This document shows, piece by piece, positions 1 through 64,000 of a stretch of DNA of 64,000 nucleotides. Location of the stretch: NCBI GenBank assembly GCA_021432605.1, contig MU271144.1, positions 2,538,606-2,602,605 of the forward strand, read 5' to 3'. The position numbers and the translations under genes are program-made. Source of the stretch: Coniochaeta sp. PMI_546. Taxonomy: Eukaryota > Ascomycota > Sordariomycetes > Coniochaetales > Coniochaetaceae. Each line of letters begins with the position of its first letter. Position 1 is the stretch's first letter. Under the pieces are notes generated by a model. The model was not told the origin of the DNA, made no database searches, and saw only the letters and a program-made list of their open reading frames with translations.

Positions 1-499
1 CACCCATCCCCTCTCATATCTGGGCCAGGATGGGGGCGCCGGCGTCGGCTCCGGTCCGGGCATGGCAGTCGGCGCCGCGCTGGCACTTAAAGACACCGAA
101 TACCTGCCCGTGGCGGTGTTGGGCGACGGCGACTTTCTCATGGGGTCTACCGCCATCTGGACTGCGGCGCGCTACCGTATACCACTACTGATCGTCATCG
201 CGAACAATGCATCCTTTTTCAACGACGAGGTGCACCAGGAGCGGGTGGCACGCGCTCGGGGTAGGCCGGTAGAGAACAAGGGCGTAGGGATCCAGATCAA
301 CGATCCATTGCCCGATATAACTCAGCACGCGGCGTCTCTTGGTGCCAGGGTGCTGGGTGGACAGGTCACTGAGCGCGTAAAACTCGCCGAGACCTTACGG
401 CAGGCGGCAAGGCAAGTTCAGCAGGAGGGGAATCTAGTTGTTGTTGATGTGCAGGTCTATCCCGATGGGTACTCTACCGCGTTAGAAGCAGGCAAATAG
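1..499 (+). CDS. Thiamine-diphosphate-dependent enzyme, C-terminal part (5' end outside window)
   Basis: The reading frame is open from base 2 to the TAG at 497-499, so the window edge cuts the gene. It encodes the C-terminal TPP-binding domain of the acetolactate synthase / benzoylformate decarboxylase / oxalyl-CoA decarboxylase superfamily. Visible hallmarks are the Gly-rich GAGVGSGPGMAVGAALAL approach and the GDGDF start of the Mg-TPP motif, with the paired Asn of the motif (IANNASFFND) about 27 residues later. In this family the Asp and Asn hold the Mg ion that anchors the diphosphate. The stretch VENKGVGIQINDPLPD followed by an Ala-Leu-rich helix and VVVDVQV is the usual end of such proteins. 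Substrate cannot be told without the N-terminal and central domains. No peroxisomal targeting tripeptide is seen at the C-terminus (AGK). The domain call is secure; the exact enzyme is not. Confidence 0.85.
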   Translation, partial: THPLSYLGQDGGAGVGSGPGMAVGAALALKDTEYLPVAVLGDGDFLMGSTAIWTAARYRIPLLIVIANNASFFNDEVHQERVARARGRPVENKGVGIQINDPLPDITQHAASLGARVLGGQVTERVKLAETLRQAARQVQQEGNLVVVDVQVYPDGYSTALEAGK

Positions 500-1163
500 A
501 ACGTTGTATTGTCGTTTCATTTCAGCTAAGGTTCAAGGATAAGCAATAGAACACATATCATTTTGCAGATAGCAGCGTTCATTGAAGTAATTAGTCAAGA
601 GTCAAGACTCACGATTCACAAAGCGGTCAACACTATTCCAACAAGTATCGAGAGCGTCGTAGACCTGTTTAGCCTGCCGATTCTTCATCGCCCATTGCCT
701 TTCCGACTTGATGTGTACTATAATGACACTTTCGCTAATTGCACCTCTTATAGATCACTCGAAGATCTAAGATGCTCTCTTTTCATATGGCTCGGACGGG
801 AAAAGAACTGCGGTCAATGCCAGCGCACCGTACATTGTAGCACGGATAGATACAAGTCTCGTTGTGTTGGTATTCGCTGTCGTCGCGATAACGGCAGAGA
901 GTATGCCCATCAAGCGATTGAAGGACACCATCATCCAGGACAGAAGCAGTTATTTTGAGAGTCAGTATGGCTGTATAGGTTCACCTTGCCGATATCTCAT
1001 GCCAATTTAGTCGGGCCGATGCCACTGGGGAGGGCTACCCAGGCATCTACAGTGATTGAACGCGTGTCGAGGGCGATATCTCGCTCCCACTAACTTAAGT
1101 TGGCCCTGCTCCCATTCAGCCCACTCAAGTGACCAAGTCTACAGCGCCTTCTTCGTCCCATTT
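500..1163. other. Intergenic, no supported gene
   Basis: This stretch lies between the convergent 3' ends of the TPP enzyme and the metallophosphoesterase. An open frame at 563-958 lacks any recognisable domain or splice pattern, and I treat it as chance. No repeat or RNA gene was recognised. Confidence 0.5.
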
Positions 1164-2114
1164 TCAAATATCAACCACGATCGCCGGTCTTTTGTCGCGG
1201 CTGTCGTCGTCCCCCACTGCAGCATTCACGAGAGTTGTTGTCTGGGCCAACGTGTCAGGTCGTCGTGGAAGAAGAAGAGCATCCCACAGCCAGTTCAGGA
1301 CTAGATATAAAGCCATGACTACCACCGCCCAGAGGCCCTTCTGACCCATCATGACCCTGTCATACGACGCCTCAAAGGCGTCATAAGCGATGTCCTGCCG
1401 GCCATAGCCGGAGTGAATATGACCAAAGACGACGAGCCGTGGACGGCGGCGCCAAATCTCACCCAAGAGATGCGGACATCCCTTGCCTTGGAGGTCGAGA
1501 TGCCCCTTCGGCGGTCCGTGGGTCAGGAGAATGTCCGTGCCTGCCGGAACGCTGTCGGTCCAAACATCGCGGATGGGGGGATACTGGAACGCCCAGGTCC
1601 CGAACTGCCCCGTCCATGGCGAGCCGTAGACGCCGAGGGAGCGACCGCCTGGAAAGTCTAACTTGACTGAAGAGTTGTTGAGGTAGATGACATCTCCCCA
1701 ATCGAGGTCGCTCCGGGACATCCCCTCGCCTTCGTATATGCGGTCCGGAAATCGGGCGACGTAGTCTGGATCCAGCAGAATGTCGTGATTGCCGGCTATC
1801 ACGATCTTGTACCTGTGGGGTAGCGTCTGCAGCCAGTTCAGCTGCGACTGTATTTCCTCAAAGGAGCCCTTGATGGTCAGGTCTCCGGCGTGAAGCAGCA
1901 CATCGCCGTCGGGCACATTAGGCCGTCTGCAGTGGGTGTCCGATATGCAGACGACAGATATAGAAGACGCCGAGTTTGGTAGAGGCAGCGAGTGAGTCGG
2001 TCTAGGATGCTGTCTGTTCTTGTAGAGCCACTGCACGAGAAAGATAGCCGGTTCACGGCGGAATCGTTGCCAGGGTGTCGATGGCGCGAGCCACGGAAAG
2101 GAAGTCGAGGACAT
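1164..2114 (-). CDS. Calcineurin-like metallophosphoesterase with C-terminal membrane segment
   Basis: A single exon encodes a metallophosphoesterase of the small MPPED / UPF0046-like type. The di-metal site motifs appear in order: SDTH (D-x-H), GDLT, GNHD, a LLTHGPP block and GHIH near the C-terminus. This complete set predicts an active phosphodiesterase or phosphomonoesterase; the substrate is unknown. The open frame extends upstream to 2267, but the residues before the Met at 2114 do not look conserved, so I chose the internal ATG (316 residues). After GHIH a hydrophobic stretch (GLWAVVVMALYLVLNWLW) could be a tail anchor or membrane helix, unusual for this family; the last 40 residues are polar. 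It is convergent with the TPP enzyme. Function is inferred from motifs only. Confidence 0.8.
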   Translation of the reverse strand: MSSTSFPWLAPSTPWQRFRREPAIFLVQWLYKNRQHPRPTHSLPLPNSASSISVVCISDTHCRRPNVPDGDVLLHAGDLTIKGSFEEIQSQLNWLQTLPHRYKIVIAGNHDILLDPDYVARFPDRIYEGEGMSRSDLDWGDVIYLNNSSVKLDFPGGRSLGVYGSPWTGQFGTWAFQYPPIRDVWTDSVPAGTDILLTHGPPKGHLDLQGKGCPHLLGEIWRRRPRLVVFGHIHSGYGRQDIAYDAFEASYDRVMMGQKGLWAVVVMALYLVLNWLWDALLLPRRPDTLAQTTTLVNAAVGDDDSRDKRPAIVVDI

Positions 2115-2989
2115 TCTTCCTGGTCGCCGGTAGTTGGTCGGAATCAGCAGATAACGGAAATGCTCGTAAGAAGCCAGTAATTCCTCAAGATCGCGAATTG
2201 CGAGTGAGGAAGTAATTGTTTGATTGTTCGAACGAGGACACAAGTGATAGAATGTGCTCCGAACCAAGCCTGGAACAGAAAGCGGGGGCAGGTGCAGACC
2301 TATAGTTGGAGAAGTTGCATCCTGTTTGGGTCGGGTTGGTCCCCCAACTAATTATAATGAGATAGACCTGCTGCCAACATCCAACTTGCCGCACACGGCT
2401 CGACAGCCTCAGCATTTGTGCGTCGTGGAGCATTATGCTCATAAGACGCTTCTTGATGGTCTGCTTCGGTGGGGTCTCTCTGTGTTTACGGAGCTTTCAC
2501 GAACTCACGACGTTCATATCATTTCCCATTTCTTAATTGTTGTCAGTGTAGCAGGACAGACCTTTATGATGACGGAATTAGAAGGATCTTCTAACAATAG
2601 GGATCGAACTGGTCACCAGATGTTGACATAATTGTACCTTTGTTGAGACGGTCCAAAACTTTTTGTGTCGTGACTGTAATTAGGCTAGAGCCTTGAGGGC
2701 GAAGGCCGTTCAGTCAGCTCCATAGTGATGTCCGACATGCCGTAAGTTCTTGAAGACATTTCACATCGTTATCTGATGAGAGAAATATGACTATTAAGAA
2801 GTTCAACGGGTCCATATTTGACCGACTTCCACAATGAGATGAAGCAGTGCAATGCGCTACAGTCTGCTCTGGCACAAATTGCCGCCGCGAGAGGGCAGGT
2901 CATCACATATCCACCATGACCTTGCCGTCTTTCGACACTCCTAACGTACCAAGATTTATTATGGAATGTTCGTTATTCCTAATGTTCGA
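2115..2989. other. Intergenic between metallophosphoesterase start and HET gene end
   Basis: This holds the upstream region of the metallophosphoesterase and the 3' flank of the HET gene. It includes an alternative upstream in-frame start at 2267. No other feature was recognised. Confidence 0.4.
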
Positions 2990-4639
2990 CTACTCGGGGC
3001 TGTTACTACCTCCTGTCGATACCTCGAGTGCCCAGTCCAAGTGGCTTGGGGTGCCATTGATACGCGAGTCCACTCCTTTCTTTTTGTTTCTGTCCCTCCT
3101 AGTCTTGTCCTGAAGATCGAAGAGGTTATAGATATCTTGCCTCGAGAGCGGAGTACTAGCTGTAGAGACAAGTACAATTTCTCTCTTGTACATCCGAGGG
3201 TCCAGGGTAACACATCGCAGACCTTCATAAAATAGGACACAAACATCTCCTATTTCATCGAACGCCAGCCACACCATACCCCAGTCGTAATCAGGGTCTT
3301 TGACATACCAGTATCGGCCGCTCGAATCCCATCGATCTTCCGGGGCGGCGGATTTTATGACACATCGTGTATCTGTTCGGATCTCGAGAGGCAGACGGAA
3401 GAGTCCCGGTGGTGGATGATAAGTTGTTCCCGTCAGAAGGTAGACGGATCTTGGCCGTATCGAGGACGAGATGAGCGCATCAGCATGGGTGGCGTCTAAA
3501 TGCAGTAACTGTCTGTGAGCCCTGGCGAATATGTCCGGACCCAACTTGGTCAGCATGACTCCCATCGTGCGTCTGGAGCCTTGGCTTCCTATTGGTAAGA
3601 CGTAAGTCCGACACGCATAACAACATCTACACTCTTGGATACTGCAGCCACGCAGACATATTTCGAGCAGCGTACAGGTGATTTTGATGCCGCGGTTTGT
3701 GACCGAATGTTCGGTCGAATTGAGTATTTCCCAGTCACGCATGAGACCGAATTCTGTTATGTACCGTGCTAATACATGCACGTTCGAGTAGTCGCGATCA
3801 ATAAATCTCGCTTGATGGTTACACCCTGGTGGGCAAGCTCGGCGACGTCCAGCCCGGTATTCGAGTCCCAAGGGTGAAGCAGATGGCGACCATCCGAATA
3901 TGCTCAGATCGTTGCTGTGTCTGATAATCTCGTGTTGAAGACGGGTATATGCCTTCTCGCCCTCTCCGTACAGCAGTGGCATGTTGATGTCAAAGATTCC
4001 CAGGAGACAGTAGGCCATATCCTCGACCCTTGTTGTCTCGCGTCCAGTCGCCCATGCCATCTTTTCCGCAATCGACAACGCAGCCAGGCAGCTGCTGTCC
4101 GCCAGAACCCCTGGGTGAACATTTGTTATCTGCTGGATTCGATTAGAAAGTGCTCGTTTCGATCCTCGGCAGGTCCAAGTCTCGTCGTAGAAGCGCATGT
4201 TGCTAGGAGCGATTAACTCTTGTAGTGTCCAGCCCCGTTTGAACCATCTGCAAGACTGGAGGTCTGTCGTGTCTAACAGATCGGTCGCCGTTACACCTGA
4301 TATCTTTGGAAAGTCCGATAGGTAAGCATAGCAAACCCAGGCATTTTTGTACCATCGGAACATGGAGTTGATAGCTTCGCTAAGTTCAGCGCTGCTGGTC
4401 TTGTCGATGCAGCAGGTATCGATCCAGACGTAGTCGAGCTGGTCTCCTCTGGCAAGTCTGCAAGTTTCCAGGATCTTCGAGAACCCTTGTTTTGTAGCAG
4501 TCTCTCCGGTTTGGTCCATGTATTCCTGGTATGACACTTCCTCCTCCGTCCACGTGTGAGACAGGATCGCGTAGTGTTGCGGTACTTGTCGCAGCGCAAA
4601 GTCCTCGAGTAGCATTGTTTTCGTGTTGATTAACCGCAT
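2990..4639 (-). CDS. HET-domain protein (heterokaryon incompatibility family)
   Basis: A single exon of 549 residues. The N-terminus begins MRLINTKT and carries the classic HET domain over about residues 1-240. The three signature blocks are present: AILSHTW; YVWIDTCCIDK followed by SSAELSEAINSMFRWY; and WFKRGWTLQELIAP. Further family words are CYAYLSD and the downstream LLGIFDINMPLLYGEGEKAY block that normally follows the HET core in HET-E/HET-D-like proteins. No NACHT ATPase, WD40 or ankyrin module follows; the C-terminal 250 residues are unclassified. HET proteins trigger programmed cell death after non-self recognition between fungal strains. Whether this one acts in incompatibility or in other immune-like signalling cannot be read from sequence. 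All core residues seem intact, so I see it as a functional gene. Confidence 0.88.
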   Translation of the reverse strand: MRLINTKTMLLEDFALRQVPQHYAILSHTWTEEEVSYQEYMDQTGETATKQGFSKILETCRLARGDQLDYVWIDTCCIDKTSSAELSEAINSMFRWYKNAWVCYAYLSDFPKISGVTATDLLDTTDLQSCRWFKRGWTLQELIAPSNMRFYDETWTCRGSKRALSNRIQQITNVHPGVLADSSCLAALSIAEKMAWATGRETTRVEDMAYCLLGIFDINMPLLYGEGEKAYTRLQHEIIRHSNDLSIFGWSPSASPLGLEYRAGRRRACPPGCNHQARFIDRDYSNVHVLARYITEFGLMRDWEILNSTEHSVTNRGIKITCTLLEICLRGCSIQECRCCYACRTYVLPIGSQGSRRTMGVMLTKLGPDIFARAHRQLLHLDATHADALISSSIRPRSVYLLTGTTYHPPPGLFRLPLEIRTDTRCVIKSAAPEDRWDSSGRYWYVKDPDYDWGMVWLAFDEIGDVCVLFYEGLRCVTLDPRMYKREIVLVSTASTPLSRQDIYNLFDLQDKTRRDRNKKKGVDSRINGTPSHLDWALEVSTGGSNSPE

Positions 4640-5113
4640 TGTGGTCAGCAGGGGTACTAATTACACTCCAGTGAGTGAAGGTATCAGTTTCCCCTAGGCT
4701 GTGCAATATCTGAAGTTGATCAGATGTCGATAAGGTGTGGATCCTGTGGTGTTGGTCAAGGAACCGACGACTGCCTGATGATGGCGGTGTGGCACAGCTG
4801 AACTTAGCAACAGAGAGAACCCACGTCACGTGGCATACTAAACTCGAAATGCGGCAGCTTCTGAGTGGTCATTCACTTCGCCCGTCATCATACTGAGATA
4901 TCCGGAGGGCAGGAGCAATCCGTCGGACAAATGAGCAGACAAGGTCGGCAAGCAACGACATGACTTGGATCATTATCCGGTAAATTCCCAACATCACACA
5001 AGCGTAATCCATACATGATAAAGGTAGGAAAAGAACAGCAGAATCTAGAACATGGACCTTCTCAAATACTCCAAAACACCAAACTCGGAACCGAAAAGCA
5101 GCCAGCAAGATTC
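4640..5113. other. Intergenic / HET gene upstream region
   Basis: This is the promoter side of the HET gene and the 3' flank of the cupredoxin gene. No further gene, RNA or repeat was seen. Confidence 0.4.
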
Positions 5114-7123
5114 TTACGGCTGGCTAACCCAGACCAACTCCGGGCCAGCAACAGTTATCCCGACCAGATCCCTAACCTTTCCCTCACCCTTATTGACCAC
5201 CACAGCCCAAACATGACCATACAGCTCACTAGGCACAGGCGCGCTCCCATCGGCAGCAACAGGCGTGAACCTCAGCGTCCCCCAAGCTGCGATCCACGCA
5301 ACCCACAGCCCACCAGGGTTGTTCTTACTCCAGTCACTCTCCAGCTTGAAAGTGACGCTCCCGACCCGGCTCGTGGAGCCAAGATTATTGACACTAGCAA
5401 CCTCCAGCTTCGGCCAGGCCTTGTCGACGCCAACACTGGGACTCTGGCCCTGGCAATTGCTCGTCCAGTGCTGCGAGGCGTAGCTCCACGCCAGCTGAGA
5501 CGGGACCAGGGCTTCACGAGGTGTGGCGGCGGCCACGTGGTTCTGCATCAGGTTCACCACCGCCGTCATGCGTGACTTGGCGCCTAGTTCCGTCGCGAGC
5601 GCGGGGACGAGCCACTCGTCCGTCGAGGCGGTCACGGCGACGATATCGATCAGGACACCGATCTCGAGCAGGAGGATGGTCAGCGCCGACTCGAGCCACT
5701 CGTCTACGTTGGCGGAGGGGATGGTGTAGCTGCACGTGCCCGTCAGAGCCTTGCCGTAGTGCTGCAGGCTGTCTGTCGCCGTGGCCCGGTGAACCAGGGC
5801 TTGAGCCGAGAGCGTGCCGATCGTGTCGACTATGGTCTTGGGGTAGACGCCCGCCCACTGCCCGCCGTCGGAGAGCTTGGTGTGGCCGTCTATCAGCGCC
5901 GCGAGGAGGATGTTGTCCAGAAACTCGAGGAGCTGCAGAAACGCCGTCGCGTTGTCAGAGATGCCCGTCGCCCAGTTGTACGAGTCGGGCTGCCCGCCTC
6001 CGGCCGTGTTCCAGATGTAGGAGGACATGTTGCTCCCCGGCGGCGGGACGTCTGTGATGGCACCCGGGTCGAGGGCGCTGTCCGGCTTGAAGACGTTGCC
6101 GTTGAGTGAAGCGATGACTGTGCCGTTGACGGAGAGGACGCCGCCAAGTGGCGCTTGAGGTGGGATTGTGCTTGTCGAGGCCTTTTTGGCGAGTTCCTGG
6201 AAGGCTTCCAGGGTGTTGCCCGAGGTAGGGGCGTTGATACTGCCTACCATGCCGGACTGGCAGTGGTTGCCGGTTGTCTGAGCGCAGTAGAACCAGATTG
6301 GTTTTGTGTCTGGAATGACAATGTCGAACTGCGCGCCAGATGGGGACACGGCTGTGGGGATAAAGCCGCTGGTAAAACCCTTGTCTAGGGGGTGGCAGGG
6401 ATCTTGGAAGCTTGATTGAACGACCGAGTGGTTCTTGGGGTTGAAATTGAACTGGACGACTGTCCTCGGGAGCTCGGTGATGTTGTTTGGCGTAAATGTT
6501 AGGTTGCCCCCCAAAGCCAAGTCTACCTTGAGCAGCCGCAGGCCACCAACTGGAAGTCCATCGGCTGGAGACTTGCTAGTCGGCGCTGTGGCAGCTTTGG
6601 ACTTGTATGCGTCAAAGGTATTCCCGCTTGAAGGACTACACCGTTGTTAGAAGTTTTCGCGACACTCTCTCGATAACTACGGCACTTACGCGTTGATAGC
6701 ATGAACCATGCCTTTTTGGCAGTGGTCGCCGTTTGTCTGTGGGCAGTAAATCCATATGGGCTTGGTGTCGTTAACTGTTATGGTGAACGTCGTTGGTGAT
6801 GGAGTGTCAGTTGATGGATTTGGTGTGAAGCCGGAGAAGAGTCCACCAGCAAGGGGCTGACATGGCTCATTGAAGCTCGACTGTGCGACTGCATGGTTCT
6901 ATCATGGCCACTTAGCTGGGTCTCGCTTTATTGTCCAGAGGCAAGTGCCGTTTACCTTTGCAAAAAACTGGTATGTGATTGTATCGCCGGCTGCTGCCGT
7001 GAGTGTCTCGGGGTTAAACTTGAGTTGACTGTCTTTGCCGACAGTGACAACATAGTTCTTGGAAGCTTCCGAAATGGACAACAGCAGGGATAACGGCAGG
7101 AATGCCAGAGATGAGCTGCGCAT
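5114..7123 (-). CDS. Secreted protein with two cupredoxin domains
   Basis: Three exons: 7123-6956, 6898-6690 and 6635-5114, with introns of 57 and 54 bp; the phases match and give 632 residues. I chose the ATG at 7123 rather than the one at 7147 because it opens directly with a signal peptide (MRSSSLAFLPLSLLLSISEA). Two plastocyanin-like domains follow, about residues 22-125 and 150-265. Each has an Asn-His, a C-x5-H spacing (YCPQTNGDHCQKGM and YCAQTTGNHCQSGM) and a Met. This is the H-C-H-M ligand set of type 1 copper sites, so both could bind copper. The remaining 350 residues form a hydrophobic-rich domain I do not recognise. Similar fungal proteins are annotated as extracellular serine-rich or cupredoxin proteins, with an unknown role at the cell surface. 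The single-domain alternative is excluded by the clear repeat. Confidence 0.82.
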
Positions 7124-8408
7124 CTTGAGGCAAGTTTTCTTGTTCAACTGCTAATATGCCTTCTCATGAAACCGAAGGCGGGATGTGCCTCGTATGGGAA
7201 GGGGTGCCGCACTTTTATTTGATCGACCTTACCGGCCGGAGCTGTCTGTCAGACCCTCGAGCAGGACACTCCGGAACTCAATGGCAGGGACCATCAAGAA
7301 TCCCTGTCAGGGTACGATGCCACATTGGCGCATGAGGGCTGCATACTGACAGGGGTCGGGGACTGGCGTATCCCGCTTGATACGCTATTTTGGGCTCCTG
7401 CCAACAGAACTCATCAGTAAGGTGCCATCACACCTTGTCAGACCAGCCGTGTGCGCCAAACAGTCGCGTATCGTTCTCGAAAACAGTTTTTTTCTACGCC
7501 ATCTTGGTCACTCAATGATAATCACAGTCCCACCGCCTGCGCCTCATATGTTGGTGCCGAGCACGGGGTCGCAGGCAACCGGCGCGGCTAATAGCAGCAT
7601 CCGGGAGCCATTTTTCGCCAGTGCCTCGGCCATTGTCAAGCTGTTGTCGAAACAACATTGCTGCCCCAGCCACCCGGCACGTGTCTATCCGTCCTGGAAA
7701 GCAGCTGAAAACCCCCGGCATCAAGATGGATTCGCCTCATTTCCGAAACCTCAAGGGCCGGGCAAAGCTTTCAGAAGTTGATGAGAATTATAAAGGTGAT
7801 AAGGCCCGGGACGATGGTTGATCCCTGTAAGGATCCTTGTGTCGCCCGCAATGCGCCAAGGGAGCCCATTGGTGATGTCGTTAAAACGACTCTCTTAAGC
7901 TTAGGCTAACGGCCGCTAAGGCGGGTAAGCGCTTACCGATTTAGCATCCTACGTGTAACCCTACGAGCCAACGGCGTTGTTTCGGCTGCCCCCTCACGTC
8001 AGCAACAGTTGGAGTACTGTCTGCTCTGGCTCTTGTGTCCCTCGGCCCCAAATGGCTCGTCGCCTCGAAGCTGCACGGAATCTTCCAAAATTCGGAAGTG
8101 ACCCAAGCCGAATCCTCCGTCGAGGCGCGGTCTCAAACAACAAAACTTCGCGATCCCCTGACTAGACTGCTGCTAGCTCTCACTATTAGTTCTCACCATT
8201 CAGCCGCAGCAACGGGGTGACGGCATTATCTACAGCGGCCGCACTGCGGAGAATCCACTCGTTGGTTGATCAGAGAGCCTGAAGCAATTTCACGTCATAT
8301 CATAGTGACAGGATACTCCATTCACTTCTCCTTACAAGACGATTCAACACCCTCGAGCTAACAGCCCCTGGGTGCGCCCGCGCGAGCGCATACTCAACCA
8401 TCACAACA
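7124..8408. other. Divergent intergenic region (cupredoxin gene / SUR7-like gene)
   Basis: A 1.3-kb stretch between two divergently transcribed genes. It should hold both promoters. Open frames here (7377-7781 and others) have no recognisable domain, so nothing more is called. Confidence 0.4.
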
Positions 8409-9560
8409 ATGGCAGCAAGACAACCCCTCCTCAACTTTCTACCCTTTCTCTTCTCCCTGCTCTCCTTCGTCCTCATCCTCCTTATTCTCATAGCCGGCAC
8501 AAACAACGCGCTCTCAACACTCTACTACCTAAAAACCGACACGTCATCCCTCTCCGTCCCCTCCAAGCTCTCATCCTCGACCTTCTTGGCCGACCTATCC
8601 GCCGTGTCCGGCGCAGACTTCATCGGCTCGCCCGCGACATCTTCCTCTCTCGGGCTAGCAGACAGCTACACCCTCCTCCTCCTGACATCATGCGCGCAAT
8701 TCCCCGACGGCGTGGTCTGCGAGCGGCCCAGCATCGGCTTCAGCTTTGACCCAGCTTCTGGTCTCAGGTTGGACAGCACCTCGCTGCAGGGCACGTTTCC
8801 GCCCGCGCTCATCTCCGCTCTATCCTCCTACCACCGGACGAGCGCCTTCCTCGCAGATGCGTACATCATTTCCGCCGCCCTCGTGGCGCTGGCACCTATT
8901 GCCGGCATTCTGGGGACACATAACCGCTCAGCCGGGATCATAGCCGCCGTGCTAGCCTCGCTCGCCAGCATCTTCCTCTTCGGGGCCGGCGTCGCAGCCG
9001 TCGTCGTCTTCAGGAGCTTGAACGCCCAGATCAACTCGGCATTCAACTCCTCCGGCCTGCGCAGCGAAGTGGGCGTCACACCCGTCGCCCTCGGCTTCGT
9101 GGCCTTCGTCCTCGCGCTCCTAACCTCCGTCATCTTCGTCATCCGCGCCCGCAGCCCGGTCAAGCCTCGCGGTCGCGTGATAGCGCGCAGCATCGGAGCG
9201 GACGTCAAGGGCGCCGCGGGCCCGGAAGGCGGCGCCGCCGCCGGAGGGAAGCCCGGTCTCTGGAAGCGGATCCCGACGTGGAGTAATCACCGGTACGTGC
9301 AGGTCGAGAAGCAGCCTGCGCTGCTGAAGACGAGCGTGGCTGGATCCATGGAGGCGGTGGTCGTCACTTCGCCTGCTGGGACGAGGACGCGGGCCGAGGG
9401 GGACGAGGATTGGGCTGGGGATGATGAGTACACCTCTGGTCACGGCGGAGGGGGCGGGCAGAAGGGGATTCCGATGTTGAGTCTTGGAGGGAATAAGAGG
9501 GAGAGGGATGTGAATACGGCGTACGAGCCCTATAGTGGGGATGGCCGTGGCGTTATTTAG
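8409..9560 (+). CDS. SUR7/PalI-family four-helix membrane protein
   Basis: A single exon of 383 residues. The first membrane helix lies at about residues 10-32 (FLPFLFSLLSFVLILLILIAG). An extracellular loop with Cys and Ser-rich stretches follows, then three helices at about 145-170, 178-203 and 220-245. This topology, with a long first loop and a long cytosolic Ser/Gly-rich tail, is that of the SUR7/PalI family. SUR7 proteins mark eisosomes at the plasma membrane; PalI takes part in ambient-pH sensing through PalH. The tail ends with charged, low-complexity sequence and no known motif. The start has a good context (ACAATGGCA). Family confidence is good; the choice between eisosome and pH roles is open. 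Confidence 0.8.
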   Translation: MAARQPLLNFLPFLFSLLSFVLILLILIAGTNNALSTLYYLKTDTSSLSVPSKLSSSTFLADLSAVSGADFIGSPATSSSLGLADSYTLLLLTSCAQFPDGVVCERPSIGFSFDPASGLRLDSTSLQGTFPPALISALSSYHRTSAFLADAYIISAALVALAPIAGILGTHNRSAGIIAAVLASLASIFLFGAGVAAVVVFRSLNAQINSAFNSSGLRSEVGVTPVALGFVAFVLALLTSVIFVIRARSPVKPRGRVIARSIGADVKGAAGPEGGAAAGGKPGLWKRIPTWSNHRYVQVEKQPALLKTSVAGSMEAVVVTSPAGTRTRAEGDEDWAGDDEYTSGHGGGGGQKGIPMLSLGGNKRERDVNTAYEPYSGDGRGVI

Positions 9561-9851
9561 GTGCAAGCGTGGGTCATTACGAGGTTTGGACACATGTATG
9601 ATATCCGATTGTTTGAGCATGTAGCTTGGAAGGGTTTGCGTATTCTGATGACGACAAAGTGTGATGGAACTCAATAAACGATAGTCAGTAATTATAACGC
9701 TGATCTACTCTAACCCAGCCGACCCAGTCGCTGCATGTTTATCGCTGTACATGTGTATCGGAATACTGCGAGCGCGCCGAGATATCCGCTCATAGCTTGC
9801 GCCCATTGCTCTCATTGTCCAAATTTCTTCATTATAATGTCTGTGGTTGTC

Positions 9852-11174
9852 TTAGGTTCTCTCGTCATCCCAGTGATACCCATTAGTGAGAACAGGGCCA
9901 TCGCTCCTCCTGCCGCTACGTGGCTCGGGGCTGTTTCTGTCTGGTGCAAGGGCCCGAAGAAGAAGCCTTCGCAAAGTTGGGATTGGCCCATCATCGGTGG
10001 GTGCTCTTGATTCATTGGCGGGTTCCTGAGCTTCTTGAGGATCTGCTAGCGGAGGTTGTAGCAACGGGCCCATTCTATCGAGCTCGTTCTGTCGCTGATC
10101 AAGGGTAGGATTGATATAAGGCAGATGAACCACCGCGCCATCGACGTAGAGGAACTGCATTCGCATAGCGCGGGGGTCATTGAAGCGACCTCTGCGAATC
10201 AGCTGCCTCGAGACATCCCTGTTGGGCCTGTGTAGTGCGATGTATCTCTTGCCAATGACACTGTCAAAGCCACGTCCTGGGGAAAAGTCTACCGCGCTCA
10301 GAAGCAAATTCAGGGTTGAGGGGTCTGCGAGACCACCCGGTGCGAGATCATCTCTCAGGCCAGATGTGTCCCACTCGACGTATCCTAGCAGGTAGAGCCG
10401 TGCGAAGCACTGCGAGCTTTAATAGGCTGTTAGTCGTTCTACTCGCTTCAACCGAGGGTGGTGGCGCAGGGGAGTGCCCAAAGGGAAAAGAGATGTGAAG
10501 GAAGAAAAACGGGGCCGAGCAGAGAGTACTTACACCCAGTCACGAACACCGTGATAAAGTGAGTCTGGAGAAGGCTTAACGAAGCTGAACTGCGTCAGAT
10601 CGCCGCTCAACACGCTGTTCACAAATGGTTCTGAATGGCGCGTTCCGGAGCGGCCACGAAGTGTTTCAATCAGGGACGCCATGGTAAACAGAGGTGGTAG
10701 GCCGTGGCCCAAACGAAAGGCGAATGTCGCTTGGGTAACAGGATCTTGATGATTGTTTTCCAAGAGGACGATGCGGAATTCTCCATCAGGATACGGCAAA
10801 ACACCTTGTTGTTTGCCCATTAAGAGACGGCATGATACGAAGGTTTGCAATCCCTCTATCACCGGGACTTCAAGGTCGATGACGAACCAGACTGCTTGTT
10901 TGCCATTGAGCTCCGGGGTGAACTCGATCCAGACCATCGTCGGGCTACGCCGCAGAAATTCGGTAAAGTACGGGACTTGTGTTTCAATTCCATCTATGTC
11001 AGCGAGGGTGAAGACCCTCCGGACGCCGTGCTGGGAGGGTGCAGAGTACTCGGACTCTTCCGTTCCAGATTCTGCTGGTGTTGTCATGTTTTCCGATAAT
11101 GATGTGCGAATCAACGAAGGACCTTCAACAAAATGCCTATTCCAATACAGCGTAGTCAAGTCAAGATCTTCCAA
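9852..11174 (-). CDS. Conserved-looking protein of unknown function
   Basis: Two exons, 11174-10536 and 10409-9852, joined in phase 0 across a 126-bp intron (donor GTGTAAGT, acceptor CGCAG). The product is 398 residues. I do not recognise a family. There is no signal peptide or membrane helix. The middle is rich in beta-strand-like hydrophobic alternation (WIEFTPELNGKQAVWFVIDL), and the second exon opens with CFARLYLLGYVEWD. The last 60 residues are Pro/Arg-rich and probably disordered. It may have a further 5' exon, since the first Met gives no clear N-terminal domain. It lies downstream of the zinc alcohol dehydrogenase on the same strand. Confidence 0.55.
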
Positions 11175-11614
11175 ATGTTTTCTACTTCAGAAGTCTGACG
11201 GAAACCTGAAAGTTAGTCTGCGAGCTTTCGGGACTTCGTTGAGAACCAGAAGTCTTCGTGGACGTAGTGTTTGGTTTGCGTCGCTCCTTCCATATCTCAC
11301 ACAAGACACGCCGCCCCTTCCACAGACGTATGAAGCTTCTGTCACCCAGACTTCCGCTCTACGGCGTCTTGGGGTAACTTGAGTAAGGCACCTTCTCTAT
11401 TCCCTGCAGTCAGCGAAGATAGACTCCTTCTAGACACTGCGGACAAGATCTGAATGCTTAGGTATTTGACCTGCAATTGTCAACTAAATGCTGGCTACCT
11501 TATCTTACTCGTGTTCTAATCTCCTTCCGAGGACGGCGGCCCGCCAAGAACCTTTGGCGACTCGCACCTGAGCTATATCCTTCACCAATACCCCCCTACC
11601 TGCCTGACCTTAAT
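11175..11614. other. Intergenic
   Basis: About 440 bp between the 3' end of the alcohol dehydrogenase and the start of the downstream unknown gene, both on the minus strand. No feature was recognised. Confidence 0.4.
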
Positions 11615-12871
11615 CTATTGAGGGATTCGCACGACGAAACGACCGACAATGTCACCGTGCTTGACTCTCTCAAAAAGCTCTCCCGTCGAGGAGAAGTCAA
11701 ATACCTCAACTTGCGGAATCACTTCCTTCCTTGCAGCAGAGGCAAGCAACTCTGCCATTTGTCTTTCCGTCCCCACATGACAACCTTTGATGACCAGGCC
11801 TGAATGAGGTCGTCAGCACTGCCTTAGCACGGTCGGCTTTCCATCCTATCTTATCTTACCTCACCTTTATATTCGAGGTCGGTCGGCGATATTGGGAGCC
11901 GGTAATCAAGTCCGGTGATCCCGGCACAGATCATAGTTCCAGTGACCCTAAGGTACTCCAATGCCTGATCGAAAGCTCCAGTTGCCGCTGGTACAACAAT
12001 AGCCGCAGCAGCCCCTTCCCCATGCGTCAACTCCATCACTCTCTTCACAACATCCTCTGTCTCGAAGTCGATGAAGAAGTCCGCTCCCAGGTCAAGACTC
12101 AGTTGCTTCTTCAGCGACCCGGTGTCAATAGCAATAATCTTCAGTCGTTTCTCAGCTCTAGTCCTAGCAGCCAGCTGCAGTCCCAAGTGTCCCAGGCCAC
12201 CACCGGATCCCGAAATCACAAGGGTACTGTTGTCAACAAGAGCATCATCGCACAACGACAGGGCTCCAGCCATGGTGATCCCGGCGCAAAGGAATGGCGC
12301 GGCATGAAAGGATGACAAGGGGTCCGGGATCGGCATCAAGTAATCCGCGTTTGCGACGACGTACTGCTGCATGGTCCCTGGTTTATCAGTGCCGGTGTTG
12401 CGCTGGTTCACACACCAATTGTCGCGTCCCGCTTTGCAGTTGTAGCAGTCACCACAAACGCTGTAAATCCAGCCCAGCCCGACTCGTTGGCCGAGAAGGG
12501 TCTCTGCAGCGCCGACACCGAGCTGCACAACCTCGCCCACGCCTTCGTGGCACGGGACTTCGTTGTAGTGAGGATTATTTCCCAGGTAAACGTAAATATC
12601 AGAGTAACTGCAAACGTAATGAGTGGTCGAAATCCGCATTCGGTACACTAAGGTAATGAAAGGTAGAACGGAGACACCTCACTAGGAAAAGACATGGGGC
12701 AGCTGCCGTGGCCAGATGATCTTACCATATCCCCGAGCATTCCATCTTGAGCAAGACCTCATCCTTCCCTGGTAGAGGAACAGGATAGTCATCACGAATT
12801 TCGATCCGTGCATTGGGACCAGGGTCTTTAATCAGAGCAGCGGTCTGGACTTTGGGGATTTTCGAGACCAT
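11615..12871 (-). CDS. Zinc-dependent alcohol dehydrogenase
   Basis: Three exons: 12871-12726, 12607-11865 and 11799-11615 (introns 118 and 65 bp). Phases agree and give 357 residues, the usual length for medium-chain Zn-ADHs. The structural zinc loop is complete (C-x2-C-x2-C-x7-C in CGDCYNCKAGRDNWC). Catalytic zinc ligands are visible as Cys in GIC and His-Glu in PCHEGVGEV. The nucleotide site is GSGGGLGHLG, followed by an Asp typical of NAD(H) preference (AIDTG). The residue after the catalytic Cys is Tyr (GICYSD), where yeast-type ADHs have His (CHSD). This position belongs to the proton relay in some ADHs, so kinetics or substrate range may differ. The C-terminal exon has the usual VGRFVV ending. 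Substrate is not predictable beyond primary or secondary alcohols. Confidence 0.9.
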
Positions 12872-13616
12872 CTTGGAAAGACTAAGACAGGAAGACGCGA
12901 AAGAGGGTAGACTATGAGCGAAGAAGAATAGAAGGCACTAGACAGAAACTTGAGGATGAATTGGTGGCCTTCTAATGGAACCTGGTCCTAGTACACACTG
13001 ATGGATAAGTGTTAGCTGGTGACAATGCAGCACTACGTTTTAAATAAAGGCTCTTTGTTCTCTAATCACACAAGGATTTCAAATACATCAGTAAAAGAAA
13101 ACTCCCATCCTGCCTTATTATGCTGTGGATCCATGATTCCGTGCAGATGCGAAGCCCGGGGTACGCCCGTCCAAGACAGACATATCTCGGATCCGGTGGT
13201 GTCACAGTAACCATTCCCGGAACCGAAGTCAAAAAATGAATGGCGCCCTTCGGCTGTGCTTGTAGATCCGCACCAAGGGACTTACACACCTAGAATCTCA
13301 GATTCTGGAAAGATCCTATCGAGATTACTGAGCAACCGATCCTGCAACCAGTCCTACAAGCAAACCACAATACAATCGAAAGTACTGAGGTGCTGACTCG
13401 CAGCGCGTATATGTTCACGTATATCGATAACGCAAAGTTGCAACCCAAAGTGAGAGGATATATGCCTGAGTCTTGCTTCTATCATGGTGTTCGAATCCAA
13501 GCTATTATTTTCCATCATTCAGGTAACGCCGTGCTCAGTGCAATAGCTGGGCTCGAGAAGAGCTTATCAGCAAGAGCATCAAGTCCTGTTTTATCGATAT
13601 CGGCTGGATGCAGTGT
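12872..13616. other. Intergenic upstream of alcohol dehydrogenase
   Basis: This holds the alcohol dehydrogenase promoter and the 3' flank of the Zn2Cys6 gene. No separate gene or repeat was recognised. Confidence 0.4.
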
Positions 13617-16020
13617 TTAGAGCGAAGAGGCCTCATTCGTGCCTACGATATCACAACCTGACCCCTTGGAGGTCGCACCGCCATCGACTAGACCTATGTG
13701 GTATATATCATTGACACTGTGTCGAAGTCCCTTCTCTCTCGGGGTGGCGAGTGTTGCAGAGGCCATGCCGAGCGGCACACTTGAGTCTGTACCAGGAGGG
13801 TGCATGCTCTGCCTTAACTTGTGATGAAGAGACTTCTTTGCCCTTTGTACCGAGCTCAAGGATTGGGGCAGGGCGTCCAACGCGTCCAACGCGATCCGAC
13901 ATGAGCTTTCGAAAGCGTCGTGTGAGATCTCCCCGCGCTCTAGGTAGACGAGCAGAACGTCAGAGGCAAGCTGTAACGAGGCAAGGACATGGTGCGGGTA
14001 GGGATCTATGCTGATCAATGAGACGTGCGTTCCGCTCTTGTCGAAAGCGACGTTGCAGCCGAGACCAAAGCTGACTGTGCTGAAAATGGTGTGAACGGCT
14101 TCGCGGCGGACGGACTCGAAGTCCGGGACGATATCCAGCCGCTTGATGGACGAGACCAGGCTGCATAGAAGCAACAGTCCCATGTGGTAGTGCAATTGGA
14201 GAAGATCCACAAAATGTTAGCATGCAGGGTGACTTTCTGTGACGATCATGTCAAGTAGAACCCCAAACTTACAGTAACATAACCGGGCATCCTTGCTAAG
14301 AAACAAAATGTGTCTCTCGCAAACGGCGAGGAGGGGCCGGAAGGTTCCATCAAAGCGTTCCAATCCCTCCCGGACAAGCGCTTGTAATCTTGCGATGACC
14401 GACTGCTCGTGTCCATTGTTGATCGCCTCTCGCAACGCTCCAATGACCTTCCAGAGGTAGCCTTTCCAAGTGGATGCTCGATGGACAATGAATAGAGCAG
14501 TTTGGCTGGTCGGGACAAACCCGTTCTGTCGCCACGCTTCCGTACTCTCGTGAAACAGTTGCACGCGAGCTTTCATGAGACGGATAACAGGTTCGTCCTC
14601 AAAACCGAAGACTCCGCTGATCAGAATGGACGGGCTGCCTCTCGTCATCGATGCCGAGATATCGAACACCACGGCGGCCCAGTACATCATATTCTCAGCA
14701 TGGATGAAGTCTTCGATGAAGCTTTGGCGGTCTCCATCAGCTTGTCGTTGGGCTTGTTCGGCGGAAGGGGATAGACCTGTCCCAGAAAACGATAGATCTT
14801 GTCGTTTCACTCGCAGCCTGTGAATTTGGCGAAGGGCCATGTCAACGCTTACCTCCCCGGCCACCCGAACAGTGTTTTCATCCACAAGAACCCCTTGGTA
14901 GGTTGGTGTAAGTCCAAATAAATACAAAGCCAGGACGGATTGGTAGCTCAGCTTATCAAAGATGGACATGACCCTGGTTCTGGCATTCTGCCAGAGACGA
15001 TCACCGAGTGACATTAGCTCCTGGCAATCCACTCCCTCATCCGTCACCAAAGGTAACCAGCGGAGGGAGAATGCGTGCACCGAGGCGATGAGCGCCAGCT
15101 TGACGGAGCGATCACATCTCGGACAGGCGTGACTAGTCGGAACGGCGTCGTTGGTTGCAGTGTAGATGGTCCCGCAAACGCAATTCGCCCAATCCAGCGA
15201 CACCACCAGTTGTAGAACTGTTAAGCCGGACATCTGTCTTCAAGTTAGCAAGCGGAACAGACGGGCACGTTGAACACGGGGTCAATTCACGTGTGCAGGG
15301 ACAGGGTAGGGACTGCAGTCGGGGCCGGTCCAGAGAGCAAGGACGGGCTCGAATATGTCGGTAAAAATAGCCCAGAGCTTGTTGTGAAGTGCCATCGACT
15401 CGGCTCGTCGTGATATTTCGACGTCTGGCGTCAACCTATTACGTTGAGCATGGATATCTAGCCTCTTGGTGAAGCTTAAGGAGGCGTCTAGACATACCGT
15501 GTATAGGAACCGACTTCTACTCTTCAGTTCGGACTGTTGCATGGGGCCGGGCTGCATCAGAGGACTCGGAGCTACTACTTGTCCTGGCAGTTACGGCCTG
15601 GCGTTGGCGTGGAGCAAAGCGACCAGAGGCCTGGCGAGTACTGAGCCTATCACCTTCCTTTGCCACGGTTATGGACGTGTTGCCGCTGTTCCGAATCCAC
15701 TGAGACGAGGCAACCAAGAGTTATGAGTCAATACTTTCGAGGCCGGACCAGACAGGCACGACCAACCTGGAAGGCTCGGTGCACTGTCGAGGATCTAGAC
15801 GTACCTCATACGTGCAGGGGACGTTTCGTCTCGAGCATCTAGTGCAGGTGACGCGGGATGACTCTGTATCGGCTCCGAGACTGCCAGTCAATGTCTGCCG
15901 CCGCTCTTGTGCCCGAAGTAGCTTGGAAGCGTCGCAAGCCACGCGCGATTTGCGACAAAGGTCGCAACTGGAGAACTGGCGCCTACGAGAGTGCACGGTT
16001 CCGATATTGTTCTGGACCAT
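13617..16020 (-). CDS. Zn(II)2Cys6 transcription factor
   Basis: Four exons are proposed: 16020-15735, 15583-15291, 15233-14273 and 14209-13617 (about 710 residues). The N-terminus has a binuclear zinc cluster: C-x2-C-x6-C, then a long 29-residue linker, then C-x2-C-x6-C (CDLCRKSRVAC and CTRCSRRNVPC). The central part resembles the fungal regulator middle region (SRSRFLYT, LWAIFTDIFEPVLALWTGP, LDPYPHH-like SIDPYPHHVLASLQLASDVLL). The first intron (15734-15584) is inferred from phase. The last junction is odd: donor GTAAGT at 14272 and a GCTAAC branch site are clear, but no AG fits the frame. The join used here would end in TG. It sits upstream of the zinc alcohol dehydrogenase on the same strand, so it may regulate it, which is inference only. 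Confidence 0.72.
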
Positions 16021-16532
16021 GGCTGAGGACAACGATCCTTCTTTCGGGCGCACGGAGGCGGGAATGCTTGACAACGCGGCGGATGTGATCGTCACATTGT
16101 AGTGATGCCACAAATAAGATTTGTCTGACAGGGTATTGTGGAGGCTTACTCATGCAACCCCTATGTGTTGGACTAAGGTAGGCCAAATGATTTAAGTCTA
16201 GCTTGCTCCATTCCACTGATTCTAAAGTTACATTGGAGAAGGCCAGGGGCGTCGGAACCGATGAAAGCATCGGATCCGTGATCATTATAGTCAACCTGCA
16301 TCAGCATTGCATCTTCTCACCACCTGTTCGGAACCGCCCAACAGGCTTCCATCCTGCTCACTAACCCAAAAAGAGGGTCTTTATGTTCGAGGCAGGTTTA
16401 ATACAGATGCCTGTATGAAGCGCATATATATAACATGGCTGTTATCGAGGGCCCCCTTGCCCCTGTCAGTGCCAATCTCGAAGACAATCTCTCGGTCTCT
16501 TGCCAGTTAGTTGATCTTCGATCACCTCGACC
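16021..16532. other. Divergent promoter region
   Basis: This lies between the Zn2Cys6 gene (minus strand) and the alpha/beta hydrolase (plus strand). It contains a TATA-like element described separately. Confidence 0.4.
16425..16433 (+). promoter_or_regulatory. TATA-like element
   Basis: TATATATAA lies about 100 bp upstream of the ATG of the alpha/beta hydrolase at 16533, a plausible core-promoter distance in ascomycetes. This is pattern only. Confidence 0.4.
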
Positions 16533-17633
16533 ATGTCTGCACATCCTACCTCCCGATCTTTCGACGAATGGTCTTCGATTCGCATCCAGACTGCAGATAC
16601 AAGTCTCTTCGCCCGCTATGACGGCACAGGCCCGGCTGTTCTGCTCCTACACGGATGCCCGCAGCACTCTGTATGTCGCCTCTGCCCCATTACTCGAGCC
16701 TTGGAAGCCTCGAAAACTTCGTGGCTTTGTTCTGAGAGCCTGCTAATATGCTTCAGCTTATGTGGCACAAAGTAGGCCCGTTGCTTGCCTCCAAATACAC
16801 AGTCATCGCCCCCGATCTTCCCGGCATGGGCCAGTCCACCTTGAGCAAATCAGGAAATTACACCTCCTCTGCTGCTGCCGAGGCGATTATGGCCCTGCTC
16901 GATTTCCTAAAGATCGAGAAAGCCGCCATATTCGGCTACGACAAGGGCGCTTCCGTTGGCTCGGTGCTCGCTTGGAAGTACGCACACCGCGTGAGCTCCT
17001 TGGCTGTAGGCGAGTATGCCCTTCCGGCATACGGACACGAGACCATTCAAAATCCGGATCCAGCGAGGGACATCTACGGGCATTGGCACTTGGCGCTATT
17101 CACGATTCCCGAGGCCGCCGAGTTTCTCACTCGCGGGCGCGAAAAGGAGTTCCTCAACTGGTATTTCTGGCACAGCTCGTATTCTGCCGGCGCCACGATA
17201 TCACTTGAGCATGTGGAGCGATATGCCGCCGCATTGTCGAAGCCAGGATACCTACGAGCCATGACGGAGTTCCTCAACGGCAACATCTGGCGCGAGATTG
17301 AGTACTTCAAACCACTGAGGGACAACCCAATTCCATTTCCCCTGACTGTACTCTGGGGCGAGGCCAGCTTGGTGCCTAAGGAGGTAAGTCAGAGTCTATG
17401 GGGACCTACAGCGACTTCGGTTAGCACCGAATACGTCCCCAAGGCTGGACACTGGCTTGGTAAGTACATATTACTCTTTTTACTCAAAGGGGATACAGTT
17501 TACTAACAATGGAATAGCGGATGAAAATCCAGCTTGGTTAGCGAGGTTCATTGACCGAAACATAGCTAGCTCTTCTCTTGGACCTTCTGTGGTTGATTTA
17601 AGCTATCTGGAAGATCGAGTCACTGTGATCTAG
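16533..17633 (+). CDS. Alpha/beta hydrolase, haloacetate dehalogenase / epoxide hydrolase type
   Basis: Three exons: 16533-16670, 16757-17459 and 17518-17633, all phases consistent, 318 residues. The oxyanion-hole block is HGCPQ. The nucleophile elbow is GYDKG, with Asp as nucleophile, as in soluble epoxide hydrolases and fluoroacetate dehalogenases. An LWGE turn precedes the acid region, and the catalytic His is in AGHWL near the end. An Asp nucleophile predicts a covalent alkyl-enzyme mechanism on epoxides or haloacids rather than ester hydrolysis. There is no signal peptide, so it is probably cytosolic. It is convergent with a second, EHN-type epoxide hydrolase 215 bp downstream. Substrate is not resolved. 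Confidence 0.85.
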
Positions 17634-17848
17634 ACACAGATATCGAGGAACTATAAACTTGATATATTTGCTTTTGGGACTTGATCTCTTCAACTATTGA
17701 CACGGAGCTGCTATAATCATCGAAAGGGCACTTTCTCGCACCGTTGAACGAGCTTGGACTTACCCTCCAACGATACCATCAAACTCCCATTGCCGGCCAG
17801 CTTCCAATAAAGCACAGTGACAAGCAAACAGGCAAAAAGCCATTATAG

Positions 17849-19072
17849 CTATAACTTCGAAACTAACTTCTTCGCAACACCACTCGCCCCTCCACCCTCC
17901 CCAAACATCTCTTTTAAATCCTCGGCCAGCTTCTCCGGCCGCTCATGAGCAGCGAAATGGCCACCATCCTCGTGAAACCGCTCAAACACAACCGGCCCCA
18001 GCGTCCTCCCCCACAACTTGGGCGGCAGGACCAGATCCTTCGGGAAATAACTCAACCCCAGCTTAACCTGCGAGTTGTACTCGAAAATCCTCTTGGTAAA
18101 CTCAGGATCAGCATGCGTATTCTCGTAATAGATCCTCACGCTCGCCGCCGGTCCAGCAGCGCTAAACTGGTAGACACTGATCCACTCGAGGATCTCGTCG
18201 TCGGTCCAGGGGTAGGCATCGGTCCAGTCGTGCAGCTTCTCGTAGATCCACGCCAGCAGCGCGACGGGCGAGTCGGCCAGGGCGAAGCCCAGCGTGGCCG
18301 GCTTGGTGCTCTGCTCGAGGTTGTACCCGAACCCTTCCTGCTGGAACCACCGGGTGCGCTCCAGCCCGGCCTTTTCTTGCTCCGTGTAAGGGCTCAGGCT
18401 GTGCTGCAGGTAGAGCAGGGGGGAGGTCGTCGGGGAGGGCGGGTCGCGGACCCGGATGAAGTTTAGGTGAGAGGCGAGGCAGTGCGTGGGGTAGAGCAGC
18501 CCGACCATGCGGGTGATGGCGAAGCCCCAGTCGCCCCCTTGCGTGGCGTAGTGGACGTAGCCTAACTGCTGCATCAGCTTGTGGCAGGTCTCGGCGTACT
18601 GGGGGATGGAGAAGCCGGGCTTGGTGGGTGCGGAGGAGAAGCCGAAGTTGGGGAGGGAGGCGGCGACGACGTGGAAGGTTGGCCCTGACCCTGATGGATT
18701 GGTGAGGAGGGGGAGGATCTTGATTACTTCGAGGAAGGAGCCTGGCCAGCCGTGGCAGAAGAGCAGGGGGATGCTGTCCCGGTTTGGGGATTTCTGGTGC
18801 AGGAAGTGGATCTGCAGGTCGCCGAAGCCGTCGACCGGGATGGTGGTGGTGAACTGGGGGAGTTGATTGAGCTTGCGCTCGTGGACGCGCCAGTCGAAGT
18901 CATTCTGCCATTTCTTGGCGAGTCGCTTGATGTCGGCCAGGGGAGCGCCGTAGTTCCAGTCGTTGGAGAAGGATACTTCGTCGGGCCAGGTTGTGAGTTC
19001 GAGCTTGTCATTTAGGCGCTTGATGGCCGAGTCTGGCACTGCGATCTTGAAAGGCTTGATTGTTGTAGTCAT
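17849..19072 (-). CDS. Epoxide hydrolase with EHN N-terminal domain
   Basis: A single exon of 407 residues, the normal length for microsomal-type epoxide hydrolases of fungi. The N-terminal 110 residues are the EHN domain (PFKIAVPDSAIKRLNDKLELTTWP, then a WNYGAPLADIKRLAKKW segment). The alpha/beta-hydrolase core follows: HGWPGSFLEV (oxyanion hole), GGDWG (Asp nucleophile), a Tyr-containing lid, and GGHFAAHERPE with the catalytic His. No N-terminal membrane anchor is visible, unlike mammalian EPHX1, so a cytosolic enzyme is likely. It hydrates epoxides to diols; candidate roles are detoxification or tailoring of metabolites. It is divergent from the phosphatase-like gene and convergent with the other hydrolase. 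Confidence 0.92.
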   Translation of the reverse strand: MTTTIKPFKIAVPDSAIKRLNDKLELTTWPDEVSFSNDWNYGAPLADIKRLAKKWQNDFDWRVHERKLNQLPQFTTTIPVDGFGDLQIHFLHQKSPNRDSIPLLFCHGWPGSFLEVIKILPLLTNPSGSGPTFHVVAASLPNFGFSSAPTKPGFSIPQYAETCHKLMQQLGYVHYATQGGDWGFAITRMVGLLYPTHCLASHLNFIRVRDPPSPTTSPLLYLQHSLSPYTEQEKAGLERTRWFQQEGFGYNLEQSTKPATLGFALADSPVALLAWIYEKLHDWTDAYPWTDDEILEWISVYQFSAAGPAASVRIYYENTHADPEFTKRIFEYNSQVKLGLSYFPKDLVLPPKLWGRTLGPVVFERFHEDGGHFAAHERPEKLAEDLKEMFGEGGGASGVAKKLVSKL

Positions 19073-19642
19073 GATCGTGATAAACTTGCGGTAATTGCCG
19101 TTATTTTATCTTCTTAAATCTCTGATCCTATTGTATCTGAATCAACGTGTCCAAGATTGGAAGCGCCTGGCGTTCTCTGGCATTTATATGTCCGATCTTG
19201 GAGAACATGAAATGTAAGTTTTCAGGTCGCAAAGCTTCTACTCTTAAATACAGACAAACGTGCGATGGGTTCTCAGTAATGCGATATTACAGTTGAGGTC
19301 ATCATCTGACGTTAAGGGGGTTAGGGGTTTGGATGACGTTTGATGGCACTGGTATAGCAATTGTACTGAGGCCCAGGATGAGTTAGTATGAAGGTATAAG
19401 TCATCCAAAGGCGCAGCACATGCACGCCTTATGCATTCCCCACAGCCACCTCGCCGTTACATCCCAAATCGCAGATGGTGGCATTTCGCGCAGCTCGCGC
19501 CTTTTTAGGGCTGATCGCTGCCTGCAGGAGGATCGGCAATCCTTTAGGGCGCGCCGTCGTCGTTTCGATTTCCTGCTTCCGCTTCCCCGCTTCTCCAAAA
19601 CCCCCAAGGCTTATCGCGATCCGGAACCGGTGAGTTCAGACG
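19073..19642. other. Divergent promoter region
   Basis: 570 bp between the epoxide hydrolase (minus strand) and the phosphatase-like gene (plus strand). No gene or repeat was seen. Confidence 0.4.
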
Positions 19643-21292
19643 ATGGCGTTATCCCTCGATACCATCATTACCGTGGCCAACTTAGTCAGAGGGGCGGTCG
19701 ACATATACAACCGCATCAATGACTGGCCCGACCAGATGAAGAAGTTGGGCCGGCGCATGGAGAACCTGAATGTCTACCTAACCGAGATGGAGGAGATCGT
19801 GGCCAAGAAGTCAAATAGTGCCTTTGTCAGGCTGTTCTCAAAGCAAAAGGAGCATCTCGGCCTCCTACTCCAGGACATCCGCAAGGACACGGAGAGCATC
19901 AAGGCACTCTTCCACAAATGGGAGAATGACATTGGCCCGCTGGGCTTCCAGTTTCGCTTCAAGACCATAACGCAGGCATATTTCGCGCTGGGTAGCAGCT
20001 CGGACAAGATTGCGGCCCTGATAGAGGATCTGAATGAGCATCGGCAGGGGATCCGCGACTTTCTCACCCTCATGGGGTTCAAGGCAGTCGTCTTGATTGG
20101 GGAGCGCCAGAGCGCAACAGTCGCGCCGACCCCAGTACTGGGCCCACCGCCCAAAGCTCCGGTAGCCGCCAAAAAGAACGATGGGAAGGAGGACAAGAAC
20201 AAACGAAAACCCTCCCCGTCGCCGTCGCCGGCGCCTCCCAGGAGAGACCTCAAGATCGTGTTCGTTGATCCTGGAAATATCGCAAGAAGCGTTGTCGCAG
20301 AGGCACTAGGCAAACTAATAGGCGAGTGGACGAAAGTAACTAATGGTGACTGGCGAATCCGGACCATCCACTCCGCGGGAATCCTCGTCAAGGATAAGAA
20401 TGACATTCCCGAAATCGAGTCGCTGAGGCGGGAGGTTGCATGTGGCCAAAGTCCCGGTAGATTGGCATTGGACGCCGTCTTTGACAACAAGAACTTTGAC
20501 TTTCCCGCCAAGAAGGATATCCACATCTCAATGCTGAAGAAGAGGTCGAATGGTATCAAGAAGGACTTGTTCAAACTCTACGACTTCGTCCTCGTGTTCA
20601 GTTCGCGCGACCACGAGAATATGCTCAAGGTCAAATCTGCCCTCATCGAAAGGGATGGGGCGAAAGAGGTGACGGCTAAGGGCAAGGGCCGCATCCTGCA
20701 CCTGGGGAGCTATCTGACCCTGGACGGCATTCCGAGAGAGATCGACGATCCGTGCAAGAGCAGTAAAGCGCCCGTCACCCGGGCTGACTGGAACTGGAAG
20801 GCGGCGCAGATTAAACTCGCCATCAAGGAGTTCCTGAAGCAGGAGATGCAGTGGAAGCAGCCGGCGCAAAAGGCCTCGGAGACGCGGCTAGACAACGTGG
20901 TGCTGTTGAAGCAGGATACGAAGTGGAACCAGCCGCTGCTCAAGGTTGAGGTAAAGAAAATTATGGACAAAAAGGATGTCGATAAGAAGGACATCCAGAA
21001 AAAGGCCGGTAACACAGTGGACGTGGTGCAGAAAGGCACCGAGGGCAAGCCGGAAGGGAAGAAGGGCCAGAAGAACGACACGGGTAAGGCCGTTGGAGAT
21101 AAGGGCGAGACGAAGAAACCTGCCGAGACGAAGCCTGCTGAAAAGAAACCAGCCGTGAACAAGACGGCCGAGAAGAAAGCAGTGGACAAGAAGCCGGCTG
21201 AGAAGAAGGGGGACGAGAAACCGGCCGCCCCGAAGAAGCCGGACGAGAAGAAGTCACCAGAGAAGAAAGAGGCCAAAGTTCAAGCAAAGTAA
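19643..21292 (+). CDS. Coiled-coil / inactive low-molecular-weight PTP-like / Lys-rich protein
   Basis: A single exon of 549 residues with three parts. Residues 1-150 are helical and resemble N-terminal segments of fungal STAND-type proteins (VANLVRGAVDIYNRINDWPDQ). Residues 160-200 are a Pro/Lys linker. Residues about 202-400 match the low-molecular-weight protein tyrosine phosphatase fold: a P-loop-like VDPGNIARS (209-216), HSAG, a KKDLFKLYDFVLVF strand, LGSY and an IDDP loop. In active enzymes the loop is C-x5-R-S and the DP loop supplies the acid. Here the nucleophilic Cys is Asp209 and the second Cys is Ala214. Arg215 and the acidic Asp remain. The protein is therefore likely a pseudophosphatase that binds but does not hydrolyse phosphotyrosine. 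Residues about 440-549 are Lys/Glu/Pro repeats (variants of KKPAEK), probably disordered and basic. Confidence 0.75.
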   Translation: MALSLDTIITVANLVRGAVDIYNRINDWPDQMKKLGRRMENLNVYLTEMEEIVAKKSNSAFVRLFSKQKEHLGLLLQDIRKDTESIKALFHKWENDIGPLGFQFRFKTITQAYFALGSSSDKIAALIEDLNEHRQGIRDFLTLMGFKAVVLIGERQSATVAPTPVLGPPPKAPVAAKKNDGKEDKNKRKPSPSPSPAPPRRDLKIVFVDPGNIARSVVAEALGKLIGEWTKVTNGDWRIRTIHSAGILVKDKNDIPEIESLRREVACGQSPGRLALDAVFDNKNFDFPAKKDIHISMLKKRSNGIKKDLFKLYDFVLVFSSRDHENMLKVKSALIERDGAKEVTAKGKGRILHLGSYLTLDGIPREIDDPCKSSKAPVTRADWNWKAAQIKLAIKEFLKQEMQWKQPAQKASETRLDNVVLLKQDTKWNQPLLKVEVKKIMDKKDVDKKDIQKKAGNTVDVVQKGTEGKPEGKKGQKNDTGKAVGDKGETKKPAETKPAEKKPAVNKTAEKKAVDKKPAEKKGDEKPAAPKKPDEKKSPEKKEAKVQAK

Positions 21293-21799
21293 AAGCTGTA
21301 TAGAGTCTATTCTAGCTCTCTACCACATCGCCGCCTGAAAAGTGCTTGAGCAGCATCACCAAACGCAAGCTCACCCACCCGCCCAGTCTTTCCAGACGCT
21401 GTGCGCTGGTAATCCGGGTACCGGATAGGACGACCCGGCTCTTCTAACCACGTCGAGCTTTATGTCCTGAAAGGATACTTTTGGAAAAATGCTGCTCTTC
21501 ACTCCGCCTGGAAGCGGTGCCTCGTCCCATCTCGACGTGCCGGCACTTTAGCGGCTACCACTCCAGAAACGCAGTCCGCGAATCGGCATTGTCCTGTCGG
21601 GTTCCTTCTTCGTGCTCAGCTGTGGATGAGGCCCAACATATGGAGTCAGGATATTCATGGCTTTTTTAGGTAAGCTCGACTCCGCTGGTGGCCTCTAGCT
21701 CAATATTGCCCGGTCCACCGCTCGGTATTGTAGGTGTTGATGCTTGCGCGGAATGAATTGATACCGGTATCAATATCAGTCTGCATGTTGCCATCCATA
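21293..21799. other. Intergenic
   Basis: 3' flank between two convergent genes. No feature was recognised. Confidence 0.4.
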
Positions 21800-22624
21800 C
21801 TATAGTCCGACATCCTGTCCGACACCTTGCGCGTCGTGCTTGCTCAGCATCCTCTTCCGGTTGTAGAGATCCGTATTCAGCACATTCATGAACCCTCGCG
21901 CTTTCAGGTCCTCCTGTATCTTGCTGACCTGCCTACCCTCCCTCAACCATTGGTCGACCTCCACACTCATGAACGGCGGCAGCTTCCGCGCCCGAGGATC
22001 AGAAGTCTGGTCCGACGGCCCGTGGTTGTGCACCTTGTGCTCGTCGTTCGGATAATGCAGCACCCAGAGGTCGGAGCCCTTGGTCGTCTCGATCAGCTCG
22101 AACTTGAACATGCACCCGCACTTTTTGGAGGATCTATCCGTCGTCGGCTTCCGGCGGCCCTCGGCCTTTGCTTGTTGGATGAGCGACTCGTCGACCGGCC
22201 CGCGGTGGTGCCGCGCCTCGCCGCCGCGGTAGCACACCCAGCGAACCTTTTTCTTTCCTGTCACTTTGGCGCCTGCGATGCGCATGCTGTAGCCGCGCGG
22301 TATGGTCCATTGGTCGAGCTCTTCTTGCATTGTAGCCCGGGAGGAGACGGTGTAGCCTTGCGGTGGGGCTTCGAGGGGGATGAAAGACACGGGGCTCATC
22401 ATGGCTGGCCCGTTGGGAGCATTGAGGGCAACTTGGTGATTCGAGGCGGAGGGCGTGACGGGCACGGGTAAGGGTATCGGAGTCGAGGATAGGGGCGGCG
22501 GGGCATTGAAGGCTGGAAGGCGCAGTGCAGACTCAATGCGGTTGAGGCGTTGGTCGATGGAGCTGAGCGCGTTGAAGAGCGTCGACAACTGGTTCTGCGT
22601 GAGGGAAAGCGCAGGTTCGTCCAT
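21800..22624 (-). CDS. FAR1-like DNA-binding domain protein
   Basis: A single exon of 274 residues. The N-terminal 35 residues form a short amphipathic helix (LTQNQLSTLFNALSSIDQRLNRIE), followed by a Pro/Ser linker. Residues about 100-215 carry a FAR1/WRKY-GCM1-type zinc module: GYSMRI, KVRWVCYRGGEARHH, KKCGCMFKFEL and a closing HKVHNHG. In this fold Cys and His pairs bind one zinc, and the domain normally sits at the N-terminus of Mutator-like transposases and of proteins tamed from them. No transposase core (DDE) follows; the frame ends with a normal stop after a DLYNRKRMLSKHD stretch, the region that precedes the core in transposases. It may be a host regulator derived from a transposon, or a host protein of independent origin. 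Confidence 0.7.
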   Translation of the reverse strand: MDEPALSLTQNQLSTLFNALSSIDQRLNRIESALRLPAFNAPPPLSSTPIPLPVPVTPSASNHQVALNAPNGPAMMSPVSFIPLEAPPQGYTVSSRATMQEELDQWTIPRGYSMRIAGAKVTGKKKVRWVCYRGGEARHHRGPVDESLIQQAKAEGRRKPTTDRSSKKCGCMFKFELIETTKGSDLWVLHYPNDEHKVHNHGPSDQTSDPRARKLPPFMSVEVDQWLREGRQVSKIQEDLKARGFMNVLNTDLYNRKRMLSKHDAQGVGQDVGL

Positions 22625-23124
22625 GATTTGGCTTGCCTGGGAGCCTTATAGAAACTGCGCTATGTGTATTTTACTGCCGAGTCGTTGATGGTCGCGCCAT
22701 TTAAGGCTGGCGAGCTGTGGTTTGTGTCATGATCGCAATATCAACAGGGAGCTTCGCGATCGCGAAACATGGGGATCGCGTCACGTGGGTATGCACGAAT
22801 CACTTACCCCGCTCTGCATGAAACGAGCAGAATGAAGGTCAACATCCGTTGTCTTGCCTCAGAACCCTCTGGTTGGGCTAGTTAATGTTGAAGAGTAACC
22901 GTATTCTTTGCATTTGTCTATTTCTGATCCTTACTGCCATCCTTCAAAAGTGTTCACTTCAAGATCTGTTCACAAACTTCTACACATACACCAAGCACTG
23001 GCTCCCGGACTGAACATTCTCGTCCACCACACCACGTCCCTCGTTCTCGGAGAGACTCCCTTATCTTACACTCCTCCATGGCTATCCTCTTTTCGTCTAG
23101 TGGCTTTAGCCTGGATGGCAAGCC
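22625..23124. other. Intergenic
   Basis: Upstream region of the FAR1-like gene and 3' flank of the RTA1 gene. No other feature was recognised. Confidence 0.4.
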
Positions 23125-24460
23125 TCAACGAGGGTCACTGACAAGACGGCGATGGCTACCCGGATAGTCTTGAAGCTCCCCAAAAGGCCGGTTCGCTTGT
23201 TTCCTGCGATACACGACGCCAAGGATACCAAAAGTGAACAATGAACCGATAGTAATGAGCACCGGCTGCCTGTCAGGCTTGTTTGCACCACCTTGATCAG
23301 TGGTATCGTCAGATGCTACCTGGGCGCGGCTTGCTTGTCGCTTGCGATGTACAGCGCCGACAATGCCAAATGTGAAGACCGAAGCGATGGTGACGGACAG
23401 TGGCTGCTTATTCGACTTATCGCCATCTTCGAGTTCAGTCAGGCCGTCCGGTGCCAGATAGACGCGAGAGTTCCTGGGCATATAACGACCGGGGTTCCAG
23501 ACGTTCCACAGAACGGAGTTGAGAAACATGAGCGTTGCCTCGAAGACGTAGAAAAACCACTCGTATCGCAGGATGGGACTGAGCCTCTTCAGCGATTCTG
23601 GGTCACTGAGTCGCACTGTCGTGTTCCCCATGTGCTCGATCAGGCGGTAAATGCACCTAATCAGGATCAAAACCATGCTGGCGTACAGCGTAACCAGTGG
23701 AGTTGATACAGCCTTAGCCCGTATGTTAGCCCTGGCGCATCGCCAGTGGAATATGCTGGCGATGATGACAAAGATGACGATGACTCCGAGTTGAATCGAC
23801 AATGCCGATATGGTCAACCGGCTTCCCAGTTCCTGCGTAGTAGGCTTCGAGGACGGGTTGGCGGACAAGGACACGCCTAAAGCGTTCAGAAGCTCGACTA
23901 GAGCTAGAAGGCCGCCGAATATAGCCGACACTCGGTTTGGCGGAAGAGGGGCCAGGTGCGGCACGTAGTGCAGTATCCTTCCTAGGACGTGGTAGTTGGC
24001 GAGCTCGAGGAGCGGACTGTTTGGGTGCACATGTTAGCTGACACTTGGAGGTCATTTTGCCTACGGTGACTTACGGGCATACGAATATGAAGACCTGACT
24101 GAGGATGTAGATGATCAGGTTCCGAGGACTGTAGAGATAGTTGAAGGCTCCAAACTCCCGTAAAGCATAGCCTGCGGTAAACAACACTGCGCAGAGCGGG
24201 TGGAGCCCGATCAGCTTGAAGCTCTTGTAATGGCTGGCAACGGTGTTAGAGCGAACTCAGGTTGTGTCGCACAAAACAGCCCACTTACTAACACTGCCAA
24301 ATATGACCGACTGCCGATACAGCAAAGAGAACGGCGAAAATCACAGGAGCCACCTTGCTAGGGGCGTAGACGAAAAGGCTGCCCGGAACTTGAACCTATC
24401 AGTACGGAACGGAGTAAGGACGACGCGCGATCGAGGCTTACCAGGCTCTCCATCCGCCAT
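23125..24460 (-). CDS. RTA1-like membrane protein with duplicated C-terminal segments
   Basis: Four exons: 24460-24442, 24388-24289, 24233-24075 and 24016-23125; phases fit and give 389 residues. The start MADGEP plus GSLFVYAPSKVAPVIFAVLF is the standard RTA1 opening, so the tiny first exon is well supported. Seven membrane helices are expected up to about residue 265; NPGRYMPR follows the seventh. RTA1 proteins are fungal lipid-translocating exporters or resistance proteins (yeast RTA1, RSB1). Unlike most relatives, two more hydrophobic segments follow. They lie at residues 295-321 and 341-367 and are near copies of each other (QPLSVTIASVFTFGIVGAVH and QPVLITIGSLFTFGILGVVY). Both end in a basic RKRQA / RRKQA run. 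Confidence 0.88.
23194..23412 (-). repeat. Internal protein-level duplication in RTA1 gene
   Basis: Two 27-codon units (23332-23412 and 23194-23274) encode near-identical hydrophobic segments spaced 46 codons apart. About two thirds of residues match by eye, and the linkers between them also share Gln-Ala-Ser-rich and Asp/Lys composition. This points to a tandem duplication inside the coding region. Confidence 0.7.
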
Positions 24461-25555
24461 CTTGGGTATTTTTCAGATACCAAAGACAATTATACTGCTG
24501 AATGTCTATGAGAGAAAGGGCAATGGGCACACTCCTAGTACTTATACTCTCACGGCCGTTGAGGCCCCAAACGACACGACTCCATCTCCGCCGCAACCAC
24601 GGCCAGATTTTCGGCCTTCATCTCCATTCCTACCGTGTTAAGGGGCGATCTATGGAAGACAGAGAGATGCATGGCCAGGCGAAAATCCAACGGACGCGTC
24701 ATTACGAAGGCTGGGCATAGAATTTGACCCGGAAAGGAGACTGAGTTCGCCAAGGAACAGACGGTCCTGGCTTGATATCGACAGCGAGGTGGGGGAGACG
24801 CTTGTCCCAAATAGGAGAAAAGAAATGCCAAGACAAGCTCAGACCAATTCCCCGTATCGTTCAAACAGTGACAAGCTCTACGGAACCGGTAAGGTGGACA
24901 TCGAGCTGAACACAGTGCGCAAAGTTCGAAGACTTTGAAACTGCCTTTGCGTTGCCAAGTGAAGTTGCGATTCAAGCATCGATTGCCAAGCATTATAGGG
25001 CTGCAGCCACCATCATCAGATCTACCTACACTAGGTACACATGTACCTCCACCCGCGTAACGCAACAACCAAGCTGTCAGACTTTACCCGAACGCCTCAA
25101 CCTGCGAGAGTAGGTGTTTGATGAGGGCTCTTCTTTGCTGAGCTCGGCAGTCTGCATCGACGCTGGTGGCCACCGAGGGCTCAGGCTACCCCTCTCAACC
25201 ATCATCTCAACCATCTCAAATGCATGGGACTATTCACGGAGTAATGCAGCAATGGCTCCGGTAGAAACGCCTCTTTCGATCGAAGGAGACGAGTGATTGG
25301 CTTCACGAATGCTAGGCCCTGGAATTGAAGAGAGAGAGAACGCTAGCGACGCCTCAGGTCCTCAGGCTAGCTGTTCTAGAACTAGTTGTCCGCATTTCAG
25401 CTCGGTTCTCGGCAGACATTGCAGACGCTGAACCAAGGAAGATGCGACGGGGCGCGAAGGGCAGAAGGTATAAAGCGAAGCGTGTCGTTCAGTCTTGGCA
25501 CCCAGCTGCCCAGCAGCTTAAAAGGCAGACTTCGTCGAGAAGGGATATACTTGAA
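24461..25555. other. Divergent intergenic region
   Basis: Between the RTA1 gene (minus strand) and the Thr-rich secreted protein (plus strand). Several unrelated open frames occur, none with a recognisable domain. Confidence 0.4.
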
Positions 25556-26457
25556 ATGTTGCGTCTTGCGGTCGTGTGCATTGTCTCGGGCCTAGGCCTG
25601 GTCCAAGGTGTTGCTCCTGCATGCGATGCGAACAATTGTTACCGAGCGGTAGCGAATTCCAAGAGTTTGGCACGGGCGAGCTCTGATTGCACCTCTTTCT
25701 TCTTGGCCACCGTCACGCCCATCCCCGTGTAAATCAACCCAACATTCGGTGAAAGTGAGAGAGATTTCGTCGACGCCGATACTGACCCTCCTACCGCAGA
25801 ACGAAGACCGTGACTCGAAGCCGGACGACATCCACGTCCACCACTCGCAGCGTCACTGTTTCAACGATCGCGTCCCTGACCGTTACAACTCGGCCGACCT
25901 CGTCGACTACCGTAACTGTCACGGACATCACCACGGTGCCCGGGACGGTCTCCGAGACGGATATCAGCACGTCAACGACCGTAACGACAACTACGACGAC
26001 GACGACGATTCCGTCGGTTGAAACCTTCCGAGCAGTCAGATATAAGGGCCGCCAAGCAACCGTTCTCCCATCCCGGATTCCTGCGTATGCATCTCCTTGC
26101 TCTGGCGCCATACAGTATTCCAGCGCCTGCTCGTGCATCGGAGTGATGTCCCACCGAACAACAACCGTCTCAGCGCCTACCTCGACCATCACCGTGACAG
26201 TCTCGGCCACGGCGGTGAGCACACTGTCATCGCTGACAACGACCACTTCCAGCGTTGTAGCGACGGAGACGGCGGTCACGATCGAGACGAACACTTCGCA
26301 CGTGACGAGCACCGACACTACCTTCACAACGACAACTGTTTCCGGTTACACGGTCACGACGTCGACTTCGACGACAGTATTTACGTTTGAGCCGGTCCTG
26401 CGACCGAGACGCCGTGATGGCGAGGAGGATTGGCAGCTTTGCGGTACCCCTATGTGA
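25556..26457 (+). CDS. Secreted Thr/Ser-rich protein
   Basis: Two exons, 25556-25728 and 25800-26457, joined in phase 2 across a 71-bp intron, 276 residues. A signal peptide is clear (MLRLAVVCIVSGLGLVQGVAPA). The mature start CDANNCYRAVANS with a further Cys is found at the beginning of many fungal secreted Thr-rich proteins. The rest is mostly Thr, Ser and Val in TVT/TTT patterns, so heavy O-mannosylation and an extended stalk-like shape are expected. A short Cys-containing island interrupts it (SPCSGAIQYSSACSCIG, about residues 150-166). No GPI-attachment signal is visible at the C-terminus (RRRDGEEDWQLCGTPM). Likely a cell-wall or matrix protein; no enzyme domain was seen. Confidence 0.72.
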
Positions 26458-26856
26458 CGAAGAGGCCGTGGGCGGTTGAGGTTGACAGCGACTGACTACT
26501 AGCAGATAGCAGCGGTATGCGAGGATTTCTTTCGCAGAAAGTTGACTCGATAGGGCTGAGATCGATCACAGTACAAGTTAGGAGGATTGCTAATAAACAC
26601 TGTACACTGTCTCATGTTTTGAAACTGTGGGTCAGCGTCTCTCCACTGGCTCTTATGCAACTATCCGAGTTACCTTCGGCGTTCTCAATCCCTTCGTCAC
26701 TTCACTCTCTCTCTGAAAGGAGCTTTTTGCTCGCCTGAAAGCCGAAGACACGTCAACGTCTCACTCTTTCACCATTTTAAATGAAATTGATCGCTGACCA
26801 GAACTTTTCCCATATTGGCCATGAAGTAGTCCAGCTAACCCCTCGGGCGGATCGAG
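26458..26856. other. Intergenic / promoter of Zn2Cys6 gene
   Basis: 400 bp without a recognisable gene. Confidence 0.35.
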
Positions 26857-28552
26857 ATGGACACTCCCAAGCGCCACTGCTGGGAATGTCGCCGGCGCTG
26901 CCTGGTCTGCGACTTCACTCAGCCAGCTTGCAAGAGATGCTCCTCCTCCGGCAAAGAGTGTCCCGGATACAGCGATGCCAAGCCTTCGCGACTGAGGTGG
27001 CTTGCTCCGGGAAGAGTGACGTCCCGAAGGCACAGAGGCAGGAGAGCTCGGTCAAGTGATACAGAGACCAGCAAAGACGAAGTAACAGTCACCACATTAC
27101 CAGTACTGCCTCATGAGACTGCGGACGTTCTCGTTCCTCCGATCAGCCAGATTGAGATGAGGAGCGATGCATCTATCTTGGTGGAGGCGGTAGGATACTG
27201 CAAGTTCGAACCTGAGAGAGTACGCCCCTCACAGCCAGACTAACTCATGACAGTTAATACATGTATCTACCAAGATTTTGTACCTCTTCAAGAACTGGGA
27301 CCAAATCCCACGATATACCCTATCCTGCCTAGTCATGTTCACGGTTCGACTTTGTTCCCTGATCATGTTAGGCTGGGTCTGGTGTGCATGACGATAAGCC
27401 ATCGCATTAACAGAACAAGAGATGCCAGCGAGTGTCAGGCCCTAAGAGAATGCTTCTTCCGCTACCGTGGCCTTGCCATCCGGTCTCTCCGGGAGGACAT
27501 TGACGTGGAGCATAAGCGTACCGGCGACGTCGTCCTTGCTGGAATCGTAACACTCTTGCTCCTCGACGTGAGTCCATTCTCTTGCCAGTCAGATCTTCTG
27601 GGACAACGGGAGGCGCCCCAGAGCTGACACATCCCGTCATAGGTCCAGCAAGGCTTCTGGTCTCACTGGCGACACCACTTGGACGGAGTGCAGCGGCTAA
27701 TCGCATTGCGCGGCGGCATGAGCGTCGTCGCCCGCTCGGAAAGCTTGGAGGCAATACTTCTCTGCTTCGTATTGTAAGTTCCTGGTCCCCATCGTGCTGA
27801 GGACGCGCAGGATCATGACTAACCCATGAAGTCTTGCGGTTATCGGAAATACGACATGTCCCGCCTCAGACCTGACCATGGCACAGTGGCATCTCGACCA
27901 ACTGGACTTCATACTAGAGCACTATGGAGGGGAGACGTTTCCGTCTCTGATGCGCCCTCCACCGCTCTTTGCCGAGATCATAAAGATTAGCTACCTCCGG
28001 ATGCGTGTCGCCCAAGAAGGCCTTACTAGCTCAGGCTGCCCGCGCCGAGATGCATTCGAGATCCTGAATCGCCTCGACGAATTCTCCGCAGAACAATGGG
28101 CACAGTCCAAACCATACTCCGAAAGAGCTTGGATATTAGTAGGCAGTGTCTTCAAAGCTTCGGTGACGATATACTGCATCTTGTCGCTTCAGGCCCTGTC
28201 GGTCCTCCCGCTGGCTGACGACCTGAGAACACGCTCTGCTACGGAGGGCACGATTCTGCAGGGTCTGCTCAACCAGGCTTTCTCCACACCGGGAATCGGA
28301 AAGTTCATGCTCTGGCCCTTGGTTATGCTCGGCATGGAAGCCGTGAATGGCCCCGCGGGCATGCGTCGTTTCGTCGAGCAGCAGCTACCGGAGATGAGCC
28401 GTCATGTGGGCTCATATGCGCCCCTGACCGCGAAGGCTGTTCTTGAGAGATACTGGGCCTCTGGCGAGACAAAATGGGATGCTTGCTTCGACAAACCATA
28501 TGCGTTTGCGACACAAATTGCGGTGGACCTCAGTCGGATCTCGCCATGTTGA
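26857..28552 (+). CDS. Zn(II)2Cys6 transcription factor with a GC-AG intron
   Basis: Four exons: 26857-27199, 27254-27567, 27643-27773 and 27832-28552; 502 residues. The zinc cluster sits at the very N-terminus (C-x2-C-x6-C-x6-C-x2-C-x6-C, residues 8-35), followed by a basic RSRRHRGRRAR-like stretch. The first intron starts with GCAAGT, not GT, after TACT. This is the consensus of GC-AG introns and the only choice that restores the frame; the protein then reads EAVGYFNTCIYQDFVPL, a conserved junction in this family. The rest is the fungal-specific regulator domain (ELGPNPTIYPI, WSHWRHHLDGVQRLIALRGG, MLWPLVMLGMEA). Such proteins bind CGG-type half sites and regulate metabolic genes; targets are unknown. 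Confidence 0.82.
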
Positions 28553-28690
28553 GACAACCTACGAGAGCTGGGCACTCTTCACTGATAAACACTCTATCGA
28601 AGGCAAGCATGTAAGCAGTCGAGATGCATCCGCAAGCTTGCTCTGACACCGCAACGGTTCATCATCCGCACCATCTCACGGAGCCTCGAC

Positions 28691-29696
28691 CTATTTACCT
28701 TCGGGCACACGAGCACTGGCAATGATCGAAGTCCAAGTTACATCCCAACCCCTGCCGCCATATTTCTCCTCCAAATGCTCCCTGACCAACCGCTTTACCT
28801 CCTCAATGCCGTGCTCTTTCCTCAACGCCTCGCTCCAATTCGACTTAATCACCCAAGCCATCATCATCTCAAAGCAAGCGACATAGTCTGCCGCGCTGTG
28901 GATATGCTGCAGGCGCGCCATGACGTCTACCTTCACATCCTCCAACCCGAGGCCTTCCAGCGTGGTCCTGATCCAGTTCACGTTACTCCAGTTACCCCAT
29001 TTGGTCGTCTGCATTCTCATGACAAATGGCGCCTCGAAGGGGAAAGACTCCAGGGCGCTGCGGAAGTCGGGCTCCCAGCCGGACCCGTGGTCGTGCCAGG
29101 TCGTGAAGCCGAGGGTGCCGCCTGGTTGGAGGATGCGGATGGATTCTGGTTTCGTCAGCCAAGGAGTCCTGGAAATCGTCGCCTGGCGCAGTACTCACCT
29201 TTGAGCGCCGCTTCCGAGTCCGGGACGACGTGGAAGCCGATGTTCATCGTCAGATGCGTAAACTGGTGGTCTGGGAATTCAGTTTTCTAGGCCCCTCGTC
29301 AGCAAATTGCGTGAGAACGGTGCGCCGAAACTGCCCGCCTACCTGCGCATCAACCACCTTAGCCTCGGTGTTGACCCAGCCCTCCTTCTCGATTCTAGTC
29401 TTGACGAATTCGACAGTCGACTCCGAGAAGTCGGCAGAGATGATGCTGCTCTGTGCCAGCACATCCTTGTCCACCGTCTTCTGGATCTCGGCGGCGACAA
29501 CGCCAAGGCCGGCTCCGTTGTCTAGCAGCTTGAAGGGCTCGGTCGTCTTGTCCAGCCCAATCTGCGCGAGCATCCTTGCGGCTAAGGGAGCGCTGACGGT
29601 GTCGACGAACTCGACCATTCTGGGCTCGGACAGGGCGTCGACGCCGACTGTCTTGAAGATGTTTTGCAGCACGCGTTCTTGGTTCGCTTGCGTCAT
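28691..29696 (-). CDS. Class I SAM-dependent methyltransferase
   Basis: Three exons: 29696-29343, 29286-29199 and 29145-28691, all phases consistent, 298 residues. SAM-binding motif I is LLDNGAGLGVVAAEI (about residues 45-60), with the acidic ADFSES at the end of the second strand, a post-I VVDAQ, and MNIGFHVV / LQPGGTLGFTTWH for motifs II-III. It belongs to the broad UbiE/COQ5-like group that methylates small molecules. Substrate is not predictable. The start ATG follows a Lys/Arg-rich open stretch that I regard as leader sequence outside the gene. It is convergent with the Zn2Cys6 gene, whose stop lies 140 bp away. Confidence 0.85.
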
Positions 29697-30666
29697 TGTT
29701 TTCCTCTTGAGCGGTTTCTGCCTGTTAGGAATTTGGAGAGGTGTGTTGCGGTTTTGAAGTGCATTGGAAAGGGAGTATTGATGATGCAAATGAGTGTGGC
29801 TGATGCCGTGGGATTTATGAGCACAATGTTTCCGAAAAGTCTCCGTCATGGCCAACCACCTGCTAGTTCCTCTATGCTGTCCAACACCAGGGTCTAGAAG
29901 TTCATCAGCTGTGTTTTGACCCTTGGGTTTATCTTGTTTCCGACAAGTCTCCGTCTCTGTGGCGTTGTTTGCTGTGGAAGGAGTCACATACATCGCGAGT
30001 ACCCACCTGCGGCACGAGCTCATTTGTTGTTGAGGAAACGATTCTTAAGGAAACTAGGTGTGATCTTAGCTATCGCCAATTGACAGAGCTCGCGGATCTC
30101 GTGTCGTATCCCGCGGAAGCGAGGCACTGGGTCGCCGACGTCGTGGTCGGCAACCAAGACTGGGTTATGCGAGCTTCTGGTCGCTGTCGTTCGTCGATAG
30201 GGAGGACCAAGGCCGGTCGGAATCCCACCCATGCCTGGTAGCCTAGTCGCTGTAGTCCTAGACAGATTCGGAAGCACGATGTTGCGTTGTGCTGAGTATG
30301 TCTTGTAGAGTTGGTACTTTTTCGCAGCAATTGATGAACGACGAAGGATCTGGGACTCTTTATATAAGATTAGTACCAAAAATTTGATCATACTCTGCTC
30401 GCAAAGTTTATCGCGAAGGTTCGTCATTTGGTTCGGGTTTCCACAACCAGTCTGGATGGTGCAATTTGTTCGGACTGAACCTGATACCGATCTTCAGCAC
30501 GTCTCGGTCCAGGAGACTGAGGCATGGTAAACTATAGAGATAGGCTTTCCCACGATGTCTCACAGATTGATCTGCTGCATTTGAAAACTTAGTCGAGCCA
30601 TGGACACCCCAGATCCCATCGCCTCTCCAGTCGCACGCATTTCACGGCCAGTGTCTCAAGGTACCC
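29697..30666. other. Intergenic
   Basis: About 1 kb upstream of the methyltransferase. Open frames on both strands have no recognisable domains. Confidence 0.35.
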
Positions 30667-30960
30667 CTACGCCGCCGCCTCCGCCAACTTCTGGCCCGTG
30701 ACGATGACGCCTGTGAAATACCCACCTTGCTCGGCCATCTCCCGCTCAAATCGACCCTCAAGGTCCTCAAACACTTCGCCCGGCACGTCCGCGCCTAGCG
30801 CCGTCGCGCCACCCATCACGCTCGGGATAGTCAGCTTGACCGGCCGAACGATGCCGTGCTGCCAGTCCTCGGAGCCCGCCCACCGCGCGTGGCTGCCCAC
30901 CGTACTGCAACTTCACGTCGACGAGTCCCGCCAAATCGATCAAGCCTATTTTTCGGGGTT
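30667..30960 (-). pseudogene. Methyltransferase C-terminal remnant
   Basis: A minus-strand stretch encodes IDLAGLVDVKLQY in one frame, then GSHARWAGSEDWQHGIVRPVKLTIPSV and EGRFEREMAEQGGYFTGVIVTGQKLA in the next frame. The sequence pattern (AGLVDVK, then a C-terminal helix and GVIVTGQK strand) is that of the end of class I methyltransferases. The frame changes by one near 30900. No catalytic or SAM-binding part is found upstream, so I read it as a broken gene remnant. Another reading is the last exons of a gene whose 5' exons I did not recognise. Confidence 0.45.
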
Positions 30961-31285
30961 ATGGCGTACCTCTCTACGGACACAGATGACAACGTTGATG
31001 AATCGACAACTATTCCCGATGTTTTAACAGCGTACGCACATGATTGTCTACACTAGAATAGTCTAGCTCGGTGCTGAGCTTCTCACATGCTAACTGGAGT
31101 GAACTCTATTGGAATTGGATACATACATAGTATTCATACACGTGTCTTCTCGAGCGTCATGGAAGCCGGCTCGCCAGGTGATTTGCCTCCTCTCAAGATC
31201 AGCTTGAGCGATTGGTACCCACAAGGGCAGTGTGGCATCCAAGGCAACGAAACAGCTTCGAACGAAGCATTGATCATCATGTGAT
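30961..31285. other. Intergenic
   Basis: No supported feature between the methyltransferase remnant and the end of the PTH11-like gene. Confidence 0.35.
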
Positions 31286-32764
31286 TCAAACAGCAGCCCA
31301 TCTGGTCGCTGCAGAGGTCGGCCCTTCTTCTCCTTGGTCGTACGCGACGGTGACGCTGTTCGTCTTGATGATGCCTTCACGATCGCTAGGGTGGTATGTT
31401 CCGCTCTGGCGGCCGGAGGAAGTAGTCGTGGACTGCTTGTCTGGATTGACGATGTTCTCTTCGCTGTCCTCCTTGGCATGTATCGTGAAACCGTACGCAT
31501 CGACCTTCTTCTTGGGCTTGCTCCGAAGCTCGAGAGCGTCCGCCTGCTGGGCGCTCTGTTTACTGAAGTTTTCGTACTGGCGATTGTTGCTGGAGCTCTT
31601 CTTCGACCGCCAGATTGTGCGACCCTTGGCTTTCTCGAGAAGGGGTTGGAGGAGCGGGATGCAGGCTGCAATGATGATGAGGTTGCCTTCGATACTGTAC
31701 GAGAGGCACAGTTAGTGGATTGCGACTGGGAAACACAGTGAATGCGGCTGTAAAACTTACGATGTCCAGTATAATGGGTCACACAGGTCATCTTCGTTCT
31801 TTTGTTAGCCTTGATCATTAGATCTGCGCCATATTCAGCCCAACAACTTACAGCTGGCGTCTTGGCTGGCGAGGGTCGGCACGCCTGTAGCCTTCACGAT
31901 GCCGACACAACCTGACCTATTCAGTCTTTGTTAGTCCGACAGCGCATAAACAGTGGTCAGACGATGATACTTACACAACGCCCATGCCGAGAGCACAGCT
32001 GAGAGCCAGCTTCTTTTGCATAGGCATTTGCAACTTCCAAAGCACCACGGCCGGATATATTGCCAAGTAGAAGTCGAGGAACGCGGAGGACGCTACAACA
32101 GCACAAATGTCAGTATTCTGGCCTTCGAATCTATTTTGGAAACGGTCAAACTGACTGCTTGCCCAGAAGGCCAATCCCTCGAGGACCTCCGGGTGCAGAC
32201 AATTGTGAGGCAGCGAGAAGGTCCAGAGAGCCTCTGGTGGTGTACACTGAAGACTCAAGGCCATGACCATGGCTGTGAGCGACATGCAGCATATTATACC
32301 CATAGTCCATAGGACCCAGATGTGTAGCCTGGTAGGAGCGAGTAATCGCACAAGAAGAGCAATGACAGCCAATTTTGGGAATCCCAGGGTTTCTATCCCC
32401 GGGACGTATGCCGCTATCATCCACTTGATTGTATTCTGTTTCTGCTCCAGATCAAGCACGGCAAAATGTTGGCCGTTGCCCCAATAGACCGATACTGTAA
32501 CCAGGATATTCGAAAGAACGGCACAAGACTATTACCCCGATTTGTTGTCAGCCGAACAGTCAGAGGGGGCTGATTGTTTCGAATCCCGTAGCAAGGCAGG
32601 TATAGGTTTATACATACGGAAGAGAATATAATCAAGTAATCATCGCTGGCCAACTTGTGGTGCACCGCGGCTCTAACATAAAGTCGAGCGGCGACGAAGA
32701 GAAGGGCAAGGACTGTGAAGGTCCAACAGACCCCAATGATCATGGGCCCCTTATTGTCGGTCAT
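31286..32764 (-). CDS. PTH11-like / fungal rhodopsin-domain integral membrane protein
   Basis: Six exons: 32764-32618, 32528-32156, 32092-31975, 31916-31852, 31791-31761 and 31694-31286; all five junctions keep frame, 380 residues. Seven membrane helices fit the fungal 'rhodopsin' superfamily that includes PTH11-related receptors. Diagnostic words are ARLYVRAAVHHKLASDDYLII after helix 1, SVYWGNGQH, an SSAFLDFYLAIYPAVVLWKLQMP stretch, CVGIVKATGVPTL and SIEGNLIIIAACIPLLQPLLEK. There is no extracellular CFEM domain, unlike PTH11 itself. The cytosolic tail is Ser/Lys-rich. PTH11 acts in surface sensing of Magnaporthe; for most paralogues, signalling is assumed rather than shown. Confidence 0.85.
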
Positions 32765-34880
32765 CTTGGCGGCAACCGATGCTAAGAGACAGAGACCAAT
32801 GCAGCTCTTTGGGAAAAGACGACGAGGGGGAAATGACCAAAAAATAAAGAAGAAAGCAGGCCGTTATGAAGCATATGATATGCCATCAACAGGCCTTCTT
32901 GGGGATGAAAATGGTTACGAATACTGATCTCACGACGCACCCCTGGGTAACAGTGGTGCATTCAGTCACGCATGAAAAACCTAGCACAATGCGACCTACC
33001 ATCCGGATGCGACCCCTGGAACGCAGGGCTGGGTTCCAAGAGTTCGGAAGTTTTACAATAAGTCGGCAGTCATCACAGCTGGGACACGCACCGTTGGGCC
33101 CTAGTCCGCTCCTGTTGCTCCCCATCTTAGTTTGGTTGCATTGTATAAACAGCCAGGATCCGCAGGCGACAGCCGCACCAACCAGCCAACAGCCGCCTTT
33201 ACTCTCTCTATCCTTCACTTTTTTTGCGTTTTTGTTTTCTACTTCGTATTTCCCCAGGACTGGCCGAGGCAGGGTTCCAAGCATTGAAGGATTATAGTGG
33301 TCCGGAATAGTATGTCCTATCATGGTAACCGTTGCTGCAGATCTTTCACCCAAGACCAAATACACTCCCAGGTTCACAGCAAGGAGCTGAAGCGTTGGAG
33401 AGGGTACCATTTGTATTGCAATAGGGGTTTATGGCTCCTGGGACCTGAATGGTGCATACAAAGACATGAGGAGACTGAGATAAGGTACTCTTAGTTAGGC
33501 GCAGCTACTCCCTGTGAAGCAATTACCGCTTCCGTTGAGGTCGTCAAGGAAGAAAAGTGAATTCGAACAGTCAAGTCTCTGCGGCGTTCCACGGCTGTAC
33601 CTGAGCTGCAGCTTGGTGCCATACCCCAGGATGCGAACAGTCACAAGCCTGACACTCGCGACACTCGCGACACTCGCGACACTCGCGAACATGACATACT
33701 ATGGTATAATTGGCTAAAGCGAAGGTATCAGGGAGGAGTTGTTTTGCGGAGTATAATGTTAAGCATCCATGGCTTCAACAGTGCTGGCTTTTGCGTGACG
33801 CTGATATTTCCGTGCTTGACTCCTCCCTGTTCTTCAAACCACTGTAAGTGAAGAACCTGATCAATATGAATCCCATCCCGATTGAGGTAGGGCCGTGCCG
33901 ATCCTCGACCCCGGGCGGCCCACTTATGGGACGAGAAAACGCCTCCCGTTGTCTTTAGCGTCCCGGACCGGATCCCGTAGGGTCAAGATGCTTGCAAATA
34001 TCACGGATATCAGATATTCCCTAACGCGTGTACTCTCGACCCCCGACATCAAGTGTAGGTTCTTCTCCACCTTAGCTTGTCTGCCGAGAGTCTGGTACGT
34101 AAATATCACAAAGGGGAACATTGACAAAAAGGTGATACATCACAATTCCCCCAAAAGTCCACCCTGGTTGAGGATACTTTCAGCTGTGTTTGGTAGTATT
34201 TGTGTGGGCCAATACAGGGGAGAGCCACGTCCTCGAACTTACCGTGGTAACATACTCCAACGGGCGCACCCCGCCTCCTTTCCTGGCTTTGTATTTCGTG
34301 GAACTAGAAAATAAGAATACATATTTGGTTTCATAGCTCAAGTGAAGGTCAACTTCCTGCAGAATCATCCAGAGTCTGAGAAGAGAGGGTTAGAGAAGAG
34401 AGTATACACCATGACTCTCTACCACAGTAAAGCAAAGCCGTACGTCGAGACACTTCATCACGGCAATCCTCAACCCCCACAGCGTGGAGATAGATATTCG
34501 GCCCCCCCAATGAACTCACCTTGTAAGGAGCAGGATGCCCACCCACTAGCACCTACCAGGCAGGTAACCCTAGACCTAGTTAGCCCAGCTAGTTATTAGC
34601 CCAGCGAGGTTCTGTTTCACAGTCATGGCCGTCATCCATTGACTTTCGGCATGTGGGAGTAAAACAGCCGTTGAACTTGGCGATTGGCAGCGGCAGGACA
34701 AGGACCGGGATACCGGTACCGGACAGCCTGGGATGCGAGAGCCGTTGTCCTGCCCGAGTGCCCGAGTACTAATACACAAACACCTGCCTTTTAAGAGCCC
34801 TGACCGCTTCTTTCCCCTGGATTATCTGTATTTCCCACGTGGCTCTCTGTGTGATATTCTGGTAGCACAATACGTCCACC
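32765..34880. other. Long intergenic region
   Basis: 2.1 kb between divergently transcribed genes (PTH11-like and O-methyltransferase). Apart from a 9-bp tandem repeat at 33652-33687, I see no gene, RNA or element. Confidence 0.4.
33652..33687. repeat. Four tandem copies of a 9-bp unit
   Basis: ACACTCGCG occurs four times head to tail without mismatch. It is GC-rich, and CTCGCGA inside it is palindromic around TCGCGA. It lies in the middle of the long divergent intergenic region, about 890 bp upstream of the PTH11-like start and 1.2 kb upstream of the O-methyltransferase. Confidence 0.9.
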
Positions 34881-36463
34881 ATGTCCCAAACCGTTGATCT
34901 CACGCTCGCCACCCGGGCGAGCGATCCAGATGCTGTGCCAGGCCTGATTGAAGAAATCAATGCTCTACAGAGCAGTTCGAAAGAAGGCGACGAAGAGACT
35001 CGCCATAAGCTCGTGATCAAGACGCGGAGCCTGCTTCAATCTCTCCTGACACCCCGCGAGCAGATGCTGCAGCACACATGGGCTGATGTACGTGATAAAA
35101 CCCCTCGGTCATCGCCCATCCTGGTTGCCACGTGCTAAACCGGAACTCATTGGCTAGCCCGGACTTAACGCTGCTCTGATCACTGGTGTCGATGTTGGGC
35201 TTTGGAAGCTCATGGTCAAGAATGGCGTCGATACCCCTCAGAAGGTTGAAGACCTTGCCAAGCCCCTCGGCATGGACCCTGTGCTCCTCGGTCAGTGGCT
35301 TGATGAAGCATATGCCATAACCATTGTCTGAGGGTAATGAGCTTACATCATAAAATATAGGCCGTCTGTTGCGTCATGTCTGCGCCATGGGCCACCTCGA
35401 GGAGGTAGCGCAGGACGAGTATAAGCTCTCGAACTTCGCCAAATCACTCAGCCTCGATGTGATCGGTGATGGCTACGTTGCACTGTGAGTAGCCCGAGGT
35501 TGTGTTTTCTTGAGGTTGTTATGTTGGCTGACATCATATCCATTACCGTAGGCTTGGTGGAATCGGTCGTAGTCCAATCGAATTCTACAAGTTCCTCCGC
35601 GATACAAAGTGGCAGAATCCCACCGATGCTGCTCACACAGCAATGCATGCGTCGTACAACACCGACCTGCCAAATTGTTTCGAATATCTCCGGTCCATTG
35701 GCCTTGGCCCGCATACCAACCATCACAGTGAGTGCCCACAACCTTCCTGGAGACATCAGTGGTTTTAGCTGACCTTGCTCTTTTCTCAGTGGGTGGCTAT
35801 AGACAGGGCCGCTTGCCGTGGATGCACCCTACGCTTTATCCCGTCGAACAGACGTTGATCGCTGGTGCTGACACTTCCCCCGATGCGCCGCTTGTGGTGG
35901 ATGTCGCAGGAGGTCTCGGACACGACATCAACGAATTCAAGAAGTTTTATCCAAATCATCCCGGAGTGAGTATCTCAGCCTCTAACCAGGAATGGACATC
36001 CGGCTCGAAAATGCTAACCATGTTCTTCACAAAGAAACTAATTCTACAGGATCTTCCCGTCGTCATTCAAGACGTCAAGGATATCGATTCCGAAATCCAA
36101 TTGATGAGCCACGATTTCTTGACCGAGCAGCCCGTCAAGGGAGCAAGGGCTTATTTCATGCACTCGATCCTGCACGACTGGCCCGATGATATCTGCAAGA
36201 CGATTCTTTCTCGTCTCGCGGATGCGATGAAGCCCGGGTACAGCAAGCTTCTGATCTTCGAATGTGTGATTCCTCGGACCGGTGCTTATTGGGAGGCAAC
36301 GGCGGGAGACATCCTGATGATGACGCAGCTCTCGGCTTTGGAGCGCACCGAGGACCACTGGCGTCAGCTGATCGAGGGAAGTGGACTGAACCTCAAGATC
36401 GTCAAGTTCTGGACGAGTGGACAGTCTGATGTCGAGAATGTGATTGAGTGTGAGCTGGCGTAA
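34881..36463 (+). CDS. O-methyltransferase (COMT-like, SAM-dependent)
   Basis: Six exons: 34881-35087, 35158-35290, 35361-35484, 35552-35727, 35790-35965 and 36035-36463; phases agree, 414 residues. The N-terminal half is the winged-helix dimerisation domain. The C-terminal half is the SAM domain: VVDVAGGLGHD (motif I), LILQDLPVVIQD, and the catalytic block HSILHDWPDD with the His base. The last block GDILMMTQLSALERTEDHWRQLIE is also typical. This family methylates hydroxyl groups of aromatic natural products (for example sterigmatocystin 8-O-methyltransferase). No polyketide or NRPS backbone gene lies in the window, so it may act alone or with genes elsewhere. Confidence 0.9.
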
Positions 36464-36753
36464 AGTGAGTCTGGCAAGCACGAAGTCAACGTAGTGAATA
36501 GATCATGCTCTGAAGCGAAACTTCCTTCTTCTGCACATGTGCATAGCCGCGGTAAAACAGCAACTCGCAATCTTGTCTCATGCTTGAAGTGACTATTACC
36601 AGGCGCGGTGTGATCAAGTGTGGAGTGCTGCCCGCCGTCCAGGCTGATCATACCACTCCACCGTCTTTTCATCATGCCTGATCTCATTAGACCGCGTAGG
36701 ACTTGGGTATATTTGGAAACGAATACAACATCTTTTACAGTAAACATCCCGCT

Positions 36754-38540
36754 TTACTCCGGTACCTTGAACGCCCAAATCGGCACCGCCACACCAAGTG
36801 TACACATGCTAGACAACACAAGCCCAATCCTCTTCCCGACGCCCCACATGGCCCATTTGAACGTCAGCGTGTCCGACCACTGGAAGCCATAGTCGACCTT
36901 ATCGTACCCGTCGTACTGCACCTTGCAGCCCCTCAGCAACGTCTGGAACCCCTCCATGTTGGCCGCCTTGACAAAAGCTGCGGTCTCGGTACAGTTCGGC
37001 CCGCAGCAGCAGGGCAACATCCCGAACCTGCCGGCCGAGGTGTCGCCGTAGGCCGTCGTCCAGTTTTGCGTACCGATGTCGCAAACCGGTAGGGTGAATG
37101 TGCCCGTCCAGCCGGGTCCCTCGTGAAAAGGGCTTGAGCCGTTGGATGCCATGGCGTTGCTTAGCTGGTCCCAGGCGTCGTGCTCGGTGAAGTTGAAGCC
37201 TGCGGCGCGGTAGGCTTTTGCTGAGGCTTTCGAGATGTCCTGTCCATCTCGTTAGTGGCCATAATAGGAAGGATGAGGGTGGAAACAAATGCTAACGCTG
37301 CCGTTGATCCCGTATGTCTCGTTCATCAAAACGTCTAGACCGTAGGGCTGGTCGAGGTACCCCGACAACGTGCCACTTTCGGTATACCTGCAGCCTGACT
37401 GTTATTATCTTTTGGACTTGGATATGGGCTCAACCAGAACGTACATATAAGTGCAGTACACTCCCCCGTCTTCAGGAGAGTACCACATTGTCTCGTTGAC
37501 ACAGCCTGTACTATGCGGGTCGTTCGTCTTCTGGAACACGGTGAAGATCTTGGAGTGGTTCCACTGAGAGTTCACCGTCGAGGCCACCATGTGTTTGAAG
37601 TAGAAGTCCTCGAAGACTGTCGCACTCGGAATGCTAGTGACATCAACCCAGCCACCATGAGACACGTAGTCTAGGATGTTGTGGTGCATGTCGTCCTCGT
37701 AGCCCCAGAATGTCGTGTTTGCCCATGTGACGATGGCGTTTTGTGCTTTCTTCGAGACGTCGCCGGCGAATGTTTGCAGCGCCGCGATGGTTAAGGGGGT
37801 TGTGTCGGCACTTTCCTGCAAGGTTAGTACACGACAGACTCTCGAGGATGTGAAATGCGACCTACGGTACGGGCATGAACGTGTTGGCTACACCGAGGCC
37901 GCCCTGTGCAAAGCTCTCCATCGCAACTATCGCTGGTTCGAGTGGGGGAAAGGCCATGCCGAAGAGAGGGAGTATGGCGACGGCAAATTGTATCCATTTC
38001 ATGACGTCTTGTGGATTGACTAGATCGTATGTAGGGAAGAATTCTTGCGACATGTTGCTAATCTTGGATATGTACTGAAGTTGGCCGTTCGTGATGCCAG
38101 TCTGACGGTGTCAATATCGAGTTCTTCGCCATAGGCGAGGCGTACGCGGCTAGCATGTTGTACTTACATACATGTCGTTGAACGTGGTGTCTAGATTCGC
38201 AATCGACATAAGTGACAGATAGGACCATGCTGGATCGCCGTTGTCGACATATGCTTTGCAGCCCATAAGCTACTTCCTATGTCTCTGGGGGACATAAGCA
38301 CCTACCGTCGCATCCGATCTGTGTCCCACAGCTACCCTGAAGACCAATACCACACATAAAACCCGTCGGCCCTGACCCGAAAGACTTCGCTAGCGTATTC
38401 GTAAACGGTCTTTGCGGGTTTGCCTGCCACGTTTGGTAGTAGTTCCGGAGCTGGTTATCAGTATCGGCGGCCGTGTAAGCCGAGATAGTTGGCTGCCACG
38501 CCGGGTCGGAGCCGCAAGCTGCACCTCGCAATGAAAGCAT
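36754..38540 (-). CDS. Unknown Cys-containing extracellular or membrane protein (DUF7872-like pattern)
   Basis: Six exons: 38540-38306, 38253-38168, 38101-37871, 37815-37445, 37387-37297 and 37239-36754; phases agree, 499 residues. The N-terminal part has FMCGIGLQGSCGTQIGCD and then NGDPAWSYLSLMSIANLDTTFNDM. The CGIG-x3-C-x3-GC ... W-x-L ... N pattern loosely recalls fungal DUF7872 proteins, a tentative link. A hydrophobic segment (MKWIQFAVAILPLFGMAF) lies in the middle. The C-terminal region has many NxT/NxS sites and PCCCGPNC, then a closing hydrophobic helix (RIGLVLSSMCTLGVAVPIWAF). Glycosylation sites suggest passage through the secretory route. No signal peptide is seen at the chosen Met, so a short 5' exon was probably missed. 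Function is unknown. Confidence 0.6.
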
Positions 38541-40278
38541 GACGCTGAAGTTGATTTAGTCATTCTCTTCAATTTCACAGGACCAGGAATGGCGATCCTG
38601 AAGGCCATCAGGCTCCTGATATATCAGTACGTGACCCCCTTGTGTCCAAGCTGGTTCAGAACCGCCTTGCCGTTCACGCCACCACCACCATCAGTCGGGT
38701 GCAGCCGCATGCAGGGCCTGGCTTTTGGCACTTTCGAAGCGCTAAAGATCGCAACACAGCAGTTTGAATGACCAGGGGTCGTTTTGATAGTTTCAGCCAT
38801 CGCTGCCGTGGCGTTAATAGTGCTGCGATTGTGTATTCAGCTAGAAGCCCAAACTGGCTTGGCGCATGCAATGCAATTTGCACGGCCACTCTCAAGTCCT
38901 GGCCCGTTATGCGGCTCGCTCAAGGCATATCTTTGTCTTGAGGCAGTGTAGCACTACGTGTAATTTCAAAGGGTCCTCATATCACCTGGTTGCAAAACTC
39001 CCCCTTTTCGCGACGAGGCTCTGGGCTTGGCTTCCAGCCAAGGGAAAAATTTGTCTGCTCTGAACAATTTTCCTAATCTCAGTGAATACCTAAGTGTTTT
39101 CCTTGAAGCAACGCATATTAAGTTTCATGTTGGGGCACTGGGTGTCTTAACAAAAAGTGGTAAAGACAGCAGCAAAGCAGCATTATTGTCCTATCTTCGT
39201 GACATAATTACCTATAGCAAAGCACCGTGACATTGATAGAGGTACGAAATGGGCCCGTTTCAGGAACTTATATCAGTGACCATACATATGCAAATCCACG
39301 TTCTCGATCTCAGTATGATTTTCCTCCTCATTCAGACATTATTTCGTTGTAGCCAGGATGAGTTTACCATAGGAACTGGATCATTCGAGAGAACTCATGA
39401 CAAGGCTCTCAGTCGCTCCAGCTGCTGTTCAAAGTGGAAGCCGAGCAGCCGTTCTTACCAAGGCCATGAGTATACGTACCTCCAAAATAAGTTGTATTGC
39501 CTGATACTCCCCTGAATTATATGCCGGGAAGTAAACGTTGCATGAGTTGTGACTTTGACTTGTGGTTGCTCCATACCAAATATGACTGGTAAGACGCGAG
39601 GATTGATCGAATGGGGAGAACACTAGAACAGGAAGCCCCCAAGGAATGTCCCATTCGACGGAACGGGAGTATCCATAACGAGCCATACATGACTTCCCCG
39701 CATCAGGGTAATCTTGGGTCATGGGCGTTGGAGATGTTTATACTCTTCAGAAAGTTATAGAACCTGGTTTAGCCTGCAGAAGACTCGCATAGGGGTCCGC
39801 AACCGGCTCCAAGGGCCACGTAACGACACCTTTATCCGCCCTATGGGGATGATTGTCGGCACCCTTCCCGAGGCTCACCTATAGTCGAGCCGATATTGAC
39901 CCCTTTGACTTTGTTGCGCAGCTAGACAGCAAAAAGTCGTCATCTGGTGTAAGCTCGTACTAATGGGGAATGTCATAGTGTATATTGACTCTCATGTATT
40001 GAGTATTGAGCAATCATGGGCACCTGCGTCATCATTGGTTGACATAAATGCTGTTCATTTGTTCCGCCAGAGCGGAAATATGTTTATGAGCAGATGGATG
40101 GTCCCCTCAAGGATGGCGCATTCGATCGCACCGTCATGCCAAGCGAAGAAATCCTTAAAGAGCCCATTAGAACAGCACTGAGACTCCAGATGGCTTCGCC
40201 CGGCGACTGCAGACGCTCCATCCATACCAGAATCTACCTCAATATTCCAGAAGCTGGTCTACAGGGTGATTGACCACG
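38541..40278. other. Long intergenic region
   Basis: 1.7 kb with no convincing gene. A minus-strand frame at 39479-39722 starting MTQDYPDAGKSCMARYGYSRS and reaching a GTACGT donor-like site could be an exon of a small unknown gene; support is weak (about 0.2). Confidence 0.35.
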
Positions 40279-41664
40279 ATGCTGCGTAACTTACTGAGGT
40301 TGGCAGCGTGGACCGTAGGTCTCTCTGCGCTGGCATTGGGTGCCGAAGCCGCAACGCCCCAAGCCTGTCGTTGGTACGTAACGGCCAGAGCAGGAGACAC
40401 CTGTAACTCCATCGCCGCGGAATGGGGAATCACGTATGCGCAGTTCATACGGAACAACCCAACCATCACATCGTGCTATCTCACGGCGGGCACGAGATAC
40501 TGCGTCGACGACCGGGACGCTCTCCTCCCAACCACTTCAACAGTGCCCAGACCAACCACTAGTACACTGGTACCACCGATCAGTCCATCCGGCACAAGGA
40601 GCTCGACAGCTGCAACACCCACTCCATCTGTTTCCGGCTTCACCCGAGATGGTCGCTGCGGGCCGCAGGGTGGCAGTCAAACGTGTGTAGGCTCGGAATA
40701 TGGAGATTGCTGCTCGGCAGAAGGTTGGTGCGGAGCCACGAATGAACACTGCGGAGTCGGCTGCGTCCTCGGATACGGTCTGTGTGGCATAGGGCCAGTT
40801 TCGTCCGGAACCTCGAACACGACCACTGGTAGTATCACAGCGACAGGCGGGACAACGCAGACGTCTGCGCCGATTCCGACTGCCCAAACAACGATCACCA
40901 TCACAGCTGTCTCGTCTACCGTGCTCACATTCTTCTCGCTTGTTCCCCAGACCCAGACGACGAATGTCACGCTTACCGAGACAAGCCTCGCGACCTCAAC
41001 TGCCGTGATCACCAGAACACAGGTAGAAACCACTACGTCAACAGCTGTTTTCACCAGGACTCAGGTAGAAACGACGACCCTGACAGTGGCCCAGACGAGT
41101 GGATGTGCCGTGACCGTGACCGTGACGGCGACAGCTGCTGGAGTGTCGTCGACGGGAAGCAGTACTGATTCCTCGGCGACGGCGACGAATCCCATTTCTA
41201 CGACAGTCGCTTCCACGGAATCGTCCTCCAGCAGCACACCGACGAGCAGCTTCGCCAGTTCGGCTCCTTCACCGACTCAACCAGGAACAACGAGCAGCTG
41301 TAAGCGAGCCTCCGGAGACGGCACCAGTGCGCCTTGCCCCAACTGATACCCGTACTTACAGGCAAGCAGTGGTACCGAGTGAAAGAAGGAGACATATGTA
41401 ATGGGATAGTCCGCCTGTTTGGAAGCTTCAGCCTTGAGGACTTGTGAGTGTACCCGAGCTGATATCATGTCATGAGAAGAGGTATTGATAATCGTCACAG
41501 CTATGCGTGGAACCCAAGTGTAGGAGTAAGTAAAGCTCCCCTGTTTCCCTTCCGGGATGTTATACTGACGACGCTTGCCCCAATAGCGAGATTGTCGCCA
41601 GTTATGGTTGGGTTATTATGTTTGCGTGGGAGTGCGGCAGGAGGGCGGTGGAAGTTCCAAATGA
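40279..41664 (+). CDS. Secreted LysM - hevein - LysM chitin-binding protein
   Basis: Four exons: 40279-41299, 41362-41443, 41501-41525 and 41587-41664; phases agree, 401 residues. A signal peptide is present (LRLAAWTVGLSALALGAEA). LysM 1 is at about residues 30-78 (YVTARAGDTCNSIAAEWGI). A type 1 chitin-binding (hevein) domain with eight Cys lies at about 118-165 (DGRCGPQGGSQTC, DCCSAEGWCG). A long Thr/Ser stalk follows. LysM 2 comes only from the small last exons: QWYRVKEGDICNGIV, then EDFYAWNPSVG and CRQLWLGYYVCVGV. Without splicing the frame would stop early at 41346 and lose LysM 2. LysM and hevein modules bind chitin or its oligomers, acting in wall binding or masking chitin from host receptors. 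Effector role is inference. Confidence 0.88.
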
Positions 41665-42334
41665 ACTATTTTCCGGTCATCTAGCCCTTGTCTCATCTTC
41701 AAAGACCCATCTCAGGGCAGGCCACCGGTATTGTCAGAATGCCATTATGTTGCAGGCAGCCTGAGACCTCCATCCGCCTAGTTTGCAAGAGACAAGAGGT
41801 TCAATTGGCAAGGCGTAGGGCGAGGTCGAGCTTTGTTGATGACAATGCCGCTTCCACTTAGAAGTCAGAAACAGTAGACCATGCTGTTAGCCCAGTACTA
41901 CAGTAATGCCTGCTAGGTGGATTCTAAACTTGATGTCGAGTCGAGATCGAGGTAGCTGTACGTAGAGAAGTGGGGGAAGCGATGGCTCCGTGACGGGCGA
42001 TGAGCATGAGCTTACCCCACAAATTCAGCCACAAGACTCTTATCTTATCGGTTGAGCCACTCTTGGTGGCATTGCCTTACGTCTCCAAACTTCAATGCCC
42101 GCGTCTACTGACTACACGAAGTCGACATCGCCCTTTGACACCTCTCCAACCCCTCAGATGCCCCGAACTGCCGTCTATTCGAACTACACCGTTCTTTTTG
42201 GTCGTAGGATGAGCTGATCATCGTTCAACTCGGACTTTCGACTTCAAACATCGGGAACTTCCGAAGCCTTCACGGACGCTGCGTTGCCGCGGCCATTCCC
42301 CAGCATAGCTGTTTGGCATCCCCTACGTCTCGGA
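41665..42334. other. Intergenic / promoter of cyclin gene
   Basis: No separate gene was recognised. Confidence 0.35.
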
Positions 42335-43776
42335 ATGGCACCTCATTCGAGCAGAGCAATGACTACGGCGGATGCACCGCCGACGCCAGTCGAACCGACG
42401 ATTCCGAAAGGCCCAAATGCCGGCACCATCTCCATCGCCAACCAGTACACATTCGAGCAGAATGTGCGACAGATGCTCCGAGATAATGGCTGTGACCCTG
42501 CAAGAGAAGACAGCTACAGGATACAGGGTGTTCAGCTCATTGATAATGTCCGTGAGGCTCTTCAGCTGTGAGTCCCCCTTAGGCTCTTTCACCCGTCGCG
42601 AAGTCTTGCTGATCCGTACATCGACCGCAGTCCTGTCAAGACCTTCGTAACCGCTTCGACATACTACCACAAGTTTCGAATGTGCCACCGTGATGCAGAA
42701 TACAACTACCAGGATGCGGCATTAGCATCGCTGTTCGTCGCCTGCAAGGTCGAGGATACCATCAAGAAATCGCGGGAGATCTTGTGCGCCGCTCACAACA
42801 TCAAATATCCCGACCATCCGCTTGCGCAGGACGACAAGGTACGAGATTTCGCTTTGTGGGGTTCAAAAACAAACGGAAGTTAAAGTGAACTAACAATGCA
42901 CGTTTCCAGAGCTTTAGTCGACCGTCAGAACTTATTGTTGGACTCGAACGTCTTATCCTCGAAACTATCGGCTTCGACTTCAGAGTCCGCTATCCTCAAA
43001 AAGTGCTAATAAAGACCATCCGGAAGCTTCTTCCTCCCGAAGACGCGAAAGAGTTCCTGGCAGTTGCGTACGATATGAGCATCGATATCTACAAGTCCTT
43101 CGCCCCGATCAAGCAGACAACGTTTAGTACGGTCATGGCTATTGTTGAGCTCACCGCTCTTCTAACGAGGCTTCACTTGGACAAGATCAGGTCACTCGAT
43201 CTCCGTCAATGGCATACCAATCGTGGCTGTGTGGTGGAGACCATGCTGGACCTTCTCGATGTTTACGCTCACTTTCAGAAGTCGACCAAGATTGGCCTGC
43301 GATTTCCCCAAGACAAGTTCATAAATGTCAAGATTGGCCTTAACAAGGAACTTGACTCTAGTAATATGTTATCTCGCTACGAGACGTTTTGCCAGCAGTG
43401 CCAGGCCGAGATAAAAGACATTCACCCCATCACTCCTGGCTCCGCGACATCGCCAGCTACCACGAGCTCGTACCCCGGCACCACCAACATAAAGCGGACG
43501 ACCAAGAGCACCGATGCCACGATGCGGTTCGTGTTCAACGAGGATGAAGCTCGGCGCGAGCAGGAGACCGTCAGAGATTTCTTCCGGGAAGAGTACGAGG
43601 AGTACGAGATCGAGGTGGAAGAAAAGATTCCCGATAGCGAGCATAACCACCCGCGTCCGGGCCAGTCCCGGCACCACAATAATCACGAACATGGCTGGGC
43701 GCCCTATCACAGGAACAGACACGGACACCCCAACGACCGGTATAAGGGTCGCAAGGGCCACGGCGGCTACCGCTGA
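42335..43776 (+). CDS. ctk2: CTD kinase I beta subunit-like cyclin
   Basis: Three exons: 42335-42567, 42631-42838 and 42910-43776; phases agree, 435 residues. The cyclin box occupies about residues 30-250: FEQNVRQMLRDNGCDPAREDSYRIQGVQLI, then TFVTASTYYHKFRMCHRDAEYNYQDAALASLFVACKVEDT, and LERLILETIGFDFRVRYP. These match cyclin K / CTK2 of the CTDK-I complex, which phosphorylates the RNA polymerase II C-terminal domain. The end is acidic then His/Gly/Arg-rich (HHNNHEHG, RKGHGGYR). An alternative Met at 42359 is possible. Expected in the nucleus with CTK1 and CTK3. A housekeeping gene. Confidence 0.85.
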
Positions 43777-44408
43777 ACGAAGACATATCGGGTGGGATGG
43801 CGTTAGTGCTGGTTGGGTTTCACAGGTGGAACAAAGGCGTCATATCGGTGTTGATATTTGCGATACCCCACGAACTATGTCTTTTTACTTTATGCTGATA
43901 AGTCCGCCGATGTGTGCTCGATGAACCTGTCTCACTCCATTTGGCCGCCGAAGCTTTCCTGAAGTCAGGGGAAATTGGCCCCAGTTGTGGCAATCCTTTC
44001 AGCCAGTACGCTCCTGCGAAGAAGGAATCTAGAACTCGTTCCTCTTGACGATCCTCGCGGTTCATACCGATGTCGCTTAGACTATCCCCGCTGGCATCCT
44101 TATTGCTCGTTGACAGCACGGACGGGGACTACGGTACCTTGCTTACCTACGCGAAACACCATCCCTGAAGCTACACCTGCTGCAATTGCTCCATCTTGAG
44201 CTATACGAGACATCTAGAAAGGCTTCCTAGAATGCGGTAGCACACCTAAGTCTACTGACTCTGCCACGCCTCCAAAGGATGGTGCCAGATACCTTTTTTC
44301 ACATGCCACATCGTTACCATCGCCTAACGCTTCATCAAATCACTCAGAATGTCTCCCTTCAGGGCCCTGGCTTCTTGGCATCTAATCTGAGAATTTCACG
44401 CATACTTG
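43777..44408. other. Intergenic
   Basis: 3' flanks of two convergent genes; nothing recognised. Confidence 0.35.
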
Positions 44409-44925
44409 TCACGGTTTTGCCAACTGGTAAACGTCCAGCCCAACGCCCTGCGAGACACTGTAACCAAGAGCATATCCACAGGCATAATTGAGCCACGAGT
44501 ACTTCGAGTCCCCCGTCTCGAAGGTATGGTGGACGTTCTGGCCGAGCCCCTTTGCGGTGACCATGATGTTCGCCCCGTCGTCTGTTTGCAGGAAGTATAC
44601 CGTGTCTTCCCGGTATGTCGAGTTGTTGTCGGTGAGACCCCAGTCCATCCCCATCACCACCTTTCCTATATGTAGAGAATGTTAGCTCTTGGTGCTTGCT
44701 GGTCATTGGATGCTATGATAGCGTCTGACCTTTGAGCTTTGGTCCATCGAACGAACCTCCGGTCATCTTATATACTGTTCTGTTGCCTAGCGGCGACATG
44801 CCGACCCGCAGTGGTGTTGGCATGGTGAGATTCACAGAGTAGAGGTAGGTCACGGTTGGCACGATCGGTGTATGTGAAAGGCAAGGAGCTGCTATGGATA
44901 GCAACAGGAGGGAGAAGGCGACCAT
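44409..44925 (-). CDS. Secreted DUF3237 protein
   Basis: Two exons, 44925-44730 and 44665-44409, phase 1 join across a 64-bp intron, 150 residues. A signal peptide is present (MVAFSLLLLSIAAPCLSHT). The body is a DUF3237 beta-barrel: TPLRVGMSPLGNRTVYKMTGGSFDGPKLKG at the start, VMGMDWGLTDNNSTYREDTVYFLQTDDGANI in the middle, and FETGDSKYSWLNYACGYALGY near the end. These blocks are diagnostic of the family, common in bacteria and fungi, mostly without known activity. Secretion is predicted from the leader. Confidence 0.85.
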
Positions 44926-45737
44926 TGTTTGGCTTTTGAAGTTGTCCTAGGTTGCATCCTAATGGCAGGATGCTGGCGTGACTCTATCATCCTCTTCTTG
45001 AACGTTCGGCGTCGAAGTCGACCTGCATTTTATACTAGGTCTGTTATCACGATTGATAGTGAGTGTGCTTATCTTTATCTTCCTGGGCCCATCGTACTCG
45101 ATATATTACAGTACCTAATCGGCCAACGGCTGGTTAAACGGCTAAACATGTTTCTGGAAAGGTTCTGCATGCAGAGTGCATCTCTTCAATCTTGGAGATG
45201 TTGCAACGCATCTCGACGGCCCTTGACTCTTGTGTTCATTTCGTTACGGTCAAACCTTTCTGTCTTCTTCATAATGTTTCCTTTCCCGGACTCCTCGCCT
45301 TCAAATGCACAAGCATGAAGTGTCATAACGCTTTCATCCATGACATGTGCAGCAACGGAGCAGTCGACTGGCGATGAAAGGCATGCGACAACCTCATCCC
45401 CGCCGGGTTTGAGGGGGTCAGATTGAGTATCATGCGGACGTCGAGCAGCTGGCAAACTCAGTCACCCGCCCCTGGATTTATAGATGCTTCCTCAACACTT
45501 CGCTTGGTGACTTATACCAGTACTGAGGTACCTGGGATGGAACTTCATGTAACCTCGAAGCACAGATTTCTCTCCTCTGCGACTTGCGTGTTGCCGTTCG
45601 GGTTGAACAATTAGACTTCTTATCTCTTGATTGCCAGATACAAGTATGATCGCCACTTCGACTGCCCACAGTCAGTCAGCTTCAAGTCCGCTTACATATC
45701 GTATGGTCAGTACTATACTGTAAGACCACAGAATTTG
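44926..45737. other. Intergenic
   Basis: Contains the DUF3237 promoter and the 3' flank of the acetyltransferase. No other feature was recognised. Confidence 0.35.
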
Positions 45738-46555
45738 CTACAGCTCCTCTTCAGAACGATCCGCGCATTTCTTCTCCAGAAACCAGCCACCGTAATCTTT
45801 ATCGCCGCCCCGGTCCGAAGCGTCGATGAGCACCTGGTCGAGAAGGACGAAGCCTGCCTTCTGATACACGGGCAGGCCGGCTCTCATGGAAAGGACAAAG
45901 GTGTCAAAGCCGAGATTCTCTGCTTCCTGGAGACCTCTTCGAACCAATGCCAAGGCAATTCCCCTGCGTCTGAAAGCTGGTGGAACACAGAGGTAGTCGA
46001 GCACTGTGCCAGTATCAGTATCGTCTGTCACACAACCCGGAAGAAAGAAATAACCAGCAATACGTGTATCGAAGGCGACTGAAGTAGCAACGTACCCATA
46101 TACCTCTTGCCCGTCCTGAGTTTCGCCATCAAAGCTTCGATCGGCGCATCGATACCATCTATAGGACCCCGCGTAAACGTCCAATCCGAACTAGCGCTCT
46201 CACGCTCTGCGTCGCGGCGGACATCCTCGACAACCTCCGGTATCTGCGCTTCGGTCCACAACTGATGACACGGGTCATTGTCGTCCCCACTGCAGCCCTC
46301 ATCCGGCAGGACCCAGCGCGCATATCCTACCACGGCCCCTGTCTCAGCATCCACGGCCTTGAGGTGTCGCCGGTGGGCGCGGTCCAGCAGGAGGTTTCGC
46401 TTGCCTCGCTTGGCCGCCTGCTCAACGACGTGCTCGCGCGTGCGGTCGCCCCAGATCTGGATCCAGGTCTTGTCAGTCCAGAAGGCGGTCACGTTGTTGC
46501 GGCCGATGGCAGGACCGTCGTCTACGGTGCACGATTGGATGATGAATGAGGCCAT
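45738..46555 (-). CDS. GNAT-family N-acetyltransferase
   Basis: Two exons, 46555-46096 and 46003-45738, phase 1 join, 241 residues. The acetyl-CoA-binding motif A is VLDYLCVPPAFRRRGIALALV (R/Q-x-x-G-x-G/A type, here RRRGIA). It is followed by LGFDTFVLSMRAGLPVYQKAGF, the usual second half of GNAT domains in fungi. The N-terminal half has FWTDKTW, HLKAVDAETGAVVGYARW and an acidic insert (DEGCSGDDND). The acceptor at 46004 was chosen over one 21 bases further upstream because it keeps the conserved LDYLCVPP strand. Substrate (small amine, aminoglycoside-like or peptide) is unknown. Confidence 0.85.
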
Positions 46556-47748
46556 GATGGCTTGTTGAGGGAGTTAACTAAACCACGGATGCTTGTTTAG
46601 ACCTCCTGGACGGGACTGCTACGGGCCATTTTAAAAGAATGACCTCTCGTGATGTCAATTGCTCCTATCGCGGCTGTTTCAAGCACAAGTTGTAGGCAGC
46701 GATATAATGCTCGATGGCGCGCGAAGTTTAGTTATACGTCCGGAGTCTGCACAAATCCCTGGCATAACACCTTCCAACTTGGGACTCCTCTAACGCTGGA
46801 TAGGATTCAAAACGTATCATACTGTGGATCCTCTGATAGGGTTCTGCATGTTGCGATGTTGGATGCCTGATGATATTTAGGCATGCAACATTCAAAAGAT
46901 CTTGACACGTTTCGACCCAGTCGCGCCAGATTCAACATCGCGGTGAGGTATTGAGCCATGCAAACAAACTATTCCCTTTGCGAAGAACAGATCGACTTCA
47001 GTAATGACAAATCACACATGACTCACTGTCTGCTTTATCGTCCTCTGCCAAGCAGCTTGAGCGTCACGCTTCCGTTCACGAGTCTCTTCCTGATAAAGCT
47101 AATCATCTCAAAGGTTTTCATCCCGTTGGGCCAAGGTAGTCGTCTTTGAGGTCGTGGTCCAACGCCTAAGATAACTTGTGAGCAAGGTTTAATCTCCTAA
47201 TACTAGACTACTTTTCAAGGAGCATCATTTCTGAGTACTGGTATTAAAATGGTTATTAAGAGAGTAAGATAGTACTAATTGATGAGTAAATTGGTTAATA
47301 TATTCAAGACCTTAAGTCAATCACGTATACATGCTTAATTGCCTCATAACTTAAGCTACCACATGTCCTACATAGTCTTGATTTGAACTTCTTTTGTTAA
47401 CTAATGTCTCCGATCAAGCAATCCTAACACTACGGATGTAAGTAGGGAATTTCAAAGAAAACCTCCCTAGGCGGTTATCTCCTCGGACACTACGAGGTTA
47501 GTGATTACGGTGGGCTAAGTACCTTTTGTAATTTTGACCAGCTCATGATACTAAGTGCAGATCGGCAGAAGACGGTAGTTAACTGATGCCCTCACCTTGG
47601 CAAGGTCCGCGGACAACCAGTAGAGCGCACTCCGGGTGGGAATCGACTCCACGTCTCTGGCTACCACACAGTCTATTTGAGTGCAAGGCGAGGTCTTCCC
47701 CATCGAGCTACGAACAGGGACCAATTACAAGTCACTTGCGTTTTTGGG
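46556..47748. other. Intergenic with AT-rich stretch and tRNA-like remnant
   Basis: Between divergent acetyltransferase and esterase genes. About 47160-47560 is clearly AT-richer than its surroundings. At about 47640-47725, minus strand, a sequence resembles a tRNA D arm and T arm but does not close an acceptor stem. No gene is called. Confidence 0.4.
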
Positions 47749-48558
47749 ATGAAAGGATGGCTACTGGCCCTTACGTGTATGTCGTCCATCTGACTTGACC
47801 CAACTTGACTTTGACACCTCACTGGCCTTTGATCAGGTTGCGCTTTAGCAGCAACCGGAACCACGATCGCGACGAAATTAAACGGAGAGGATGAGCTTCG
47901 CGTGCCGCTGCGGATCATGCCACTTGGCGCCTCTGTGACATTCGGGGTGGGATCTAGCACAGGGGACAGCTACCGCAAGGACCTGCGCGAGCTCCTAGTT
48001 GCCGCAAACCACACTGTCAACATGGTCGGCACAAGAAAGAACGGCAACTTCACCGACAACGACGTGGAAGCCACGTCGGGCTTCGTGATATCTCAAATTG
48101 CGGCGGCGGCGGCTACCGCTGTCCCAAAGCTGCTTCCCAACCTCGTGCTCATTGACGCTGGAACCAACAACTGCAACAGAGGAGGAACTGTGCCCGAGGC
48201 GGGTGCCAACGTTACAGCTATGATCGATACCATCTTCTCGCAGAGCCCTGGCGTGACAATCGTACTGACGACGATCCTGGTCAACACGATTGCGGCACAA
48301 GACTCGTGCCGCGTTGATGTCAATTCGCAGTACGTGGCTCTGGTTGTTCGCCTTCAGCAAGCCGGCGCCAAGATACTCCTAGTCGACATGAGAAGCCCCG
48401 AGGGTCCTGGCACGAGTGACCTTTTTGATGAACGGCATCCGAACGATGTAGGATATCGGAAAATGGCGAATGTTTGGTTCCCGGCAATCCAGCAAGCGGC
48501 CAGCCGGGGTCTCCTGACGGTTCCTGTTGACAATGGCATCCCGGCCGATGGTGGATAA
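47749..48558 (+). CDS. Secreted SGNH/GDSL-type esterase
   Basis: Two exons, 47749-47776 and 47837-48558, phase 1 join over a 60-bp intron with donor GTATGT; 249 residues. The short first exon adds MKGWLLALT, which with the start of exon 2 (CCALAATGT) makes a signal peptide. SGNH blocks: PLGASVTFG (block I, with Ala where GDSL has Asp, the Ser nucleophile present), a Gly-x-x in block II region (ATSGFV), DAGTNNC (block III, Asn) and DERHPNDVGY (block V, Asp and His). These four give a complete catalytic set. Related fungal proteins act on polysaccharide acetyl esters or small esters; the true substrate is unknown. Confidence 0.85.
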
Positions 48559-49608
48559 CTGGGTGCCGTGGTCAACTGAAGACTTGCTGACAAGGTGCGT
48601 CGTTCCGTACGACAATGTTTCCATAACTATACAAACTTCTAGAACCTAGACACCTAGAATGGCTTACAGAATATGGATCTTAATTGAGCAACGTCCCGCA
48701 CTTCTCTTGTGCGTTTTTATAGGCACTCTTTGAGTAAAACAACAGCATCCATGCAATACCTAACCTCCAACGGTTTGTCCAGACCTCGAAGCCAGACTCA
48801 ATCATCTCACTTGCTTTCAAGCAAAGATCCCAATGAAGAACGTCCCTTGTCGGAATTCTAAAAAGATGATTTACGATGCGCTACAACGATCGATCTTACG
48901 AAATGACGTTAAAAGCCCCCGGTGATCTGGGACACGGGATCAAATCGCTTCAGAAGGTGCGGGCTTGCTAAGACTGCATGTCGCTATGCTGGAGTCTTCA
49001 CGGAGTATAAACTATGTTCCTGGGCCAGGTCGCGTATTTTTCTTGGCTGATAGTCAACTCTCGAAAATCACGTCGTCTGAGGAGGATATGTTGGCGGTGT
49101 CGAAATTGTTCGTTCTTCAATAGCCACTCATTTGGCTTTGTCGTTCATCACTACATTTGTATATTCGTCACTCACTTGATTCCTAAATGATCATGTTACA
49201 AATCGACTTTTAGCATGTCGTTCGCTCTCTTGTTCTCGGCTGCCGCTGTCTTCCCGACCGTCTCACACGCTCTGTGGGTCAATGCAGTGGTCCAGAGATA
49301 TCGGCCCGCTGTTCGAGTCCCCGTCATCCGTGATCTCACATCAATAAGTAAGGTACCTTAGCTCAGACAAGTCCAAAAGAGCCGATCGTGAAAATGTCTG
49401 AAATTGCGGTTGATTTAAAGTTGTGACGTCTCAGCGGGTTCCTGTAGTTGCAATCTTCAGAGAGTTAAGTCCCTCGATAAGGAAGGGGCGTACCCGATAC
49501 GCCCACTTCAGCTGCCAACTTCCGCAAACAACAAACAAAGCTGTCTCCACTGAAGGCACGGTGTCTTCAATTGCAACAACCCCCGTCATCTACACCTCAC
49601 TGACGACA
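48559..49608. other. Intergenic
   Basis: About 1 kb; no recognisable gene or repeat. Confidence 0.35.
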
Positions 49609-50195
49609 ATGAGCGACTTCAGCGGCACCTTCACCGTCGTCGATGTAGCGACTTCCATCCGGCAGATCCCCGCGGGCTCCTTTCTCGTGCACTCGACCAA
49701 CTGCCTCTCCATTTGGGCCGTCGGCTTCGCGGCCGAGATGTCTACATGTTCCCCGCCGCCGACGAGAAGTACAGGCATTTTTGCCACGGAGCTCGTCTCG
49801 ACCCCTCGGACCGGTGGCCGCCGCCGTCGCTGGTCGGCAAGAGTCTCATCATCCCGCCGCAGGATGCGGACATCGCCATGGGCGCGCCGAGCGTCAGCTT
49901 CGTGTGTCTGTTTACCAGCTACGGCTACGGCACGCCAAACAAATCCATCGGCAAGCCGGGTTTGGACCGCCAGAGCAAGATTCTTGACCAGACCGTCACC
50001 GCGCTGGGTGATTTTAGGAGGCAGCTTGAGGAGATGCGCGCGAAGGGCGAGGTGCAGGATGTGGTCATCTACTCACCCCACATCAATGCTGGGGCGTTTC
50101 GCGTGCCGTGGGACAGGACCAGGGGAGCGTTGCAGAGCGTTTTCTATGGATTTGAAGGCACTTGGAACTTTATGGCGCCGCCTGGAGGGTCATGA
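49609..50195 (+). pseudogene. Macro-domain (POA1-like) gene with a frame disruption
   Basis: The first frame from 49609 encodes FSGTFTVVDVATSIRQIPAGSFLVHSTNCLSIWAVGFAAE. The second frame from about 49735 encodes DVYMFPAADEKYRHFCHGARL, then LVGKSLIIPPQDAD, VCLFTSYGYG, KPGLDRQSKILDQTVTALGDFRRQLEEM and VVIYSPHINAGAFRVPWD, ending at 50195. Together these are the ordered elements of fungal macro-domain ADP-ribose 1''-phosphate phosphatases (POA1-like). The frame shifts by one near 49735, and no GT-AG pair explains it. The ligand-binding loop, usually W-G-x-G-I-A, reads WAVGFA, so it may already have drifted. Probably a pseudogene, unless the shift is an assembly error. POA1 enzymes remove phosphate from ADP-ribose 1''-phosphate made in tRNA splicing. 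Confidence 0.65.
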
Positions 50196-50319
50196 ATTGC
50201 CATATTTCTTCCTTGTTTTTCCTTCAAGAAAAATTCTCACCGGGGGGGTTTGCAATTACAATAGAAGGTATCATTGCCGCAACTTCAGATCTCAAGTCTC
50301 TCGCGACATTCGGGATGCA

Positions 50320-51084
50320 TCATTTACCATCTGGTAACCCAACACCACTAATCCTCTCCAACTCCTCCAACAACTTGTCCTGCAACCCCACATCCAGCGC
50401 GTCCCTCGCCGGCGTCTTCTCCCTGGAATCGCGGAAATACTTCCCCGTCTTGCCCTCCGCCTCTCCTTCCCCAAGCGCCAGCATAACATACGTATCAACC
50501 GCCGCCTCAATGTCGTCCGGCGCATTCGCACCGCCCATCTTGGTCGGCACCCACCCGGGATCGAGACTGTTACTCTGCACATCCTTCCACCGCCTCGCAA
50601 ACACATTCGCGAGCATGACATCGTGCAGTTTCGTATCACTATACCCAGCACCGACCAGCTTCCCTTCCTGACCCAATCTGTGCCGTCCCCCGAGATGCAT
50701 ACCGGAGCTCACAAACACCAACCGCTTCGGCCTCTTCATCGTCGCCGTCAGTATATACGGCGCCAGCACGTTGACGCAGAACAAGCTCGGCAGGCCGTCC
50801 TTGCCGGGGACCCTCTCCATGCCCAGGTAGAGGCCGGCGTTGTGGATGACGGCGTCGAAGGGCCCGAACCTGGAGTCGGCTTCGGCGCCCAGACGGAGGG
50901 TTTCCTTGACCGACGTCAGGTCTGCGACCAGCACGTCCGCTGCGCCGGAGACTTTGGACTTTGCGTCGTCGGCGCGCTGGGGGTTGCGGGCGTGCAGCAC
51001 CACGGTGTGGCCTTGGGATATCAGGCGCTTGGCGGTTAGGGCGCCGAGGCCGTCTGAGGAGCCTGTTATGAAGATGCGGGCCAT
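50320..51084 (-). CDS. Short-chain dehydrogenase/reductase
   Basis: A single exon of 254 residues, the usual classical SDR length. The cofactor site is TGSSDGLG, near the N-terminus. Further motifs are DLTS, HNAG (NNAG equivalent), catalytic Ser in VFVSSG, and YSDTK (Y-x3-K). The Arg after the second strand (HARNPQR) suggests NADP(H). The start is supported by a TATA-like TATATA about 90 bp upstream on the minus strand. No membrane or signal segment. Substrate unknown; the enzyme appears complete. It is tail-to-tail with the macro-domain remnant. Confidence 0.9.
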   Translation of the reverse strand: MARIFITGSSDGLGALTAKRLISQGHTVVLHARNPQRADDAKSKVSGAADVLVADLTSVKETLRLGAEADSRFGPFDAVIHNAGLYLGMERVPGKDGLPSLFCVNVLAPYILTATMKRPKRLVFVSSGMHLGGRHRLGQEGKLVGAGYSDTKLHDVMLANVFARRWKDVQSNSLDPGWVPTKMGGANAPDDIEAAVDTYVMLALGEGEAEGKTGKYFRDSREKTPARDALDVGLQDKLLEELERISGVGLPDGK

Positions 51085-51703
51085 CTTTCTTGGGGGGCAG
51101 ATGGCATGGTGAAATGCGACTTTTGAGCAGGTCAGCTTCGCGGAATACTAATACTTCTAGACCTAAAGAAGATATATAAAGTGTCGCTGTGGTTGGGGCG
51201 GTTGGTTCTTTGGTGGTCGCTAGCCCGGAGTTTGGACTAGCTCCGCAGCGGGAGTTGTGCGACCGGAAAATGGAATTACATGCGACTTGCTGGTGCGTCC
51301 TTCGCTAGCCTGACGTTATCGATATCGAAGCATCTCGAATGACGCGATGGAGGAAGCTCGACGTCACTCAGTTAGTAATAATATGGGTGTGCCTCTGTTG
51401 GTGCATGGTGGTGGGGTAACGGTAGCGTCGAAGACGAGTTCAATTGCTTGCGCAGTTGCAAATCATATGCTCCAATATCAACTGTTAACAACAGCTTGAC
51501 GCTGAATAATGACAGACCAATATGTATGGTCTTTACCATAGCGGCAGCGCCTACATTCGCGTGAATACAAATGCCGTCTCCCAACATCAAGTGTGAGCCA
51601 GATGCGCCGATGCCGTCTCAGTCTAATTCTATTCCCGTACTCGATCCCTCCTTGTCCCAGTATGCTATCCCAATCCCCGTCATGATCCAACCGCCCATCC
51701 TAA
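51085..51703. other. Intergenic / SDR promoter
   Basis: Includes a TATATATC-type element at about 51172-51179. No gene was seen. Confidence 0.35.
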
Positions 51704-53187
51704 CTACCCCTTGCCACTCTGCACCTCAAAATCCACCGTCTTCGTGATCCCGTTCCCATTCGTCTCCGGCCTCTGGAGGATATACTCCTGACTACTCGCA
51801 CTCCTGCTCCCCTTCCTCTCGTCCAGCTCCACGTACGGATAGCTCCCGCTCGTGCTGTCGTTCTGGGAGTGCTTGAAGCTCCCTTGCGGGATGCTCGATC
51901 CCTGCACGGACTGCTTCTTGGAGGAGGAGGAGTGGGCGGAGGACGACCTGATGATGTGCGGGAAGAAGTGCGACAGCAGCGGCCTGATGGCGGGGACCGA
52001 GCTGAGGGTGATGGCGCTGCCGAGCTCGGCTATGGACCAGATGCAGACGTCTACTACTTGCCCTGGAGGATATTTAGTATGCAGAATAAGGAGGAAGGGG
52101 TTGGAATGGTGAGCGTACAAGTTGGGTCAGTCGAAATGTTCAGTTCGTGGAGGTAGGGAAGTCGGACGGCGGATGCTATGAGGGTGCTGAGAACAGGAAG
52201 TCAATGCTGTGCGAGGTCAAGGGGCGGAGTGTAATGGACTGACAAGACACCGACTGAGCAAACTATCAGGAGTTCGTATTTTCTCCGTTTGGGCATGTTG
52301 AGCTCTGGTATGGGTCAGTATGCGTCGCAGACATGGTTAAAGTCGAAGGGCTGGTAAACACGTACTCCTGAATAACAGCCAAGGAAGCGCGAGGATGCAC
52401 AAGTCGGTCGTCATATTCAACGCCGCATCAACGTAGTAGAAAGACGGCTGGTCGAAGCAGGTTCCCGTCAGGCTCTTGTCCCAGTAATATGCAATAGGCC
52501 GACATTGCAGAAACAGGCCGATGGTGAATGCCGTCTCCTCGACCACGACCCATGTGGCGAAGGCGTAGAGGGGTTTCCGCCAGAAGTGAACTGGCGGGAG
52601 GGTCCGTAGCAGGAATAGTATGACGGAGAGCTTGATGGCGCCCAGGGATGTTGGGTAGAGGACCTGGGATGTGAAGCCGCACTGTTGGCCGTATTAGTAG
52701 TGACGCGATTGGCCACGGTATAGGGGGTTATCACCTTCTGCATACTCACGCCTGTCACATCATACGGTACGTCCTGGATGTGCAGGCCAAGGCCATACTT
52801 GACAGCGTAGACTGTGGCGATAATCAAGCCCATGTATAAAATCTGGGTTGCGGTTAGACGGCTGGTTGGAGGCGTGATCGAGCACACAACTTACGAAGCC
52901 GACAGTGACGGCTAGATCATCGTAGCCCAACTTTGAAAACCGCCATCTGGTGTACAGGCGCAGGCAAACTGCTATGAATGCAAGAGGCGCGAAGCCGCCC
53001 ATAAACCCGTAAATGACATTCTCGCGGCTTTCGGCACCGTCCGGGCCCTAGAAAGGCGTCGGTCAGTCGAAGGCTCAAGCCTCGTAGTACAAGTCCAGGT
53101 AGAGCGCGTGGTGATATCAGTATCACAACCTACCGGGCCAAAGCCTCTATGGGCAAGTAATCTGGAGAGCAATGGCATAGAGGACAT
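51704..53187 (-). CDS. PTH11-like / fungal rhodopsin-domain integral membrane protein
   Basis: Seven exons: 53187-53134, 53047-52895, 52842-52750, 52681-52366, 52304-52244, 52186-52119 and 52062-51704; all phases fit, 367 residues. Seven helices are seen, with RLYTRWRFSKLGYDDLAV after helix 1, CGFTSQVLYPTSLGAIKLSVILFLLR, CFDQPSFYYVDAALNMTTDLCILALPWLL, LNMPKRRKYELLIVCSVGV, and WQVVDVCIWSIAELGSAITLSSVPAIRPL in the last helix. These match the fungal rhodopsin superfamily. The cytosolic tail is Ser-rich (about 100 residues). It differs from the other family member in this window in exon number and tail, so a recent tandem duplicate is unlikely. Ligand and signalling role are unknown. Confidence 0.88.
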
Positions 53188-55269
53188 CGATCGCCGCTAT
53201 GCAATGATGTGGGTAGATGCGAGCATAGCAATACTGATCGGATGGAATGGAGATATCATTCTGTATCGAAGATCAGATCTTAGGAGTCAAGGCCGGGATG
53301 TATCAGAGCGAAGGCTAGTGCCATTAAGTAAAGACGTTAGTAGGCAAGAAGTTGGGTCGATGTGCGGTAGCATTAGCGGTGATCTGTTCGCGTGGCTCTT
53401 GGGACGAGCAACAATGACTTTCCAGGGATCGTCGTCACCGGTGTAAGGGGCTGCAGGCCGAGCCCTGAAAGACCCTCGTGGTGCGGCTCGGTGAGAGTAG
53501 GCACCAAGGTCATGGCGATTTCTGACCCTGGGCACTGTTGAGCTATCCGACAACAGAAAAGAATGAGAGACGGGACTTCACAGACGATTCGTCTATTATC
53601 ACAACGGGCACGGCACGACATGCTCTGTTGCGACAGCTGATCAGGGTTTCATGTCTGTGCGTGCATATGGGACGGGAAGACAAGAAGGGGACGGACAGCA
53701 GACTACTGCCGCTGCTAATCCATAGCGTCGCTGGACCGTCAATAGATGGTTTCTGGGTTCATTCTGGTTGCTAAAGAAGACACCGCAGCCAGAATTGTTG
53801 CTGCCGACATGCACCCACTTGCAGACACTGACGGCCGCACACATGACGTCTGCTGCGTCTGGAATGGTGATCTGTTTTGGATAGTAAGCAAGAGGAGGTA
53901 CGCGTGTAGGTGCAATGCTGCAGCGGTATCGTGGCGTCTCAAAGCTGCTGCCGGCAGATTCCAGATTGAGGGCACACAATTCTTTGGTAGTGGTTTAGAA
54001 CTGTATATTGACCGAACTCTCTGCCGTTTTCGACACTCCCTCTCCCGCTTACCTCGACGTCCATCGCCGGCCATCACACAAGCTACCCACTCACCGATAG
54101 TGCTGAAGAGTCTTTCGAATATCAGCCTGGAACTAAGAGCAGGAACCATCTGGGCTATGTGGTAATGTAGGTGACTTCGGAATGCAACGTCCTGAAGACC
54201 GAGAATACCTCAGCATGCCTTAAGCGTATCGCGGGGCGTCGCTTATGCTGGGAGGCAGATCTCAGCCCTGTCACTTGTCACCTTCTTGAGAATGTCATCA
54301 GCGATCGACCAGAGATTCGAAGCGGAGAAAAACATTGAGTCAATGCATGGAGCACACTAACACATCCTAGATGTCCGCCAAGAATCTAGCACCTGTACCG
54401 CAAGGGGCCTCAGCGGGCGAGGAGGTTCTTCATTGGTTCATTCCATCGACCCCAGATTCCCAGCACATCCCGCTACAGTCACCACTGGCACCTGGCAAAG
54501 GCGGCTGCTGTACTACAGGACATAAGCCGTTGGAGGCTGTGAACGGGTCGGATCATGGCACTTCGTGATGTGGGGGAGAACCAGAGAACCGGTCCGGATT
54601 TATTGTTGGCTTCTGCGGCCCCCTTTCAACAACTCCTGCCTCTTCAGGTGTTCATGTCCTGCACGGATCCTGTTCTCTCTCCCAGCGGCGCTTCCATAAA
54701 TAGCGATAGAGTTGCCTTCAAGGCATGAGGGCGACTGGGAAGTTATTACATCTGAGCTGCAAAGCCTGCAATATTAGGGATGTTGCCTCAACAAGAATAC
54801 TTCCTAGCCGCCCGTGGCCCCGTTCTCGTCTCCGGATTGTGTTCCCTGTTCCCTCATATATATCAGACTAGCTGACTGCTTGAACTGCCATTGAGGAGAA
54901 GTCATCGTTCATCTCGATTTGTTGTAGACACATAGAACAAACATCTTCTCGCTGACCTATCCCAGGCTCCAGTCAAGACACATTTTGTTGTCTGGCAACT
55001 GGCAGTGCAGATCCGGCTCCTGGCTTGCTTCTGTCTCAGTCAACAACGGTCGCGAGCCTGAGAAAAAAAACCGCCAATTGGTCTGGATTTAGCCGTCCTC
55101 ACCTGGGTGCATGTGTGCTTTGACACTCCCGTTGATTAGTTGTCTGATCAATTGTCCGCACGACACACACTACGCTTCGTAATCAGGGAGCGGTGGTGAG
55201 TGGTGACGAAGTGGTTTGACCGCTTCTCGGCTAGCCAATCTCTGAAAATTATCGCCCTCCACGGCGGAT
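53188..55269. other. Long intergenic region
   Basis: 2.1 kb between divergent genes. Several open frames (for example 53746-54165) lack domains and splice support. No element or RNA was recognised. Confidence 0.35.
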
Positions 55270-57220
55270 ATGCAACCGGGCCGCATGTTTTCGGGCATCA
55301 GCGTGCTCGCCCTTCTGGCACTTTGTGGGACAGCATCGGCAGCCAGGTTACCTTCTAGCGCGTTTGGAGTCCCTCCAGGTGATGCCACCTACGATTATGT
55401 CGGTACGTTAGAAAGTCCACCTAGCCAGTCGAGGTACTGTCTTCGATCGATTTCCGCAGTTCCGTGCCGTGTTTCTCGGCTAATCGACGGCTCCAGTCAT
55501 TGGAGGTGGTACGGCAGGTCTCGTTGTTGCGACTCGACTAGCAGCGTCAGGGGCTTCCGTCGGCATCATCGAAGCTGGCGGAGCATATGAGCTCGACAAC
55601 GGCAATCAGAGCGTCGTCCCCGGTTATGCCTTCTCGCAACCAGCTCTGGCTCCGGTAGAGGTCTTTCCGCCCCGCCCGCTAGTCGACTGGTCCCTGGTCT
55701 CCCAGCCTCAGACGGGCGCCGCCGGCCGCAAAGTCCACTATGCCGCCGGCAAGACTCTGGGTGGCACCTCGGCGCTCAATACCTTGGCCTACAACCGCGG
55801 CACCAAGGGGTCGTACCAGAAATGGGCAACTATAGTCGGCAGCACCGCTTACACCTGGGACAACTTCCTCAAGTACTTCATCAGGTCGAGCGAGCTGACG
55901 CCGCCCGACTTTGCCAAGCGCAACACACCCAATGCCACATTCACGTACGACACGTCCGTCTGGTGCACCGGCAAAGACTGCGGACCGCTGCAGGTCTCAT
56001 ACTCCAACTGGGTCGACCCGAGCCACACGTGGGTCGCCGCTGGTCTCAAGTACATCGGCCTCAACACCAGCACCATCGGCCACAACAGCGGGATCCTACA
56101 AGGCGGCGCCTACACGACCGAGACCATCGACCCCGATGATCCCTGGTACGGCACTGCCACGCGGTCGTCCTCGGAGAGCAGCTACCTCCGCTGGGCCATC
56201 GCCAACACCCAGCTGATGGTCCACTACCGCACCTCGGCCACCAAAGTTCTCTTCGCCTCCGGCAGGGCAAGCGCCGTGTCCGTCTCGACGGAAGGCTACC
56301 CCTACACCCTCACGGCCAAGAAGGAAATCATCCTCTCGGCGGGAACCTTCCACTCGCCCCAGCTCCTCATGGTATCAGGCATCGGACCCGCAGCCAAGCT
56401 CTCGTCCCTCGGCATCCCCGTCATTTCCGACCTGGCAGGCGTAGGGCAGAACCTCCAAGACCAGATCTTCTTCTCCGTCCAAAACGGCATGAACACACCC
56501 TCCGGCCCAAGCATCCTATCGGACCCGGCGCAGGAACCAGCCGCCCTCCAGCAGTACCTCACCAGAGCCGCCGGACCATACAGCTCGGCAGGCGGCTACA
56601 TCGCCTTCGAGAAGCTCCCCGACCCATCGCGGACCTCCTTCTCAGCGCGCACCAACAGCCTTCTGAACGCGCTGCCCGCGGACGTGCCGGAGGTAGAATA
56701 CCTAGCCGGCTCATTCGCAGGCACCGGCAACGGCGTAGTGACCGTAGGCGATTTATCCGCCGCTATCCTCAACCCCTTCTCCAGGGGCAACGTGACCATC
56801 TCCAGCGCGGACGCCAACGCGCCTCCCCTCATCGACATGGGCTGGCTGACCGACCCGGCCGACGCCGAGGTCGCGGTGGCAGCCTTCAAGCGGCTGCGAC
56901 AGGCGTGGGCCGCGCCGACCGTCTCGGCCGTGAAGGTTGGGCCCGAGCTCAGGCCTGGCAGCGCGGTGCAGACGGACGCACAGATATTGCAGTGGATCCG
57001 CGAGAATGCTATCCAGATATGGCACGCGTGCGGGACGAATGCGATGGGTAGCAGTGCCGCGAGTGGTGCGGTTGTAGGACCGACGGCCAAGGTGTTTGGT
57101 GTTGATGGGTTGAGGGTGGTGGATGCTAGTGTCATCCCGTTTGCGCTGCCGGGGCACCCGCAGGCGACTATATATGCGCTTGCGGAGAAGATTGCGGATG
57201 ATATTCTCAATGGGAGGTAG
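55270..57220 (+). CDS. Secreted GMC oxidoreductase (FAD-dependent)
   Basis: Two exons, 55270-55402 and 55497-57220, phase 1 join, 618 residues. A signal peptide is present (MFSGISVLALLALCGTASA after an optional upstream Met). The FAD-binding GGGTAG follows directly, then EAGG. GMC signature 1 is AAGKTLGGTSALN; signature 2 is AGTFHSPQLLMVSGIG. The catalytic His is in WHACGTNAMG, and the second base in LPGHPQATIYALAE. Length and secretion fit the glucose dehydrogenase / aryl-alcohol oxidase / choline dehydrogenase-like subgroup. Substrate specificity cannot be read. Such enzymes oxidise alcohols or sugars outside the cell, some making H2O2. Confidence 0.92.
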
Positions 57221-58214
57221 TTTCTTTCCGTGGTGTCGTTCTTCGGTATACGCTTCACTTTGCCACTCTTACCTCGTGGTTGATGCTTGCTGTTGGTTGG
57301 TGAACGCAGGGCTTGAGGCTTCTAATGTCGCGATGTCATTGTGTACATCACTCTTCGTGTACACTACGGTACATACCTTCTGCAGCTTCTGCATCTTTGT
57401 ACTCCATCCATGGCCGTGCTGCTGTTCATTTGTCGAAAATGCTCCGAGCTGTCAACGGGATCTGCTCTTTTATGCCTGCCTTTGATCACGTCCGCCGCCA
57501 GGGAGATAGATGCCGTGTATTGCTGACCTTCCCACCTACTTCACATCATTCACACAGCACAAACTATGACGTGGCTGGACTTCAGTATTCGGACCGTGAT
57601 ATTGCTATTCATATCTATTGATCAGGGCTCCTGCAACATTAACAAGTACATCTTCTCGCCGGATCGCAGGCGTATGGCCCATCCGTAGTGTCAAAAACAA
57701 CGAGGTAACTGCAATCATGTCAGCTTCAGGCCTCATATGTCAAGGCAGTGTAGTAGCGTGATGTCCGAGGTATATCTTCAGGATGTTTATTGGTTTCACA
57801 GCATAAATGCTCAATCCCGTCTTGAAACATATTTTGACAATTTTATCATCATTTCGACCCCATTGAATGATAGCAAGGAGAGATTTGTGGCATACCTGAA
57901 AGAGATCAAGAACGATCTTTGTGTGTCCTGAGACTTCTGGTCGGCAAGAGAGAAAGTTGCATGTCTGGGATTTGCAAATCGAAGCTCTGCGAAGTTTTGT
58001 TGACGTTGGTAAAGTGGATCCACCCAGGTTCGATGCGACCTCCAACACTCGAGCCAATAGGAAGCTTGACTGGCTGGCCCAAGCTCCCTCAGCACAAGCA
58101 GCCTGGGATCGACACAGCCGCGCAATCCGGGACACAAGGGTGCGTGTAAATAGGCCCCGACTCCATCCCACGATCATGACCTAACCACAAATCTGTATCG
58201 ACTGAGTACCCAAC
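57221..58214. other. Intergenic
   Basis: About 1 kb with no recognised gene. Confidence 0.35.
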
Positions 58215-59281
58215 ATGGCGTTGTCAAAAACCTTAGCGCTCATCTGTAGCATCGCTGCCGTCATCCCCGTCTCTCTGGCCGCACCAGCGGGGCAGCAGAC
58301 GCTGGACGACAATGACGATACACCCTTGCCACTCGTCATCTGGCACGGTACGCTACGTCTTCCTAAACCACCGCCCCAACCTACCCCCTTCCACATACTG
58401 ACATACATCTCCTCCCTCACACAGGCCTAGGCGACAACTTCGCCAACCCGGGGCTCCGCGACGTCGCCTCGCTGGCCGAGGCCGTCAACCCGGGCACACT
58501 CGTGTACACAATCAAGCTCGCCGACGACGCCAACGGCGACCGCTCCGCCACCTTCCTCGGCAACGTGACCGAGCAAGTAGCCAAAGTCTGCGACGACCTG
58601 GCCTCGCACCCGATCCTGTCCACAGCGCCGGCCATCGACGCCCTCGGGTTCAGCCAGGGCGGGCAGTTCCTGCGGGCCTACGTCCAGCGGTGCAACAAGC
58701 CGCCCGTGCGCAGCCTGGTCACCTTTGGCGCGCAGCACAACGGCATCGTCGATTTCAGGAGCTGCGGCGCTACGGACTGGGTTTGCAAGGGCGCCATGGC
58801 GCTGCTGCGCGGCAACACGTGGAGCAGCTTCGTCCAGGGGAGGCTGGTCCCTGCCCAGTACTACCGGAACCCGAATGCGGACGAGTACGAGAAGTATCTG
58901 GAGCACTCCAACTTCCTGGCGGATATCAACAACGAGAGGGTGTTGAAGAATAAGACGTATGTGGAGAATCTGGCGAAGTTGGAGAACTTTGTCATGTACA
59001 TGTTTGAGGACGACACGACGGTCATTCCGAAGGAGAGCGCGTGGTTTGAGGAGGTCAATGGCACGGAGGTCACGCCGCTGAGGGCGAGGAAGCTGTACAG
59101 GGAGGACTGGATTGGATTGAGGGAGCTGGATCGCAAGGGTGGCCTGAGGTTTAGGACGACGCCGGGAGAGCATATGCAGATTGATGAGGAGGTGCTTAAG
59201 GAAACGTTTAAGGAGTACTACGGCCCTTTGAAGAGTGGGAGTGCTGAAGGGAATGCTCGGCTGGGACAGGATGACCTTTGA
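58215..59281 (+). CDS. PPT1: Palmitoyl-protein thioesterase
   Basis: Two exons, 58215-58347 and 58425-59281, phase 1 join, 329 residues. A signal peptide is present (LALICSIAAVIPVSLAAP). The fold motifs are PLPLVIWHGLGDN at the start, GFSQGGQFLRAYVQRCN with the nucleophilic Ser, VTFGAQHNGI, a central YYRNPNADEYEKYLEHSNFLADINNE, a MYMFEDDTTVIPKESAWF region with the Asp, and GEHMQI with the His. The complete triad and the NNE-type block are diagnostic of PPT1. The enzyme removes fatty acids from S-acylated proteins in the vacuole or lysosome-like compartment. A well-supported housekeeping gene. Confidence 0.93.
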
Positions 59282-60579
59282 GGCGTCGTCGAGGTCTACA
59301 TGCTTGTGCTTTTTTGGGAGACTTGATAGGTAGCAAATGGATCTAGAGGTTTGGCTGGTCGTGGCTGGATATTCAAGGATCATTGAGCCGTGCTTTGTCA
59401 ATAGCTTAGACGTCGCTTTTGCATGAAGCTGTGGCTCATCTCGAATGGACGCTCCAAAACGTCTCGAACGACGTGAGGCACGGCACAGGCTGGACACAGG
59501 CTGGACACAGGCAACCAGAGCTGCTGTTACCGCGCAATAACGTCCAACTGCCACTGGGTGTCCACGACCATGAACATAAGCAATGATGATCTAAGGCCTG
59601 TCACAGCCTTGAATTTTCACTTTCCCAGCCAGGTACCCTGATTCAATGTGTCCTGCACGATCATGTCTTGGGCGGCTAAATTTCGCTCCCTTCTCGTCGT
59701 TTGACTGGCGCAAGCAGCGAGATGCAGCACGCTGCCGACATTTTGGACCGTGGGGTCGGTGGGGTTGATCTCAAGACGCGACTTCCCTGAGACGCTGCGG
59801 GAGGCTGGGCGAGAATTAAGGTTCTGCTGGGACAGGTGCATTCACGTACCTTAGATGAGGTACTTCGGAGCATTGCAGAAAACAATTAGAACAATCAAGT
59901 CGAGATACCTGAACAAAGGGCAAGTTAGTCCAGGTCAAGAAAGTGAATTGGAGCTGAGGTTGTAGAGCTTGCCTAGAAAGCAAAAGGTACTGTGAAGATG
60001 ATACCAACCGCGCCAGTACGTCATAAAGTCTGCATTATTTCCGGCACTATTTGTTCGCGATTTAGGGCGGTGAAGCGAGCAAGTGAGGGGCCCGGCCCAG
60101 CACTCTCCCAATGGCCGCCCGCTGAGTGGTTGGTCTCGGAAGCACAGGCCTGAACGCCAGCCAAAACGCCAACGCGATGCGAGACAACCATGTAGACCGC
60201 GTCGTACTCTCACTTCCCACTGCGGGCCCTTTGGCCCGTTCGACACGGCCGCGACCACACGCTCCTTGTGTCTCTTTAAATACCAAAAATCCCCCACGCC
60301 CCAGCTTCCCGTCGGGTCTGTCTTTTCGAGGCCTGCAGTTCTAGACTTCGAGCTGTTGTATCGTCCTTTTGCATCTTGTTTGTATTCACCTGACTACCCT
60401 GCTCTTGGGTGTCTACACGTGCTTTTCCTAAATACTCTCGCTTGACTCTGATATTGGCGGAAGGAGACACACCCAACGCGCCTGGAAGTCTGACGCGAAA
60501 TTTAACGCTCTGCCTACCTTAACCAATTCCTCCTTCAAAAAACCTGTCATGAGAGTGCTCTGACAGCAAGCCGAATCCC
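59282..60579. other. Intergenic / promoter and probable 5' UTR of FHA gene
   Basis: 1.3 kb; the 3' part, pyrimidine-rich, may be a transcribed leader of the FHA gene. No other gene was recognised. Confidence 0.35.
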
Positions 60580-62291
60580 ATGGACTCTCCTCTACCCTCC
60601 TCTCCCTCGGGAGCAAGCAAGCCAAAGTCTCTTGAACCCTTGCTGCCCAGTACGGCCGGCGTCAAGCGTCCAGCTCCCTCCCTCCTGCCGGCCTTTGAGC
60701 CTCTCTCTTCCTCTCCCGGCCTACCGCGACCAGCAAAGCGCCAGGCCCTCTCCAATGCCTACACCAAGTACCCGACACCGGTACCAACATCCAGCACAGG
60801 GATCCTCTCCTCCAGCCCGCCACGCGTCGGTCCCTCGCGACCAGCCCTGCAGCGGACACTCTCGAGCGTGTCCGAACGCGCGCCCCTGTCCGCCGTGCCG
60901 TCCGTCGAGCTGGATCCCAACGGCGAGACGATCCTAATGGGCCGATCGAGCAACAGCAGCCACTTCCAGCTATCCGCCAACAGACTGATCAGCCGCGTGC
61001 ACGTCAAGGCGCGGTACGTCCCTGCCGCTACGCCGCTGGAGGCGAACAAGGTCGAAATCGTCTGCAACGGGTGGAACGGGCTGAAGCTGCACTGCCAGGG
61101 CCGCACGTGGGACTTGGGCAAGGGCGACACGTTTACCTCGGAGACGGAGGGCGCCGAGCTCATGATCGATGTCCAGGACGCGCGTGTGCTCGTCCAATGG
61201 CCGAAGGATAAGGGCGACCAGGCCGACAGGGACAGGGGCAACCTGACTGATTCGTCGTGGGACGACTCGCCGCGGTCAGTTAGGGGCGAGGATCGCGCAG
61301 CGCTGCATGGAAGTCCGCTCAGGAGGACGACTCGGATCGAGAGCCCGGAATCCCCTACGCCAGCAAACGTGTCGAGCGGTAGTCTACGCGGCCTGCTACC
61401 CGACACGAGCGATCAGGGGTCTGCCGTCCATATATATGAGGACGAAGCCGACGACCAGGAACTCCCCAAGCTGACAGATACGGACCTTGGTGCTAGCATG
61501 GCCATGACCGAGGTCACCAATAGCTTCTCGAGCGAGCTCAGCGATCCCCTGTCCGACGCCGAAAACGACCCAGACGAAGAGAACGACCCGATCGTCCACT
61601 CCTTCGGTCCCTTTGGCGCAAACCTGAACAACCGTTTGGCATCCATCACCGCCGCCTCGCCCAAGCGGCCCCGCGTCTTCCGCGGCGTAGCGGAAGGAGA
61701 CTCCCCCCTCCCCTCCGGCGCGAGCACCGCCCCCCTCCAGCCCTCAAAGCCCAACTCCCCGCACTCAAGCCCCAAGGCCCCCTCCCGGCAACAAGCCGCC
61801 GACGCCGCCGCCGCCGCCGCCGAGGCAGCCGAGGCCGCCATCGTCGCCTCCCTCGCCAACGTGGACATACCCACCGTGACCAACCACGTCATCAACCAGC
61901 TCGCCTTCTCCCGCCTGTCATCCAACCCGCTGACGGGCATCCTCAACAACCTGCCGGCGGAGGAGCGCAGGGACCTGACCAAGGACGGGCTGCGGAGCAT
62001 CATCGAGAGGACGGCCTGCGTGGGCATCATCCCCAGGCAGGGCAAGGACGCGGCCGGCAAGCCGCTCGAGAGCGAGTACTACTACATCCCCGAGATGGAC
62101 TCGGACGAGAACCGCCGGCTGGCCGTGACGGACGGGCTGAGGAAGCCGAGCTTGAGGAATTGTCGGAAGCAGCATAAGGTGAGACACGCTATCTTTTTTG
62201 TCCTCTTTATCTGAGTAAGCCCCTTGTGACGAATTGCTAATGTGGGTTTTTTTTGTAGCAATACTATTGGAAGCGGCCGAGGACGCCCTGA
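60580..62291 (+). CDS. FHA-domain nuclear protein (TOS4/PLM2-like)
   Basis: Two exons, 60580-62178 and 62259-62291, phase 0 join across an 80-bp intron with a T-rich tract before the TAG acceptor; 543 residues. The first 100 residues are Ser/Pro-rich with KRPAPS and PAKRQAL basic patches that may be nuclear signals. The FHA domain lies at about 110-210 (ILMGRSSNSSHFQLSANRLISRVHVKARY, a core GR-x-S-x-n-H-x-x-L and ISRVH). The C-terminal third contains an Ala-rich helix and NHVINQLAFSRLSSNPLTGIL. The last residues QYYWKRPRTP come from the small second exon. FHA domains bind phosphothreonine. The gross layout resembles TOS4/PLM2 chromatin-associated cell-cycle regulators; equivalence is inferred. 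Confidence 0.8.
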
Positions 62292-62870
62292 GGATGTTGG
62301 GAGTGCTGGTCATCTTAAGTATGTGTCGAAGTGATGAGGTCGGAACGTGGAGAAAAATGATGTCGAGAGTTGAAGCATACCCGTCTCTTTCTTGTTGTCT
62401 ATATTCGAGGCCAGCTTGTCTGCCTTCTATCGTCTGCGGTGGTTTGTTCACCTGTTCATTTTCTCTATTGTTGGGACCTGCATAGCGGACGGCGTCATCT
62501 CTCTGGCTTTCTCTCCTTGGAGGTCAATCTGATGTTTGCGAACTGAGGCACACCCCTACGTTTTTGACACAGGGCATCTCCGCTTCTGGTCTTGTGCACG
62601 AGAGAGGAAAGGTTTGTAGTTTGTCTGCCATGGCTAGACACTGGTAGCATCGAGTGAGTGTCTTTAGGTTTACTGAAGTTCATTGTATGACATGTCTTGT
62701 GTAATACCGTTGTGTTCGTGTTAATGTATGCCCTCTCTATTAACAAACTGTCTTAGCCTAGGGGCAGGATGCAAAATCTCGCAACCTATAACATGTTGAC
62801 CTGTTGTCTGTCTACCGTTGTGCCCAAAGGGCTCTGGGGAAAGAAGGCCAAAAGGAACAAAAGAAAACAC
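62292..62870. other. Intergenic
   Basis: 3' flank of the FHA gene and downstream flank of the tRNA gene. No further feature was recognised. Confidence 0.35.
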
Positions 62871-62877
62871 AAAAAAA
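62871..62877 (-). terminator. RNA polymerase III terminator (T7)
   Basis: Seven consecutive T on the minus strand, four bases after the tRNA 3' end at 62882. This is the standard pol III stop for nuclear tRNA genes and supports that the gene is transcribed by pol III. Confidence 0.85.
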
Positions 62878-62881
62878 GGAG

Positions 62882-63013
62882 TAGCTGCGCTCCGTTTCGA
62901 TCGGAGGACCTCCGGGTTATGAGCCCGGCTATCGTTTGTAGTCAGTATAATGGGTTCTTTTGGTGTGAGTCAAGTTTTGAGAACTTACCGCGCTTCCACT
63001 GCGCCACGCAGCT
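62882..63013 (-). tRNA. tRNA-iMet: Initiator tRNA-Met (CAU) with a 60-bp insertion between D arm and anticodon arm
   Basis: Two parts fold together perfectly. Part 1 (63013-62989) has AGCTGCG (acceptor), TG, then the GCGC / GCGC D stem and one G. Part 2 (62928-62882) has the anticodon stem-loop CCGGG-CTCATAA-CCCGG, AGGTC, T stem CTCCG / CGGAG with loop ATCGAAA, CGCAGCT and a final A. The joined form is 72 bases. Initiator hallmarks are all seen: A1-U72 pair, ATCGAAA instead of TTC in the T loop, and three G-C pairs next to the CAT anticodon loop. The 60-bp insertion (62988-62929) begins GTAAGT and ends ATAG, with CTGAC 13 bases before its end. Nuclear tRNA introns normally sit after base 37, whereas this one sits between bases 25 and 26. 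The TGGCGCAGTGG A box is intact. Confidence 0.92.
62929..62988 (-). other. 60-bp spliceosomal-looking intron within the tRNA gene
   Basis: Donor GTAAGT, branch-like CTGAC, acceptor ATAG and a length of 60 fit the introns of the protein genes in this window. It has no visible bulge-helix-bulge next to the anticodon. The boundaries could shift by a base. Confidence 0.7.
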
Positions 63014-63261
63014 TGGTGTGATTGTTGATGGGATTCTGCGTCAATTTCTCTTGTGGACCGAGGACTGGCTTTGTGGGCTGGCACGAAGGGGCACACTGCT
63101 TACGTCCCCGACCATTGTGCTGGACAGGGTCCACTGGCAATGAGTCACTGACTCGGTAACACTTTGCTTGGTTGTATGCATCCCCCTTTCTATCTTCGTA
63201 CATATGGTACATAATGTTCGACTTTATGTGCACGCTGAAACTCAACAGCAATACGAAATCC

Positions 63262-64000
63262 TCAGTAACCCGCTATATCCCTAGCCGTCTTCATCTTCCT
63301 CTCCCAGAGCAGCAAACTGGCCAGCCAGACCACGGCGCTGAAGTACAGCATGGCACGGAACTGCTCGTTGAATGCGTCGTTGTACGCCAGGCGGACGGCA
63401 TCCCGCTGCGCCTCTGGGAGCTTGGCGATGTACAGCACCGAGTCCGAAATCTCCTGGATCTGAGACGGGCTGAGGATCGCAGGGAGACGGGAAGAGAGCG
63501 AGTGGTTCAAGACGGTTGCACTAGGTATCTTGTCAGGGGGTAGAAACGTGAGTGTGGGCGTGATTGACCTACCTGATAGCAAGACCGATTGTGCCGCCCA
63601 GGACGCGGATCTGGGTTATGGATGATATCCCGACAGCTAGTATCTTGTCAGCGTTTTTTGCATGCGGATCGTGGGGTTGTCGTGTGCTTACCCATGTCAG
63701 ACCTGTCAACAACGAAGGGCACATAGATTATAAGCATGATCAAGGTCAGGCCGAAAGAAAATCCCATTATCACTTCGACACCGTACATCATCTTGTCGTC
63801 GCCCACGCCCGCCGAGCTTGCGAGACCAAGGCCCAGAAGTTGCAGAGACGCGCCCGCTAGGAGCATGTAGAAGGGAGGTACGTTGCCTTTACTCACTAGC
63901 TGACCAGCCACGGTAGTAGCGAGGGGAGAGCTCAGCAGCAACGGGAGTAGGTGGATGCCTGCCTCAAAGGGCGTGCTTCCGCTGACGGCCTGGAAGCGCT
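63262..64000 (-). CDS. MFS transporter, C-terminal part (N-terminus beyond window)
   Basis: Exons 64000-63692 (cut by the window), 63636-63573 and 63520-63262. The visible part starts RFQAVSGSTPFEAGIHLLPLLLSSPLA, a typical stretch of 14-helix DHA2-type drug/H+ antiporters. It continues through helices with SAGVGDDKMMYGVEVIMGFSFGLTLIMLIIYVPF, then AVGISSITQIRVLGGTIGLAI, then SATVLNHSLSSRLP. The last helix is AMLYFSAVVWLASLLLWERK, and the end is basic. The final acceptor at 63521 was chosen because it gives AISATVLNHSL, the conserved reading. Substrate unknown. All seen exons are intact. Confidence 0.88.

Follow-up and report, generated by a model that had tools for sequence, protein, structure and literature searches.

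All initiator tRNA-Met genes found in a Coniochaeta genome are interrupted after position 26 by a U2-type intron, very probably removed by the major spliceosome

Introns of nuclear tRNA genes canonically lie between positions 37 and 38 and are cut out by the TSEN endonuclease. The initiator tRNA-Met (iMet) genes described here, from Coniochaeta sp. PMI_546, likewise carry an intron in a nuclear pre-tRNA, but it lies at 26/27, has GT-AG and branch signals and lacks the anticodon-loop geometry of the canonical introns, which are common in other tRNAs of this host. Spliceosomal introns are said to occur in the nuclear rDNA of ascomycetes and, as in iMet, they interrupt a structured RNA of translation; rRNA, however, is transcribed by Pol I from genes present in very many copies, whereas the iMet genes, five in number, have Pol III promoter elements. 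The U2 gene of Rhodotorula hasegawae reportedly contains an mRNA-type intron. The U6 RNA of S. pombe is a Pol III transcript from which an mRNA-type intron is spliced out (PMC10484740, in the part covered). These fungal snRNA genes resemble iMet in being small non-coding RNA genes with mRNA-type introns, but they encode the spliceosome's own RNAs, for which an origin by reverse splicing near the catalytic nucleotides has been proposed, whereas iMet is no part of the spliceosome.

Introns at non-canonical tRNA positions, as in iMet, are known from the Guillardia nucleomorph, Cyanidioschyzon and Crenarchaeota. The Guillardia insertions measure 3-24 nt, those of C. merolae and of archaea are related to the BHB type, and for none of them do the parts of PMC4090602 and PMC3978253 covered mention spliceosomal signals. 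In the portion of PMC4090602 devoted to eukaryotes, non-canonical introns are named from nucleomorphs and Cyanidioschyzon. Green algae and Thermofilum pendens have disrupted initiator genes too, in that their iMet genes are circularly permuted, but the halves are joined at 37/38 or 59/60, and these genes do not contain an intron with spliceosomal signals (PMC3978253, in part); disruption of an iMet gene as such is therefore not new. The word stem "spliceosom" is absent from the main text of the tRNA-intron review PMC4090602 and occurs once, about protein genes, in PMC3978253, while a 2026 review sets tRNA splicing by protein enzymes apart from spliceosomal splicing (PMC13149111, in part). No report of a spliceosomal intron in a nuclear tRNA was found among titles and abstract starts of the open-access literature, which is weak evidence of absence. 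The intron described here would be of a known kind, in a kind of gene for which the same, weakly informative search of the open-access literature yielded no other case.

The window, i.e., the whole stretch of 64,000 nucleotides that was analysed, contains such a gene, with the following features.

63013-62882, minus strand: whole iMet gene, intron included, as read from the sequence
62989..63013, minus strand: exon 1, 25 nt, AGCTGCGTGGCGCAGTGGAAGCGCG; acceptor 5' strand, positions 8-9, D arm and position 26
62996..63006, minus strand: A box (Pol III internal promoter) by sequence, TGGCGCAGTGG, in exon 1
62929..62988, minus strand: intron of 60 nt with U2-type GT-AG signals, separating tRNA positions 26 and 27
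62983..62988, minus strand: 5' splice site GTAAGT, preceded by G at exon position -1
62941..62947, minus strand: TACTGAC, resembling a branch site, with the candidate branch A at 62942 and 13 nt from there to the intron end
62929..62931, minus strand: 3' splice site TAG; the intron ends in GATAG
62882..62928, minus strand: exon 2, 47 nt, CCGGGCTCATAACCCGGAGGTCCTCCGATCGAAACGGAGCGCAGCTA; anticodon arm, variable loop, T arm, acceptor 3' strand and discriminator A
62893..62903, minus strand: B box (Pol III internal promoter) by sequence, CGATCGAAACG, in exon 2
62871..62877, minus strand: run of seven T, Pol III terminator-like, by sequence

The elements in exon 1 and exon 2 are taken to be the A box and the B box. 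The joined exons make 72 nt, which ARAGORN calls tRNA-Met(cat) and for which the predicted fold is a complete cloverleaf (-32.1 kcal/mol). Direct reading gives a CAT anticodon, A1-U72, a GGG/CCC anticodon stem, A54 and A60; exon 2 holds the anticodon loop CTCATAA and the T loop ATCGAAA, and CCA is not encoded. A1-U72, the GGG/CCC stem and these two loops are marks of fungal initiators. A54 is given as a feature of initiator tRNAs in part of PMC3978253. The preliminary description had identified an initiator tRNA-Met from A1-U72, ATCGAAA and GGG/CCC in the joined parts, and both the direct reading and ARAGORN bear this out. Its 60-bp insert, starting GTAAGT and ending ATAG with CTGAC before the end, is present at 62988-62929, with the branch-like motif in the form TACTGAC, and the T7 terminator that it placed just past the gene lies at 62877-62871. 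The insertion had been put between the D arm and the anticodon arm, outside the canonical site; by the standard position count, with the ends taken as GT-AG, it falls between positions 26 and 27 and not at 37/38, leaving the anticodon loop intact. The window gene was missed both by ARAGORN run without introns and by Rfam at its gathering cut-off.

The assembly comprises 24 contigs and 33.5 Mb; the longest contig seen has 4.3 Mb. Run genome-wide with a tolerance of three mismatches, a pattern covering the anticodon and T arms of the initiator gave five matches, all of them exact; the backward control gave none. BLAST of the joined tRNA placed exon 2 at the same five sites, each preceded upstream by part of exon 1. 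The five genes lie on four contigs (C1, C2 with two, C3 and C6), and each of these loci (L009-L013) consists of exon 1, an intron of 56-60 nt and exon 2, with the insertion at the same bond in 5/5. All 72 exon letters are identical among the copies, those of exon 1 and of exon 2 alike. An A box and a B box are recognisable by sequence in all five, and each is followed by a run of 5-7 T that starts 4-8 nt after the last tRNA base. The motif TRGYNNARNGG-N7-GTAAGT matched the genome five times, at the five iMet genes, with four matches in the reversed control. The gene had been expected to exist in few copies, and five were found, all interrupted; intact copies elsewhere, named beforehand as what would count against the reading, were looked for genome-wide by pattern search and BLAST in the 33.5-Mb assembly, and no uninterrupted iMet gene was found. 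The census comes from one assembly and its search counts may be lower bounds; if the five-gene census is complete, the insert must be removed in vivo, since no intact copy exists. The exon-2 pattern and the exon-1/GT patterns had 0 matches in bacterial, archaeal and viral contig collections, which has no bearing on fungi, and blastn of phage records gave no match.

The introns of the five copies share only 48-69% pairwise identity, while in the five-copy alignment all eight end positions (GTAAGT and AG) are invariant. Of the interior columns 8/53 are invariant, four of these being the ACT.A of the branch-like motif. The 5' splice site reads GTAAGT in 5/5 and agrees with the pattern GTRNGT, the 3' splice site is TAG or CAG (YAG) in 5/5, and the branch-like motif takes the forms TACTGAC (three copies), AACTGAC and AACTAAT, with 10-14 nt after the branch A. 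The introns of L009, L011 and L012 are the most alike (68-69%), so duplication of iMet genes after intron gain is likely on the sequence comparison. As they can be aligned and are probably related by duplication, the five introns are not five independent observations. The lack of TTTT in all five, considered as a sign of Pol III constraint, was set aside as uninformative, because TTTT occurs in 5/14 tubulin introns of the host (chance of 0/5 about 0.11).

Those tubulin introns served as the reference set. Fourteen were predicted by protein homology at three loci (L103, L104 and L105), with alpha- and beta-tubulin protein sequences as guides and an alignment permitting only GT...AG; of the five tubulin matches, L102 had too few words in common with the guides and L106, which adjoins L105, was taken as the same gene. 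An "intron" in P0001 alcohol oxidase (GTCCAC, 127 nt) was removed before scoring as a doubtful gene model and the other 14 were kept. An alcohol oxidase gene lies in the window at 55484-57220. The tubulin introns measure 53-121 nt (median 61.5), a range that includes the lengths of the iMet introns; 4/14 start with GTAAGT, and by the scoring used for iMet they have 10-25 nt after the branch A. A model built from their 5' sites, branch sites and 3' sites scored the iMet introns at 19.9-24.4, the tubulin introns at 12.7-23.4 when each was left out in turn, and two introns in a U6 gene of the host at 21.0 and 22.6. The score of the weakest iMet intron, 19.9, was reached or exceeded by 1/200,000 random window segments of equal lengths and by 5/1,425 window segments of 56, 58 or 60 nt of the form GT...AG, the window's own iMet intron being among the segments examined. 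Its recurrence in 5/5 iMet genes and the rarity of such scores among random segments show that the insertion does not arise by chance. Counting introns in the window with a loose regular expression gave 44 against 36 in the reversed control, and this approach was dropped in favour of the tubulin introns; a stricter expression gave 40 against 15 in the control over 246,324 bases, overlapping loci included.

The snRNAs of the host match these signals. Three U1 loci, all below the Rfam cut-off, carry ATACTTACCT at the 5' end, and the ACTTACC of this end is complementary to GGTAAGT, i.e., the exon -1 G with the 5' splice site. Three U2 loci carry GTAGTA, complementary to the ACTGAC/ACTAAT branch sites. 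Besides, snRNA genes are themselves interrupted in this genome, with GT-AG introns in 1/2 U6 matches and 2/4 U2 matches. The U6 gene on C2 (L121 186-404; G000:C2, from 3339185) has introns at 221-275 (55 nt) and 304-367 (64 nt), and its Rfam score is below the cut-off, probably because of these interruptions. Its first intron contains a B-box-like GTTCGAATCCC together with CACTAAC, as though the intron housed the gene's internal promoter for Pol III. Two U2 genes, one on the minus strand at L126 1501-1757 (G000:C6:181631-181887) and one at L127 1501-1755 (C3:2677559-2677813), have a single GT-AG intron of 65 and 63 nt, respectively, each with a TGCTAAC branch and placed in the hairpin after the branch-binding region. 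A second U6 match, on the minus strand at L122 163-262 (G000:C3:77062-77161), is diverged and without the two introns, and a U2-like match at L128 1501-1704 (G000:C7:1661007-1661210) is diverged and without such an intron; these two may be pseudogenes or a second, diverged snRNA set. The fourth U2 match is weak (67 bases). The 5S genes showed no interruption, the best 32 of 39 matches spanning exactly 120 bases, with 47/1,875 candidates scored. The GT-AG introns in the U6 and U2 genes suggest that the host spliceosome probably already processes structured RNAs and Pol III RNAs.

Considering the lack of intact copies and the splicing signals, we infer that iMet is spliced, and we favour, at a probability of roughly 0.9, the reading that all iMet genes found carry one U2-type intron at 26/27 and that the major spliceosome splices their Pol III pre-tRNA. 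The preliminary description had left the choice between the spliceosome and a relaxed TSEN cut; the former is favoured, as the end and branch signals are kept while the interior drifts, and the latter is not, with no BHB-like junction found. A canonical TSEN intron was rejected, the insert lying at 26/27 with the anticodon loop intact, and the BHB type was rejected by a register scan for a 4-bp helix between two 3-nt bulges at the junctions: in 27 registers per copy no BHB-like structure appeared in any of the five, the central helix reaching at most 3/4 and the best total 4-5 of 7 pairs. Folding predictions for the five unspliced precursors retain three of the helices, acceptor, anticodon and T (mean pair probabilities 0.91-1.00), and show no evident common intron structure. 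For L009 and L012 (2/5) the best fold has no D arm, and at the 5' splice site, which is predicted to be paired in part, the mean unpaired probability is 0.24-0.65. Cleavage of a non-canonical intron by TSEN with joining by tRNA ligase, the route of archaea, nucleomorphs and Cyanidioschyzon, has precedents in introns at BHB-type sites, including 25/26 in archaea, and the eukaryotic enzyme is able to cut archaeal-type BHB substrates (PMC4090602, in part). Many ectopic Guillardia introns have no defined BHB (PMC3978253, in part), so a missing BHB alone does not decide against this route, and TSEN is presumably present, since many other host tRNAs have anticodon-loop introns. Nevertheless, the eukaryotic enzyme is described as measuring how far the splice sites lie from the tRNA body (PMC4090602, in part), no junction resembles a BHB, and removal by TSEN would leave the invariant GTAAGT, the branch motif and the YAG without explanation; we regard it as very unlikely.

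A Pol II or longer capped transcript, spliced like an mRNA before tRNA processing, would do away with the need to splice a short uncapped Pol III transcript. The A and B boxes with immediate T-run terminators at five dispersed loci favour Pol III, however, and the interrupted U6 gene offers a local parallel, which together make such a transcript slightly more improbable still. Least probable of all is that the five loci are pseudogenes or decoys and that an uninterrupted iMet gene lies outside the assembly or escaped the searches. In eukaryotes, D- and T-arm insertions mostly affect one of many synonymous copies, supposed to be pseudogenes (PMC4090602, in part), and counts from a genome search may fall short. 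Here, on the other hand, 5/5 copies are interrupted at the same bond without a single exon difference over 72 nt, which sets them apart from the situation in that review; the A box, B box and T5-T7 terminators are present in 5/5, and the assembly has only 24 contigs, of up to 4.3 Mb among those seen.

Under the spliceosomal reading, Pol III would transcribe the gene from the A box in exon 1 and the B box in exon 2 and stop at the T run. U1 would pair with G|GTAAGT and U2 with ACTGAC/ACTAAT, the major spliceosome would join position 26 to position 27 via the lariat reaction, and the joined 72-nt tRNA would then fold and be matured. Since every iMet gene found carries a spliceosomal intron, initiator supply, and with it translation initiation, would depend on the spliceosome; that maturation of iMet is obligately spliceosomal, with translation initiation tied directly to splicing capacity, we consider likely. 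One may guess that the intron arose by reverse splicing into RNA followed by reverse transcription. An essential tRNA appears to have crossed from splicing by protein enzymes to splicing by the spliceosome. If so, the spliceosome is able to process a short, tightly folded tRNA precursor, and the supply of initiator would be linked to splicing also under splicing stress and splicing inhibitors. Together with U2 and U6, iMet would be an example of non-coding RNA genes acquiring introns, a gain that could be dated by comparison with relatives.

When introns were allowed, ARAGORN named the five iMet genes, whose exons are identical, Cys, Gln, Glu, Arg and Arg, with the intron misplaced, so annotation pipelines could hide such genes; as tRNA finders miss or misname them, further examples may go unnoticed in the genomes of fungi. 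Further tRNAs of this host may also carry spliceosomal introns. Those recovered are intronless or have an anticodon-loop intron, in 90 ARAGORN calls of which some are at overlapping loci, the program allowing introns only at that place. The tRNA census was partial (63/897 Rfam candidates scored), and genes for Asp, Glu, His, Ile, Pro, Trp and Tyr were not recovered; one "Ile" call is a Phe gene. For tRNAs other than iMet, a search for GTANGT insertions following the D arm, at two further D-loop sizes, gave 9 and 6 matches against 19 and 15 in the reversed controls. By eye none of these has a complete D stem in register, and one would pair if shifted, at a place where ARAGORN finds no tRNA; all were rejected. 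The elongator tRNA-Met at C3:526811-526919 has, by eye, a CAT anticodon and an anticodon-loop intron, and was miscalled Thr(agt) by ARAGORN. A HET (heterokaryon incompatibility) domain ORF lies in the window at 2990-4660 on the minus strand. On C5, Gly(gcc) tRNA genes that have an anticodon-loop intron adjoin others that lack one, at about 1318455-1318525 and 1318551-1318649 (L082 1503-1573 and 1599-1697, minus strand); Gly(gcc) genes also occur at L083 and L097-L101, and the introns that ARAGORN assigns measure 8-35 nt among the copies.
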